NCBI GenBank assembly: GCA_015486215.1
Contig: WFSA01000253.1
Location: 1-50,320 of the forward strand
Direction: 5' to 3'
Length of the DNA stretch: 50,320 nt
Source: Anaerolineae bacterium
GTDB taxonomy: Bacteria; Chloroflexota; Anaerolineae; Promineifilales; Promineifilaceae
Of the stretch, positions 1 through 50,320 are shown in pieces; the first letter of the stretch is position 1, and each line of letters starts with the position of its first letter. The notes beneath the pieces were generated by a model. That model saw only the letters and a list, made by a program, of their open reading frames with translations, searched no databases and was not told the origin of the DNA. A program made the translations under genes and the position numbers.

Positions 1-2161
1 CACTAACCACAATCCGCACCTCGCCCGCTTGCTTTTGCGCGAGCAGAAAATCCGCCAGCGGCTCGCGCAGGTGGCGGGCGATGAGGCGACGCAACGGCCG
101 TGCGCCATACTGCGGCTGATCGTTCTGTGCCAAAATCCATTCCCGCGCTGGGCGGGTGATGTCTAAATCGATCCCCTGTCCAGCCGCCAACTTCAACTCC
201 TTCTTCAACATCAAATCCAAAATTTTTGCCAGATCCTCGCCCGCGAGTTGATGGAACATGATCACATCATCCAGCCGATTGAGGAATTCGGGGCGCAGGA
301 ATGCGTGGACAGCTTCCATCGCCATCGCCCGCTCTTGCTCGCCGATGACGGGGACGAGCATGTGACGCGCCCCCAAATTGCTGGTCATAATCACCACCGT
401 TTCGCTGAACGTGGTCGTCCGCCCCTGATTGTCGGTCAGCCGTCCTTCTTCCATCACTTGCAGCAGCACATCGAACACTTTGTTATGCGCTTTCTCGATT
501 TCATCGAACAGGACGACGGTATACGGCCGTTTCCGCACAAAATTCGTCAACTGCCCCCCCTCCGCGTACCCCACATAACCGGGCGGCGCACCGATGAGCC
601 GATTGACGCTCGCCTCCTCCTGATACTCGCTCATGTCCAAGACCAACATCGCTTTTTCGTCGCCGAACATGAATTCGGCCAACGCCTTCGCCAACTCCGT
701 TTTGCCAACCCCGCTGGGGCCAAGAAAAAGAAACGAGCCAATCGGCCGTTTGGGAGCGCGTAAGCCGACGCGAGCCGTTTTGACGGCACGACTAACGGCC
801 GTTACCGCCTCATCCTGCCCAATAATCCGCCGATGTAAAAGGTCGGCCATGTTTGCATATTTGGACTGCTCATCCTCGCCCAATTTTGTGATGGGGATGT
901 TGGTCATTTGGCTGGCGGCGACCATCACATCATCGGGGCTGAGGGTGTTGTCGGCGGCGATGGCCGATGAAAACAGCGCATCTGCTCCCATTTTGACGAG
1001 GGCGCAGGCGCGGTTTGCCAGTTGCACGGCGGCGGCGGGCAGGGCGATGGATTTGAGGTATTGATCAGCGATGGAAACGGCCGTTTCCAACCCCTCGCGC
1101 GACACCCCAATCTCATACTCCTGCTCCAATCGCTGCTTGTGAAAAGCGAGCATGGCGACTGCCTCCGCCTTCGTCGCCGCTGGCACATCCAGCCGTTGCG
1201 TGTGTTGGCGGATGATGGGGTCTTGCACCAATTTGTTGTACGCGCCCGCCGTCGTTGTGCCGATGATGACCTGCTCATTGCCCAGCAACGCCTTCTGCAA
1301 ATCGCGGCTCACCTGCTGTTTGAAGCGCGTCCGTAAGCGGTCGGCAAAGAAGCGTTCGACGCTTGGCACCAGCAAAACGCCGCCCGATGCGCGGCGCAAT
1401 CCTGCCCGCATGGCGGCCAAATCATTTTCCAGCAGGGCGGTTTCGTTCATCGCCACCAGCGAGCGCAAATCGTCGCCCGCTTTGCCTTCGGCGATGAGTT
1501 GGGCGAGGCTGTACGCCAGCGTGCGCCGTCCCGCCCCCTCTTGCCCAACCAAAATGACGTGCCGTTTGGCGGACAGGGAGAGCAGACCGAGCAGGTCGCG
1601 CAGGAGGTCGATCCGTTGATAAACGGCCGTTGCCATCCCTTTTTTCGCCTCATCCACATAATCATGAATTAGCGGCGTGCCATCCTGTGCAATTTCACCC
1701 AGCAGGGCGATGATGGCGGCGGCGGAGACCCCCATTTTGTTCAGCACGCCATACGTCGTCACGCTCGGCTGCGCCATCGCCGCCAGCGCGTGGCCGCTGC
1801 CCGCCTTCAACTCCTCCCGCGATTGGGCGATGGATAACGCCTCATCCATGACGACGAGCATGTACTCATCGAGCGGTGCGTCTTTGCCGAAATCGTCGGT
1901 GAAATTGAAGTGTGCGTCGCGCCCTTTGTTGCTCCGCGCCATCATCTCCACGCGGCGGCTGAGATCGTCCCAATCGAAGCCGCGCTGCGCTTGCAGTTGG
2001 CGCAAAATCTGGTGGGCGACGCATTTGTCGTCGTCCATGAAGACGCGCAGCAGCAGTTGCGGCGTGAGCAGGCGGAGATTGTAGGTGGATTGTTGGGAAA
2101 CGGCCGTTGTCATCAGCCGTGCCAGTTCAGAGGTGGGGATATTGGGGTTGAGTGTGTCCAT
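1..2161 (-). CDS. Clp/Hsp100 AAA+ unfoldase with a degenerate first ATPase domain (3' end outside window)
   Basis: The open frame starts with ATG at 2161 and runs off the left edge (720 codons visible). Residues 1-170 resemble the two-repeat Clp N domain. A first AAA+ domain begins near residue 200, but its P-loop reads GQEGAGRRT (206-214), so the Lys and Thr/Ser of GxxxxGKT are both Arg. Its Walker B position reads LLVPSVER (264-270) and lacks the Asp-Glu pair. The second AAA+ domain is intact: GPSGVGKT (481-488), VVLFDEIEKAH, the sensor segment IMTSNLGA, the Arg finger in RPEFLNRLDD and sensor 2 in YGARPLRR. The family (ClpA/B/C) unfolds or disaggregates proteins in the cytoplasm. I infer that only the second ring hydrolyses ATP. 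I see no long coiled-coil middle domain, and no clear ClpP-binding loop, so ClpB-like or ClpC-like cannot be decided. Five ACGGCCGT palindromes lie in the visible part. Confidence 0.9.
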   Translation of the reverse strand, partial: MDTLNPNIPTSELARLMTTAVSQQSTYNLRLLTPQLLLRVFMDDDKCVAHQILRQLQAQRGFDWDDLSRRVEMMARSNKGRDAHFNFTDDFGKDAPLDEYMLVVMDEALSIAQSREELKAGSGHALAAMAQPSVTTYGVLNKMGVSAAAIIALLGEIAQDGTPLIHDYVDEAKKGMATAVYQRIDLLRDLLGLLSLSAKRHVILVGQEGAGRRTLAYSLAQLIAEGKAGDDLRSLVAMNETALLENDLAAMRAGLRRASGGVLLVPSVERFFADRLRTRFKQQVSRDLQKALLGNEQVIIGTTTAGAYNKLVQDPIIRQHTQRLDVPAATKAEAVAMLAFHKQRLEQEYEIGVSREGLETAVSIADQYLKSIALPAAAVQLANRACALVKMGADALFSSAIAADNTLSPDDVMVAASQMTNIPITKLGEDEQSKYANMADLLHRRIIGQDEAVTAVSRAVKTARVGLRAPKRPIGSFLFLGPSGVGKTELAKALAEFMFGDEKAMLVLDMSEYQEEASVNRLIGAPPGYVGYAEGGQLTNFVRKRPYTVVLFDEIEKAHNKVFDVLLQVMEEGRLTDNQGRTTTFSETVVIMTSNLGARHMLVPVIGEQERAMAMEAVHAFLRPEFLNRLDDVIMFHQLAGEDLAKILDLMLKKELKLAAGQGIDLDITRPAREWILAQNDQPQYGARPLRRLIARHLREPLADFLLAQKQAGEVRIVVS

Positions 2162-2199
2162 CAGAATATGGTAGAAGGGAAAGCAAAATGTGGCAAGCC

Positions 2200-2240
2200 A
2201 AAACAAAAACCCGCCTTGAGAAAATCTCAAGACGGGCTTT
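2200..2240 (-). terminator. Rho-independent terminator of the triple binding-protein gene
   Basis: Read on the minus strand, a GC-rich stem of about 13 bp (2208-2221 paired with 2225-2239, loop of three bases) is followed by a T-rich run (complement of 2200-2209). It lies 65 bases after the stop of the binding-protein gene and before the start of the Clp gene. Confidence 0.8.
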
Positions 2241-2304
2241 CTACAGTCTACTATATCGGGCAATTCAGATGAGCGATTCGTTAAATCGCCCAAAATCACA
2301 TTAC

Positions 2305-4743
2305 CTACTCTTCAATATCATCATCAGTGATAGTGAATGCATCTGAGAAATACATCGTAGCCAGTTCATCCAACACTCCACTCGCCTTTAATTCAACCAA
2401 AGCAGCATTGAACGGCCCGACTAATTCGCTGTCAAGCGGGAAGACAAAACCAAGTTGGTCACTGGAGAGTGATTCGCCAATCAGTTCAAGAGCTTCTGCA
2501 TTTACGCCAAGATACCCTTGTCCAGCGGTCTCATCCATCACAACAACGTCGATGTCGCCAGCAAGAAGAGCTTGCACAGCAAAGGGGAATTGCTCGAACG
2601 CTTCGATGCGGCCTTCGCCAAACAGGGCAGCGGCCGTTTCGTAATTTGTCGTACCAATTTGCGTACCAATCTTGAGGTCTTCATTAGCGATAAGATCATC
2701 GGCAGAAGCAAAACGATCTTCACCTTTGCGAACGAGGAAACGTTGATCGATGCTGATATATCCATCAGAGAACGCGACAACTTCGGCGCGATCTTCGGTG
2801 ATGGTGATGCCGTCAGCAGCCATATCAAATTGACCATCAGCTACCGCTTGAATCATCCCTTCCCACGCTGCTTCAACGTAGACAGGAACACAGTTTAACA
2901 TTTCGCACATCGTATCAATCGCATCATAATCCCAACCAGCCGGTTCGCCTGTTGCCAATGAGATGTAATTGAAGGGCAGATACGCATTTTCAACCGCGAC
3001 AGTCACTTCCATACCTTCTAAGTCAGGAAGTTCAACCGCATAAGCACCATCACCAATATCATCGTAAGTGATTGTGAATGCGTCAGAGAAATACTCAGAA
3101 GAGAGTGCTTCTAATGTGCCATCAGCTTTGATGGCCGCAAGAGCGATGTTGAACGGTTCAACCAAGTCGCTACCGGGAGAGAATACGAACCCGAGTTGGT
3201 CGCCTGCAAGCGGCTCACCAATCAGTTCTAATTCGTCAGCGTTGACACCGAGGTACCCTTGTCCAGCGGTCTCATCCATCACAACAACGTCGATGTCGCC
3301 AGCCAACAAGGCTTGCACGGCGAAGGGGAATTGCTCAAACGCTTCGATGCGATCTTCGCCAAACAGGGCGGAAGCGGTTTCGTAATTGGTCGTACCAACC
3401 TGCGTACCAATTTTGATGCTTTCGTCAGCTAAAATATCCTCAGCGGAGGCAAAGCTATCTTCGCCCAAACGGACGAGGAAGCGTTGGTTGATGTTGATAT
3501 AGCCATCGGAAAAGTCTACGATTTCGGCGCGGTCATCGGTGATGGTGATACCGTCGGCTGCCATGTCAAATTGACCATCGGCTACCGCTTGAATCATCCC
3601 TTCCCATGCAGCTTCAACATAGACGGGGGTACAGTTGAGCAGTTCACACATCACACCAATCGTATCATAATCCCAACCTGCGGGTTCACCTGTCTCTAAT
3701 GAGATGTAATTGAAGGGCAAGTATGCGTTTTCTATGGCGACGGTTACTTCACGACCACCCAAATCAGGCATTTCAACCTCTTCTGCACCGTCATCACCAT
3801 AAGCTCCGTCACCAATATCATCATAGGTGATGGTAAATGCGTCGGAGAAGTAGGCGGAGGATAATGCTTCCAATGTACCATCTTCTTTCATGGCAGAGAG
3901 AGCGGCGTTGAACGGTTCAACCAAGTCGCTGCCGGGAGAGAATACGAACCCGAGTTGGTCGCCTGCAAGCGGCTCACCAATCAGTTCTAATTCGTCAGCG
4001 TTGACACCGAGGTACCCTTGTCCAGCGGTCTCGTCCATCACAACAACGTCGATGTCGCCAGCCAACAAGGCTTGCACGGCGAAGGGGAATTGCTCAAACG
4101 CTTCGATGCGATCTTCGCCAAACAGGGCGGAAGCGGTTTCGTAATTGGTCGTGCCAACTTGCGTACCAATTTTGATGTTTTCGTCAGCTAAAATATCATC
4201 AGCGGAGGCAAAGCTATCTTCGCCCAAACGGACGAGGAAGCGTTGGTTGATGTTGATATAGCCATCGGAAAAGTCTACGATTTCGGCGCGGTCATCGGTG
4301 ATGGTGATACCATCGGCTGCCATGTCAAATTGACCATCGGCTACCGCTTGGATCATCCCTTCCCATGCAGCTTCAACGTAAACGGGGGTACAGTTGAGCA
4401 TTTCACACATCTTGTTGATGGTGTCATAATCCCAACCAGCAGGTTCGCCTGTTTCCAATGAGATGTAATTGAAGGGGAGGTATGCGTTTTCTACGGCGAC
4501 GGTTACTTCACGGCCACCAAGATCGGGTAAACCACTCTCTTCATTTACGGCTGGTTCTTCAACGGCTTCGTCAACCTCTGGGGCGGCTTCTTCAACTTCT
4601 TCAGAAGCCTCCTCAGAAGTTTCTTGAACGGCTGTCTCTTCAACTGCCGTTTCTTCAGCAGGTTTATCCGCGCTGCCGCCACAAGCGGCAAGCGCAAACA
4701 TTAACATTAATGCAAACAATAAGGGGGACAATTTTTTCAACAT
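2305..4743 (-). CDS. Lipoprotein with three tandem family-3 solute-binding (amino-acid type) domains
   Basis: An 812-residue exported protein. Residues 1-20 form a signal peptide with lipobox LAAC, Cys21 being the lipidation site. Residues 25-70 are an acidic Glu/Ala/Val linker. Three copies of a periplasmic binding protein (SBP_bac_3) domain follow, starting near residues 72, 325 and 572. Each holds the same landmarks: ENAYLPFNYISL, WDYD, EAAWEGMIQAVADGQFDM, an Arg in DRAE (the usual carboxylate ligand of amino-acid binders) and Asp in MDETAGQGY. Usual family members have one such domain of about 250 residues. Copies 1 and 2 are almost identical also in DNA; copy 3 is more diverged. No permease or ATPase gene is adjacent, so it is an orphan binding protein. 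An SD sequence (AAGGAG) precedes the start. The gene has no ACGGCCGT octamer. Ligand unknown; polar amino acid is the family default. Confidence 0.93.
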   Translation of the reverse strand: MLKKLSPLLFALMLMFALAACGGSADKPAEETAVEETAVQETSEEASEEVEEAAPEVDEAVEEPAVNEESGLPDLGGREVTVAVENAYLPFNYISLETGEPAGWDYDTINKMCEMLNCTPVYVEAAWEGMIQAVADGQFDMAADGITITDDRAEIVDFSDGYININQRFLVRLGEDSFASADDILADENIKIGTQVGTTNYETASALFGEDRIEAFEQFPFAVQALLAGDIDVVVMDETAGQGYLGVNADELELIGEPLAGDQLGFVFSPGSDLVEPFNAALSAMKEDGTLEALSSAYFSDAFTITYDDIGDGAYGDDGAEEVEMPDLGGREVTVAIENAYLPFNYISLETGEPAGWDYDTIGVMCELLNCTPVYVEAAWEGMIQAVADGQFDMAADGITITDDRAEIVDFSDGYININQRFLVRLGEDSFASAEDILADESIKIGTQVGTTNYETASALFGEDRIEAFEQFPFAVQALLAGDIDVVVMDETAGQGYLGVNADELELIGEPLAGDQLGFVFSPGSDLVEPFNIALAAIKADGTLEALSSEYFSDAFTITYDDIGDGAYAVELPDLEGMEVTVAVENAYLPFNYISLATGEPAGWDYDAIDTMCEMLNCVPVYVEAAWEGMIQAVADGQFDMAADGITITEDRAEVVAFSDGYISIDQRFLVRKGEDRFASADDLIANEDLKIGTQIGTTNYETAAALFGEGRIEAFEQFPFAVQALLAGDIDVVVMDETAGQGYLGVNAEALELIGESLSSDQLGFVFPLDSELVGPFNAALVELKASGVLDELATMYFSDAFTITDDDIEE

Positions 4744-4805
4744 TCTCTCTTCTCCTTTTTTTGAGAATTACGGGCAATTTCATCATAAAACCGCCTCTAT
4801 TTGTA

Positions 4806-4826
4806 TCGCTGGGCATTCCAGCGATG
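4806..4826 (-). promoter_or_regulatory. Small hairpin in the leader of the triple binding-protein gene
   Basis: An inverted repeat with 8-bp arms (ATCGCTGG and CCAGCGAT) and a 5-base loop. It lies between the predicted promoter and the start codon, so it would be at the 5' end of the mRNA. Its role (mRNA stability or control) is not shown. Confidence 0.4.
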
Positions 4827-4837
4827 AATCAAAGGTA

Positions 4838-4865
4838 ATTATGGCACGCCTTCTTATGGTTGCAA
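4838..4865 (-). promoter_or_regulatory. Putative sigma-70 type promoter of the triple binding-protein gene
   Basis: On the minus strand TTGCAA (4860-4865) and CATAAT (4838-4843) are separated by 16 bases, with an upstream TG one base before the -10 box. It sits about 95 bases before the start codon. Confidence 0.5.
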
Positions 4866-4940
4866 GTTTACCAATGCGTTATCAGCAATTCCAATTCTAA
4901 AATCAATGTAGAAAAAATATTGTCTTGTGATACCATCAAG

Positions 4941-5060
4941 GTATCTTCTCAGCCTATCAATTATTTCACCATAAAGAAGCAAAGATCACAAAGAAAATCT
5001 TAAAAAACGCTGTGTTCTTCGTGTCTTTGTGGTTAATTTGGACAATGGCTGAGTAGTTAC
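4941..5060. repeat. 120-bp GTAACTACTCAGCC-family element, copy 1
   Basis: The right end is the complement of GTAACTACTCAGCC, while the left end reads GTATCTTCTCAGCC and so looks like a hybrid with the other MITE family. The interior matches the copies at 10702-11034 and 27488-27607. No matching flanking duplication is visible, which fits decay or recombination. It fills the gap 4744-5132 together with the promoter region. Confidence 0.75.
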
Positions 5061-5132
5061 CATAGATAAAAAGACCAAAATCAGTGCTATCTGTGTTTAT
5101 CTGTGTACGATAGTACGATAGTTAGGGTGTAA

Positions 5133-6440
5133 ATGAGCGATAAAGATAAATCATGGCAGGAAAAATTGCGCCGATTAGGGGTTGTGCGCGGCACGCGCAA
5201 TACCTCGTTCAAATTGCCGCCCCTGCCAAGCGAACTGTCATTGCCTCAAAGGACAACGGCCGTTGACCACAACACCCCCATGCCGCTGACACAATTGTTA
5301 CCTGGCTTGACAGAAGTGGAAACGGATGGCATTTCCTGCCTTGTGCGTGACAAACTGTATCCAATTGAGAGAAAACACGGCCGTTTTCCCCTCTCTCTCC
5401 TCCTCCATCACAATCCTGCCGATGGCGCATCGCTCATCACCGATGCCGACCCATCCATCACCACCTTCCGCGATTTCCTTTTTATAGATACCGAAACGAC
5501 AGGGCTGGCAGGCGCAGGAACACTCGCTTTCATGGTCGGTGCCGGCTTTTTTGAGGGGGATGTTTTCATCGTGCGCCAATACTTTTTGCGCGAGCATGGA
5601 GATGAGGAGGCGATGCTACTCCAGCTGACCGATCTACTGGCTGGCAGGCGGGGATTGGTTAGCTTCAACGGCCGTTCCTTTGATATTCCTTTGTTAAACG
5701 GCCGTTTTCTGATAAACCGCCTCCCCAGCCCGCTGCCCGATCTGCCCCATTTTGACCTATTGCACCCCGCCCGCCGCTTGTGGAAACACCGCTTTGGCTC
5801 CTGTTCTTTGAGTCATTTAGAAACGCAGCTTCTTGGCGTACCCCGCACCCATCAAGATATCCCCGGCGCACTCATTCCCGCGCTATATCACCGCTATTTG
5901 AACGATGGCGACGGCCGTCAAATGGCGCGTGTTTTCTATCACAACAAACTAGACATCTTATCAATGGTCACACTGGCAGCAGAGGTAATGCGCCAATTCA
6001 ACCAGCCCGATAGTGCCGATCATCCCATAGATTTATTCAGCTTGGGGCGATGGCACGCCGATAATGGGGACAAAACAACGGCCGAAAACTGCCTAAAATG
6101 GGCGTTAGCAGGTGACTTGCCCTTAGTAATTTTCCACAAATCGCTGGCACAATTGGCACAGTTGCTAAAACGGCAAAACCGGCGCGATGAGGCTGTCCCA
6201 TTATGGCAGCAGCTGGCGGCGACGAGTTTCGATGATGTGACGGGGCATGTGGAGTTAGCAAAACATTATGAGTGGCAGACGGGGGAGTTGAAAACGGCCG
6301 TTTTCTGGACAGATCAAGCAATAGCATTGACAAATGATCCGCTCGTTCAATCAGAATTGTCCCATCGAATTCGACGATTGCAGCGTAAATTGGACACTGA
6401 TTGCACAGACAAACACAGACAAAAAGATCAAAATCAATGA
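5133..6440 (+). CDS. YprB-like RNase H-fold exonuclease with C-terminal helical repeats
   Basis: 435 residues. Residues about 110-270 carry an RNase H-like DEDD exonuclease domain of the YprB type: FIDTETTGLAGAG gives the first acidic pair, SFNGRSFDIPLLNGRF the next Asp, and YHNKLDILSM the last Asp with His. These residues bind two metal ions in DnaQ-like nucleases. The C-terminal third (about 290-420) looks like TPR-type helices, possibly a protein-binding part. Family proteins are thought to act in nucleic-acid processing; the substrate is not known. The last residues (TDKHRQKDQNQ) are encoded by a low-complexity intergenic-type repeat, so the original C-terminus may have been shorter. It is convergent with kbl. 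Six ACGGCCGT palindromes lie inside. Confidence 0.82.
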   Translation: MSDKDKSWQEKLRRLGVVRGTRNTSFKLPPLPSELSLPQRTTAVDHNTPMPLTQLLPGLTEVETDGISCLVRDKLYPIERKHGRFPLSLLLHHNPADGASLITDADPSITTFRDFLFIDTETTGLAGAGTLAFMVGAGFFEGDVFIVRQYFLREHGDEEAMLLQLTDLLAGRRGLVSFNGRSFDIPLLNGRFLINRLPSPLPDLPHFDLLHPARRLWKHRFGSCSLSHLETQLLGVPRTHQDIPGALIPALYHRYLNDGDGRQMARVFYHNKLDILSMVTLAAEVMRQFNQPDSADHPIDLFSLGRWHADNGDKTTAENCLKWALAGDLPLVIFHKSLAQLAQLLKRQNRRDEAVPLWQQLAATSFDDVTGHVELAKHYEWQTGELKTAVFWTDQAIALTNDPLVQSELSHRIRRLQRKLDTDCTDKHRQKDQNQ

Positions 6441-6465
6441 AATCAGCGTGATCAGTGTCCAATAC

Positions 6466-6535
6466 GGGACGCGGATGAACGCGGATCAAAGAAAGAAAAT
6501 CCGCGTTCATCCGCCTGATCCGCGTTCCATTTTAC
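6466..6535. terminator. Inverted repeat between convergent genes
   Basis: Repeats of CGCGGATGAACGCGGAT type on the left pair with ATCCGCGTTCATCCGC on the right across an A-rich centre. Related inverted repeats follow genes at 22440-22494 and 30461-30509. The position between two convergent stop codons suggests a bidirectional terminator, although no clean T run follows. Confidence 0.45.
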
Positions 6536-6547
6536 ACCAATCACCTT

Positions 6548-7726
6548 TTAATTAATCACACCAAGTTCGCGGCCAACGCGGGCAAATGTATCAAGAGCCA
6601 TCTCCAGATCACTTTGGCTGTGGGCGGCTGAATTCATCACCCGAATACGCGCCTTGCCTCTGGGTACGGTCGGGAATTTGATGGACATCGCAAATACGCC
6701 TTCCTCAAACAAGCGTCGGCTGAACTTCTGCGCCAACGACGCTTCGCCCAGCATAACGGGCAGGATGGGAGTCGTCGTTTCACCAGTATCAAAGCCTAAC
6801 GCTTGCATCCCTTTCTTGAAGAATGCACTATTACTCCACAGTTTATCCACAAGCTCGGTAGATTCTTCCAGCATGTTGACGCTTTCTAAACAGGCGGCGG
6901 CATCGGGAACGGTCGCCGCGCTGGAGAAGAGAAACGGCCGTCCACGCTGCCGTAACCACTCAATAATTTCACGCTTGCCCGCGACCAAGCCGCCCATCAC
7001 CCCAAATGCTTTGCTCAAGGTGCCGACTTCAACATCAATACGGCCGTGTAACTTAAAATGATCCACAATGCCGCGCCCGCCATCGCCTAAAACGCCCTCG
7101 CCGTGCGCGTCATCGACCATGATCATGATGTCATGCTCTTCGGCCGCTTCGCATAATTTATCGAGCGGGGCGATGTCGCCGTCCATACTGAACACGCCAT
7201 CGGTGATGATGAGCCGACGGCCGTTTGTCTCCGTTTCGCCGATCACGCGGCGCAAATCATCTACATTACTGTGTGCATAGCGCACCACTTTGGCACGGCT
7301 CAAGCGGCAGCCATCAATAATGCTGGCATGGTTCAATTCGTCAGAAAAAATCACATCCTGTTTGCCCACAAGGGCGGGGATGACGGCTAAATTAGCAGTA
7401 AAACCGCTCTGGAAGGTGATGCACGCCTCAGCTTTTTTGAACGCCGCCAGCCGCTCTTCCAATTCGATATGTACCGCCATCGTGCCAGCAATCGTACGAA
7501 CCGCGCCCGGCCCCACGCCATATGTATCAATCGCCTCTTTGGTCGCCTGACGCAGGCGGGGATGGTTTGCCAGCCCCAAATAATTATTGGCGCAGAAGTT
7601 GAGGACGGAACGGCCGTCAATCGTCACCCACGCTCCCATCGGTGATTCGATGGTGCGAATTTCATTAAATAATCCAGCCTCTCTCAGGCCGTCCAGTTCA
7701 TCATTAATCCAATCTAATTTGCTCAT
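6548..7726 (-). CDS. kbl: Glycine C-acetyltransferase (2-amino-3-ketobutyrate CoA ligase)
   Basis: 392 residues, the usual length of this alpha-oxoamine synthase family (Kbl about 398). Kbl cleaves 2-amino-3-ketobutyrate with CoA to glycine and acetyl-CoA in threonine breakdown, in the cytoplasm with PLP. Seen: [14 protein letters not shown] at 43-56, the glycine-rich [20 protein letters not shown], the PLP-binding VDDAHGEG (204-211) and the Schiff-base Lys239 in [12 protein letters not shown]. Related enzymes (8-amino-7-oxononanoate synthase, serine palmitoyltransferase) share the fold; the [10 protein letters not shown] segment and overall match favour Kbl. No threonine dehydrogenase (tdh) gene is next to it, so the pathway link is not shown here. 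Confidence 0.85.
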
Positions 7727-7755
7727 ATTTTCTCCAATCAGGTGTGCAGGTTTGC

Positions 7756-8511
7756 TTACATTTTTGTGGGAAAGTCAAAAAACTGCGTTTCCATCTCAAG
7801 TTTTTGGGCGAGATGGCGGCCCAATGCTTGTACGCCGACGGTTTCAGTGGCGTAATGGCCGGCAAAGATCACATTCATGCCGTAGTCGGATGCTGCCCAA
7901 TAGTTGGCGTGGGATGTTTCGCCAGTAAGCAGCGTATCCGCGCCTAACGCTTTCGCTTCGGCGACTAAATCGGCACCAAAGCCGGAAATAATGGCGATGT
8001 TGCTGACCGTTTGGCTGCCGTGTGCGAGGACGCGGGCGTTTGTGTCAAGTTTGTCGTTAATTTCGGTGGTGAGGGTGGATAACGGCCGTTTTTCGACCAT
8101 CTCCCCCCACACGCCCAACGGCGTGCCGTTGGGTGATGCCCATGTGCCAGCCACATTCACGCCCAGCATCTGCGCCAACACCGCGTTATTACCCACATCC
8201 GGATGCGCGTCTAACGGCAGATGGGCGGCGTAGAGATTCACGCCATGCTCCATAAACAGCCGCACCCGCTCGCCCAACGGCCCAGCAATACGCTCCACGC
8301 CGCGCCACAATACGCCGTGATGCACCAGCAGCATATCTGCGCCCCACTCAGCGGCAGCACGAATGACGGGCGGAGCCGCATCCACCGCCAACCCAATTTT
8401 CAAAATCTCATCATTGCCGCTTTCAACCTGCAATCCCTGCGGCCCATAATCCTTAATCTCCGCAATGCGAAGATATTCATCTAAATAAGTGACTAAATCA
8501 TCTCTTTTCAT
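7756..8511 (-). CDS. Nif3-family dinuclear metal protein (YbgI/GTP cyclohydrolase I type 2 fold)
   Basis: The start [14 protein letters not shown] at 8511 fits the family N-terminus, giving 251 residues; an in-frame upstream ATG at 8571 would add 20 residues unlike the family. Motifs are [19 protein letters not shown] (metal-binding His pair near residue 63) and [14 protein letters not shown] near the C-terminus (His and Glu metal ligands). Members form hexameric toroids with two metal ions per subunit. Their reaction is unsettled, and the name GTP cyclohydrolase type 2 is only an annotation habit. It follows kbl's start by 29 bases on the same strand and may be co-transcribed with it. Confidence 0.85.
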
Positions 8512-8587
8512 AATTTTTTGGGGGAGTATGCAAATGTACAACCAGCCATCTGCCCACTTGCAAACTTGCACCTATACTGCCATCATC

Positions 8588-8752
8588 ATGGGCAGATTTT
8601 TAATTTTGAATGAACCTGTTTTACTTTTGAATGTTACATATGAGCCATTAAATGTGACGACAATGCGACGTGCGTTGACGTTGATTTTATCGGGAAAGGC
8701 CAATATCGTGATCAATGGGCGGGGTGTGGTGCGAACGCAGACGGCCGTTTAA
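8588..8752 (+). pseudogene. Truncated HNH endonuclease, N-terminal fragment
   Basis: The 54 residues starting MGRFLILNEPVLLLNVTYEP match the N-terminal part of the common bacterial HNH endonuclease (pattern VLVLNxxYEPLNVxxxRRAxxLxxxGKA). The zinc/HNH catalytic part, which should follow, is missing. The frame ends in a stop formed directly after an ACGGCCGTT palindrome (reading T-A-V-stop) and is followed at once by repeat DNA (8768 onward). I infer the 3' part was lost when repeats entered. Confidence 0.65.
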
Positions 8753-8767
8753 ACCCAGACCCATCGC

Positions 8768-8872
8768 TAAGGGAAAACTCGTAAATAACTTTGGACTTTC
8801 AGGTGACAGGCACTTGGCAAGTGCCTGTCACCTGAAAGTCCAAAGTTAAAAACGAACCTTCCCTAAGGAACG
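8768..8872. repeat. Repeat R1, copy 1, with a 61-bp perfect palindrome
   Basis: A palindrome at 8787-8847 has two 30-base arms around one central base, with no mismatch seen. It is flanked by GGGAAAACTCGTAAAT on the left and AACGAACCTTCCCTAAGG on the right. An inverted copy with a damaged arm is at 10443-10557, and a copy with a different interior is at 10570-10696. Confidence 0.8.
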
Positions 8873-8974
8873 AGGACTTATTTAACTACCAAAGTTATCA
8901 TTCCCGCCCCCACCTTCGTGAGGGCAAACTCTTTTAGACGGGAATCCATGATTTCCCAGACTGTGGATTCCTAA
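8871..8974. repeat. Repeat R2, partial copy
   Basis: It begins AGGAACGAGGACTTATTTAA and contains ATTCCCGCCCCCACCTTCGT and ATGATTTCCCAGACTGTGGA. The same sequence in the same direction lies on the other side of the kinase gene (10116-10296), and longer inverted copies lie at 16484-16676 and 46178-46373. Confidence 0.75.
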
Positions 8975-10012
8975 TTAACGGTTCGCTGATGCTTTTTCGG
9001 CCGAAATTAAAGCGACGACACCATCATACATCCCTTGCACAGCTTCCACTTCAGTGATACCTAATCTACGGCGATTACTGATGTCATAAACACCACCTTT
9101 GCTCTCTGAGTGTTCCCCATGTAGACCACGAATCTGCAAACGATACTGATCAGTGATCATCTTAAATCTATCCATATCTTGAGCAAGATTTGGTAAGGCA
9201 ATATGCACACTGGCTCGCATTGCTGTTCCAAGATTAGTTGGGCATGATGTTATATAGCCTAAACGCTGAGAGTATAAAAATGGTACGGTTGCCTCGATCT
9301 GTTTTACCGCATTTGCTAAACGGGTAAAAGTTGTTTGAATGTCGCCTCCCATTTGCATAGAGATAATACGCATCTGATCTTCTTCATTTACCCAAACAAG
9401 GAAGGTTTTGTCCTTATTATGGAAAATGCCGCGTCCTGCAGGCCAGTCAGCATTTAGTCCGACAGCGGCAAGAAAGCGATCTCCTTCCTTGAATAAGAAA
9501 TGATCTCTGATTAACTGAGCCTGGATTACCTTAGACATGCCCAGCAGCGGGTAGTAACTGCCAGCTAGATCTCCCTCTAACAAATTTACTGCTGCTACCA
9601 CGGCAGATTCAACTTGATTGCGTTGTGCATTTGAGATGGCTGGGCCAAGCGGCATATCGGCCACATTTCGGCCGACGCGGATGCGGGTAGAGATAATATA
9701 TTTCCCTTCAGGATCGGGATTTGGGGCGTTGAGTTCGGCCGAATTAAAATTGCTTTTATGTACATCAACTTGGGTGAAGCTATGATACTCGGCAATAATC
9801 TGATCAAAAAGCGGCGCAAAAACAGCATAAGACTCTTTGTCTCCAGCGTATACACCAATGCCGCTATCTATATTTTCAACACCTGACTTTATCACTTGCG
9901 CCAGAGTAAAGTTGTTTGCGGTCTTTTTATCTTTTAGCTGATTAAAAATATCCTCAGAGAGAAATTTGCAAAGTAAAGAGGTGCAACTTTCAGGAAATTT
10001 TGGGTAGTTCAT
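8975..10012 (-). CDS. Arginine kinase-like phosphagen kinase, full length
   Basis: 345 residues, with both the small alpha-helical N-terminal domain (about 1-90) and the catalytic ATP:guanido domain. Motifs: STRIRVGRN (substrate/nucleotide Arg), NEEDQMRIISMQMGG, the reactive Cys in SCPTNLGT, RASVHI and the flexible loop RGLHGEHSES. Animal arginine kinases transfer phosphate between ATP and arginine as an energy buffer. The bacterial protein-arginine kinase McsB lacks the N-terminal domain, so this is a true phosphagen kinase type. Arginine is inferred from overall similarity and not proven. The gene has no ACGGCCGT octamer, appears more AT-rich than its neighbours, and is enclosed by repeats R1 and R2. 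These facts suggest acquisition by horizontal transfer. Confidence 0.9.
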   Translation of the reverse strand: MNYPKFPESCTSLLCKFLSEDIFNQLKDKKTANNFTLAQVIKSGVENIDSGIGVYAGDKESYAVFAPLFDQIIAEYHSFTQVDVHKSNFNSAELNAPNPDPEGKYIISTRIRVGRNVADMPLGPAISNAQRNQVESAVVAAVNLLEGDLAGSYYPLLGMSKVIQAQLIRDHFLFKEGDRFLAAVGLNADWPAGRGIFHNKDKTFLVWVNEEDQMRIISMQMGGDIQTTFTRLANAVKQIEATVPFLYSQRLGYITSCPTNLGTAMRASVHIALPNLAQDMDRFKMITDQYRLQIRGLHGEHSESKGGVYDISNRRRLGITEVEAVQGMYDGVVALISAEKASANR

Positions 10013-10115
10013 TTTTGCCTTTCTTTATAATCAGTCACTCCCTTAATGGTTTGTACACCGATTCCTAGATGAACGCAGATGAAAAAACAAAAAGCCAGTG
10101 TAAATCAGTACAATT

Positions 10116-10296
10116 AGGAACGAAGATTTATTTAACTACCAAAGTTATCATTCCCGCCCCCATCCCCACCTTCGTGAGGACAGGCACTTCGTGAGGGTAA
10201 ACTCTTTTAGGCGGAAATCCATGATTTCCCAGACTGTAGATTCCTGCCTTTGCAAAGCCTGCCCTCATGAAGATGGAGGAATGACAATTTGAAGTT
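10116..10296. repeat. Repeat R2, copy 2
   Basis: It is in the same orientation as 8871-8974, but extended by TTCCTGCCTTTGCAAAGCCT and a closing arm at GGAGGAATGAC. It contains an internal duplication of the CTTCGTGAGG segment. The B-type MITE at 10303-10426 is inserted just after its end. Confidence 0.7.
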
Positions 10297-10302
10297 CCGC
10301 AA

Positions 10303-10426
10303 GTATCTTCTCAAAAAATTGGGGGCATGATTACAGCTAATTAGAAAAGGAACGAATCTACTCGACTGACGTAATTTGTTCCTTTCTTATATTAAGTGTA
10401 ATCACCCCGAAATACTGAGAAGATAC
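10303..10426. mobile_element. MITE, GTATCTTCTCA superfamily, type B (copy B1)
   Basis: 124 bp, starting GTATCTTCTCA and ending TGAGAAGATAC. Both flanks carry the perfect 8-bp duplication TTCCGCAA (10295-10302 and 10427-10434). The interior has GGGGGCATGATTACA on the left, a GGAACGAAT/ATTTGTTCC inner stem and GTAATCACCCCG on the right. There is no reading frame. Confidence 0.9.
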
Positions 10427-10442
10427 TTCCGCAAGTTATTAA

Positions 10443-10557
10443 ATTCTCGTTCCTTAGGGAAGGTTCGTTTTTAACTTTGGACTTTCAGGTGACAGGCACT
10501 TGGCAAGTGCCTGTCACCTTGGCCACAGTTATTTACGAGTTTTCCCTTAGTGTCCTA
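10443..10557. repeat. Repeat R1, copy 2 (inverted)
   Basis: It starts TTCCTTAGGGAAGGTTCG and ends TTACGAGTTTTCCC, inverted relative to 8768-8872. The right arm of the palindrome is altered (ACCTTGGCCACAG replaces the matching bases), so the stem is imperfect. Confidence 0.75.
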
Positions 10558-10569
10558 TTCTCAATTAAG

Positions 10570-10696
10570 GGGTAGCCGCTTAAACGAAGAAGCGACGAAT
10601 CGTAAACAACTTTGGCGTTTTCCCCTCCCCGGAAGGGGAGAGGAAGGCTGGGGTGGGGGTAAAACGCCAAAGTTAAAAATGAACCTTCCCTTAGGA
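10570..10696. repeat. Repeat R1, copy 3 with a different interior
   Basis: Its ends match R1 (CGTAAACAACTTTGG and CCAAAGTTAAAAATGAACC), but the centre is a G/C-rich segment with CCCTCCCCGGAAGGGGAG. R1 therefore also shows constant ends with variable centres. Confidence 0.65.
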
Positions 10697-10701
10697 ATAA
10701 A

Positions 10702-11034
10702 GTAACTACTCAGCCATTGTCCAAATCAACCAGAAAGACACGAAGAACACAAAGTGTAAAGATGGTTTGCCCAATTTTGAACTATACCAGATTTTCTTTG
10801 TAATCTTTGCTTCTTTGTGGTAAGGCGATTGCAACCTTGCCTTAATTCGTGATCGTGATCGTGATCGAAAAAACCGATCACGACAATCATAACGTATAAA
10901 TTCTCCGCAATTGACATAACATGTGAATTGCGAAGCTATCAAAAACGGTGTAAATTTGGAATTTAACAGTGCGATTTAGAGGTTGCAATCGCCCTATTCT
11001 TTGTGGTGAAATAATTGATAGGCTGAGTAGTTAC
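10702..11034. mobile_element. GTAACTACTCAGCC-family element, copy 2, interrupted by a second MITE
   Basis: The ends GTAACTACTCAGCC and GGCTGAGTAGTTAC are exact inverted repeats. The flanks GGAATAAA (10694-10701) and GGAATGAA (11035-11042) form a near-perfect 8-bp duplication. Without the insert at 10821-10996 and its duplicated 10 bases, the element would be about the size of the 120-bp copies. Its right flank touches the stop codon of hpf. Confidence 0.85.
10821..10996. mobile_element. Nested MITE with TARGGCGATTGCAACC ends
   Basis: 176 bp, starting TAAGGCGATTGCAACC and ending with the complement of TAGGGCGATTGCAACC. The 10-bp duplication TTCTTTGTGG lies on both sides (10811-10820 and 10997-11006). 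The empty site is visible in the copy at 27488-27607. The interior holds GATCGTGATC repeats and the hairpin GCAATTGACATAACATGTG. Part of this interior recurs at 23843-23934. Confidence 0.88.
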
Positions 11035-11042
11035 GGAATGAA

Positions 11043-11609
11043 TTACATTTCTGGTTGTAGCAAACCATAATTATCATCATGCCGTCTGTAAATGACATTA
11101 GTTTGCTCTTCATCCGCATTAAAGAAAACGAAGAAATCATGGCCGAGCAGTTCCATCTGATCAATGGCCTCTTCGGTAGACATGGGGCTGAGTGGGAAGC
11201 GTTTGCGGCGGACAATATCTTGTGTATGTCCTTCATATTCCAGATTCACCGCTTCTTCGATGGGCAATGGGTCACCGACAATGAATTTTTCGCCGCCGGC
11301 ACGGGAGTTGCGCTGTTGTTTGCCGCGATATTTGCGAATTTGCCGATAAAGTTTGTCTACAACGGCATCAATGGAAATGGAAATATCTTCGCTGCGCTCC
11401 TCCGCACGTAAGATGGTTCCACGTGCATCACGAATGGTAATTTGGGCTGCATACTTTTTAGTCACATTGCGGGCATTTGTCTCTGACAAATCCACACGAA
11501 CATCTCTCAGATCGGGCATATAACGGTCTAATTTTCGTGTTCTTTTCTCGACATATTCACGGGTGCGTTCACTAATTGTAATGCCTTGACCATGTATTGA
11601 GTATTCCAT
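11043..11609 (-). CDS. hpf: Ribosome hibernation promoting factor, long form
   Basis: 188 residues, the usual size of long HPF. Residues 1-100 are the ribosome-binding domain (IHGQGITISERTREYVEKR, then the beta strands VRVDLSE, YAAQITI and the helix with SEDISISIDAVVDKLYRQIR). A basic linker follows (RKYRGKQQRN). Residues 130-188 are the dimerising C-terminal domain with RRKRFPLSPMSTEEAIDQM, LLGHDFFVFFN and VIYRRHDDNYGLLQP. Long HPF joins two 70S ribosomes into inactive 100S dimers in resting cells. No ACGGCCGT octamer lies inside. An element sits right against its stop codon, so any downstream terminator is within repeat DNA. Confidence 0.95.
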   Translation of the reverse strand: MEYSIHGQGITISERTREYVEKRTRKLDRYMPDLRDVRVDLSETNARNVTKKYAAQITIRDARGTILRAEERSEDISISIDAVVDKLYRQIRKYRGKQQRNSRAGGEKFIVGDPLPIEEAVNLEYEGHTQDIVRRKRFPLSPMSTEEAIDQMELLGHDFFVFFNADEEQTNVIYRRHDDNYGLLQPEM

Positions 11610-11759
11610 TGTTATGCTCCTTATAGTTCATAGGGTTTTGATCGTTTTCATCAAAACTCGTTCTTAAATTTGTTGGATTTTCTGTATCGTATCCATGTTA
11701 ATTTATAAAATCAGTGTCTCATTTTCTAGAAGAATATGCAACTATTGCTTATCTCTTTT

Positions 11760-12461
11760 TCATGTTGTTCGTGCCAAGCAGTAGCCCGAAACGCTGTTCG
11801 CGCCAGCCTCTAATAAGGTTTTTGCGGCGGTAACGAGTGTTGCGCCAGTTGTGCATACGTCATCTATGAGCAGGATATTTTTATTGTGGATGGAACGGCC
11901 GTTTGCTTCAAAAGCGCCGCTCAAATTGGAAAGTCTAGCACGGCCGTTTAGCCCGACTTGCGGGCGTGTGTGGCGAATGCGTTGTAATGCGTATTCATCA
12001 TAGGGGCGATTGACGCGCTTGCTGAACTGTTTTGCCAGCAAGGCGGATTGATTATAGCCGCGCAAACGCTGCCGTGTTTTGTGCATAGGGATAGGGAGAA
12101 TGAGATCAACGGGCGTTTCCCACTTCGGCCACTCCTCAGCCATCATCTCCGTTAACGGTTCTGCTAGAGCGAATAATCCATTATATTTGAATTGATGGAT
12201 AATATGGGGGATGTCACCTGCAAATTGAAAAGCGGCACGAATTTGGGTGGTGGGTAAGGGGTCTTTGACACACTCGAAACAGCATTCGGCCGTTTGCATC
12301 ATCTTTTGTCCACAAAATGGGCAGATGGGGGTTTGCACCTGTGGCAATGCTTCTGCACAATCAGCACACACCATCGGCCCCTCCTTTTTGCATACCACAC
12401 ACACAGTCGGCATAAAAAAGGAGAGTACTACATTTGTGAACTTTTTAATACGATCCTGCAT
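11760..12461 (-). CDS. comF: ComF family phosphoribosyltransferase-like protein
   Basis: 233 residues. The N-terminal part has Cys pairs C21-C24, C32-C35 and C47-C50 with C61/C64, a typical ComF zinc region. The C-terminal part has the PRPP-binding signature ILLIDDVCTTGATL near residues 196-209. ComF proteins act in DNA uptake for natural transformation in the cytoplasm, in some species with single-stranded DNA-handling proteins. No other competence gene is adjacent, though Tad pilus genes start 350 bases upstream on the same strand. A MITE (12503-12625) lies 42 bases before its start and may carry or displace its promoter. Confidence 0.93.
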   Translation of the reverse strand: MQDRIKKFTNVVLSFFMPTVCVVCKKEGPMVCADCAEALPQVQTPICPFCGQKMMQTAECCFECVKDPLPTTQIRAAFQFAGDIPHIIHQFKYNGLFALAEPLTEMMAEEWPKWETPVDLILPIPMHKTRQRLRGYNQSALLAKQFSKRVNRPYDEYALQRIRHTRPQVGLNGRARLSNLSGAFEANGRSIHNKNILLIDDVCTTGATLVTAAKTLLEAGANSVSGYCLARTT

Positions 12462-12502
12462 CAGCGATTATCCCCCGTACACACTATCTTTATCGCAAAT
12501 TT

Positions 12503-12625
12503 GTATCTTCTCAAAAATCTGGGGGCAAGGGTACAACAGATTAGGGAAAAAACAGATTTTCTCGGCTAACGCAATCTGTTCCTTTCTTCATCTGTTGTAC
12601 TCACCCCGAAATATTGAGAAGGCAC
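12503..12625. mobile_element. MITE, GTATCTTCTCA superfamily, type B (copy B2)
   Basis: 123 bp with start GTATCTTCTCA and end TGAGAAGGCAC. The perfect 8-bp duplication GCAAATTT lies at 12495-12502 and 12626-12633. It sits in the gap upstream of comF. Confidence 0.9.
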
Positions 12626-12638
12626 GCAAATTTAATGT

Positions 12639-12739
12639 AACTACTCCCACTTTTGAGAGATTAGTTCACTTCCCTGATAGTGCAGATCATTTATCCAGAA
12701 GAAATGGAACCAATCTTGATGTAGCGTCTGAGTAGTCGT
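12639..12739. repeat. Degenerate element with GTAACTACTC-like ends
   Basis: TGTAACTACTCCCA on the left and GTCTGAGTAGTCGTA on the right resemble the ends of the GTAACTACTCAGCC family. The interior is not shared with other copies, and no flanking duplication is clear. The rest of the gap to 12808 shows no feature I recognise. Confidence 0.35.
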
Positions 12740-12808
12740 ATTTACTATTCCATTGTTTCCCCATCTCCAGAATAATGACAATCCCCATGCCGTATATGGG
12801 TTTATTTA

Positions 12809-13744
12809 TTATTGAGATAGACCGCCGCTGTCCATGAATTGGAAGGCGGCTGGGCCAAGCAAAACAACGAAAATAGACGGGAAAATAAGGAAAACCATCG
12901 GGAAAAGCATCTTGACAGGAGCTTGTTGCGCCTTTTCCTGCGCTCGCTGCCGTCGTTTGATCCGCATCTGCTCCGACTGAATACGCAGTACCTTGCCAAT
13001 ACCAACACCTAATTGATCTGCCTGTAAAACGGCCGCAATAAAACTAGAAACATCCGGCACATCCATACGATCAACCATATCCTTCAATGATTGCCGCCTC
13101 GACTTGCCCAATTGCATCTCATAAATAACACGCCCAAACTCACTCGCCAGCGCGTCATCCCATTTTTCATCCACTTTTTGCATAGCCGCATTAAAAGTCA
13201 ATCCCGCATCCACGCAAATAGTCATCAGGTCAAGCGCATCAGGCAATTTTTTGACAATAGATTGTTTGCGGCGGTCGATGGAGGATTGAAGGAGCATGAT
13301 AGGCAGATAGAACGCGCCAATAGCAGACCCCAATATATAGATCAACCGTTTTGACCCCTCAACATTTTTTGTCAACATGATTGCTAATATAAGACCAACA
13401 AAAGAGGCGGCTAAACGGGCGACTGAAAAAAAGGCGGCCGACATATCACGCGGATTGCCGGCCAACTCCAACATATGCGTTGTGTTTTCTAAGGTCTTTT
13501 GCGGCGTAAAACGCACCATAAATTCGCTAATTCTGCGAACAATAGGAACGATAATACGATCCTTCAAGGGCATAGAGAGTTCAATATCTTCGATAGAGAC
13601 AAGCTCTTCTCGGGCAGCGAACTCTTCGATACGCATGGTAAGCGGATCTTCTTCGGCACGACGCAACAAAAGAATACCGCCAACAATAACGATGATAATA
13701 ACTATCAATCCAATAAGAATAACGACAGGAGACATAAAAATCAC
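12809..13744 (-). CDS. tadC: Tad pilus inner-membrane platform protein TadC (type II secretion F domain)
   Basis: 311 residues with a GspF/T2SSF domain. An N-terminal membrane helix (about 7-26, VILIGLIVIIIVIVGGILLL) is followed by a cytoplasmic region, then two helices near residues 110-155, the F domain (CVDAGLTFNAAMQKV through VLRIQSEQMRIKRRQRAQEKAQQ) and a last helix pair (VKMLFPMVFLIFPSIFVVLL). TadC pairs with TadB to form the platform on which the TadA motor acts. It lies 19 bases after tadB on the same strand and ends the Tad block. Confidence 0.9.
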   Translation of the reverse strand: MIFMSPVVILIGLIVIIIVIVGGILLLRRAEEDPLTMRIEEFAAREELVSIEDIELSMPLKDRIIVPIVRRISEFMVRFTPQKTLENTTHMLELAGNPRDMSAAFFSVARLAASFVGLILAIMLTKNVEGSKRLIYILGSAIGAFYLPIMLLQSSIDRRKQSIVKKLPDALDLMTICVDAGLTFNAAMQKVDEKWDDALASEFGRVIYEMQLGKSRRQSLKDMVDRMDVPDVSSFIAAVLQADQLGVGIGKVLRIQSEQMRIKRRQRAQEKAQQAPVKMLFPMVFLIFPSIFVVLLGPAAFQFMDSGGLSQ

Positions 13745-13763
13745 CTCACCAACAGGGAGCGTC

Positions 13764-14762
13764 CTAAACTTCGATATTTACTATTTTTTGAATGGCAGCA
13801 CCGCCAGCAGCGATCATAATCAATGTCACTCCTGTCAATAACCATCCACAAGGAATCACACCGGGAAGAACCCACGGCCCCTTCCTGAAAAACAATGCGC
13901 CTATATATTCGGGGTTAATGGCATACAAAATAAGAGAAAGAATAACGGGCAAAAAGGTGATAATCCAGCCAGATGCACGCCCTTGTGATGTCAATACGCG
14001 GACTTCGCCTTTGATGCGGACCCGCTCACGAATGGTAAAACTAATCGAGTCTAAAACTTCGGCCAAGTTACCGCCAACCTCACGCTGGATATTAACGGCC
14101 GTTATCACCAAATCTAAATCTTCACTTGGCACGCGCTGGTACATATTGTCCAACGCCTGCTCCACGCTCAGCCCTAACCGCACCTCTTGAACAACACGCT
14201 CAAACTCCTTTGCAATGGGGGATGGCATTTCCGTCGCCACCGTCTCCATCCCCTGCAACACACTATATCCAGAGCGCAGTGCATTGACCCACAAATTAAG
14301 CATATCGCCTAACTGATTATTAAACGTCTGCATACGCTTCTTCGCAGCACGGTTGATCATAAATTTGGGTATGCGCGATCCAACAAAAAATCCTACTACA
14401 TTGAACACGATACCACCGAAAAAGTACCCGCCTGCAATCGCACCAACAACGGCCAAAATTACAGTCAAGGCCATATACTCACTCACCCGCAATTTATAAT
14501 CTGTTTTAGCGATCAGCTTTTTAGTATCCGCGAAGAACTGCCGTCTTTCCAAAGCTTTATCAGCTTTGTCGGCCATATCTCCCTTATTATCGAACCCGCT
14601 ATCTGCTTCATCATCAGCAAATTCAAGGTAAGCGTCTGTTTCTACAAAATCCTCAAGACGAGCCTCAACATCCCCGCCCTGACGATTAAGAAACATCGCC
14701 ACGCCGACACCAATTAGAACCAAAACAACTGCGCCTATAGCAAATATTACCAATGTTGTCAT
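13764..14762 (-). CDS. tadB: Tad pilus inner-membrane platform protein TadB (type II secretion F domain)
   Basis: 332 residues. N-terminal membrane helix (about 3-25), an acidic segment rich in Asp/Glu (30-60), two membrane helices near 95-130, a GspF domain with LWVNALRSGYSVLQGMETVA and NIQREVGGNLAEVLDSI, and C-terminal helices (GWIITFLPVILSLILYAI; GVTLIMIAAGGAAI). It is the partner of TadC in the pilus platform. It follows tadA after a 56-base gap that contains a hairpin. One ACGGCCGT lies inside (about 14094). Confidence 0.9.
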   Translation of the reverse strand: MTTLVIFAIGAVVLVLIGVGVAMFLNRQGGDVEARLEDFVETDAYLEFADDEADSGFDNKGDMADKADKALERRQFFADTKKLIAKTDYKLRVSEYMALTVILAVVGAIAGGYFFGGIVFNVVGFFVGSRIPKFMINRAAKKRMQTFNNQLGDMLNLWVNALRSGYSVLQGMETVATEMPSPIAKEFERVVQEVRLGLSVEQALDNMYQRVPSEDLDLVITAVNIQREVGGNLAEVLDSISFTIRERVRIKGEVRVLTSQGRASGWIITFLPVILSLILYAINPEYIGALFFRKGPWVLPGVIPCGWLLTGVTLIMIAAGGAAIQKIVNIEV

Positions 14763-14787
14763 TTAGACATCCTCTACAATCAATGAG

Positions 14788-14814
14788 CAATGAACAATTA
14801 GAAATTGTTCATTG
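14788..14814. repeat. Intercistronic hairpin between tadA and tadB
   Basis: 12-base arms CAATGAACAATT and AATTGTTCATTG with a 3-base loop, exact. A similar AATGAACAA/TTGTTCATT repeat lies between sufD and sufB (40440-40490), suggesting a common intergenic element that could set the relative stability of operon mRNAs. Confidence 0.6.
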
Positions 14815-14818
14815 CCAA

Positions 14819-16213
14819 TTACCGACGACGGCCGCGTGAGCCAATGCCAAAAACAGATGGAGGTAATGTACAGCCATACGCTTGCAATTTCCACATAAAT
14901 TTCGGCCGTAAACCAGTCGGGCGCAATCGCCCAATAATTTTTCCATCTTCCACGCTCGTCTGTTCAAAACGGAAAATTTCGGAAGAGGTGATAATATCCC
15001 CTTCCATACCCTGAATCTCGCTGATAGCCGTCACCTTGCGAGAGCCGTCACGCATACGGTCAGCGTGAACCATCAAATGAATAGCCGACGCGATCTGTTC
15101 ACGAATAGCACGATGAGGCAAATCCATGCCCGCCATCAGCACCATCGTTTCCAAACGGGAGAGCATATCCCGCGTATTATTAGCATGACCCGTAGCCAAA
15201 CTGCCATCATGCCCCGTATTCATCGCCTGCAACATATCCAACGCCTCACCGCCGCGAACCTCACCGATAACAACGCGGTCTGGCCGCATACGCAAGGAGT
15301 TGATTACCAAATCCTGCATCGTAATTTCACCGCGCCCCTCCACATTGGGAGGACGAGATTCCAAGCGCACTACATGATCCTGACGCAATTGGAGTTCAGC
15401 CGCGTTTTCAATCGTCACAATCCGCTCATCATCAGGGATGAAGCCAGAAAGGATATTCAGCAATGTTGTTTTACCAGAACCAGTACCACCAGAGATAAAG
15501 ATATTGAGCTTAGAAATAACACACGCTTTCAAAAATTCGACCGCTTCTGGCGTAAGACTGCCATATTGAACTAGGTTTTCGATGGTTAGGGGGACTTTGG
15601 AGAAGATACGAATCGTCAGCGCAGGGCCGTCGAGCGCAATGGGGGGAACGACTGCATTTACACGAGAGCCATCAGGCAGGCGTGCATCCACGGTTGGTGA
15701 ACCTTCATCAATACGACGGCCAAGCGGGGCGACAATACGATCAATAATGCGTAAAAGATGCCCATTATCCTCAAAAATGGTGGAAGTTTTGTGCAGTTTA
15801 CCTTTCATTTCAATGTAAACGCTTTTCGGCCCATTGACCATAATTTCAGTAATGTCATCAGAGTGAAGAAATTGTTCCAACGGCCCAAATCCTAAAATTT
15901 CAGCCACAATTTGGTCAAATAATTTCTTTTTTTCGTTGCGCGTCAACACAATACTCTCTTCAGCCAGCATAGATTCAAACATCTCTTGAATTGTGCCGCG
16001 AACTTCATCCGATTGGGTGATATCCATGCTGGGGTCTAGTTCAGCGATCAAGCGTTGTTGCACTCTGTTTTTAAGGTCAAGATACGCATCACGAGAGCCG
16101 ACAGCCGGTGATGTGCGTTTCACCCGCATATCTTGTAATTTTGATGACTTTCGAGAACCCTGCCCACTATTTGCAGAGCCTTGATTACGCTCTAATCGTT
16201 TTAAAAGAGACAT
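14819..16213 (-). CDS. tadA: Tad pilus assembly ATPase TadA/CpaF
   Basis: 464 residues, typical of CpaF. The N-terminal 60 residues are basic and Ser-rich, followed by the N-terminal domain (GFGPLEQFLHSDDITEIMVN) and the secretion ATPase core with Walker A GGTGSGKTTLLN, the Asp box IVTIENAAEL, Walker B VVIGEVRGGEALDML and the His box TGHDGSLATGHANN. This hexameric motor powers pilus extension (and retraction in some species) at the inner membrane. First gene of the tadA-tadB-tadC run; cpaE lies upstream beyond a repeat-filled gap. Near-C-terminal residues (FGIGSRGRRR) are basic and unlike the core. Confidence 0.95.
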   Translation of the reverse strand: MSLLKRLERNQGSANSGQGSRKSSKLQDMRVKRTSPAVGSRDAYLDLKNRVQQRLIAELDPSMDITQSDEVRGTIQEMFESMLAEESIVLTRNEKKKLFDQIVAEILGFGPLEQFLHSDDITEIMVNGPKSVYIEMKGKLHKTSTIFEDNGHLLRIIDRIVAPLGRRIDEGSPTVDARLPDGSRVNAVVPPIALDGPALTIRIFSKVPLTIENLVQYGSLTPEAVEFLKACVISKLNIFISGGTGSGKTTLLNILSGFIPDDERIVTIENAAELQLRQDHVVRLESRPPNVEGRGEITMQDLVINSLRMRPDRVVIGEVRGGEALDMLQAMNTGHDGSLATGHANNTRDMLSRLETMVLMAGMDLPHRAIREQIASAIHLMVHADRMRDGSRKVTAISEIQGMEGDIITSSEIFRFEQTSVEDGKIIGRLRPTGLRPKFMWKLQAYGCTLPPSVFGIGSRGRRR

Positions 16214-16237
16214 AGAACCTCCATCCGTCCTTTATTC

Positions 16238-16352
16238 GTATCTTCTCGGCAAATTAGGAAGAAGACCTGACAGGTTTCACGAAGACCTCTTGTTCTACGC
16301 GGGTATTGTGTAAAAATCTATCAGGTCTCCCCGTGTATTTGGGGAGATACCT
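16238..16352. mobile_element. MITE, GTATCTTCTCA superfamily, type C
   Basis: 115 bp beginning GTATCTTCTCGG and ending GGGGAGATAC, with an interior unlike types A and B (inner stem GACCTGACAGG/ATCAGGTC). The flanks CTTTATTC (16230-16237) and CTTTATTG (16353-16360) match at 7 of 8 bases. A type A copy has been inserted next to its right flank. Confidence 0.8.
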
Positions 16353-16359
16353 TTATTGT

Positions 16360-16469
16360 ATCTTCTCAGTATTCTGGGGAGACTTGACAAATTTTCCTAA
16401 TGATACTCGTGTAAAATAAAGTGCTGATGAAATTTATCAAGTCTTGTCCACGATTTATTGAGAAGATAC
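16360..16469. mobile_element. MITE, GTATCTTCTCA superfamily, type A (copy A1)
   Basis: 110 bp with start GTATCTTCTCA and end TGAGAAGATAC; the inner arms GACTTGACAAATTT and its complement make a long hairpin. The perfect 8-bp duplication CCTTTATT lies at 16352-16359 and 16470-16477. It landed in the flank of the type C element, so C is older. Confidence 0.9.
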
Positions 16470-16483
16470 CCTTTATTCTTTAT

Positions 16484-16676
16484 TAAGGAATAAGGATTAA
16501 ATAAAACCAAAAACTTCCATCTGTCATTCCCCCATCTTCATGAGGGCAGGCTCTGCAAAAGCAGGAATCCACAGTCTGGGAAATCATGGATTCCCACCTA
16601 AAAGAGTTTACCCTCACGAAGGTGGGGGCGGGAATGACGACTTTGGTAGTTAAATAAATCCTCGTTCCTAAGGAGT
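16484..16676. repeat. Repeat R2, long palindromic copy
   Basis: About 190 bases from AAGGAATAAGGATTAAATAA to TAAATAAATCCTCGTTCC. The two halves are largely inverted copies (CATTCCCCCATCTTCATGAG against CTCACGAAGGTGGGGGCGGG). A near-identical copy is at 46178-46373, and partial copies are at 8871-8974, 10116-10296 and 27612-27740. No transposase frame is present. Confidence 0.8.
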
Positions 16677-16691
16677 AGATGCTAAAAAAGT

Positions 16692-17957
16692 TTATCGGCT
16701 AAATAAACGTCCTAACATACCCGTTGTTTTGGGTTTATCGTCTACTTTATTTTTGGCATCCCCATCTTGTTTGCCACCAAGTTGTTGGGCAATGCGTTTA
16801 GCCAGTTTTTGCAAACTTCGGCTGACAGGTTGTTTTTGTGTTGCCCCCATGACTAATGGTTTACCACGATTGGCTGCGGCCGAAACCAGCGTCCTATCAT
16901 CGGGGATGGTCATAATAACGGAGCGTTTTAAGATATTGGTGATTTTTTTAACAGAAAAGCCTTTGCTGTCTGTTACACCATTAAGCACTAACCATATTTT
17001 ACGCTCTTCGTAATTCAAACTCTCGGTCAAGTTGATAAAACGGCTTGCATTTTTCAAACTAGGCAAATTTGGCTGGGCGATGAGCAGAATAGCGTTAGCC
17101 GCATCCATAATTGACAGAGTGGTATCGTCAATGGATGAACTGGTATCTATAATGATATATTCGTATATAGTGGTGAGATAATTAATCAATGTAATGATTT
17201 GTTCGGTGGTCACTTCATCAGCCATTTCTGGTCGTGGGGGAGCCATCAATACATCCAAACCGCTGACATGCGCTTGCACAACGCTACTAATTAAATCATC
17301 ATCCAGATCATCTTCATCAATGCTCAAATCAACTAAACTGGTTAGCGGTTTCATATTGAGCATGACGGCGACATCGCCAAATTGAAGGCTGGCATCTACG
17401 AGGATCGTTTTATAATCATCATCAGCGAGAGCGATGGCAGTGTTGATGGCAACTGTGGAGCATCCACTCCCCCCTTTGGGGCTGAATGCAACGACGACTT
17501 TACCATGAACGGCCGTTTCCTCTCCCGATGCAGCGGCACGCTGCCCTCCATACGCTTGTGCAGGAGCAGCTCTATACGTTGGCCGCCGATCATAAACACG
17601 GTGAATAGCGGCGACCAATTGATCGCCGCCAAACGGCTTGGTCAAGAAATCTTTCGCCCCTGCCAACATCGCCCGACGCAGATAATCAGCATCACTCTGG
17701 ACAGACATGATTATAATTTGTGTACGGGGGGCGGCATCGGTAATTCTTTGGCTGGCTTCAATGCCGTCCATATCAGGCATATTAATGTCCATCAATATGA
17801 CATCTGGTTTTTGTTCCTGTGCCAAAGCGATAGCTTCTATACCAGTTCCAGCCTGCCCAACGACCTCTATATCTTGCTCAAATTGGAGCAATTTGCGGAC
17901 GTTCTCTCTGGTTTCTATCAAATCATCAACAACGGCTATGCGAATTTTCTCTGACAT
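16692..17957 (-). CDS. cpaE: CpaE/TadZ-like pilus localisation ATPase with N-terminal receiver domain
   Basis: 421 residues. Residues 1-125 form a complete response-regulator receiver: Asp11-Asp12, phospho-acceptor Asp57 (LMDINMP), Ser85 and Lys107 in TKPF. Many CpaE proteins have a receiver-like domain without these residues, so this one may be phosphorylated. Residues about 150-390 form a MinD/ParA-type ATPase with the deviant P-loop SPKGGSGCST. CpaE/TadZ places Tad machinery at a cell site. The C-terminal tail is basic (KTTGMLGRLFSR). It is upstream of tadA on the same strand, separated by 478 bases of repeats, and may be transcribed separately. No histidine kinase gene is adjacent. Confidence 0.92.
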   Translation of the reverse strand: MSEKIRIAVVDDLIETRENVRKLLQFEQDIEVVGQAGTGIEAIALAQEQKPDVILMDINMPDMDGIEASQRITDAAPRTQIIIMSVQSDADYLRRAMLAGAKDFLTKPFGGDQLVAAIHRVYDRRPTYRAAPAQAYGGQRAAASGEETAVHGKVVVAFSPKGGSGCSTVAINTAIALADDDYKTILVDASLQFGDVAVMLNMKPLTSLVDLSIDEDDLDDDLISSVVQAHVSGLDVLMAPPRPEMADEVTTEQIITLINYLTTIYEYIIIDTSSSIDDTTLSIMDAANAILLIAQPNLPSLKNASRFINLTESLNYEERKIWLVLNGVTDSKGFSVKKITNILKRSVIMTIPDDRTLVSAAANRGKPLVMGATQKQPVSRSLQKLAKRIAQQLGGKQDGDAKNKVDDKPKTTGMLGRLFSR

Positions 17958-18480
17958 ATTTCTCTGAAGTATTATCTTTTTATATGTATAAACAATTTGC
18001 GTATTCTCATGTAATCATACACTGTTGTGGGCGGTTATGGCAAGAAATCAGATGAAGCCCCATGAAATGATAGGAATAGAGGGGGGAATGTATTAAGGTA
18101 ATGGGTAAATTTACATCTTATCAACATAACTTTTCGATATTTTGGGGTGACAACAATGGGTGAAAGAAATAAATGGATGGTACAGTCGAGAAAATATCTG
18201 TTCATTTCCATAATCTGCTGTAGATACTTATCAACCCTGATTTGAGTAAGGCCATTTATGAAAAATAATTGTACGTTTGTCATTCCCGCCCCTGTCCTCA
18301 CGAAGGTGGGGATGGGGGCGGGAATGACAATCAAAGTTTTGGATGATTTAAATTTAGAAATGGCCTAACGTAGAAAAAATATCCACATAGGAATCTTGTA
18401 TCCCCTCCCCTAAAAAGCGGACTTATCCACAACTAGGATAACTTTTCCACAAGAACGGCCGTTTTATCCACAATATATTC
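17958..18480. other. Gene-free stretch with an R2-derived hairpin
   Basis: No coding frame of note. At 18278-18329 a 15-bp perfect stem (TGTCATTCCCGCCCC and its complement) surrounds a 22-base loop and resembles the ends of R2. One ACGGCCGT lies near 18455. Together with the MITE at 18489-18611 it fills the divergent gap between cpaE and the protease, so both genes' promoters must lie here. Confidence 0.55.
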
Positions 18481-18488
18481 ATTATCAC

Positions 18489-18611
18489 GTATCTTCTCAA
18501 TATTTCGGGGTGAGTACAACAAATTAAGGAAGGAATAAATTGCGTCAGTCGGATAAATCTGTTCTTTTCCCAATCCGTTATACTCATGCCCCCAACTTTT
18601 TGAGAAGGTAC
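18489..18611. mobile_element. MITE, GTATCTTCTCA superfamily, type B (copy B3)
   Basis: 123 bp in the opposite orientation to B1. Start GTATCTTCTCA, end TGAGAAGGTAC, with the perfect duplication ATTATCAC at 18481-18488 and 18612-18619. Confidence 0.9.
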
Positions 18612-18787
18612 ATTATCACATCCTAAAACAAGGTTATGAAAAACGGCCGTTCCCCCTCCGCCAAAAGTCCCATACAAACATACATCTCCAGCCCGATCCG
18701 TATTTTTGCACTCTCCCGTATGATCATGACATCTTACTTCTGGACGGTAGCAACAACCGTCACTTACCAATTACAATGGAGACTATC

Positions 18788-20002
18788 ATGACAACTTTTA
18801 CCAAAAAACAAACCGTACCCTTTATTTTATTATTCTTATTCTTACTGACGGCCGTACTTCCCACCACCGCCAGCCGCATACAAAGACAAGCTGGCGACGA
18901 AGAGATGGAATTCGGCAGCACGGGCAAAACCGCCGAACAGCCCGGCTCACGAGCGTGGACAGTCGCGCTGGTGGAAGACGGGGCGAACGCCAAAGACGGA
19001 CAATTCTGCGGCGGCACGCTCATCGCCTCCCAATGGGTGTTGACAGCCGCTCACTGCATTGAAGAGATGAACGCGGATGAGATGGATGTCATCGTTGGCC
19101 GCTACCAACTGAGCAGTGACGAAGGGGAGCGCATTAATGCCGACCGACTCATTCCGCACCCGAACTACAGCGAATTTAACGACATCGGACTCATCCATCT
19201 CGCCCGCCCCGCCATCGCCGCCCAGCCGATTGGGTTGGTAACGGCCGCAAACGAACAACTTGACGACGCGCCCGCCACCGCCCATGTCTCTGGCTGGGGA
19301 ATGATTCCCGAACGGGGCGAGGAATTCTATCCTGACAAGATGCACGGCGTAGACGTACCCATCGTGACACAGGCACAATGCAAAGCGGCATATGGAGACG
19401 ATATTGACAGCACCGTCGTTTGCGCTGGCTTGCCGCAAGGGGGCGCGGATTCATGCAGTGGTGACAGCGGCGGCCCGTTAGTCGTACCCAATGGCAACCG
19501 CTGGGCATTGGCTGGCGTAGTCAGCTGGGGCGACGGATGTGGATTGCCCGGAAAATATGGTGTCTACACTCGTGTTGCCAGCTACGACACTTGGATCGCT
19601 TCTCATCTGAATGGTAATGGAGAAACGGCCGTTGCCGAGCAGCCGGCCATCGAAGAACCCGACGAAGCCAACTTCTGGGATGGGCTGATAGATGATATAT
19701 TCAGCACGGAGGACGAAACGGCCGTTGACGAAACGGCATACGATGATGGAGAAACGGCCGTCAACGGCACAGAAATCTACCATCTCGGCACATTCGACGG
19801 CGACATAACAGAATTAGCCGCCGACGATGTAGACAGTCAAATCACCACCGTCAGCGGCACAAAAATGCTACTAGAAGATTGGAGCGACAGCTACGGCGCA
19901 TATTTCATCGGCGCACTCACCATCAACGGCAACCTCATCGAAATTCACGGTGAAAGCCCCGCCGCCATCACCCAAACCGCCCGACAACTCCTACAAAGCT
20001 AG
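18788..20002 (+). CDS. Secreted trypsin-like serine protease (S1A)
   Basis: The start at 18788 is chosen because GGAG lies 6 bases upstream; ATG 18776 is the alternative (numbering below is from 18776). A signal peptide covers about residues 10-32. The S1 domain has CGGTLIASQWVLTAAHC with His93, Asp136 in NDIGLIHL and Ser231 in SCSGDSGGP. Asp225, six before the Ser, corresponds to trypsin Asp189, predicting cleavage after Arg or Lys. Cys pairs fit disulfides (78-93, 202-216, 227-255). After residue 280 comes an acidic linker with E-T-A-V units, each encoded by a GAAACGGCCGT palindrome, then a C-terminal region of about 80 residues (YHLGTFDGDITELAADD) that I do not recognise. It probably acts outside the cell. 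Trypsin-type proteases of this kind are common in animals and patchy in bacteria. Confidence 0.93.
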   Translation: MTTFTKKQTVPFILLFLFLLTAVLPTTASRIQRQAGDEEMEFGSTGKTAEQPGSRAWTVALVEDGANAKDGQFCGGTLIASQWVLTAAHCIEEMNADEMDVIVGRYQLSSDEGERINADRLIPHPNYSEFNDIGLIHLARPAIAAQPIGLVTAANEQLDDAPATAHVSGWGMIPERGEEFYPDKMHGVDVPIVTQAQCKAAYGDDIDSTVVCAGLPQGGADSCSGDSGGPLVVPNGNRWALAGVVSWGDGCGLPGKYGVYTRVASYDTWIASHLNGNGETAVAEQPAIEEPDEANFWDGLIDDIFSTEDETAVDETAYDDGETAVNGTEIYHLGTFDGDITELAADDVDSQITTVSGTKMLLEDWSDSYGAYFIGALTINGNLIEIHGESPAAITQTARQLLQS

Positions 20003-20318
20003 GGAGATAGAGAGGGGAGATAGAGATAGAGAGGGGAGATAGAGATAGAGAGGCGAGATAGAGATAGAGGTAGGGGGCAGAGGTATTTGATGTTAGAAGC
20101 AACATTAAAACACAAATACCCTCTATCTCCATTCTCTATCTCCATTCTCCATTCTCTATCTCCATTCTCCATTCTCCATCTCCATTCTCTATCTCCATTC
20201 TCTATCTCCATTCTCCATCTCCATTCTCTATCTCCATTCTCTATCTCTATCTCCATTCTCTATCTCCATTCTCCATTCTCTATCTCTAGCTCCAACCCCT
20301 AGCTTACATTATACTTGA
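20003..20318. repeat. Purine/pyrimidine simple-sequence tract
   Basis: First GAGATAGAGATAGAGAGG-type purine repeats (20003-20075), then about 160 bases of CTATCTCCATTCTC pyrimidine units on the same strand (20119-20296). The two parts are complementary, so a long imperfect hairpin can form. Similar tracts lie at 31332-31490 and 46408-46506, and inside the end of the kinase gene. Any open frame in it is a by-product of the repeat. Confidence 0.85.
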
Positions 20319-20321
20319 GCC

Positions 20322-21749
20322 ATGCACATGAGCTTACAACGACGACTTACCCTCTCCCATTTGGCAGTAACGGCCGTTTCTGTCACCATTCTTGTTGTCC
20401 TCATTCTAATCGGGTATTTTGCCTATTTGCGCTCCGATTTGGCCGCCGCGTGGACAGGCGACATGGCGCAGATGTACGCGGATGACCTCACCTTTTGGCT
20501 TGAGGATGAGAACGCCCCCTTAGCCGCGCCGCTAGCACAACAGTATGTGCAAACGGCCGCTTATGATATAGGCGACATATTCGACGACAACGCCGCCGAT
20601 GCAGAGTGGATACTCATTTTGTCCACTGACGGCCGTATTTTAGCCGACAACTTCGCCGAATCCTCCCCCGCACTTCCCCTTGACAGCTTTAATGCCAATG
20701 CCGACCCATCCGTCACCCATTACGACACCATCGCCGATGGCTCTGTTGGGCAAGCGGCCGTTTTGGCAAACGATGGCACGATAGCGGGCTGGGTTTACTA
20801 CCGCGTTCCCAACGATGTCGACTTCTTATTAAAAGACACCGCCCGCAGCGTCACTTTGGCCGCATTCGGCGCGGCACTGATCGCCATCCTCGTATCAGGG
20901 GTGGTGGGCGGCTGGCTGGCACGATACATCGCCCGCCGCCTGAACGCACTCAGCGCGGCAAGTGCGGCATTTGCCGACGGCGACTTTGGACAGCGCGTCA
21001 CACCGACAGGCAACGATGACATCGCCCGATTAGGGGTACAATTCAACCAGATGGCCGATCAGATCGGGCGGCAGATGGAAGATTTGCGCCTATTGGCAAC
21101 GGAAAAAGCGCAATTTGCCGCGCTGGAAGAGCGCAATAGATTGGCACGCGAACTGCATGACGCGATCAAACAGCAACTTTTCGGCTTGGAGCTGACCGTC
21201 GGCTCGGTACAGCAACTTTTGGAGAAAAACCCCGCCCGCGCTGCCGGCCGTCTCGCCCAAATGAGCGGCATGGTGCAGCAAATTCAAGCGGAGATGGACG
21301 GCATCATCAAACAGTTACGGCCGTCTTCGCTCGGTGATGATGGGTTGGCCGCCGCTGTACGCGAGCTATGCGCCGATTGGCAGGAGCAAACGGCCGTTTC
21401 CATCACCCTCACCATCAAACAGGCACGCTCCCTGCCGCTCACTGTCGAACACGCGCTCTACCGCGTCACCCAAGAAACACTCAACAATATCGCCCGCCAC
21501 GCCCGCGCGTCGGCAGTGACGGTGGAATTGATTTATGACGAAACGGCCGTTTCCCTTCGCATCCGCGACAACGGCATCGGCTTCCGCACTGGCGAACAGC
21601 CCAGCGGCCATTTCGGCCTCGCCAACATGAAACACCGTATCAATGCGCTCAACGGTCGTCTAAAGATCAACAGCCAAGAAAGACACGGCACGACAGTCAT
21701 CGTTGTGATAGAGAGGGAGAGGGGAGATAGAGAGGGAGAGGGGAGATAG
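20322..21749 (+). CDS. Sensor histidine kinase, NarX/LiaS type (HisKA_3)
   Basis: 475 residues. Membrane helix 1 (about 14-36), an extracytoplasmic sensor domain (37-172, PAS/CACHE-like, ligand unknown), helix 2 (175-198), HAMP linker (200-253), dimerisation and phosphoacceptor helix with LEERNRLARELHDAIKQQ (phospho-His279), and a HATPase domain with N box ETLNNIARHARAS, G1 IRDNGIGF and G2 GHFGLANMKHRI. It autophosphorylates and passes phosphate to the regulator encoded 27 bases downstream. The last residues (ERERGDREGEGR) are encoded by a GAGAGGGAGAGG simple repeat, so the repeat has grown into the gene's 3' end or replaced its stop codon. The start could be ATG 20322 or 20328. Confidence 0.93.
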   Translation: MHMSLQRRLTLSHLAVTAVSVTILVVLILIGYFAYLRSDLAAAWTGDMAQMYADDLTFWLEDENAPLAAPLAQQYVQTAAYDIGDIFDDNAADAEWILILSTDGRILADNFAESSPALPLDSFNANADPSVTHYDTIADGSVGQAAVLANDGTIAGWVYYRVPNDVDFLLKDTARSVTLAAFGAALIAILVSGVVGGWLARYIARRLNALSAASAAFADGDFGQRVTPTGNDDIARLGVQFNQMADQIGRQMEDLRLLATEKAQFAALEERNRLARELHDAIKQQLFGLELTVGSVQQLLEKNPARAAGRLAQMSGMVQQIQAEMDGIIKQLRPSSLGDDGLAAAVRELCADWQEQTAVSITLTIKQARSLPLTVEHALYRVTQETLNNIARHARASAVTVELIYDETAVSLRIRDNGIGFRTGEQPSGHFGLANMKHRINALNGRLKINSQERHGTTVIVVIERERGDREGEGR

Positions 21750-21768
21750 AGAGGGGAGATAGAGACCT
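21714..21768. repeat. Short purine repeat spanning the kinase stop codon
   Basis: GAGAGGGAGAGGGGAGATAGA units cover the last codons of the kinase gene and the gap before the regulator gene. They are of the same type as 20003-20075. Confidence 0.75.
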
Positions 21769-21776
21769 GAGGTAAT

Positions 21777-22406
21777 ATGATTTCAGTTTTGATTGTGGAT
21801 GACCATCCCGTTGTGCGGCAGGGGATGGAGATGCTGCTGGAGACGCATGAGCAGATTGAGATTGCGGGAACGGCCGAAAACGGCCGTTTAGCCGTCCAAC
21901 ATGTCGAAAAATCCCCGCCCGATGTCGTGCTGATGGATTTGAACATGCCCGTTATGGACGGCATTGAGGCGACGCGGCAGATTCACGCCCTCAGCCCGCA
22001 GACACAAGTCGTCGTGCTGACCAGCCACCATGAGGATGCGATGGTATTTCCGGCCGTCAAAGCGGGCGCGTTGAGCTATCTGCTCAAAAGTGCGACCTCC
22101 GATGAGGTAATCGAAACGATTTTAGCCGCCGCCAAAGGGGAATCCCGTCTGCACCCGCGCATCGCCAAGCGGTTGATGGCTGAAGTTGCCGGCACGCGCC
22201 GCTCGCTCACCTCCCTGACTGCCCGCGAATTGGAAGTCCTAAAACTCATCGCACAAGGAAACGACAACCGTGCCATCGCCGCCAAACTGACGGTGAGCGC
22301 AAAAACGGTCAAGACGCATGTCAGCAACATTCTCAGCAAATTAGGCGTGGCCGACCGCACCCAAGCCGCCATCTACGCCCTGCGCGAAAACCTAGTTCCG
22401 CTGTAG
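21777..22406 (+). CDS. Response regulator, NarL/LuxR type
   Basis: 209 residues, the family length. The receiver domain has Asp8-Asp9, phospho-acceptor Asp54 (LMDLNMP), Thr82 and Lys104. The C-terminal LuxR-type HTH spans about 142-205 (LTARELEVLKLIAQGNDNRAI, then VKTHVSNILSKLGVADRTQA). It is the partner of the kinase just upstream, and the pair would be one transcript. Target genes are not shown. A perfect palindrome overlaps its stop codon. Confidence 0.95.
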   Translation: MISVLIVDDHPVVRQGMEMLLETHEQIEIAGTAENGRLAVQHVEKSPPDVVLMDLNMPVMDGIEATRQIHALSPQTQVVVLTSHHEDAMVFPAVKAGALSYLLKSATSDEVIETILAAAKGESRLHPRIAKRLMAEVAGTRRSLTSLTARELEVLKLIAQGNDNRAIAAKLTVSAKTVKTHVSNILSKLGVADRTQAAIYALRENLVPL

Positions 22407-22430
22407 GGCAAGTTTGCAAACTTGCCCTAC
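22403..22430 (+). terminator. 28-bp perfect palindrome at the end of the response regulator gene
   Basis: GTAGGGCAAGTTTG followed by its exact complement, overlapping the TAG stop. An A-rich segment follows, without a T run. It may stabilise or end the transcript. It includes the GCAAGTTTGCAAACTTGC unit seen in other gaps. Confidence 0.5.
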
Positions 22431-22439
22431 GTATAAAAA

Positions 22440-22494
22440 TAGAACGCGGATGAGGCGGATTTCGCGGATTAAAGAAAGAAATCCGCGTCCCATT
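22440..22494. repeat. CGCGGAT-type inverted repeat
   Basis: GAACGCGGATGAGGCGGATT on the left and AAATCCGCGTCCC on the right around AAAGAAAG. It is of the same type as 6466-6535 and 30461-30509, and lies directly before alr. Confidence 0.55.
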
Positions 22495-22499
22495 TACCC

Positions 22500-23618
22500 A
22501 TGAATACCATCCCCCCCCGCCCAACCTATGCTGAAATCAATCTTAGGCGATTAACTGCCAATTATCAGGCCATCAAAACGGCCGTTTTCCCCGCAAAAGT
22601 GCTGGCTGTCATCAAAACGAACGCTTACGGACACGGCATGATCGAAGTGGCGCGGCATATGGAGCAGCTCAAAAGCCCATACTTCGCTGTCGCCATTGTA
22701 GAGGAAGGGATACAGTTGCGTCGTGCGGGAATCAATACCCCGATTCTCGTTTTTGGCGGCATTTTAGACGAGCAGATTCCGCTCTTTTTTGAATATGATT
22801 TGACGATAACGGCCGTTTCCATCCCTCAACTTCTCCGCATCAACACCATCGCCAAAACGATGAACCAACGGGTGGTCATCCACCTGAACATAGACAGCGG
22901 CATGGGGCGGCTTGGCATTCCGTACCAACAGGTGGATGAGCTATTAGATGCGCTTCAACAATGCAACCACTCTTATATAGAAGGCATCTACTCCCACTTT
23001 GCCACTGCCGACGAGCGCGACCTCACCTTTGCCCGCGAGCAAATGCGCCGCTTCAACAGTTTGCTCACAGCTTACGACCGACGCGGCATACCGCGCCCGC
23101 CGCTCTGCCATCTTTCAAATTCGGGCGGGATATTGCAATTGGAAAACGGCCGTTTCAATATGGTACGCGCCGGCATTATGTTCTACGGGGTGTACCCCTC
23201 TGACGAAGCCGCCCGCACAATTCCGATCCAGCCCGTGCTGGCGTGGAAAAGCAAAGTGGTGCATATCAAAACCGTCCAGCCCAATCAGCCGATCAGTTAC
23301 GGCTCCACGTGGCGAAGCGATCACGAAACCCGTATCGCCACAGTGCCCGTCGGCTATGGTGACGGCTATTTTCGGGTGATGAGCGGGCGGGCGGAAGTGA
23401 TGATTAACGGCCGTCATCACCCCGTCGTTGGCCGCATCACAATGGATCAAATCATGATCAATATCGAAGATGCCATCGTTCAAATAGGGGAAGAAGTCAC
23501 CCTCATCGGCGATTCCATCCCTGCCGGAGCATTAGCTGAATGGGCGGGAACGATTCCGTATGAGATTTTAACCAATATAAACGGCAGTGTTCCCCGTTTG
23601 TACATCAAAAAACAGTAG
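22500..23618 (+). CDS. alr: Alanine racemase
   Basis: 372 residues, the usual length. PLP enzyme that converts L- to D-alanine for peptidoglycan in the cytoplasm. The PLP Lys39 lies in VIKTNAYGHG; HLNIDSGMGRLG and HLSNSGGIL line the barrel; SYGSTW carries the second catalytic Tyr; PVGYGDGYFR and GRITMDQIMI complete the C-terminal beta domain. No clear SD sequence precedes the start; the CGCGGAT inverted repeat ends 6 bases before ATG. Four ACGGCCGT palindromes lie inside. Confidence 0.96.
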   Translation: MNTIPPRPTYAEINLRRLTANYQAIKTAVFPAKVLAVIKTNAYGHGMIEVARHMEQLKSPYFAVAIVEEGIQLRRAGINTPILVFGGILDEQIPLFFEYDLTITAVSIPQLLRINTIAKTMNQRVVIHLNIDSGMGRLGIPYQQVDELLDALQQCNHSYIEGIYSHFATADERDLTFAREQMRRFNSLLTAYDRRGIPRPPLCHLSNSGGILQLENGRFNMVRAGIMFYGVYPSDEAARTIPIQPVLAWKSKVVHIKTVQPNQPISYGSTWRSDHETRIATVPVGYGDGYFRVMSGRAEVMINGRHHPVVGRITMDQIMINIEDAIVQIGEEVTLIGDSIPAGALAEWAGTIPYEILTNINGSVPRLYIKKQ

Positions 23619-23666
23619 GACACGAATGCTTCGCACGCAGATTTAACGGATGAACGCGAATCAAAG

Positions 23667-23842
23667 GTATCTTCTCAAAAATTTAGGGTAGCGAGATCGT
23701 AAGAATCAACATACCATAACTACATGTTAAAGTATCTTCTCAGTATTTCGGGGTGAGTACACCCAATTAAGAAAGGAACAAATTACGTCAGCCAAGCAAA
23801 TTCGTTCCTTTCCTAATTAGCTGTACTCATGTCCCCAATTTC
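23667..23842. mobile_element. Type B MITE (truncated) and an isolated MITE end
   Basis: A lone GTATCTTCTCA left end at 23667 is followed by unrelated DNA. At 23732 a type B copy begins (GTATCTTCTCAGTATTTCGG) and runs to about 23842, where its right end is missing and DNA like the nested MITE of 10821-10996 takes over. No flanking duplication remains. Confidence 0.65.
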
Positions 23843-23934
23843 ACGAAAACGATCACGAAATACGATCACGACAATCATAACCTATAAATTCCCCGCAATT
23901 CACATGTTATGTCAATTGCGGAGCTACTAAAAAC
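23843..23934. repeat. Fragment related to the nested MITE interior
   Basis: CGATCACGACAATCATAAC, CCCCGCAATTCACATG and GAGCTACTAAAAAC match the interior of 10821-10996, but the TARGGCGATTGCAACC ends are missing. Confidence 0.65.
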
Positions 23935-24046
23935 GTATCTTCTCAATAAATCGTGGACAAGAGTTGACAAATTTCATCAGCACTTTATTTTACACGAATA
24001 CCATTAGGAAAATTTGTCAAGTCTCCCCAGAATACTGAGAAGATAC
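23935..24046. mobile_element. MITE, GTATCTTCTCA superfamily, type A (copy A2)
   Basis: 112 bp with exact GTATCTTCTCA and TGAGAAGATAC ends and the shared type A interior. No convincing flanking duplication is seen. Its right end lies 29 bases before the peptidase start, so the element forms the immediate upstream region of that gene. Confidence 0.85.
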
Positions 24047-24075
24047 ATAAAATTGTTAAAAAGGAATAGATCAAA

Positions 24076-26595
24076 ATGACAAAAAGAAAAGTAAGTACCC
24101 ATCGTCGCCGACGCAGCACCAGCGATGGCGGACGTAAGCGGGCATCAGCCCCGCAACGCAAAAAACCATCCAGTTCCAGCTCATCCCGCCCGCATCCCAG
24201 CAGTTCTAGCGGCTCAAGCAGTTCGGGCGGCTCAAGCGGGTTTGGCGGATTTGGCGGATCGTCATCCAGCAACGGAATCCCCATATCTTTTGGCGGCGGC
24301 AAATTCAATAAATGGATAAGTATCGTCGTCGTGTTGATTTTTGTCTGTATATTTCTCTATGGGCAAATGAATAATGACGATGGCGGCAGCTACGACAACG
24401 GCAATTATACCAATAATGACACAACTTCATCCACATTAATTGCCACCGAACGGCCGTCAACACCCGACACCGCCAACTTCTCCACCCAGTCCGACCCGTT
24501 CATCCCCCCGCCAGCCTCCACCGACGGGCAGACATGGCTCATCATGCTCTACCAAGATGCAGATGACAAAATTCTGGAAAAAGACATCTACCTTGACCTG
24601 AACGAAGCGGAAAAAATCGGCTCCAACGACCGCGTGCAAATTGTCGCCCAAGTTGACCGTTTTGATGCCGGATATCAAGGGGACGGCGACTGGTCTTCGA
24701 CCAAACGGTTCTACATCACCCAAGATGACGATTTACAGCATGTCCATTCGCAGCAAATCATGGATTTGGGCGAGGCCAATATGGCTGATGGAGAGACATT
24801 GGTTGAGTTTGTCACATGGGCAGCCGACACTTTTCCCGCCGATAAATATGTGCTGATCATGTCAGATCATGGCATGGGCTGGCCGGGCGGCTGGACGGAT
24901 CCGTCGGCGCGCGGCACTGACGGCAATACCCCCCTCTCCAATTTATTGGGCGATCAACTCTATTTGGACGAACTTGACAACGCATTGGCAAAAATTCGCG
25001 CCCAAACAGATATTGAGCAGTTTGAACTCATCGGTATGGATGCGTGTTTGATGGCACATATTGAAGTGTTCAGCGCATTAGCTCCCCACTCCCGCTACGC
25101 CGTCGCCTCACAAGAGACCGAACCCGCGTTAGGCTGGGCGTATACCGGTTTCTTAGATGGATTAAGCCGCAATCCTGATATGACAGGGGCTGATTTAGGC
25201 CAATTGATTGTGGACACCTACATTGAAGAGGATCAGCGTATTGTGGATGATGCCCAACGCGCCGCGATGCTGCATCGCGGATCGCCATTAGGCGGGCTGT
25301 TTGGCATGTTGAGCGGCGGCGGCGGGGGAACGATGTCTGCCTCCCAATTAGCCGCCCAGATGGAGCAAAATGTAACGATAACGGCCGTCGATCTCGCCGC
25401 CATGCCCAATCTGATGAGCAGCGTCAATGATTTAGCTGTCGCCCTGCAAGAAGAAGATCAACCGACGGTAGCCGAGTCGCGCACCTATGCCCAATCGTTC
25501 ACCAGCGTTTTTGGCAGCAATGTACCCGCCTCCTACATCGATCTGGGCAGCTTTGTTCAACTCATTCGACACGAAAGCCGCAGCAATGCTGTCACCGAAG
25601 CGATTGACGGGGTACTCGCTTCACTCGGGCAAACGGTCATCGCCGAAAAGCACGGCTCAAAAAAGGCGGGAGCGACGGGTATGTCCATCTACTTCCCCAA
25701 TTCGCAACTGTATAGCAGCCCCGCGGCGGGGGCGGAATCGTACACGGGCATCGCCCGCCGCTTCGCCCAAGAGTCGTTATGGGATGATTATTTGGCATAT
25801 CATTACAACGGCCGTCCCATCGATCCCTCAACCAGCACCGTCGTTATCCCCGAACGGGGAACGGCCGTCACCCCGCCCGGAAGCGGCCAAATCACCCTCT
25901 CCCCCCTCACCCTTTCTAGCAGCAGCATCGATATAGGCGAAACGACTACACTGGCGGCTGACATCAGCGGCGAAAATGTCGGCTACGTCTACCTATTCGT
26001 CGGCTTTGTCGATCAAGCCGCTGGCTCCATCTTCTTAGCCGACATGGATTATCTGGACAGCGATAATTTACGCGAAGTCGGCGGCGTATATTATCCCGAT
26101 TGGGGCGACGGTGACTTCACCGTCACCTTCGACTGGGAACCGGTCGTGTTTGCAATTGATGACGGCGTAAACACCGTCGTCGCCCGCTTTACTCCCCAAA
26201 CTTATGGCGCGGCGATGGAAGATACCGTTTACACGGTGGATGGGATGTACACCTACGCTGACGGCGGCGAACCCCGTTACGCCCGCCTTTACTTCAGCGA
26301 TGGCGTATTGCGTCAAGCGTTCGGCTTCACTGGTGAAGGCGGCACAGGCTCCCCGCGTGAAATTCACCCGCAAACGGGGGATTCGTTTACCGTTTTGGAA
26401 CAGTGGATGGATTTGGGAAGCGACGGCCGTGTTGCTCAATCTGTCACCCAAGAGGGCGGCACGCTCACCTTCGGCGACGACACCTTCTACTGGCTTGATA
26501 TGGATGCGGCCGCAGGTGAATACATCGTCGGCTTCATCGTCGAAGATTTAGACGGAAACAAAAGCGAAGTTTTTGAGCAGGTTACAGTAAAATAG
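24076..26595 (+). CDS. Clostripain-family (C11) cysteine peptidase, membrane anchored
   Basis: 839 residues. Residues 1-75 are basic then Ser/Gly-rich low complexity; a single membrane helix lies at about 79-96, so the rest is probably outside the cell. A Thr/Ser/Asn-rich linker follows to about 150. The peptidase C11 domain starts with WLIMLYQDADDKILEKD (154-170), catalytic His265 in SDHGMGW and catalytic Cys324 in GMDACLMA. Clostripain-like enzymes cleave after Arg or Lys. The C-terminal region (about 620-839) has beta-rich segments like carbohydrate- or Ig-like domains. AGGAATAG lies before the start. Downstream at 50 bases is a second secreted protein on the same strand, possibly in one transcript. 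Confidence 0.9.
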   Translation: MTKRKVSTHRRRRSTSDGGRKRASAPQRKKPSSSSSSRPHPSSSSGSSSSGGSSGFGGFGGSSSSNGIPISFGGGKFNKWISIVVVLIFVCIFLYGQMNNDDGGSYDNGNYTNNDTTSSTLIATERPSTPDTANFSTQSDPFIPPPASTDGQTWLIMLYQDADDKILEKDIYLDLNEAEKIGSNDRVQIVAQVDRFDAGYQGDGDWSSTKRFYITQDDDLQHVHSQQIMDLGEANMADGETLVEFVTWAADTFPADKYVLIMSDHGMGWPGGWTDPSARGTDGNTPLSNLLGDQLYLDELDNALAKIRAQTDIEQFELIGMDACLMAHIEVFSALAPHSRYAVASQETEPALGWAYTGFLDGLSRNPDMTGADLGQLIVDTYIEEDQRIVDDAQRAAMLHRGSPLGGLFGMLSGGGGGTMSASQLAAQMEQNVTITAVDLAAMPNLMSSVNDLAVALQEEDQPTVAESRTYAQSFTSVFGSNVPASYIDLGSFVQLIRHESRSNAVTEAIDGVLASLGQTVIAEKHGSKKAGATGMSIYFPNSQLYSSPAAGAESYTGIARRFAQESLWDDYLAYHYNGRPIDPSTSTVVIPERGTAVTPPGSGQITLSPLTLSSSSIDIGETTTLAADISGENVGYVYLFVGFVDQAAGSIFLADMDYLDSDNLREVGGVYYPDWGDGDFTVTFDWEPVVFAIDDGVNTVVARFTPQTYGAAMEDTVYTVDGMYTYADGGEPRYARLYFSDGVLRQAFGFTGEGGTGSPREIHPQTGDSFTVLEQWMDLGSDGRVAQSVTQEGGTLTFGDDTFYWLDMDAAAGEYIVGFIVEDLDGNKSEVFEQVTVK

Positions 26596-26645
26596 GGGAT
26601 ACGTAGGGGAGACCCGCTAGGTCGCCCACAGAGAGAGTTAAAAAT

Positions 26646-27485
26646 ATGGCTATATTTACCTTATTTATAAGAAAGTATCGTTATGCACTATTAACCGTTT
26701 TGGCGGTCACTGCCATTTTAACTGTTGCTTTGCAGATTTGGTGGGCAACGGCCGTTTACGCCGCCGAAGATCAATTCATTTATCTACCGATCATACAAAA
26801 ACCAGAACAGGTCATAGATACAAGTAACCAAATCAAAAACGGTTCATTCGAAAATGGCTGGACAGATATGCCCCCAGCGGCGGGCAATCTCATCAATCAA
26901 CAGCCGTTTGAATGGACACTTTTTTTGATAGCGATAGGCGACCCGCTCTTTGACGATCCAAACACATTGGCAGAAGGCACGCCTGAATCGATCCACAAAA
27001 AGAGCGATCAACTCCCGCCGCAAGAACAGCCCGGCGGCGCAACTCCCCTGATTTTAGAGGGGGATTATGTCTACAAAACCTTCCACTTCGGCTCACCATT
27101 TGGAACCGAACTGCGGCAAACCGTAACTGGCTTGCCATCTGGAACTGAAATGCGTATCACCGTGCCGCTTCAAGTGCATTTGCATGGCGAAACGGACAAA
27201 TATGGCGCGGAAACCAGCTTATGGATAAACGATGTCGGCGGCTGGGCGAACGGATTCGAGATGGGGGATCGGCGGTGGTGCAAGCATGAGCGGCTGGCTG
27301 AGGTTCCCGCCAATGGGGAGCTTGAAGTTGTTGTTCGTATGAAAAGCAAATGGGCCAGCGCAAAGGATTTCTTCATCGACGATGTATATATGCTGCCCTC
27401 CAGCGAACCCTCCCCCTATCCAAATATGCCGCCCTGCACCAACAGCCTGCATTTAGAACGGTATCAAACGGCCGTTAAGGAATGA
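26646..27485 (+). CDS. Secreted protein of unknown function with a beta-sandwich-like domain
   Basis: 279 residues. One N-terminal membrane segment or signal (about 12-37, YALLTVLAVTAILTVALQIW), then AEDQFIYLPIIQKP, a YLPxI motif that I associate with many exported Chloroflexota proteins. The remainder begins NGSFENGW and ends FFIDDVYMLP, a pattern typical of carbohydrate-binding-like sandwich domains in which a bound ligand stabilises the fold. No catalytic motif is seen. It lies 50 bases after the C11 peptidase gene, same strand. The last codons (TAVKE) come from an ACGGCCGT palindrome. Confidence 0.7.
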   Translation: MAIFTLFIRKYRYALLTVLAVTAILTVALQIWWATAVYAAEDQFIYLPIIQKPEQVIDTSNQIKNGSFENGWTDMPPAAGNLINQQPFEWTLFLIAIGDPLFDDPNTLAEGTPESIHKKSDQLPPQEQPGGATPLILEGDYVYKTFHFGSPFGTELRQTVTGLPSGTEMRITVPLQVHLHGETDKYGAETSLWINDVGGWANGFEMGDRRWCKHERLAEVPANGELEVVVRMKSKWASAKDFFIDDVYMLPSSEPSPYPNMPPCTNSLHLERYQTAVKE

Positions 27486-27487
27486 GA

Positions 27488-27607
27488 GTAACTACTCAGC
27501 CTATCAATTATTTCACCACAAAGAAACAAAGATCACGAAGAAAATCTTAAAAAACTTCGTGTTCTTCGTGTCTTTGTGGTGAATTTGGACAATGGCTGAG
27601 TAGTTAC
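27488..27607. mobile_element. 120-bp GTAACTACTCAGCC-family element, copy 3 (intact)
   Basis: The ends GTAACTACTCAGCC and its complement are exact; the perfect 8-bp duplication GAATGAGA lies at 27480-27487 and 27608-27615. The left duplication overlaps the stop of the upstream gene. The interior contains TTCTTCGTGTCTTTGTGG. This is the best reference copy of the family. Confidence 0.92.
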
Positions 27608-27611
27608 GAAT

Positions 27612-27740
27612 GAGAATTAAATAAAACCAGAAACTTCCATCTGTCATTTCTGCGAAGGCAGGAATCCACAGTCTGGGAAATCATGGGTTCCCGCCTTCGC
27701 GGAGCCTGCCCTCATAAAGATGAGAGAATGACAACTTTGG
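27612..27740. repeat. Repeat R2, partial copy
   Basis: It contains GAATTAAATAAAACCAGAAA, GGAATCCACAGTCTGGGAAA and AAAGATGAGAGAATGACAAC. The closing arm is shortened relative to 16484-16676. Confidence 0.7.
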
Positions 27741-27743
27741 TAG

Positions 27744-27854
27744 GTATCTTCTCAATAAATCGTGGACAAGACTTGACAAATTTCATCAGCACTTTATTTT
27801 ACACGAGTGTCATTAGGAAAATTTGTCAAGTCTCCCCAGAATACTGAGAAGATA
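27744..27854. mobile_element. MITE, GTATCTTCTCA superfamily, type A (copy A3)
   Basis: Start GTATCTTCTCA, end TGAGAAGATA, with the shared type A interior. The flanking duplication is not clear. It lies immediately after the DUF1028 gene's stop codon and could serve as its transcript end. Confidence 0.85.
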
Positions 27855-27858
27855 GGTG

Positions 27859-28737
27859 CTATTCATCAAAGAATTTTTCCATCAAAAAATCAACCACCGC
27901 TTTATCGATCAACTCCCCTTCACCATCCCATCGATCATCAAGGCTTTCATGCTTAATCAGAGAGAACAGGGCGGCTCGTGTTTCGGGCGTAAACTCGCCA
28001 TCTAACACCCCCATATAATGCCGCGTTCGCATTAATAATTTTTGCAGCGGCAAAGCGATATCGGCCAACGGGATCATATCCTCTGGCTTGACTTCACCGC
28101 GATATAGCCGGTGCAAGCGCAAAAGGCGGCTTAATTCGCGGATCGGGGCGGGGTGGTCGTCCACGCGTAAATCAATGTACCGATCATTATTCTCGCCGTA
28201 GCCGCCCCCTTCACGCACAACGAGCAGTGCCGCCGATTGTCGTCCACGTTTGTCGCCGCCAGCCTCTTGTCCAGCCGCTAATGCGGTCAGCAGCCATTGG
28301 GCGAGTTCGCCGCCCCCCAGCCGCGTCCCTTCAAAAATAGCGGCCATCATTTCGATGGTGCCGGGCAGCAACAAATTTCCCTGACAAGCGAACCCGTCCC
28401 CCGTGATACTGCCTGCCCAATCCATGCAGAAATCGCCCGTAAAGGAGGCAGAATTCCCGTTTGCATCGACCATGCCGACTTGGCGGTATTCACGGTCGTC
28501 ATCCGCTGCCGTGACGATATTGATGGTTTCAACGGCCGTTTTCCCCTCAGCCATCAACTCCAATCCCTCAATCCCATAAGCGACATTGGCAAACGCCTGT
28601 GTCGCCACCGCCCCCACGCCCGCCTTTGCCCACGGCAAAACCGCGCCAACTGCCAAAAATTTTGACTGCACAGCGATTCCCCACTCCTGACGAACAGGAT
28701 CATGGGCGACGATAGAAAATGTTGCAATTGTTTTCAT
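27859..28737 (-). CDS. DUF1028 family protein (Ntn-hydrolase-like fold)
   Basis: The start MKTIATFSIVAHDP at 28737 matches the family; an upstream in-frame ATG at 28800 would add 21 unlike residues. That gives 292 residues. Seen: DPVRQEWGIAVQSKFLAVG, AVATQAFANVAYGIEGLELM, GNLLLPGTIEMMAAIFEG and RGRQSAALLVV, all landmark regions of DUF1028. The C-terminal 80 residues resemble a peptidoglycan-binding-like helical domain found in some members. The substrate is unknown; the fold suggests an amidase or acylase. It is divergent from a gamma-glutamyltransferase-like gene, 122 bases apart, which may point to shared use of peptides or amides. Confidence 0.85.
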   Translation of the reverse strand: MKTIATFSIVAHDPVRQEWGIAVQSKFLAVGAVLPWAKAGVGAVATQAFANVAYGIEGLELMAEGKTAVETINIVTAADDDREYRQVGMVDANGNSASFTGDFCMDWAGSITGDGFACQGNLLLPGTIEMMAAIFEGTRLGGGELAQWLLTALAAGQEAGGDKRGRQSAALLVVREGGGYGENNDRYIDLRVDDHPAPIRELSRLLRLHRLYRGEVKPEDMIPLADIALPLQKLLMRTRHYMGVLDGEFTPETRAALFSLIKHESLDDRWDGEGELIDKAVVDFLMEKFFDE

Positions 28738-28795
28738 GAAAGCCTCTTTGGATATATTATTGTCATTGTATAAGTATATAGTGTGGGGGTTGAGG

Positions 28796-28843
28796 GGCAA
28801 GTTTGCAAGGCGGCAAGACAGCAGGTTTGCAGGTTTGCGTTGT
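28796..28843. repeat. TTTGCA-rich tract
   Basis: CAAGTTTGCAAGGCGGCAAG and CAGGTTTGCAGGTTTGCG, of the same kind as the tracts flanking parA (47334-47445, 48222-48297), here in a divergent promoter gap. Confidence 0.5.
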
Positions 28844-28859
28844 GATAAGGAGTGTTTGA

Positions 28860-30455
28860 ATGAGTGGTGTGATTTCGGCGGGAAGTATGGGGACGGTGGC
28901 GGCGGGTGCGTTGATATTGAAAAAGGGCGGTAATGCGGTTGATGCGGCGGTGGCAGCGGCGTTCGCCTCGTTTATCGCTGAGATTGGGGTTGTCCATCTG
29001 GGCGGCAGCGGGATGGGACATCTTTATAATCCACATAACGGCCGTTCCATCGTTTATGATTTTTTCAGCAATGCGCCCGGCTTGGGCCGCACGCCTCCTG
29101 CCGCGCTTGATTTTGCCGAAGTGATGATTGATTTTGGGGCGACGACCCAATCTTTCCATCTGGGACGGGCGGCCGTTGCCGTGTCGGGCAACATTGCTGG
29201 ATTATGCCAGATGGCAGCCGATCACGGCCGTTTTCCCCTCTCCACCTTATTGCAGCCCGCGATCAAAATGGCGCGTGAAGGAATATCCATCGAACCATTT
29301 CAAGCAGAAACGTCCAGCTTATTAGAGCCGCTGTACACGCATACGGCTGGGATGCGCCGCATTTTTATGCAAAACGGCCGTATGATCCAGCCAAACGCCC
29401 ACTTTTCCATCCCCGATTTGGCAAATACTTTAGAGACATTGGCGCAAGAAGGGGCGGCGTATGCACAAAACGGCCGTTTAGCCGCCGCCATCGTTGCCGA
29501 CCAGCAAGCGAATGGCGGCCTGTTGACGGCAGCTGATTTGGCGGAGTATGCCGTGTATAAACGGCCGTCTATCCATCTCCCCTACCGCCAATATGAGCTG
29601 TTGCTGCCGCCGCCAAGCTCCACTGGCGGCGCGTTGACCGCGTTTGCACTCGGCTTATTAGGACAGTTCGACCCCGCCAATTTCCCGCACAGTTCCAGCC
29701 GCCATCTGCAATTGCTCTTTGAAATTATGTCCGCATCGGGACGGGTACGGCCGTTGTGGGACAAATGGACAGCTTCGCTCCCTGTCGAAGAGGCGATCAG
29801 CCGCCTGCTCGCTCCGTCATTCCTCAATCATTATCACCAAGAGATTGAACGCGCCCTGCGATTGGGCAACCCATCCCCCATCACCCCCGAACCAGACGCG
29901 CCGCCCAACACAAGCCACCTCAGCGTCATTGATAAGGATGGGTTGGCGGTCAGCCTGACGACGACGGCGGGCGAATCGGCGGGCTACGTCGTGCCGGGAA
30001 CGGGATATATTCCCAACAATATGATGGGTGAGGAGGATTTGCATCCCAACGGCTTCCACAACAGTCACCCCGTCGGCCAACGGCTGCCCACGATGATGAC
30101 CCCCACCATCATTTTGCGCGATGGGCAGACACGATTGGTCGTCGGCAGCGGCGGCAGTCTGCGTATCCGCAGTGCGATCTTGCAAGTGTTAAATAATTTA
30201 TTGGATTATGGATTATCGCTGGATGAAGCGGTCAATCGCTCGCGTGTGCATCTGGAGCGTCAAGTGCTGCAATGTGAAGCGGGCTTCGACCCGACGGCGA
30301 TCAATGCGTTAGAAAAAATGGGGTATCCAGTGAATCGGTGGCAAACGCGTAGTATCTACTTTGGCGGGGCGCACTCCGCTTCTCGAACGGAAAACGGCCG
30401 TTTGGCCGGCGCAGGCGACAATCGGCGCGGCGGGGCAGTGGCACATACGCCATAA
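28860..30455 (+). CDS. Gamma-glutamyltransferase family protein
   Basis: 531 residues, with AAGGAG 7 bases before ATG. The Ntn-hydrolase autoprocessing Thr is Thr351 in NTSHLSVIDKDG, splitting it into large (1-350) and small (351-531) subunits. AGALILKKGGNAVDAAVAA (15-33) and PGTGYIPNNMM (379-389) are classic. The substrate-binding Arg of the usual DFRExAP motif is missing: the matching segment reads YDFFSNAPG (66-74). Most bacterial GGTs are exported, but here no signal peptide is seen. It may therefore be a cytoplasmic acylase or hydrolase with another acyl substrate. Seven ACGGCCGT palindromes lie inside, the densest run in the window. Confidence 0.88.
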   Translation: MSGVISAGSMGTVAAGALILKKGGNAVDAAVAAAFASFIAEIGVVHLGGSGMGHLYNPHNGRSIVYDFFSNAPGLGRTPPAALDFAEVMIDFGATTQSFHLGRAAVAVSGNIAGLCQMAADHGRFPLSTLLQPAIKMAREGISIEPFQAETSSLLEPLYTHTAGMRRIFMQNGRMIQPNAHFSIPDLANTLETLAQEGAAYAQNGRLAAAIVADQQANGGLLTAADLAEYAVYKRPSIHLPYRQYELLLPPPSSTGGALTAFALGLLGQFDPANFPHSSSRHLQLLFEIMSASGRVRPLWDKWTASLPVEEAISRLLAPSFLNHYHQEIERALRLGNPSPITPEPDAPPNTSHLSVIDKDGLAVSLTTTAGESAGYVVPGTGYIPNNMMGEEDLHPNGFHNSHPVGQRLPTMMTPTIILRDGQTRLVVGSGGSLRIRSAILQVLNNLLDYGLSLDEAVNRSRVHLERQVLQCEAGFDPTAINALEKMGYPVNRWQTRSIYFGGAHSASRTENGRLAGAGDNRRGGAVAHTP

Positions 30456-30460
30456 TTTTA

Positions 30461-30509
30461 ACGCGGATGAACACGGATTTTTTTTCTTTGATCCGCGTTC
30501 ATCCGCGTT
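30461..30509 (+). terminator. CGCGGAT-type inverted repeat between convergent genes
   Basis: AACGCGGATGAACACGGAT pairs with ATCCGCGTTCATCCGCGTT across a run of T bases. It is placed between the GGT-like gene and the oppositely directed VWA gene. Confidence 0.5.
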
Positions 30510-30520
30510 ATATTTCCAAC

Positions 30521-31324
30521 TCAAGCAAAAACGGCCGTTGCCGCCCCTTGCTGACTAACCTGCACCGCCGACATCGAAGCCATACGGAAAATGCGGCTCA
30601 GCTCTACTGGACTCAGCCCCGCGTCAAGACCAATAGGGAAGCCGATCTCATCGGCCGCTTTTTGTGCTGGGGAACGGCCGTTTGCCCCCTTAAATCCGAT
30701 CTGCTTCTTCAATCCGAAGCCGACAAAAACCAGCGTGTACATCTCCTGCTTGAGCAAATCCGCCGCCGCTCGCTGCAGATCAGCCGCCCGCTGTGACGAC
30801 GCATTATCCTCCCCGTCTGAATAAACCATCACGATACATTGCACAGACAACCCGCTCTGCCGTAACTGCTGGGCGTACAAAACCATATTTGTCATCCCAC
30901 CCGCGACGGCATCATATAACGCCGTCGTATAATTGGGCGTATACGTTTTATCGGTAAGCCTGACCGCATCCTCCAGCGGCACATATCCGTGCAATGTTCT
31001 CACGCTGTCGTTGAACAGGATCGAGCTGACCAAAATATCATCGGCCGCAGGAGACGCGCTCATCGCCGCTAAATAATCGTTGTTATACGCTTTCATCAAA
31101 TCGCTGGCATAGGTGTACATCGATCCGCTCATATCAATAATGTTCATCGCCAGCGTCACATCGCTGCTGGCAAGCTGATCAAGAGGCGTGCCAACTGCCG
31201 TTGCCATCGTCGGCCCATTCAAATTCGCCACCAATAAATCCATCGTATCGGCCGTCAATCCATCATCCTGCGCCGACTGAAATAAATCATCCAAATTACC
31301 AAGTCCATTTCCATTATTCATCAT
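30521..31324 (-). CDS. VWA-domain protein
   Basis: 267 residues without signal peptide or membrane segment. Residues about 57-240 form a von Willebrand A domain with MIDAS DMSGS (Asp64, Ser66, Ser68), a Thr in YTPNYTTALYDAV and Asp in YSDGEDN, so metal-dependent ligand binding is likely. VWA proteins often work with MoxR ATPases or in metal-chelatase or stress (terD-type) systems; none is adjacent. The start MMNNGNGLGNLDDLF lies after a simple-sequence tract that would form its mRNA leader. Partner unknown. Confidence 0.85.
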   Translation of the reverse strand: MMNNGNGLGNLDDLFQSAQDDGLTADTMDLLVANLNGPTMATAVGTPLDQLASSDVTLAMNIIDMSGSMYTYASDLMKAYNNDYLAAMSASPAADDILVSSILFNDSVRTLHGYVPLEDAVRLTDKTYTPNYTTALYDAVAGGMTNMVLYAQQLRQSGLSVQCIVMVYSDGEDNASSQRAADLQRAAADLLKQEMYTLVFVGFGLKKQIGFKGANGRSPAQKAADEIGFPIGLDAGLSPVELSRIFRMASMSAVQVSQQGAATAVFA

Positions 31325-31331
31325 ACGCTCC

Positions 31332-31490
31332 GACGAGAGATAGAGATGGGAGATAGAGATGGGAGATAGAGATGGGAGATAGAGATAGAGAATACTACTC
31401 TACACTCTACACTCTATCTCTACCTCTATCTCTACACTCTACACTCTATCTCTACACTCTACACTCTATCTCTACACTCTACCTCTATCT
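31332..31490. repeat. Purine/pyrimidine simple-sequence tract
   Basis: GAGATAGAGATGGGAGATA units followed by CTCTACACTCTATCTC pyrimidine units, again able to fold back. It lies between the isochorismatase-fold gene and the VWA gene. Confidence 0.85.
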
Positions 31491-32411
31491 CTAAAACTGG
31501 TCACTGTTAATAAAATTGACACCTTGTTTGGCGAAATCGGCAAACCGCGCTTGAGCGATGGCGTGAAAATCGACATCAGGATGCTGCACAGGAGAGGTGC
31601 AGTCAGACAAGAAGGTGATTTTTTGCAATTGATCGGGCTTTTGACCAAAATCTTCTACCAAATCCTCCACCGTTTCCAGCACGCAATGGCTTTCCGCTTC
31701 GCCGGCGATCAATACCACATCAGCCCCAGCGAGCGCATCCAAAAACGGCTTATTCTTGCCTCCCTGCGGATGATTACTCACCTGTACCTCTGGTTGAATG
31801 ATGGAGTAATGCTCCGTCTGCGGGATGGTTCCCTTTGTCAACCATGTCGGCTGCGTTTTGCGGGCCAGACTGTGCCAGAGAACGGCCGTGAACAACTCAG
31901 GGTCAAGCGCGTTCCCCACACTGCCAATCATCACATGGTACGGCCAAATGACGAGCGTCTTCTTCGCCTCCGCCTCCAACTTCTTGACATAATTCGTCGA
32001 TTGCACCGGCATAACCAACGGCCGCCACGTCCCCGCCTTAATGTCCTCATACGTGATCATCGTAAACGGTTCAGGATGATTCCCATCCGCATCCGCCCAC
32101 CACGCAGGATGAAAAATCTGATGCGGCAGATGGGAGTCGAGCGAACAAGTGATATTAGTGATGCGTTCAGCATTCTTGTAAATAAATTCGATCAACCGCT
32201 GAATATCGCCAACCGAGCCGGGAACATGCAAACTGCCGTCAGGATGACAAAAATCAACCTGCATATCAATGATGACAAGATGCACTTTCTCCTTATCTTC
32301 TACGGCCGGTGCCAACGTCACCTTGCCCGCTTCGGCAGCGATGGCCGCATAATCGGGATAATACAATGTGCCAATACGGGCGGGATTATAAATAGATGGA
32401 TATTGAGTCAT
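31491..32411 (-). CDS. Isochorismatase-fold cysteine hydrolase, nicotinamidase-like
   Basis: 306 residues, longer than most family members (about 180-220) because of insertions. The catalytic triad is visible: Asp49 in VIIDMQVDF, Lys194 (LTKGTIPQ, by position) and nucleophile Cys243 in GEAESHCVLETVEDL. CSLDSHLPHQIFHP supplies Asp92, His94 and His101, like the metal site of nicotinamidases. The likely reaction is amide hydrolysis; nicotinamide to nicotinate is possible but not proven. It may share a transcript with the VWA gene downstream. Confidence 0.85.
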   Translation of the reverse strand: MTQYPSIYNPARIGTLYYPDYAAIAAEAGKVTLAPAVEDKEKVHLVIIDMQVDFCHPDGSLHVPGSVGDIQRLIEFIYKNAERITNITCSLDSHLPHQIFHPAWWADADGNHPEPFTMITYEDIKAGTWRPLVMPVQSTNYVKKLEAEAKKTLVIWPYHVMIGSVGNALDPELFTAVLWHSLARKTQPTWLTKGTIPQTEHYSIIQPEVQVSNHPQGGKNKPFLDALAGADVVLIAGEAESHCVLETVEDLVEDFGQKPDQLQKITFLSDCTSPVQHPDVDFHAIAQARFADFAKQGVNFINSDQF

Positions 32412-32804
32412 GATTTTCTCCTTATTCGTTACTGTGCGCCTTCACATTCTCAGATAAAGTGAAAGGATTTTGTTATATAGTGTCTTAGATACACTTATTT
32501 ATATCAACAGTATAGTGTACGAAACACACTTTGTCAATAGGCAATTTCAAAATCTCATACTGCACCTATTCCACCGCCAATTTTTTGGTTGTACAAATAA
32601 AAAAACCAGCTTATACTCTTCACGCGCTTCAAACATCCTCATGGGTTGCTCGTTTTTAAGCGTCAAGTTATTCCAGAACAACTTAGTTGAACAAACCCAC
32701 CATTTATCAACGCATGACAAACCACATGGAAACAAAAAATTAGACATTGATTACGCTAATAACAGTGATTGACTTTGCTTATGTACTCAATGTCCCACAA
32801 GTTT
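32412..32804. other. AT-rich gap without a recognised gene
   Basis: No repeat family of the window appears here. A 66-residue open frame on the minus strand (32547-32747) shows no recognisable motif. The stretch separates a minus-strand and a plus-strand gene, so both promoters should be here, but I could not choose boxes with confidence. Confidence 0.4.
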
Positions 32805-33635
32805 ATGGACAAAAAAGAACAGATTATTGCATTCCAAGGAGAGCCGGGCGCGTATTCCGAGCAGGCGATTCGAGAGCATTTTGGAGCGGAAACGGTATCG
32901 CTGCCCTGTCGCTCTTTTGAAGAGATTTTTGCGGCGGTGCGTGACGGCCGTGCGACGCAAGGCATGTTACCAGTAGAAAATTCATTAGCAGGGACGGTTA
33001 TCCCCGCCTATGATTTATTGGTGGATCACGATTTGCGGGTACAGGCGGAAGTCATCGCCCGTGTGGAGCATTGTTTGATGGCGGTGAAGGGAACGGCCGT
33101 TTCCCAAATTCGCCGCGCAAAATCCCATCACCAAGCGTTGGCACAATGCGCCAACACTCTCAAGCGGATGGGGATCGCGCCAGTGGAGCATTACGACACC
33201 GCCGGCGCGGCGCGTGATTTAGCCAATGATCCTGATGGAGAGACGGCCGCTATCGCCAGTGTATTAGCCGCTAAAATTTACGATCTGGAGATTCTAAGCC
33301 GCAATTTAGAAGACGAATCGTTCAACTTCACCCGTTTCTTCGTGCTGGGACGTGAAGACGTACCCCGATCTGGTACGCCAAAAACATCTATCATTTTTAC
33401 CACACGGCACGCACCAGGCGCATTGCACGGGGTGATGGCTGAATTAGCTAAGCGCAACATCAATCTTACCAAGATCGAATCCCGCCCACGCGGCAATCGA
33501 GCGTGGCATTATCTTTTTTATGTTGATTTTGAAGGGCATGAAGATGATAAACCTGTGCAGGAAGCGTTGTTGGGGATTTTAAAGCGTTCCTCTTTTTTGA
33601 AGGTGTTGGGATCGTATCCAGCCGCGAAGCAATGA
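32805..33635 (+). CDS. pheA: Prephenate dehydratase
   Basis: 276 residues from MDKKEQIIAFQGEPGAYSEQ at 32805; an ATG at 32781 or a TTG at 32769 would extend it slightly, and no start has a good SD. It converts prephenate to phenylpyruvate in phenylalanine synthesis. The catalytic domain has GEPGAYSE, PVENSLAGTV and the essential TRF motif in NFTRFFVLG. The ACT domain (about 190-270) holds PGALHGVMAELAKRNINLTKIESRP, whose GALH and ESRP segments bind phenylalanine for feedback inhibition. No other aromatic-pathway gene is adjacent. Confidence 0.95.
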   Translation: MDKKEQIIAFQGEPGAYSEQAIREHFGAETVSLPCRSFEEIFAAVRDGRATQGMLPVENSLAGTVIPAYDLLVDHDLRVQAEVIARVEHCLMAVKGTAVSQIRRAKSHHQALAQCANTLKRMGIAPVEHYDTAGAARDLANDPDGETAAIASVLAAKIYDLEILSRNLEDESFNFTRFFVLGREDVPRSGTPKTSIIFTTRHAPGALHGVMAELAKRNINLTKIESRPRGNRAWHYLFYVDFEGHEDDKPVQEALLGILKRSSFLKVLGSYPAAKQ

Positions 33636-33660
33636 TGACAACGAATTAGGGAAGAAACAA

Positions 33661-34125
33661 ATGAGATTCGCTCACACAAATATAGCGGCAAGAGATTGGA
33701 AAAAAGTGGCTAATTTTTATATCAATGTCTTCGATTGCAAAATCAAACCACCACAAAGAGATTTGTCGGGAGAGTGGCTGGACAAAGCGACGGGGCTTAC
33801 GAACGCAAAGCTGGAAGGTGTTCACCTGTTGCTTCCTGGACATGGCGACAATCCTCCCACATTAGAGATTTTTACCTACGCAGAAATGCACGACACCGCC
33901 CCCATCATGGCAAACTACGCTGGCTTCGCCCATATCGCCTTTGAAGTAAAGGATGTGGATGCAACGATGCAGACTGCGATGGAAAATGGCGCACAAAAAT
34001 TGGGCGAAATCATCAATAGAGAGATCGAAAACGTCGGCCTGTTAAAATTTGTCTACCTCCGCGATCCGGAAGGCAATATCATCGAAATACAATCGTGGGG
34101 CGAGCCAAAGAAGCCACTGTCTTAA
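33661..34125 (+). CDS. VOC-superfamily (glyoxalase/dioxygenase-like) protein
   Basis: 154 residues with two beta-alpha-beta-beta-beta modules: RFAHTNIAARDWKKVANFYINVF at the start and GFAHIAFEVKDVDATMQTAMENGAQ in the middle, ending YLRDPEGNIIEIQSWG. His4, Glu-containing strands, His about 85 and Glu about 145 could bind a metal ion. Members include glyoxalase I, dioxygenases and resistance proteins; the substrate here is unknown. It lies 25 bases after pheA with an AGGGAAG-type SD, probably co-transcribed. Confidence 0.85.
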   Translation: MRFAHTNIAARDWKKVANFYINVFDCKIKPPQRDLSGEWLDKATGLTNAKLEGVHLLLPGHGDNPPTLEIFTYAEMHDTAPIMANYAGFAHIAFEVKDVDATMQTAMENGAQKLGEIINREIENVGLLKFVYLRDPEGNIIEIQSWGEPKKPLS

Positions 34126-34184
34126 AAGAATAATCGGCAGATTTCACAGATTAGCGCAGATTGAATGTTTTTATCTGCGTCAAT

Positions 34185-34296
34185 GTATCTTCTCAATAAA
34201 TCGTGGACAAGACTTGACAAATTTCATCAGCACTTTATTTTACACGAGTATCATTAGGAAAATTTGTCAAGTCTCCCCAGAATACTGAAAAGATAC
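34185..34296. mobile_element. MITE, GTATCTTCTCA superfamily, type A (copy A4)
   Basis: 112 bp with start GTATCTTCTCA and end TGAAAAGATAC, and the perfect 8-bp duplication GCGTCAAT at 34177-34184 and 34297-34304. The insertion split a CGCAGATT/AATCTGCG intergenic inverted repeat, whose halves remain at 34138-34184 and 34297-34325. Confidence 0.92.
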
Positions 34297-34397
34297 GCGT
34301 CAATCTGCGAAATCTGCGAGCAATTTCTTGTAATGGCTCCATCTACCGTTCTCTTTTTCCTTGACCAACATTAAAGTGATACGAAACGGCCGTTTTA

Positions 34398-34406
34398 TGC
34401 TATACT
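34398..34406 (+). promoter_or_regulatory. Putative extended -10 promoter of proS
   Basis: TGCTATACT is a good extended -10 box about 110 bases before the proS start. No convincing -35 box is at the right distance. An AACGGCCGTT palindrome ends 3 bases upstream of the TG. The leader up to 34514 is unassigned. Confidence 0.5.
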
Positions 34407-34514
34407 TTCCCCGCTTTCGCCGCCATTTATCAAGGGGGCGATCTGATTACTAAACCGTACAACGCTTAATTACACATTCTAGCTACCTGACACTTTTTAT
34501 TTGGACATGGAATT

Positions 34515-36242
34515 ATGAAACTTTCAAAATCATTCGGCAAAACAGTACGCGAAGCACCAGCCGACGCGGACATGATCAGTCACCAACTCCTTATTCGCGC
34601 CAATTTTATCCGCTCAACCGGCGCGGGAATCTACACCTTTATGCCGTTTGGCTACCGCGTCATTCGCAAAATTTGGGCAATCATGTCCGACGAAATGGAT
34701 AAAATCAACGGGCAAGAATTATGGATGCCCAATCTCCATCCAGCCCCCCTGTGGCAGGCGACAGGGCGATGGGACAGCGTGGACGTGCTGTTCAAACTCA
34801 AAACGGGCAGCCGTGAGTACGCACTTTCTGCCACCCACGAAGAGATCGTCGTCGATTTGGCATTGCGCGAAATCAGCAGCTACCGTGATATGCCGCAGAT
34901 GATCTACCACATCAGCAAAAAATTCCGCGATGAGCGGCGGGCGCGGGGCGGCTTAATTCGGCTGCGCGAATTTGTGATGAAAGATGCGTACAGTCTGGAC
35001 GTAAACGAAGCTGCACTGGACGAGTATTATCCTGAAATGGTGCAGGCATATTTCAACATTTTTGAGCGGTGCGGGGTGACGGTAACGGCCGTTAATGCTG
35101 ATTCTGGCAATATGGGCGGCACCGCCTCGCAAGAGTTCGTCGTCATCCATGAGCAGGGAGAAGACAGTTTCATCGCTTGTGACAATTGCGATTACGCGGC
35201 CAATGTTGAAGCCGCCTCATTCGTGCGCGAAGGAGAAAAACCGTCCCAATTGAATGAATTGGTCAAAGTTCTCACCCCCAATTGCAAAACCATCGCCCAA
35301 GTGGCCGCTTTTATCGGTGTGGAGACGAGCCAAACCAATAAAGCGGTCTTTTATTGGTGGACAATGCCGGGCAAAGAGGAAAACGGCCGTTTTGTTTTCG
35401 GTCTCACACGCGGCGATTTGGATATTAACGAGACAAAATTACGGAACGCACTCGGCGGCGGGGAATTGCGGGCAGCGACGGAAGAGGAGATCATCGCCAT
35501 TAGCGCAACGCCCGGCTACGCCTCTCCCATCGGCTTGAACGTCGCCAAAGATTTTGAAGATGACGGCGTATTGGTCATCGCCGATCCTTCGATAGAAGCG
35601 GGCGGCAACTTTGTTGTCGGCGCAAACGATCACGAATACCATTTCACAGGAGCGAATTACCCGCGTGATTTCGCCATCACAACGATGGCCGACATCGCCC
35701 AAGCAGAAACGGGGCATCATTGCCCGCAATGTGACGGGCGCATCACCGCCCATCGCGCCATCGAAGCGGGACATTGTTTCAAACTCGGCACGCGCTACAG
35801 CGAGGCTGTCGAAGCGACATTCTTGGATGAAAACGGCCGTCCGCAACCGATTTTTATGGGGTCTTACGGCATCGGGCTGGACAGATTATTGGCGATTATC
35901 GTGGAAGAGCATCACGACAAAAACGGTATCATCTGGCCGGCTGAGGTCGCGCCTTATGATATTCACCTGCTGCATATTGGCAAAGATGAGGAGGTGTTGG
36001 AAACGGCCGTTTCTCTTTACACCGATCTACAAAAAGCGGGCTTTGACGTGTTATATGATGATCGAAACGCACGGCCGGGATTCAAATTCAAAGATGCCGA
36101 TCTCATTGGCTTGCCATGGCGAGTCACGGTGGGCAAGCGCGGCTTGGCAGAAGGAAATGTGGAAGTGAAGAAACGGGATGCGGATGAACGGCAGTTGATT
36201 CCTGTCGGGCAGCTGATTCAGTTTTTGATTGATAATCGGTGA
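34515..36242 (+). CDS. proS: Prolyl-tRNA synthetase, bacterial type
   Basis: 575 residues. Class II synthetase that charges tRNA-Pro. Motif 1 region near residues 50-70, motif 2 FRDERRARGGLIRLREFVMKD (about 135-155), and motif 3 GSYGIGLDRLLAIIVEEHHD (about 448-467). Between motifs 2 and 3 lies the bacterial editing insertion (about 225-400), which removes misacylated Ala. The C-terminal anticodon-binding domain (480-570) has VLYDDRNARPGFKFKDADLIG. The motif 2 Cys-pair region CDNCDYAANVEAA precedes the insertion. A terminator-like hairpin follows. Single-gene transcript. Confidence 0.97.
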   Translation: MKLSKSFGKTVREAPADADMISHQLLIRANFIRSTGAGIYTFMPFGYRVIRKIWAIMSDEMDKINGQELWMPNLHPAPLWQATGRWDSVDVLFKLKTGSREYALSATHEEIVVDLALREISSYRDMPQMIYHISKKFRDERRARGGLIRLREFVMKDAYSLDVNEAALDEYYPEMVQAYFNIFERCGVTVTAVNADSGNMGGTASQEFVVIHEQGEDSFIACDNCDYAANVEAASFVREGEKPSQLNELVKVLTPNCKTIAQVAAFIGVETSQTNKAVFYWWTMPGKEENGRFVFGLTRGDLDINETKLRNALGGGELRAATEEEIIAISATPGYASPIGLNVAKDFEDDGVLVIADPSIEAGGNFVVGANDHEYHFTGANYPRDFAITTMADIAQAETGHHCPQCDGRITAHRAIEAGHCFKLGTRYSEAVEATFLDENGRPQPIFMGSYGIGLDRLLAIIVEEHHDKNGIIWPAEVAPYDIHLLHIGKDEEVLETAVSLYTDLQKAGFDVLYDDRNARPGFKFKDADLIGLPWRVTVGKRGLAEGNVEVKKRDADERQLIPVGQLIQFLIDNR

Positions 36243-36305
36243 CAACAACGGATTATAGAAATGAATGGATACCCGTATTCGTTCATTTCCAAAATTTACC
36301 TATAT

Positions 36306-36342
36306 AAAGGAAAACGGCCGTCTAAGACGGCCGTTTTCCTTT
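36306..36342 (+). terminator. Terminator-like hairpin of proS made of two ACGGCCGT palindromes
   Basis: 18-base exact arms (AAAGGAAAACGGCCGTCT and its complement) with a one-base loop, 64 bases after the proS stop. The 3' arm ends in TTTTCCTTT. Each arm contains ACGGCCGT. A MITE is inserted directly behind it and duplicated the end of the right arm. Confidence 0.75.
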
Positions 36343-36347
36343 ACAAC

Positions 36348-36457
36348 GCATCTTCTCAATAAATCGTGGACAAGACTTGACAAACTTCATCAGCACTTTA
36401 TTTTACACGAGTATCATTAGGAAAATTTGTCAAGTCTCCCCAGAATACTGAGAAGAT
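36348..36457. mobile_element. MITE, GTATCTTCTCA superfamily, type A (copy A5)
   Basis: Start GCATCTTCTCA, end TGAGAAGAT, shared type A interior. CCTTTACAAC lies on both sides (36338-36347 and 36458-36467), a 10-base duplication; the terminal AC of the right end is lost, so the exact boundary is uncertain. Confidence 0.85.
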
Positions 36458-36518
36458 CCTTTACAACACAGTTTAACAACACTCTAGTACACGCTGGCGG
36501 AAGTCTTTGTATCTTATT

Positions 36519-36592
36519 TGTTGCGGGAATCAGAATTCCCGCAACTCCCATCAGATAGGTATCGGGAATTCCGATTCCCGATACAGGCGGCG
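36519..36592. repeat. Two small hairpins of REP type
   Basis: TTGCGGGAAT/ATTCCCGCAA and TATCGGGAAT/ATTCCCGATA inverted repeats side by side, between convergent proS and sufU. They may end the suf transcript. The rest of the gap to 36641 shows nothing else. Confidence 0.5.
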
Positions 36593-36641
36593 TATATCAT
36601 CTAAGAACTTAGGCCAAGCAATACTAGTCTAGCTCAATCCT

Positions 36642-37049
36642 CTAGCTTCTAGCTTCCCGCATAGCTATCTTATCAGGAATGCCGTACGCGCCCGCTTTTA
36701 GCACCTTAAATGATAAAAGCGCACATTTTACCCGTGCCATGCTCAGCGGTACGCCGATCAATTCCAGCAATCTCTCTTTGGGGAACGCTTTCACCTCTGC
36801 TAAGGTCATCCCGATCACTTCGTCTGCCAACAGAGAAGCGGAGGCTTGACTGATGGAGCAGCCGTCGCCGCTCCATGCGATGTCGGAGATACGGCCGTTG
36901 TCATCCAGCCGTGCATCCATCCGAATCATATCCCCGCATAGCGGATTATCCTCTTCATAAGAGAAATCGTTCGGCTCTAATGTGCCAAAATGCAACGGAT
37001 TTTGGTACAGATCAATAATTTGTTCGCGGTAAATGCTTTCATCAAACAT
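36642..37049 (-). CDS. sufU: SufU-type iron-sulfur scaffold / sulfur acceptor
   Basis: 135 residues of the IscU/NifU-N fold. The three conserved Cys are present in NPLCGD (residue 38), GDGCSIS (about 64) and RVKCALLS (about 106), with Asp after the first Cys. The insertion between the second and third Cys typical of SufU is present. SufU takes sulfur from SufS, with zinc at its active site in Bacillus, and feeds Fe-S assembly on SufBCD. Last gene of the suf run on this strand; the broken xisI lies between it and sufS. Confidence 0.92.
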   Translation of the reverse strand: MFDESIYREQIIDLYQNPLHFGTLEPNDFSYEEDNPLCGDMIRMDARLDDNGRISDIAWSGDGCSISQASASLLADEVIGMTLAEVKAFPKERLLELIGVPLSMARVKCALLSFKVLKAGAYGIPDKIAMREARS

Positions 37050-37072
37050 AATTTTGTTGTGTTTATACTTTT

Positions 37073-37408
37073 TTAAGCAACGGCAAATTCTGTAAACGGC
37101 CGTTTGAAGGGTGATTGGAAACCTAACACAATATCCGTCTTGGGAATGCCCCGCTCAACCAGTTCGTGAGCAATCCTGCTTTCAGTCATATTGCGCTGAA
37201 TCCAAATTTTATTATTCTGAATATCAATGTGCATGATAACGCTATACACGCGGTCAAAATCACCACGCCAACCCACATCAACCAATTGATAATGATCATG
37301 TTCGTCATCAAATATAAGCTGCGTCTCAATATCTTCATCCATAAGCAACGCCGCATATTCATGCAAAAGAGACTTTACCTGTTAACGCTTATTTTCTGTG
37401 GTTACCAT
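37073..37408 (-). pseudogene. xisI: xisI-like gene interrupted by an in-frame stop
   Basis: XisI was named in cyanobacteria as a factor controlling fdxN element excision; the XisH/XisI pair is widespread and its general role is unknown. The natural start appears to be ATG 37408, overlapping the end of xisH, reading MVTTENKR then TAA (37382-37384), then QVKSLLHEYAALLMDED in the same frame. Family members read straight through this point, so a single nonsense change (for example CAA to TAA) breaks the gene. Downstream the family core is intact: DEHDHYQLVDVGWRG, VIMHIDIQNNKIWIQ, ELVERGIPKTDIVLGFQ. Reinitiation at TTG 37366 could give 97 residues without the N-terminal helix. Confidence 0.8.
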
Positions 37409-37812
37409 AGCACAATCTCCTCTGATTTTGGATCATAAACGATCAGTTGAACTTTATAACGAATCAAACGCTCATTGATGAAGTCGATAATGAAAAACTG
37501 TTTATAACTATCTACAGGTACGGCGAAAAATAAGACACGATCTGGCTCTTTGATTTCTAATAAATCACGGTAATTGATAAATTGACCTAAGGCTGGATGG
37601 AACTCACTAATCGCGGAGTCACCCAAAAAACTTTTGACCTTCACAGCTATCTTGTCGCTGCCTTTTTCTGCGGTAATCAGACGCTCTGCACCTAAATCAA
37701 TTTGCATAGAAATACCGCCTATATCAAATGCAAGCGGATCATGGGTGATATGCCATGCCTCTTTTTGTAGAGCATGCTTAACAGCATCGTGAAAAAAATC
37801 TCTTCCCACCAT
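37402..37812 (-). CDS. xisH: XisH-family protein with altered nuclease-like motif
   Basis: 136 residues, family length. Landmarks: MVGRDFFHDAVKHALQKEAW, THDPL, IDLGAERLITAEKGSDKIAV, SEFHPALGQFINYRDLLE, DRVLFFAVP and LIVYDPKSEEIVLW. The family has an Asp...Glu-x-Lys pattern like PD-(D/E)XK nucleases (Asp39, then usually AVExKSF). Here Lys58 stands where Glu is normal (IAVKVKSF), so metal-dependent cleavage, if that is the function, is doubtful. Its stop overlaps the xisI start. It lies between sufS and sufU on the same strand, an unusual place; the pair is probably a passenger. Confidence 0.87.
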   Translation of the reverse strand: MVGRDFFHDAVKHALQKEAWHITHDPLAFDIGGISMQIDLGAERLITAEKGSDKIAVKVKSFLGDSAISEFHPALGQFINYRDLLEIKEPDRVLFFAVPVDSYKQFFIIDFINERLIRYKVQLIVYDPKSEEIVLW

Positions 37813-37835
37813 GTTTATATTCTACAACATTAACC

Positions 37836-39062
37836 TTACAAACGGAATAATTTACGAATACGATTCAAACTATCTACTAGTTTGTCAACCTCATCAGTGG
37901 TGGTGTGGATGTAGAAGCTGGCGCGGGTGGTGGCATTGATGCCAAATTTTTTATGCAGCGGCATGGCGCAATGATGCCCTGCCCGTACCGCAATCCCGTC
38001 CTTGTCGAGCAGGTCGGCGATGTCATGCGGATGCAGCCCTTCAATGGTGAACGCGGCCACACCGCCGCGCTTCCCTGCTGGCGGCCCCCATAGCTTTAAC
38101 CCTTTTACTTCGCTCAACTCTTCCAGCGCGTAAGTGGTGATGAACTGCTCGTAAGCGTGAATCTCTTCCATCCCCAATTCATTTAGATAATCAACGGCCG
38201 CTCCAAACCCAATCCCTTCGGCGATGGCGGGCGTGCCAGCCTCAAATTTATGGGGTAAATCGGCAAAAGTAGAGCCTTCAAAAGTCACTTTACGAATCAT
38301 ATCACCGCCGCCCATGAAGGGGGGCATCGCTTCCAAGAGGGCGCGTTTGCCGTACAGCCCGCCTATGCCGGTGGGGCCGCACATTTTATGGCTGGAAAAA
38401 GCGAACAAATCGCAATCCCACGCTTGCACATCGACGGGCATATGGGGGACTGCTTGTGCGCCGTCCACCATCGCCAATGCGCCGACGGCGTGGGCGGCAG
38501 CGACTAATTTCTTGATGGGATTGATGGTGCCGAAGACGTTGGAAACGGCCGTAAAGCTCAATATCTTTGTCCGCTCCGTCAACAGTTCATCCAGCGTGGA
38601 TAAATCCAAAAAGCCATCGGCGGTGACGGGGATATAACGCACAATCGCCTCTTTTTCTTCGGCCAATAATTGCCACGGGACGATATTGGCGTGATGCTCC
38701 ATCTCGGTGAGCAGAATTTCGTCGCCTGCGTTGATATTGGCACGTCCCCAACTGTAGGCCGCCAGATTGAACGCTTCGGTCGTGTTGCGGACAAAGATGA
38801 GTTCGGCCGATTCGCGGGCGTTGATGAAACGGGCGACCTTGCCGCGGGCGGCTTCGTAAGCGTTGGTCGCGTCTTCGCTAAAGCGATAGATGCCGCGATG
38901 GACATTGGCGTTGATGGTGCGGTAATACCTGTTCATCGCCTCGATAACGGCCGTTGGCTTTTGCGAAGAAGCCGCACTATCTAAAAAAACAAGCGGCGTA
39001 TCAGGATACGCCTCCACATCTAATATGGGAAAATCGGCACGGACTTTATTTACATCTAACAT
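37836..39062 (-). CDS. sufS: Cysteine desulfurase SufS
   Basis: 408 residues, type II desulfurase. It removes sulfur from cysteine as a persulfide for Fe-S assembly, with PLP in the cytoplasm. FLDSAASSQKP at the N-terminus, NTTEAFNLAAYSWG, EMEHHANIVPWQLL, the PLP Lys in FSSHKMCGPTGIGGLYG, and the catalytic Cys in VRAGHHCAMPLHKKFG near the C-terminus. It cooperates with SufU encoded further down. It is separated from sufD by a 72-base gap with a GC-rich hairpin. Confidence 0.97.
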   Translation of the reverse strand: MLDVNKVRADFPILDVEAYPDTPLVFLDSAASSQKPTAVIEAMNRYYRTINANVHRGIYRFSEDATNAYEAARGKVARFINARESAELIFVRNTTEAFNLAAYSWGRANINAGDEILLTEMEHHANIVPWQLLAEEKEAIVRYIPVTADGFLDLSTLDELLTERTKILSFTAVSNVFGTINPIKKLVAAAHAVGALAMVDGAQAVPHMPVDVQAWDCDLFAFSSHKMCGPTGIGGLYGKRALLEAMPPFMGGGDMIRKVTFEGSTFADLPHKFEAGTPAIAEGIGFGAAVDYLNELGMEEIHAYEQFITTYALEELSEVKGLKLWGPPAGKRGGVAAFTIEGLHPHDIADLLDKDGIAVRAGHHCAMPLHKKFGINATTRASFYIHTTTDEVDKLVDSLNRIRKLFRL

Positions 39063-39069
39063 GAGGGGT

Positions 39070-39130
39070 GTAGGGGCGACCCGCTGGGTCGCCCAGAATT
39101 AAGCGGGCGACCCAGCGGGTCGCCCCCTAC
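39070..39130. repeat. GC-rich inverted repeat between sufD and sufS
   Basis: GGGGCGACCCGCTGGGTCGC on the left and GCGACCCAGCGGGTCGCCCC on the right, with about 13 bases between. The stem is near perfect. A shorter related piece is at 26604-26627. It may attenuate transcription or protect the upstream mRNA. Confidence 0.7.
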
Positions 39131-39134
39131 AGGG

Positions 39135-40448
39135 TTACAAATTTAACTTTTCAACAATGCGGCCAAAGATGCGGTCGCGCACACCTTCGACGGGAATACG
39201 GCGCATGAGCGGATCGAAGAATCCTTGTACCGACATTTCGATGGCGGTATTGCGCTCAATGCCGCGACTCATCAGGTAGAAAATCTCTTCGGGATCGATA
39301 TTGCCCATCGCCGAAGCGTGGGTGCAAGCCACATCATCCGCTTGAATCTCTAAGCCGGGAATGGAATCGGCGCGGGCGGTGCTGTCCAGCATCAAGTTAC
39401 GATTCGCTTGGAAGCCGTCAATCCGCTGCGAGCCGGGCAGGGCGCGAATCATCCCTTGCCAAACGGTGCGCGAATTCTCTTTTAATGCCCCTTTGTATAG
39501 CAAATCGCTGTTTGTGTCGGCGGCGTTATGGTTTTGTTCGGTGTCAAGATCGAGATGTTGACGGCCGTTGGTGAAGAAAATACCGCTCATCCGTCCCCAG
39601 CCGCCGCGCTCGTCAAGCTCCAATGTTTGGAACGCCTTCGTCATGCGCGATCCCATCATGCTGGTGACCCAATCCAAACGGCCGTCGCGTCCCACGCGCC
39701 CCCGTTCGTGATTGAACTGCCACACATTATCGCCAAAATCCTGCAAACCTGCATAAACAAGGCTGGCATTATCGCCAACGAGCAGTTCGATCACCCCATT
39801 GTGCAAAACCTGCCCCTCTCCAGAAGGAGAAGCGTACTCGTCAATGAAAACCGCTTCGCTGCTCTCTTCCATCACCACGAGCGTGTGGGTGAAGGTTCGG
39901 CCGCTGGCGTTCCACAAAACAGTGTGGAGCGGGGCGGCGGCGTGGACGTTACGCGGCACGTATAAGAATGTGCCGCCGCGCCAAAACGCGCCGTGCATGG
40001 CGGCGAATTTGCCTTCATCCACCGTCACCCCATCACGCATAAAATGTTTTTTGATGAGGTCGGGATGGTCGGCAACGGCCGTGTGCATGTCACAAAAGAT
40101 GACCCCTTGCGCCTTTAATTCATCGCTAATAACGAAATCGGCGACGATACCGTCAACTTGGAGCATATTGCCACCAGTCTCGTCTTCGGTTAATTGTTGA
40201 TTGAGGAAGGATGGCAGGGCGGCGGTGGATACGGCCGTTTCCCCATTCAATAATGGATTGATTTCATCCAGTTTCAAACGGCGCAAGCTAGTACGCCGCC
40301 ACGCCTCATCATTGATCGTCGGCATCGGCCCGTTTTCATACACACCAAACGCCTTCAATCGGAATTCCAGCATCCACTCTGGTTCATCAAGCGATGCGGA
40401 AAGTTGTCTTACTGCGTCTTCTGTAAACATAGTTTTTACAATTAGCAA
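39135..40448 (-). CDS. sufD: Fe-S assembly scaffold subunit SufD
   Basis: 437 residues with the SufBD beta-helix fold. Core segments: FLYVPRNVHAAAPLHTVLWN, HNGVIELLVGDNASLVYAGLQD, GIFFTNGRQHLDLDTEQNHNAADTNSD broken over two strands, and the conserved C-terminal ADDVACTHASAMGNIDPEEIFYLMSRGI with its Cys and His, residues that in SufD help bind nascent iron or cluster. It forms the SufBC2D complex. A 42-base gap with an AATGAACAA hairpin lies between it and sufB. Confidence 0.95.
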   Translation of the reverse strand: MLIVKTMFTEDAVRQLSASLDEPEWMLEFRLKAFGVYENGPMPTINDEAWRRTSLRRLKLDEINPLLNGETAVSTAALPSFLNQQLTEDETGGNMLQVDGIVADFVISDELKAQGVIFCDMHTAVADHPDLIKKHFMRDGVTVDEGKFAAMHGAFWRGGTFLYVPRNVHAAAPLHTVLWNASGRTFTHTLVVMEESSEAVFIDEYASPSGEGQVLHNGVIELLVGDNASLVYAGLQDFGDNVWQFNHERGRVGRDGRLDWVTSMMGSRMTKAFQTLELDERGGWGRMSGIFFTNGRQHLDLDTEQNHNAADTNSDLLYKGALKENSRTVWQGMIRALPGSQRIDGFQANRNLMLDSTARADSIPGLEIQADDVACTHASAMGNIDPEEIFYLMSRGIERNTAIEMSVQGFFDPLMRRIPVEGVRDRIFGRIVEKLNL

Positions 40449-40490
40449 TTAGCAATGAACAATGAACAAATTGTTCATTATTCATTATTA
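40440..40490. repeat. Intercistronic hairpin between sufB and sufD
   Basis: AATGAACAATGAACAA pairs with TTGTTCATTATTCATT. It is related to the tadA-tadB hairpin at 14788-14814. Confidence 0.55.
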
Positions 40491-43142
40491 TTACCCAATC
40501 GATCCTTCCATTTGTAATTGAATCAGGCGGTTCATTTCGATGGCATATTCCATCGGCAACTCTTTGACGAGCGGCTCAATGAAGCCGTTGACGATCATGG
40601 AGGTCGCCGTTTGCTCATCAATGCCGCGACTCATCAGGTAGAAAAGCTGCTCTTCGCCGACTTTGCTGACAGATGCTTCGTGACCGATGTCAACATTTTG
40701 GGCATCAATCTCAATGTAGGGATAGGTGTCCGAACGGCTCTCGGGATCAAGTAAAAGCGCGTCACAAACGACGTTTGATTTACAATTCTCAGCCCCGTTA
40801 TACACTTTCAACAGGCCGCGATAGGAGGAACGGCCGCTTTTTTGTGAAATTGATTTGGAAACGATTCGGCTGGTGGTGTTGGGAGCGGCATGGATAACTT
40901 TGCCGCCTGCGTCTTGTTGCTGCCCTTCACCAGCGAAGGCGATGGATAATATCTCACCATGCGCCCCTTCCCCCTTCATAACGACGGCGGGATACTTCAT
41001 CGTAATTTTGGAATTATGTACGATAAATCCTTGTGAGATAAAGTTCCCTGTACCCGCTACTTCAATATCCCACGTGGGTCGTTTAACGGCCGTTGCATCC
41101 GAAACATTCACCGGCACAATTTCCACCGCATCACTCAACACGATATTAGAACGCCCCACAGTACGGCGCATACTGTTCTGGCGCGGCGGCTGCATCTCAG
41201 CCCGTTTGCGTAAAGAAGGGCTGATATGGGGATAGAACCGTTCATCAATAAAGAATTCCAACCGATGAGAGCTATGCGCCGTGCATTGCACACCCATAAT
41301 TTCCACTTGACGCGGCTCGTCAAACTCAGTATTTAAACGAGAAGTAATGCCCAATGTGACCAATAACGAAGCTGTATCTTCCAGCAAATGCTTATTGGCC
41401 GATTTTAGATTGAAATATCGCCCTCTCGTTGTGCCATCTGCATCCATATAGCCGCCGATAAACGCCAATCGCTGCGATTCTGGAAGTGACCATACCCACT
41501 CTGGCACACGTTTATCTCCAGCCTTGCCTTCAAATCCATTAACATGGAAGAATTCAGCCAACTCTTTACTATTCCAAGACAGATGCACACCATCAGCACG
41601 CTCTGTCGGTTCGGCATCAATGACATTAGCCATCGTTTCAACCAAACGTCCCCGCGCTCGATCTTGGACAGGGGCAGAAAAGCCAACTTTTGCCCAACGG
41701 ACAACATTCTCAGTTTCCCCATACTGCATTTGGATGTCGCCATCTCCTATCCAATAGCCAAATAACCACATCATATCGTCGGTTGTGAACGTATCCACCT
41801 TCATTCTCGACAGGCGCGTGCGGCTCATCGTCAAGTTATCGGCATACTGATTAGATGATGCAAATGTCGTTTCCAATATCGGCATATCAAGAGAGTATGG
41901 CGTGCCGCAGGGTATGGATTGGCGCGGAATGATCGCTTCTTTTAAGTGATCTGCGCGAACATACGCTAATTGGTATCGCCCCGATTTCTTCGGTTTATCG
42001 GGATCGTAAACGTAAGAATAGAACGGATGATTGGCCGTTACCTGTAATTTGCGCTCACCAACAGAGACGGTATGGACATATTGACGACCTGAAAACCGTT
42101 TAGCGGTCACAGGGCGGTAACATAATTCACCGCTCTGCTCGTCGTAAGAGAGAACCTCATCACCCACATTAACATCTTCAATCGGCACAAGACCATTTGG
42201 CGTGGTCACGCTGGAGCCTTCGACCAGACAGCCTAAATTTGCATCGACCCATTCCATCGTCGCGTTCTTTTCGGCGACGGCGCGTTGGGTGACAAGATTG
42301 TAGACATTGGTTGACCAGTTTTGGATGGTGCTGTAGCGGCAGCGTCCCCCTTCTTTGACCAAAATTTCAATCACACCAGAGTGGAAGGAATCTTCGGAGT
42401 AGATGGGAGCGGTACACCCTTCGACATAATGGACATACGCATCTTTATCAATAATGATGAGCGTGCGCTCAAACTGCCCCATATTTTTGGCGTTGATACG
42501 GAAATATGCTTGCAAAGGCATCTTGACATGCACGCCGGGCGGAACGTAGATAAAGCTGCCACCTGACCAAACGGCCGTGTTCAACGCCGTAAACTTATTA
42601 TCCGCATACGGAATAATCGTATTAAAGTATTCGCGCACTAAATCGGGATGCTTGGCGAGCGCGTCATCCATTCCCATAAAGATGACCCCCAGCTCCTCCA
42701 ACTCCTTCTCTATATTGTGATAAATCATCTCAGATTCATACTGCGCCGCCGCACCAGAGAGAAATTTTTGCTCCGCTTCGGGAATACCCAATTTATCGAA
42801 CGTCTCTTTAATATAATCGGGAACATCATCCCATGTGTCGCTGTTTTCTTTGGTCGGTTTGATGTAGTAATACACATCATCAAAATCGATCACCGATAAG
42901 TCAGGCCCCCATTCGGGCATTGGGCGTTTGAGATAATGGGCATACGCTTTTAGGCGGAAATCAAGCATCCACTCCGGCTCTTTTTTCATGGCCGATATGG
43001 TGCGAACCAACTTCTCGTCCAGCCCTTTTTCAGCTTTGTAGACGTAATCCTCAGCGTCAGAAAAGCCGTATTTTTCGGCATAATCTTGATTAACTGTGGC
43101 GACGACCTCTTGCTCTTTTTGTTTTGCGGTAAGTTCAGCCAT
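40491..43142 (-). CDS. sufB: Fe-S assembly scaffold subunit SufB, interrupted by an intein
   Basis: 883 residues, of which about 477 form SufB after removal of a 406-residue intein. Extein 1 (1-304) has FIYVPPGVHVKMPLQAYFRI and YVEGCTAP; extein 2 (711-883) has SKITMKYPAV, GEILSIAFAGEGQQQDAGGK, KSNVVCDALLLD and EASVSKVGEEQLFYLMSRGI. SufB is the main scaffold for nascent Fe-S clusters with SufC and SufD. The Cys of VVCDAL (extein 2) is the conserved one. The start codon overlaps the sufC stop (TAATG), so translation is coupled. Confidence 0.97.
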   Translation of the reverse strand: MAELTAKQKEQEVVATVNQDYAEKYGFSDAEDYVYKAEKGLDEKLVRTISAMKKEPEWMLDFRLKAYAHYLKRPMPEWGPDLSVIDFDDVYYYIKPTKENSDTWDDVPDYIKETFDKLGIPEAEQKFLSGAAAQYESEMIYHNIEKELEELGVIFMGMDDALAKHPDLVREYFNTIIPYADNKFTALNTAVWSGGSFIYVPPGVHVKMPLQAYFRINAKNMGQFERTLIIIDKDAYVHYVEGCTAPIYSEDSFHSGVIEILVKEGGRCRYSTIQNWSTNVYNLVTQRAVAEKNATMEWVDANLGCLVEGSSVTTPNGLVPIEDVNVGDEVLSYDEQSGELCYRPVTAKRFSGRQYVHTVSVGERKLQVTANHPFYSYVYDPDKPKKSGRYQLAYVRADHLKEAIIPRQSIPCGTPYSLDMPILETTFASSNQYADNLTMSRTRLSRMKVDTFTTDDMMWLFGYWIGDGDIQMQYGETENVVRWAKVGFSAPVQDRARGRLVETMANVIDAEPTERADGVHLSWNSKELAEFFHVNGFEGKAGDKRVPEWVWSLPESQRLAFIGGYMDADGTTRGRYFNLKSANKHLLEDTASLLVTLGITSRLNTEFDEPRQVEIMGVQCTAHSSHRLEFFIDERFYPHISPSLRKRAEMQPPRQNSMRRTVGRSNIVLSDAVEIVPVNVSDATAVKRPTWDIEVAGTGNFISQGFIVHNSKITMKYPAVVMKGEGAHGEILSIAFAGEGQQQDAGGKVIHAAPNTTSRIVSKSISQKSGRSSYRGLLKVYNGAENCKSNVVCDALLLDPESRSDTYPYIEIDAQNVDIGHEASVSKVGEEQLFYLMSRGIDEQTATSMIVNGFIEPLVKELPMEYAIEMNRLIQLQMEGSIG
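41013..42230 (-). other. SufB intein with LAGLIDADG homing endonuclease domain
   Basis: Residues 305-710 of the precursor. It starts with Cys305 (CLVEGSSV, block A), has block B TANHPFYS (369-376), two LAGLIDADG motifs (LFGYWIGDGD, 460-469, and FIGGYMDADG, 561-570), block F WDIEVAGTGNFISQ, and ends VHN710 followed by Ser711. All splicing residues (Cys1, TxxH, penultimate His, terminal Asn, +1 nucleophile Ser) are present, so protein splicing is expected. Both endonuclease motifs keep their acidic residue, so homing activity may persist. The insertion lies between NLG and SKITMKYPA, a conserved SufB site. Inteins in SufB are known in mycobacteria and other bacteria. Confidence 0.95.
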
Positions 43143-43921
43143 TACGCCTCCAGAGCGGGGTGCTGTTCACGAATCCAATCGTACCCTTCGGCTTCCAGCT
43201 TTAGGGCTAAGTCAGGGCCGCCGCTTTCGACAATACGGCCGTCTAACATGATATGCACAAAGTCTGGCTTAACATAATCCAAAATACGTTGGTAATGGGT
43301 GATGACCAACATGCCCATATTATTTTCCTTATGCAGCCTGTTCGCCCCTTCGGACACGACACGGAGTGCGTCAATGTCCAAACCAGAGTCTGTCTCGTCC
43401 ATGATGGCAATTTTGGGTTCAGCAATCGCCATCTGCAAAATCTCTACCCGTTTTTTCTCGCCGCCAGAGAACCCTTCGTTAAGGTAGCGGCCAGCGAATT
43501 TGTGATCGATGCCCAGCAAATCCATTTTTTTGATCAGTAATTTGCGGAATTCACGCAGAGAGATGCCTTTGTCGTCAGGATCAATCACTTTGCGGCGGGA
43601 ATTGATCGTTTGGCGCAAGAATTTTGCCAATGTCACGCCGGGAACGGCCGCTGGATATTGAAAAGCGAGGAAGAGGCCGGCGCGGGCGCGTTCATCAGCG
43701 GCCATCTCTAGCAAATCTTGACCGTTAAATTGAACGTCGCCGCTATTTACTTCATAAGAGGGATGGCCAGCTAATGTGTAAGCCATCGTGCTTTTTCCAG
43801 AGCCGTTCGGCCCCATTAACGCGTGAACTTCGCCTTGATTAATGCTCAGATTAATACCTTTTAATATGTCTTGATCTGCAATGCTGACGTGCAGGTTTTT
43901 AATGTCTAATGTCGCAGCCAT
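43142..43921 (-). CDS. sufC: Fe-S assembly ATPase SufC
   Basis: 259 residues, ABC-type ATPase. Walker A GPNGSGKSTMAYTLAG, Q-loop AFQYPAAVPGV, signature FSGGEKKRVEILQ, Walker B AIMDETDSGLD, H-loop VITHYQR. It drives conformational changes in the SufBCD scaffold, in the cytoplasm. First gene of the minus-strand suf operon; AAGGAG at 43933-43938 is its SD (11 bases before ATG). Confidence 0.97.
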   Translation of the reverse strand: MAATLDIKNLHVSIADQDILKGINLSINQGEVHALMGPNGSGKSTMAYTLAGHPSYEVNSGDVQFNGQDLLEMAADERARAGLFLAFQYPAAVPGVTLAKFLRQTINSRRKVIDPDDKGISLREFRKLLIKKMDLLGIDHKFAGRYLNEGFSGGEKKRVEILQMAIAEPKIAIMDETDSGLDIDALRVVSEGANRLHKENNMGMLVITHYQRILDYVKPDFVHIMLDGRIVESGGPDLALKLEAEGYDWIREQHPALEA

Positions 43922-43932
43922 CGTCTTATAAA

Positions 43933-43938
43933 CTCCTT
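43933..43938 (-). promoter_or_regulatory. Ribosome binding site of sufC
   Basis: AAGGAG, 11 bases before the start codon, within AAAAAGGAGTTTATAAG. It supports the start chosen for sufC. Confidence 0.6.
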
Positions 43939-44010
43939 TTTAGGATGGGATATTTGTTTATTTTAGAGATGCAAACGGCCGTTTGCGCCCTTCAAACTCA
44001 TATATCTATC

Positions 44011-44122
44011 GTATCTTTTCAGTATTCTGGGGAGACTTGACAAATTTTCCTAATGATACTCGTGTAAAATAAAATGCTGATGAAATTTGTCAAGTCTTAT
44101 CCACGATTTATTGGGAAGATAC
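44011..44122. mobile_element. MITE, GTATCTTCTCA superfamily, type A (copy A6)
   Basis: Start GTATCTTTTCA, end TGGGAAGATAC, opposite orientation to A4. The flanks TATCTATC and TATTTATC (44003-44010, 44123-44130) match at 7 of 8. It lies 89 bases upstream of sufC in its promoter region. Confidence 0.85.
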
Positions 44123-44130
44123 TATTTATC

Positions 44131-44576
44131 TCTTAAAATCTTAAATTTACAGGCCAAGATTCTAGCATGGAGGAGGTGCATAGTCAATTTTTATCATAAT
44201 ATTAATAAAAATATACAAATTGACAAATGCCCCTATTCTGACTATACTCCCCACCGTAATTTGCGAGCAATTTAATAGGGAGATTTCTCCCACAGGACCA
44301 TTTTCAAATATTTAATTACCCCGTATCCAAACTATTACTCCTGAGAAAAGAGGAATCCATCCAGCTAGAAACATGGATTTCTTGACATGATTCATAAATC
44401 AAAAGTTTTGCTCTACAATTCGTGAAAAAGAATAGAACGCAGATAACGCAGATTTTCAGGATAAACCAGAAAAGAACGATCCGCAGATTAGCGCAGATAA
44501 ACATATTCAATCTGCGCTAATCTGCGAAATCTGCGGACAATTTCTTGTACATGGTACAAAAATATCACTGAGAAGG
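44131..44576. other. Gene-free stretch with a CGCAGATTAGCGCAGAT inverted repeat
   Basis: The inverted repeat (about 44470-44535: CGCAGATTAGCGCAGAT against ATCTGCGCTAATCTGCG) is the intact form of the one split by MITE A4 at 34.2 kb. Near 44569 is a remnant right end (TGAGAAGGTAC) of a former MITE. I see no gene. Confidence 0.6.
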
Positions 44577-44584
44577 TACTAAAA

Positions 44585-44707
44585 GTACCTTCTCAAAAAG
44601 TTGGAGGCATGATTACAGCTAATTAAAAAAGGAACGCATTTACTCGACTGACGTAATTTGTTCCTTTCTTAATTGGTTGTAATCACCCTGAAATACTGAG
44701 AAGATAT
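44585..44707. mobile_element. MITE, GTATCTTCTCA superfamily, type B (copy B5)
   Basis: Start GTACCTTCTCA, end TGAGAAGATAT, with the perfect 8-bp duplication TACTAAAA at 44577-44584 and 44708-44715. It sits between the remnant end and copy A7. Confidence 0.9.
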
Positions 44708-44717
44708 TACTAAAAAT

Positions 44718-44829
44718 GTATCTTCTCAGTATTCTGGGGAGACTTGACAAATTTTTCTAATGATACTCGTGCAAAATAAAGTGCTGGCGAAATTTGTCAA
44801 GTCTTGTCCACGATTTATTGAGGAGATAC
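44718..44829. mobile_element. MITE, GTATCTTCTCA superfamily, type A (copy A7)
   Basis: Start GTATCTTCTCA, end TGAGGAGATAC, with the perfect 8-bp duplication CTAAAAAT at 44710-44717 and 44830-44837, overlapping B5's right duplication. It therefore inserted into or beside B5's target copy. It lies 150 bases before sufR. Confidence 0.92.
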
Positions 44830-44979
44830 CTAAAAATCCTGAAAATCTGCGTCCTATCCTCTAGCTGGATTGTAAAGATAGGTATCTCTATTTTGAAGCA
44901 TGTTGATTTCTTTGTCCTTACAGAGACGGGGACGAAAATGACCACTGCATACTTATTTTTCCAACGCAATCATACATAA

Positions 44980-45660
44980 ATGATGGCGCAAGGAAAGGGA
45001 ACTGGCATAGTGACATCAATACATCCAGATGGAAACCAGAGTACGCGCGATCTGATTTTGTACACCTTGAAAATAACAAATCAAGCAAAAGTTGATGATC
45101 TAGCAGAAGCTGCCAATGTGTCCCCCGTCACAGTGCGCCATCATCTCAACGCATTAAAGGCAGATAGATTGATCAAGATGGAAAGTGTGCGACGAAAGGT
45201 AGGACGGCCGTATTACATTTACAGTCTCAGCGAAACAGGACACGAACTATTTCCACGCAAATACGTACGGTTCACCAATCGCTTACTAGAAGAGCTAAAA
45301 GACAATCTCCCCCCTGATACCGTCACGACCGTGTTCGATGGTATCGCCAGAAAAATAATCGCCGAGCATAAAGGCAAATTTGAGCATCTCCCCTTTGATG
45401 AGCGGCTCACTTATTTGACCAACACCTTACGCGAAGAAGGATTTGTTGTAGAGTGGGCACATGACAAAGATCAATACACACTTGTCGAATACGGTTGCCC
45501 CTACTATTCAGTCGGTGACCAACACATTGAAATTTGCGGTCTCGATAAAGATTTGATGATCTCCATTTTGCAAACACCAGTAGAACAAACAAAATGTATT
45601 TTGCATGGTGATAAGACTTGTCAATTTACCTTCTCATCACAAATAGATGAAATAGAGTAA
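44980..45660 (+). CDS. sufR: SufR-type Fe-S sensing transcription regulator
   Basis: 226 residues. N-terminal winged HTH (about 25-90: DLILYTLKITNQAKVDDLAEAA, VSPVTVRHHLNALKADRLI, RRKVGRPYYIYSLSETGH) and a C-terminal domain whose Cys pattern (YGCPYY, EICGLD, KCILHGDKTCQF) fits an Fe-S cluster site. SufR in cyanobacteria and actinobacteria represses suf genes when its cluster is present. It is transcribed away from sufC across a 1.06-kb gap filled with MITEs, so its operator may be embedded there; I found no clear CAAC-N6-GTTG site. M2 (44983) is an alternative start. Confidence 0.93.
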   Translation: MMAQGKGTGIVTSIHPDGNQSTRDLILYTLKITNQAKVDDLAEAANVSPVTVRHHLNALKADRLIKMESVRRKVGRPYYIYSLSETGHELFPRKYVRFTNRLLEELKDNLPPDTVTTVFDGIARKIIAEHKGKFEHLPFDERLTYLTNTLREEGFVVEWAHDKDQYTLVEYGCPYYSVGDQHIEICGLDKDLMISILQTPVEQTKCILHGDKTCQFTFSSQIDEIE

Positions 45661-45781
45661 CCACTACAAGATTACTTCAACTTCCTTCTGGAAGGGATGA
45701 CCATCCCCAATGATTTATACAACTGAAAAATTGAAGCAATATCCAAAGAGCATTACAAAACAGAAACAATAGGATGAAACA

Positions 45782-46087
45782 ATGACAGCACAAAAAGAAG
45801 ATAATTTACGAGAAGCATTACGCGCCGTTGTAGACCCCGAAATCGGTCTGGAAATTGTTGAGTTAGGGCTTATTCGTAAAATTGAAATAAATGATGACGA
45901 CGATACTGCCAAAATCACCATGATTTTGACAACACCATTCTGTCCATATGGGCCAGCTCTTGTTGACCAAGTACGCAAAATTGGCAATGATTTAGCGGCT
46001 GGCGGCGCAACCGTCGAAATCGGCACCGAATTATGGGAGCCAGGCATGATGGAAGAGGGAGCGGGCAGCGATTGGGGGTTATTCTAA
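45782..46087 (+). CDS. sufT: MIP18/DUF59 family Fe-S maturation factor (SufT-like)
   Basis: 101 residues. LREALRAVVDPEIGLEIVELGLI and the hyper-reactive Cys region TTPFCPYGP are the family signature. MIP18-type proteins help carry Fe-S clusters to target enzymes. It lies 121 bases after sufR on the same strand, next to the suf operon, which supports this role. Paa-type DUF59 proteins (phenylacetate oxygenase) are the alternative, but no paa genes are here. A weak SD (AGGATGAA) precedes ATG. Confidence 0.9.
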   Translation: MTAQKEDNLREALRAVVDPEIGLEIVELGLIRKIEINDDDDTAKITMILTTPFCPYGPALVDQVRKIGNDLAAGGATVEIGTELWEPGMMEEGAGSDWGLF

Positions 46088-46177
46088 ACGCCCAGCATCT
46101 CCCTTCCATACCATCCATAAGGAAAAACTCTGCCGAAAAAATTCATCACAGCTAACGCTCTCAGGAGATTAACTCAA

Positions 46178-46373
46178 TTTCCTAAGGAATAAGGATTAAA
46201 TAAAAGCAGAAACTTCCATCTGTCATTTCCCCATCTTCATGAGGGCAGGCTCTGCAAAGGCAGAAATCTACAGTCTGGAAAATCATGGATTCCCGCCTAA
46301 AAGAGTTTACCCTCACGAAGGTGGGGGCGGGAATGACAACTTTAGTAATTAAATAAATCCGCGTTCCTAAAAG
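46178..46373. repeat. Repeat R2, long palindromic copy 2
   Basis: It matches 16484-16676 almost base for base in the same orientation (AAGGAATAAGGATTAAATAA at the left, GTAATTAAATAAATCC at the right). It lies in the gap after sufT. Confidence 0.8.
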
Positions 46374-46407
46374 CGTTAGCCGTCACCTTTTACCCATCCG
46401 CACCCCC

Positions 46408-46506
46408 AATTCTCCATTCTCTATCTCCATTCTCCATCTCTATCTCCATCCTCCATCTCCATCCTCCATCTCTATCTCTATTCTCTATCTCTATCTCTAT
46501 CTCTAT
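46408..46506. repeat. Pyrimidine simple-sequence tract
   Basis: CATTCTCTATCTCCATTCTC and CATCCTCCATCTCTATCTC units ending 17 bases before the PfkB gene, as in the tract before the sensor kinase gene. Confidence 0.85.
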
Positions 46507-46523
46507 GCTAAAATCAGACCATT

Positions 46524-47336
46524 ATGGAAAAATATGATTATGTAGCGATTGGACATATTTCGGAGGATGTGGGCAAAGAGGGTGCGCTTCTTGGCGGCAC
46601 AGTCTCCTTTTCGGGGTTGACGGCGAATAAGTTGGGGTGCAAAACGGCCGTTTTAACCAGTGCCGCTCCCGATTACGATTTCAAAACCGCCCTACCCGCC
46701 CTCACCGTGCATCACATCCCCGCCGATAAGACCACAACTTTCCAGAATATGTACACAGAATCGGGACGACAGCAGACATTATACGCCCGCGCCGCCCCTT
46801 TGCATGCCGCCGACCTCCCCTCTGGTTGGGAACGGGCGACTATCGCCCACTTCGCCCCCATCGCTGACGAAGTGGATGTGGCGATGATCAAAAAATTTGG
46901 CAACGCACAAATCTGCCTAACGCCGCAAGGATGGATGCGGGGATGGGACAAAAACGGCCGTATCACCCCGATCCATTGGCAAGCCGCCCAAGAAATCCTT
47001 CCCCTCGCCGCCGCCGTCATCCTCAGCGAAGAGGATATGCCGGCACGCGACACCCTGTCCTTATACAAAAAACAGAGCCGTTTGCTGGTGCTGACGCAGG
47101 GCAAAAAAGGATGCACCGTATTTATGAACGGCAAAGAACGGCATTTCGCCCCCCCATTCGTGCATCAAAACGCCGAGACAACCGGCGCGGGCGACATCTT
47201 CGCCGCCGCCTTTTTTATACGACTCCACCAAACGGCCGGCAACCCATGGGAATCCGCCCGATTCGCCAACGAAATAGCAAGCCGTTCAGTGACAGAAACT
47301 AGAATTGCAGAAAAAATTGAGCAAGCGTGCAGGTAG
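46524..47336 (+). CDS. PfkB-family (ribokinase-like) carbohydrate kinase
   Basis: 270 residues, short for the family (about 300). IGHISEDV at the start replaces the usual sugar-binding segment, GGTVSFSGLTANKLG is the first signature, and TTGAGDIFAAAFF holds the anion hole and catalytic Asp. The likely reaction is ATP-dependent phosphorylation of a sugar or nucleoside; the substrate is unknown. The gene ends close to a TTTGCA-rich tract and parA. Confidence 0.85.
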   Translation: MEKYDYVAIGHISEDVGKEGALLGGTVSFSGLTANKLGCKTAVLTSAAPDYDFKTALPALTVHHIPADKTTTFQNMYTESGRQQTLYARAAPLHAADLPSGWERATIAHFAPIADEVDVAMIKKFGNAQICLTPQGWMRGWDKNGRITPIHWQAAQEILPLAAAVILSEEDMPARDTLSLYKKQSRLLVLTQGKKGCTVFMNGKERHFAPPFVHQNAETTGAGDIFAAAFFIRLHQTAGNPWESARFANEIASRSVTETRIAEKIEQACR

Positions 47337-47445
47337 CAAACGTGCAAGTTTGCATGTGGCAAATTTGCATGCAGCAAGTCTGCATGTGTGCAAGTAATAG
47401 GTGTGCAACCATGCACACATGCCCGCTTGCACACATGTAGATCTC
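47334..47445. repeat. TTTGCA/GTGCA-rich tract upstream of parA
   Basis: Degenerate units such as GTGCAAGTTTGCATG, GCAAATTTGCATG and GCAAGTCTGCATG, with GTGTGCAACCATGCACACAT making a hairpin. A comparable tract follows parA (48222-48297). The spacing of units is irregular, so this is not a CRISPR array. Confidence 0.7.
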
Positions 47446-47450
47446 CCCTT

Positions 47451-48221
47451 ATGACAAAAATTTACGCGATTGCAAATCAGAAAGGAGGCGTTGGTAAAAC
47501 GACCAGCGTCATCAATATCAGTGCATTTTTGGCCGCTTCCGGCCGCCGCACGCTCGTTGTGGATATAGACCCGCAAGGAAACGCCACTTCTGGGCTGGGA
47601 TACAGCAAAAATGAGGTGGAGTACACCACCTACGATGTGTTGTTGCAAGAGATGGCTGTCGAAGAAGCGTGCATCCATGATGACGCATCACGGCTCGATA
47701 TTCTGCCAGCGAATCCCGGCTTGGCTGGGGCAGAGGTGGAGTTGGTGAATGTGATTGGGCGCGAATATCAGCTGAAACAAGCGTTGGAAAAGGTTGACGG
47801 CCGTTACGAATATATCCTCATCGACTGCCCCCCCAGTCTCGGCCTGCTCACCCTCAACGCCCTCACCGCCGCCAGCGACGGCATCTTGATCCCCGTCCAA
47901 TGCGAATATCTGGCGTTAGAGGGATTATCTCAATTGACCGCTACGATCAAATTAGTACAGCAATATCTAAACCCCTCCCTCGCCATTCGCGGATTAATGA
48001 TGACAATGTACGACGGCCGTACCAATCTCAGTCGGCAAGTGGTGGAAGAAGTCCGCCGACATTTCCCCAACAAAGTGTTCGCCGCCATCGTCCCCCGCAA
48101 CGTCCGCCTCAGCGAAGCCCCCAGCTACGGCCAACCGATCAATATCTACGCACCCAAATCACCCGGCGCATTGGCGTACAAAATTTTAGCGGCGGAATTA
48201 GTGAAAGGAGACAGTAAGTAG
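47451..48221 (+). CDS. parA: ParA/Soj-type partition ATPase
   Basis: The start MTKIYAIANQKGG at 47451 fits Soj; an in-frame upstream ATG at 47388 would read through the repeat tract. 256 residues. Deviant Walker A KGGVGKTT (11-18), Walker A' VVDIDPQGNATSGLG, Walker B ILIDCPPSLGLLTLNAL, and RNVRLSEAPSYGQPI near the end, all typical of chromosomal ParA. It binds DNA in the ATP form and moves ParB-parS complexes. The parB gene, normally next door, is absent; a membrane protein gene follows. Both sides are flanked by TTTGCA-rich tracts. Confidence 0.93.
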   Translation: MTKIYAIANQKGGVGKTTSVINISAFLAASGRRTLVVDIDPQGNATSGLGYSKNEVEYTTYDVLLQEMAVEEACIHDDASRLDILPANPGLAGAEVELVNVIGREYQLKQALEKVDGRYEYILIDCPPSLGLLTLNALTAASDGILIPVQCEYLALEGLSQLTATIKLVQQYLNPSLAIRGLMMTMYDGRTNLSRQVVEEVRRHFPNKVFAAIVPRNVRLSEAPSYGQPINIYAPKSPGALAYKILAAELVKGDSK

Positions 48222-48297
48222 CAGGTTTGCATGTTTGCAAATGTGCATATCTGCAAGTGTGCATGTTTGCAAGATTGCAGGTTTGCACACATCCCGC
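48222..48297. repeat. TTTGCA/GTGCA-rich tract downstream of parA
   Basis: CAGGTTTGCATGTTTGCAAA, CTGCAAGTGTGCATGTTTGC and related units. The next gene's start codon lies at its edge (GCATGCCG). Confidence 0.7.
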
Positions 48298-50320
48298 ATG
48301 CCGCTTGCACACTTTCGTAAGCATATCGCCCCATCAACGGCCGTTTTCCTCACCTTCATAGCCGCCCTTGCATCGCTTCGCGCTTTATATGAGGGGACGT
48401 TTCCCCGTTTGGCCTTTTTGGCTATGCCGCTTTCAAATCTACTGATTGCAGGGATGGCCGCCGTGGGCGGGGGGCTGTTTTTGTGGCGATGGGCGGCGCA
48501 GAAAAGCGATTCCATCTGGCTGCCAACGGCCGTTTTCCTCCCCCTCCTCCTCAATTTACTTTATTTGCCACAAACGGCCGTTCACCCCCAATTCGGCAAT
48601 TTCCTCCTCTTCACCAGCATCTGGCTGACCGCATTGCTCACCGCCCATCTCGTTCAGCCGCACACCCCGCGATGGCAAGATGCCCTATTTCTACTCATTT
48701 ATACCGCTCCCATCTATTTGTTGACAATGGGGCGCACCGTCGGCAAAGCGGACAGCTTCGAATTCCAAGTCGTCATCCCCCAATTGGAGATCGCCCATCC
48801 GACAGGATATCCGCTCTACATTTTGCTGACCAAATTGCTCACCCTCTTCATCCCCATTGGCGAAATGGCGTGGCGGGTGAACATGATCACGGCTAGTTAC
48901 GCCCTTCTCGCCCTCTACTTGCTCTACGAACTGATGCGCCATCTCACCGCGATGCCGATCATCGGCGTGCTGACCGCCGCCCTCTTCGCCCTCACCCCCA
49001 CCTTTTGGAGCCAAGCGATCAATGCCGAAGTGTACAGCCTCAACAGCCTCATCATCACCGCCGCCCTTTTACTGATGGCAAAAATCAGCCGCGAGCCATC
49101 CCGCCGTCTCCCCTTCGCCCTTGCCATCGTGCTGGGATTAGGGTTGACCAACCATCTCACCACCGTTATTTTATTGCCGACGGCCGTTCTCACCCTCTTC
49201 TCCGCCCGAAAAAAGATCAACCTCCGCCCCGTCACCCTGCCCGCACTGCTGATCGCCTTCCTGCTGCCCCTGTCACTCTACGCCTATCTCCCCATTCGCT
49301 GGCAAGCACTGCACGACGAGCCAATGGGCGCGTCCCGCTTTATCGAGTGGGTTATCGCCGGCCGTTTTCGCGGCGCATTGCAGCTATGGGCGTGGCTACA
49401 CGATCCTGCCCGCTACACCGTCGTTGCCCGCCTGCTCACTGCCGAATGGACACTGTTTTATCTCCTTGCTGCCGGCATCGGTCTCCTGATTTTAGCGAAA
49501 ACGCAGTGGCGACACGCCTTCGCCCTCACCCTCACCTTTGCGGGATACAGCTTTTACGCCCTCAACTATTACGTCCCCGATTTAGCCGTCTTTCTCATTC
49601 CCGCCCATCTCATCATCGCCATTCTCATCGGCACAGCCGCCGCCAAAGCAGACCGCTCGGCCATCCTGTTCACCCTTTTCGCCCTGCCGCTCTTTGCGCG
49701 GGCGGGGATGGAAACGTGGGCGCAGCTGGATCAATCAACCGACGACGGCTTAACGCGCTGGGGCGAAGCGGTGCTGGCTTTGCCCCTAGCCCAAAACGGC
49801 ACCATTCTGGCCGACAGCGAAAAAATCGCCCCGCTCTACTATTTACAACGAGCAGAAGGGATGCGCCCCGACTTAGACATCCTCGTCCTGCCCGACGAAG
49901 CGGCTTACCGCGCCGAAGTAGACGGCCGTTTAGCCGCCGATCAACCCGTCTATCTTGCCCGCTACCTGCCATCCCTCCACACGATTTATTATTTAAGGGC
50001 AATGGGTCCATTAACCGTTGTCTCCACCCACCCCCTCACGGATCTGCCCGATGGCATAAACCGTATCTCCGAAGCTGTTGGTGAACTCACGCTGATCGGC
50101 TACACCATCGAAGCCGACGCGGCCATTGCCGAGGGGGAGACGGCCGTCACTCTCTACTGGCAGGCTGACGCGCCCGTCAGCCGCCCTTTGCATATTTACA
50201 TGCGCTGGCAAAACGGCGATCCAATCAATCGCGCAGGAACTCACCCCGTCCATAACAACTACCCAGCCAATGCGTGGCGCGATAACGAAATTGTGCCCGA
50301 TTTTTACACACTCCCCCGTC
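48298..50320 (+). CDS. DUF2723-family membrane protein (predicted GT-C type glycosyltransferase), 3' end outside window
   Basis: The open frame from ATG 48298 to the right edge has no stop (674 codons seen). The first 30 residues (MPLAHFRKHIAPSTAVFLTF) lead into many membrane helices. KADSFEFQVVIPQLEIAHPTGYPLYILLTKL is the DUF2723 signature (first extracytoplasmic loop with Asp and Glu, then HPTGYPLY), near residues 143-173. More helices follow to about 480, then a soluble C-terminal domain containing LAQNGTILADSEKIAPLYYL. The family is related to O-mannosyltransferases that use lipid-linked sugars. A direct acceptor is unknown. The frame is unusually rich in ACGGCCGT (six copies). The start codon lies at the edge of the TTTGCA tract. 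Confidence 0.85.
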   Translation, partial: MPLAHFRKHIAPSTAVFLTFIAALASLRALYEGTFPRLAFLAMPLSNLLIAGMAAVGGGLFLWRWAAQKSDSIWLPTAVFLPLLLNLLYLPQTAVHPQFGNFLLFTSIWLTALLTAHLVQPHTPRWQDALFLLIYTAPIYLLTMGRTVGKADSFEFQVVIPQLEIAHPTGYPLYILLTKLLTLFIPIGEMAWRVNMITASYALLALYLLYELMRHLTAMPIIGVLTAALFALTPTFWSQAINAEVYSLNSLIITAALLLMAKISREPSRRLPFALAIVLGLGLTNHLTTVILLPTAVLTLFSARKKINLRPVTLPALLIAFLLPLSLYAYLPIRWQALHDEPMGASRFIEWVIAGRFRGALQLWAWLHDPARYTVVARLLTAEWTLFYLLAAGIGLLILAKTQWRHAFALTLTFAGYSFYALNYYVPDLAVFLIPAHLIIAILIGTAAAKADRSAILFTLFALPLFARAGMETWAQLDQSTDDGLTRWGEAVLALPLAQNGTILADSEKIAPLYYLQRAEGMRPDLDILVLPDEAAYRAEVDGRLAADQPVYLARYLPSLHTIYYLRAMGPLTVVSTHPLTDLPDGINRISEAVGELTLIGYTIEADAAIAEGETAVTLYWQADAPVSRPLHIYMRWQNGDPINRAGTHPVHNNYPANAWRDNEIVPDFYTLPR

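Follow-up and report, generated by a model that had tools for sequence, protein, structure and literature searches.

The window, by which we mean the whole analysed stretch of 50,320 nucleotides, carries one phosphagen kinase gene, the only copy in the host genome. The gene stands alone, is preceded by its own AAAGG-like sequence resembling a ribosome site and is presumably expressed. No arginine genes lie beside it. The features of the locus are:

7756-8571, minus strand: NIF3 (DUF34), the conserved left neighbour
8588-8752, plus strand: truncated HNH-endonuclease gene, first ~54 codons (~180 aa at full length in relatives)
8767-8867, unstranded: MITE-like palindromic repeat A, left copy
8866-8972, plus strand: dispersed repeat R, left copy, cut off at the kinase stop codon
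8973-10113, unstranded: non-repeat stretch comprising the kinase and ~100 bp upstream, delimited by blastn against the dispersed repeat copies
8975-10012, minus strand: arginine (phosphagen) kinase gene, 345 aa, assigned from Pfam, PDB and active-site residues
10114-10296, plus strand: dispersed repeat R, right copy, in the same orientation as the left copy
10301-10425, plus strand: dispersed repeat C, with more copies near 12503, 18490, 23733 and 44583
10440-10550, unstranded: right copy of palindromic repeat A, in inverted orientation with respect to the left copy
10702-11035, unstranded: element D, ~333 bp, with terminal inverted repeats GTAACTACTCAGCC, adjoining HPF
11043-11609, minus strand: HPF (ribosome hibernation factor), the conserved right neighbour

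The interval from the HNH stub to HPF measures ~2.3 kb and consists largely of dispersed repeats and the kinase stretch, 8973-10113 being the only non-repeat part that carries a gene. Copies related to element D are found at 4941-5060 and 27488-27607. In the blastn mapping of repeats, matches to locus L087 were disregarded because L087 is the window itself.

The kinase ORF runs from an ATG start to a TAA stop and has no internal stops. Pfam places the N-terminal domain (PF02807) at residues 9-73 (E 2.3e-27) and the catalytic domain (PF00217) at residues 133-341 (E 2.6e-74), and the top PDB matches, covering residues 7-341, are animal arginine kinases. Arginine kinases also ranked first in a fold search with an AlphaFold model built from seven sequences. 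Since the confidence of this model is middling (mean pLDDT 77, active-site loops below 50), it confirms the fold only. Analysis of the sequence confirmed that the gene at 8975-10012 is predicted to encode a complete, intact two-domain phosphagen (arginine) kinase.

The original prediction of a full-length phosphagen kinase with an N-terminal domain, distinct from McsB, is borne out by the detection of both domains. McsB has the catalytic domain and catalytic residues in common with the window kinase (27-28% identity), but it lacks the N-terminal phosphagen-kinase domain, and the McsB genes at the compared loci are located alongside mcsA and clpC. The NCBIfam McsB models scored far under their cut-offs on the window kinase and left its N-terminal ~100 residues uncovered. 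An identity as McsB was rejected on the presence of the N-terminal domain, the low NCBIfam scores and the different genomic context.

Inspection of the active site covered 15 positions that serve catalysis or contact ligands in Limulus arginine kinase. The window kinase has the identical residue at 14 of them, the remaining one being a change from Val to Ile. The mapped residues are S50, G51, I52, G53, Y55, R110, R112, H171, E211, R215, C257, T259, R266, R295 and E300. The guanidino-specificity loop is of the arginine-kinase type (Limulus Ser63-Gly-Val-Gly-x-Tyr68, here S50-G-I-G-x-Y55), and Limulus Glu225, Glu314 and Cys271 (here E211, E300 and C257) are kept together with all the nucleotide-binding arginines. 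By reference to the Limulus structure, we take S50, G51, I52, G53 and Y55 to form the arginine-binding loop, E211 and E300 to be the catalytic glutamates, C257 to be the reactive cysteine, and R110, R112, R215, R266 and R295 to bind ADP. The catalytic and arginine-loop residues are also intact in 25 homologs from Campylobacterota and Bacteroidota, where only the Gly64 position varies. Invertebrate arginine kinases (Limulus 1bg0, Litopenaeus 4bg4, Anthopleura 4rf6) share both domains and the active site with the window kinase, which differs from them in being bacterial, in its shorter N-terminus and in its position nearer the Campylobacterota proteins in the tree.

The kinase was found in none of 51 other genomes of the host family, and PF02807, the N-terminal domain family, in none of 399 other genomes sampled across the host phylum. 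The proposal that relatives should be checked for the gene is thereby answered. The claim that the enzyme is new to the lineage agrees with the family and phylum samples but needs qualification at class level, where a draw of 396 genomes returned one other genome with a very distant phosphagen kinase (36-37% identity; L109 1495-2397, minus strand), belonging to another family of the class. By inspection, the ORF beside the L109 kinase resembles an ABC transporter whose C-terminal part is of the cyclic-nucleotide-binding kind. For the named loci, taxonomy was taken from their records. Vertical inheritance from an ancestor of the host phylum, followed by massive loss, could draw on this class member. 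Its homolog is much more remote than the Sulfurovum genes described below, the 51 other family genomes are without the kinase and the gene order of the family is conserved without it, and we regard such an origin as very unlikely.

The gene is found elsewhere among bacteria. In Campylobacterota, the phylum of a Sulfurovum MAG, it is present in 19 of 397 genomes including the central one, that is in 18 of 396 further genomes, at 59-74% identity to the window kinase, and several copies are located on chromosome-sized contigs. Two genomes of a flavobacterial order (Bacteroidota) encode kinases with 57-58% identity. A search of viral contigs for the kinase gene gave no match. Carriage by phages or plasmids was rejected, as the matches were McsB-like and partial, apart from one homolog with 36-37% identity on a plasmid of Candidatus Bandiella woodruffii, a Euplotes endosymbiont. 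That homolog (L053 5941-7038) is annotated as hypothetical and adjoins IS elements.

Comparison with relatives revealed a conserved gene order, KBL-NIF3-HNH-HPF-ComF-TadC. Of eight family loci examined, three have all six genes in this order, and every one has HNH-HPF-ComF. In the window the HNH gene is cut short; its missing part was not found in the window, and no match elsewhere in the host genome exceeded 37% identity. The conserved order, the cut HNH and the filled gap between HNH and HPF together imply that the kinase sits in host DNA, where it arrived in a lineage-specific manner.

The original prediction had also pointed to repeats on both sides of the gene, there called R1 and R2, as fitting acquisition. 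Repeats are indeed present on both sides, but they are host repeats dispersed throughout the genome. Repeats A and R gave 91 genome matches with both orientations counted; as the palindrome is hit on either strand, this amounts to roughly 50 separate places. Their presence alone is therefore no mark of a transfer. Neither the Campylobacterota and Bacteroidota kinase loci examined nor the eight family loci showed copies of these repeats. A dedicated kinase transposon was rejected, given that the repeats occur at ~50 places and the kinase once.

An assembly or binning artefact, by which a Sulfurovum fragment was misjoined into the contig, has to be weighed here. The assembly is a draft of 341 contigs with repeats at both kinase edges, misjoins are conceivable in principle where a repeat exceeds the length of short reads, and the composition of the kinase is Sulfurovum-like. 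However, the kinase abuts, on both sides, host repeats that are absent from the Campylobacterota and Bacteroidota loci examined, and its protein differs by 26% from every sampled Sulfurovum. Mis-binning is unlikely, since the gene is joined on both sides to genome-typical DNA whose outer flanks continue the gene order of the family.

The closest relatives of the window kinase are Sulfurovum-type kinases of Campylobacterota, with 72-74% identity, a value that refers to proteins of Sulfurovum MAGs and not to the S. lithotrophicum sequence itself. They agree with the window kinase in length, in their two-domain layout and in the catalytic residues; the window kinase differs in its host lineage, in having no argB linkage and in being embedded in host repeats next to a broken HNH gene. 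Identity to animal and trypanosome arginine kinases is 53-55%. The phylogeny that had been proposed as a check was run with long-branched sequences excluded, and the best tree nests the window kinase inside the Sulfurovum-type set with moderate support (85/73 and 80/68), apart from six animal and trypanosome domains. The nesting is less firm in AU tests, where placements outside the Sulfurovum set or with eukaryotes gave p 0.12-0.25 and neither was rejected. Trees including McsB, Bandiella and the class member L109 are uninformative because their branches are very long. The terminal branch of the window kinase is 0.31, and no sampled genome can therefore be the immediate donor.

Direct acquisition from an animal or protist, independent of the Campylobacterota genes, would be in keeping with the wide occurrence of arginine kinases in animals and with the identity to the animal enzymes. 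Grouping the window kinase with eukaryotes costs ~16 log-likelihood units, a constraint that the AU test does not reject (p-AU 0.116). A bacterium is the more probable donor, rather than an animal or protist, because the closest relatives are the Sulfurovum-type genes, within which the best tree also places the kinase, and we consider a direct eukaryotic origin improbable.

The composition of the gene differs from that of its surroundings. Among 30 long window ORFs it has the lowest GC3, 0.382 against an average of 0.558 (sd 0.074) for the rest, in agreement with the prediction that it is AT-richer than its neighbours, and its codon use fits the Sulfurovum loci slightly better than the window's own. 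The reported absence of the octamer ACGGCCGT from the gene is correct. The empty stretch (8741-11895) extends past the insertion, and 20% of random 1038-bp segments are also without the octamer, so its absence is weak evidence of acquisition. Stronger evidence is provided by the phyletic absence, the broken HNH within conserved synteny and the tree. The proposal of an acquired gene is well supported: it is absent in kin, and the conserved gene order is interrupted exactly where the HNH is broken.

Taken as a whole, the data suggest that the window probably carries a functional arginine kinase, acquired horizontally, the donor being a Campylobacterota bacterium of Sulfurovum type or one closely related to it. 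The gene would have moved between phyla from such a donor, with a direction and date that we infer, and would have landed in, or later been enclosed by, the nest of dispersed host repeats between NIF3 and HPF, while the neighbouring HNH gene would have lost its distal two thirds.

Arginine kinase (EC 2.7.3.3) serves to store energy and is most familiar from invertebrate animals. By homology, the window enzyme would catalyse the reversible reaction ATP + L-arginine <-> ADP + N-phospho-L-arginine, making phosphoarginine when ATP is plentiful and passing the phosphate back to ADP when the supply drops. Judged from its sequence, it is most likely a working arginine kinase that would buffer ATP via phosphoarginine.

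The genomic context of the relatives bears on the substrate. Across 23 loci no shared kinase neighbourhood was found, except for argB in three close Sulfurovum-type loci (L006, L007 and L107), and a conserved operon was rejected as a guide to function. In these three the kinase lies downstream of argB, an arginine synthesis gene, with one small unknown ORF of 80-89 aa between them; the three genes are adjacent, overlapping or nearly so, and two-component genes are located upstream. The argB assignment was well above the TIGR00761 cut-off in the two loci tested. The adjacency is circumstantial evidence that fits arginine as the substrate.

The enzyme could instead be a phosphagen kinase that acts on a guanidino compound other than arginine, or have a regulatory role rather than one as an energy buffer, as sequence cannot fix the substrate and arginine genes do not adjoin the window kinase. 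We give this little credence, given that the specificity loop together with E211, C257 and E300 matches arginine kinases, that the related Sulfurovum genes are found near argB in three genomes, and that the enzyme of Sulfurovum lithotrophicum is among the known arginine kinases (PMC6429109).

The same review gives Desulfotalea, Myxococcus, Moritella and Sulfurovum as sources of arginine kinases and describes a debate on whether the bacterial enzymes are ancient or were taken from eukaryotes (PMC6429109). The original statement that such enzymes are mostly animal and protist understates this bacterial spread, as Sulfurovum arginine kinases had previously been reported. The Sulfurovum enzyme (Sulfurovum lithotrophicum / NBC37-1) is cited as already characterised (Suzuki et al. 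2013, cited in PMC6429109), and the window kinase therefore is a new member that extends a known enzyme family to a new lineage. No relevant paper was returned when the literature was searched for phosphagen kinases of Chloroflexi or Campylobacterota.

Tentatively, arginine kinase may be a mobile single-gene energy-buffer cassette that moves between bacterial phyla without a fixed neighbourhood, occurs patchily, in ~5% of the Campylobacterota genomes sampled and in a few Bacteroidota, and here would give the host a phosphoarginine system otherwise missing in its family. With regard to the debate on ancient or eukaryotic origins, the window kinase points to a transfer from one bacterial phylum to another, with a lineage devoid of arginine kinases as the recipient. 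Furthermore, Campylobacterota are indicated as a sizeable bacterial reservoir of the enzyme, and the argB-linked arrangement makes its physiological role testable.

The window has repetitive features of its own. The octamer ACGGCCGT is a highly iterated palindrome with 88 sites (the first at 94, the last at 50140) against ~0.7 expected from base composition. Of the family loci, L034-L036 are likewise enriched in the octamer and L030-L033 and L037 are not, and we regard it as reminiscent of the cyanobacterial HIP1. Low-complexity TCTCTATCTCCAT / GAGATAGAGA arrays recur between genes, e.g. at 20094-20315, 31333-31475 and 46398-46520. Positions 2305-4743 (minus strand) encode an 812-aa protein with three tandem SBP_bac_3 solute-binding domains, which are encoded by repeats of ~750 bp.
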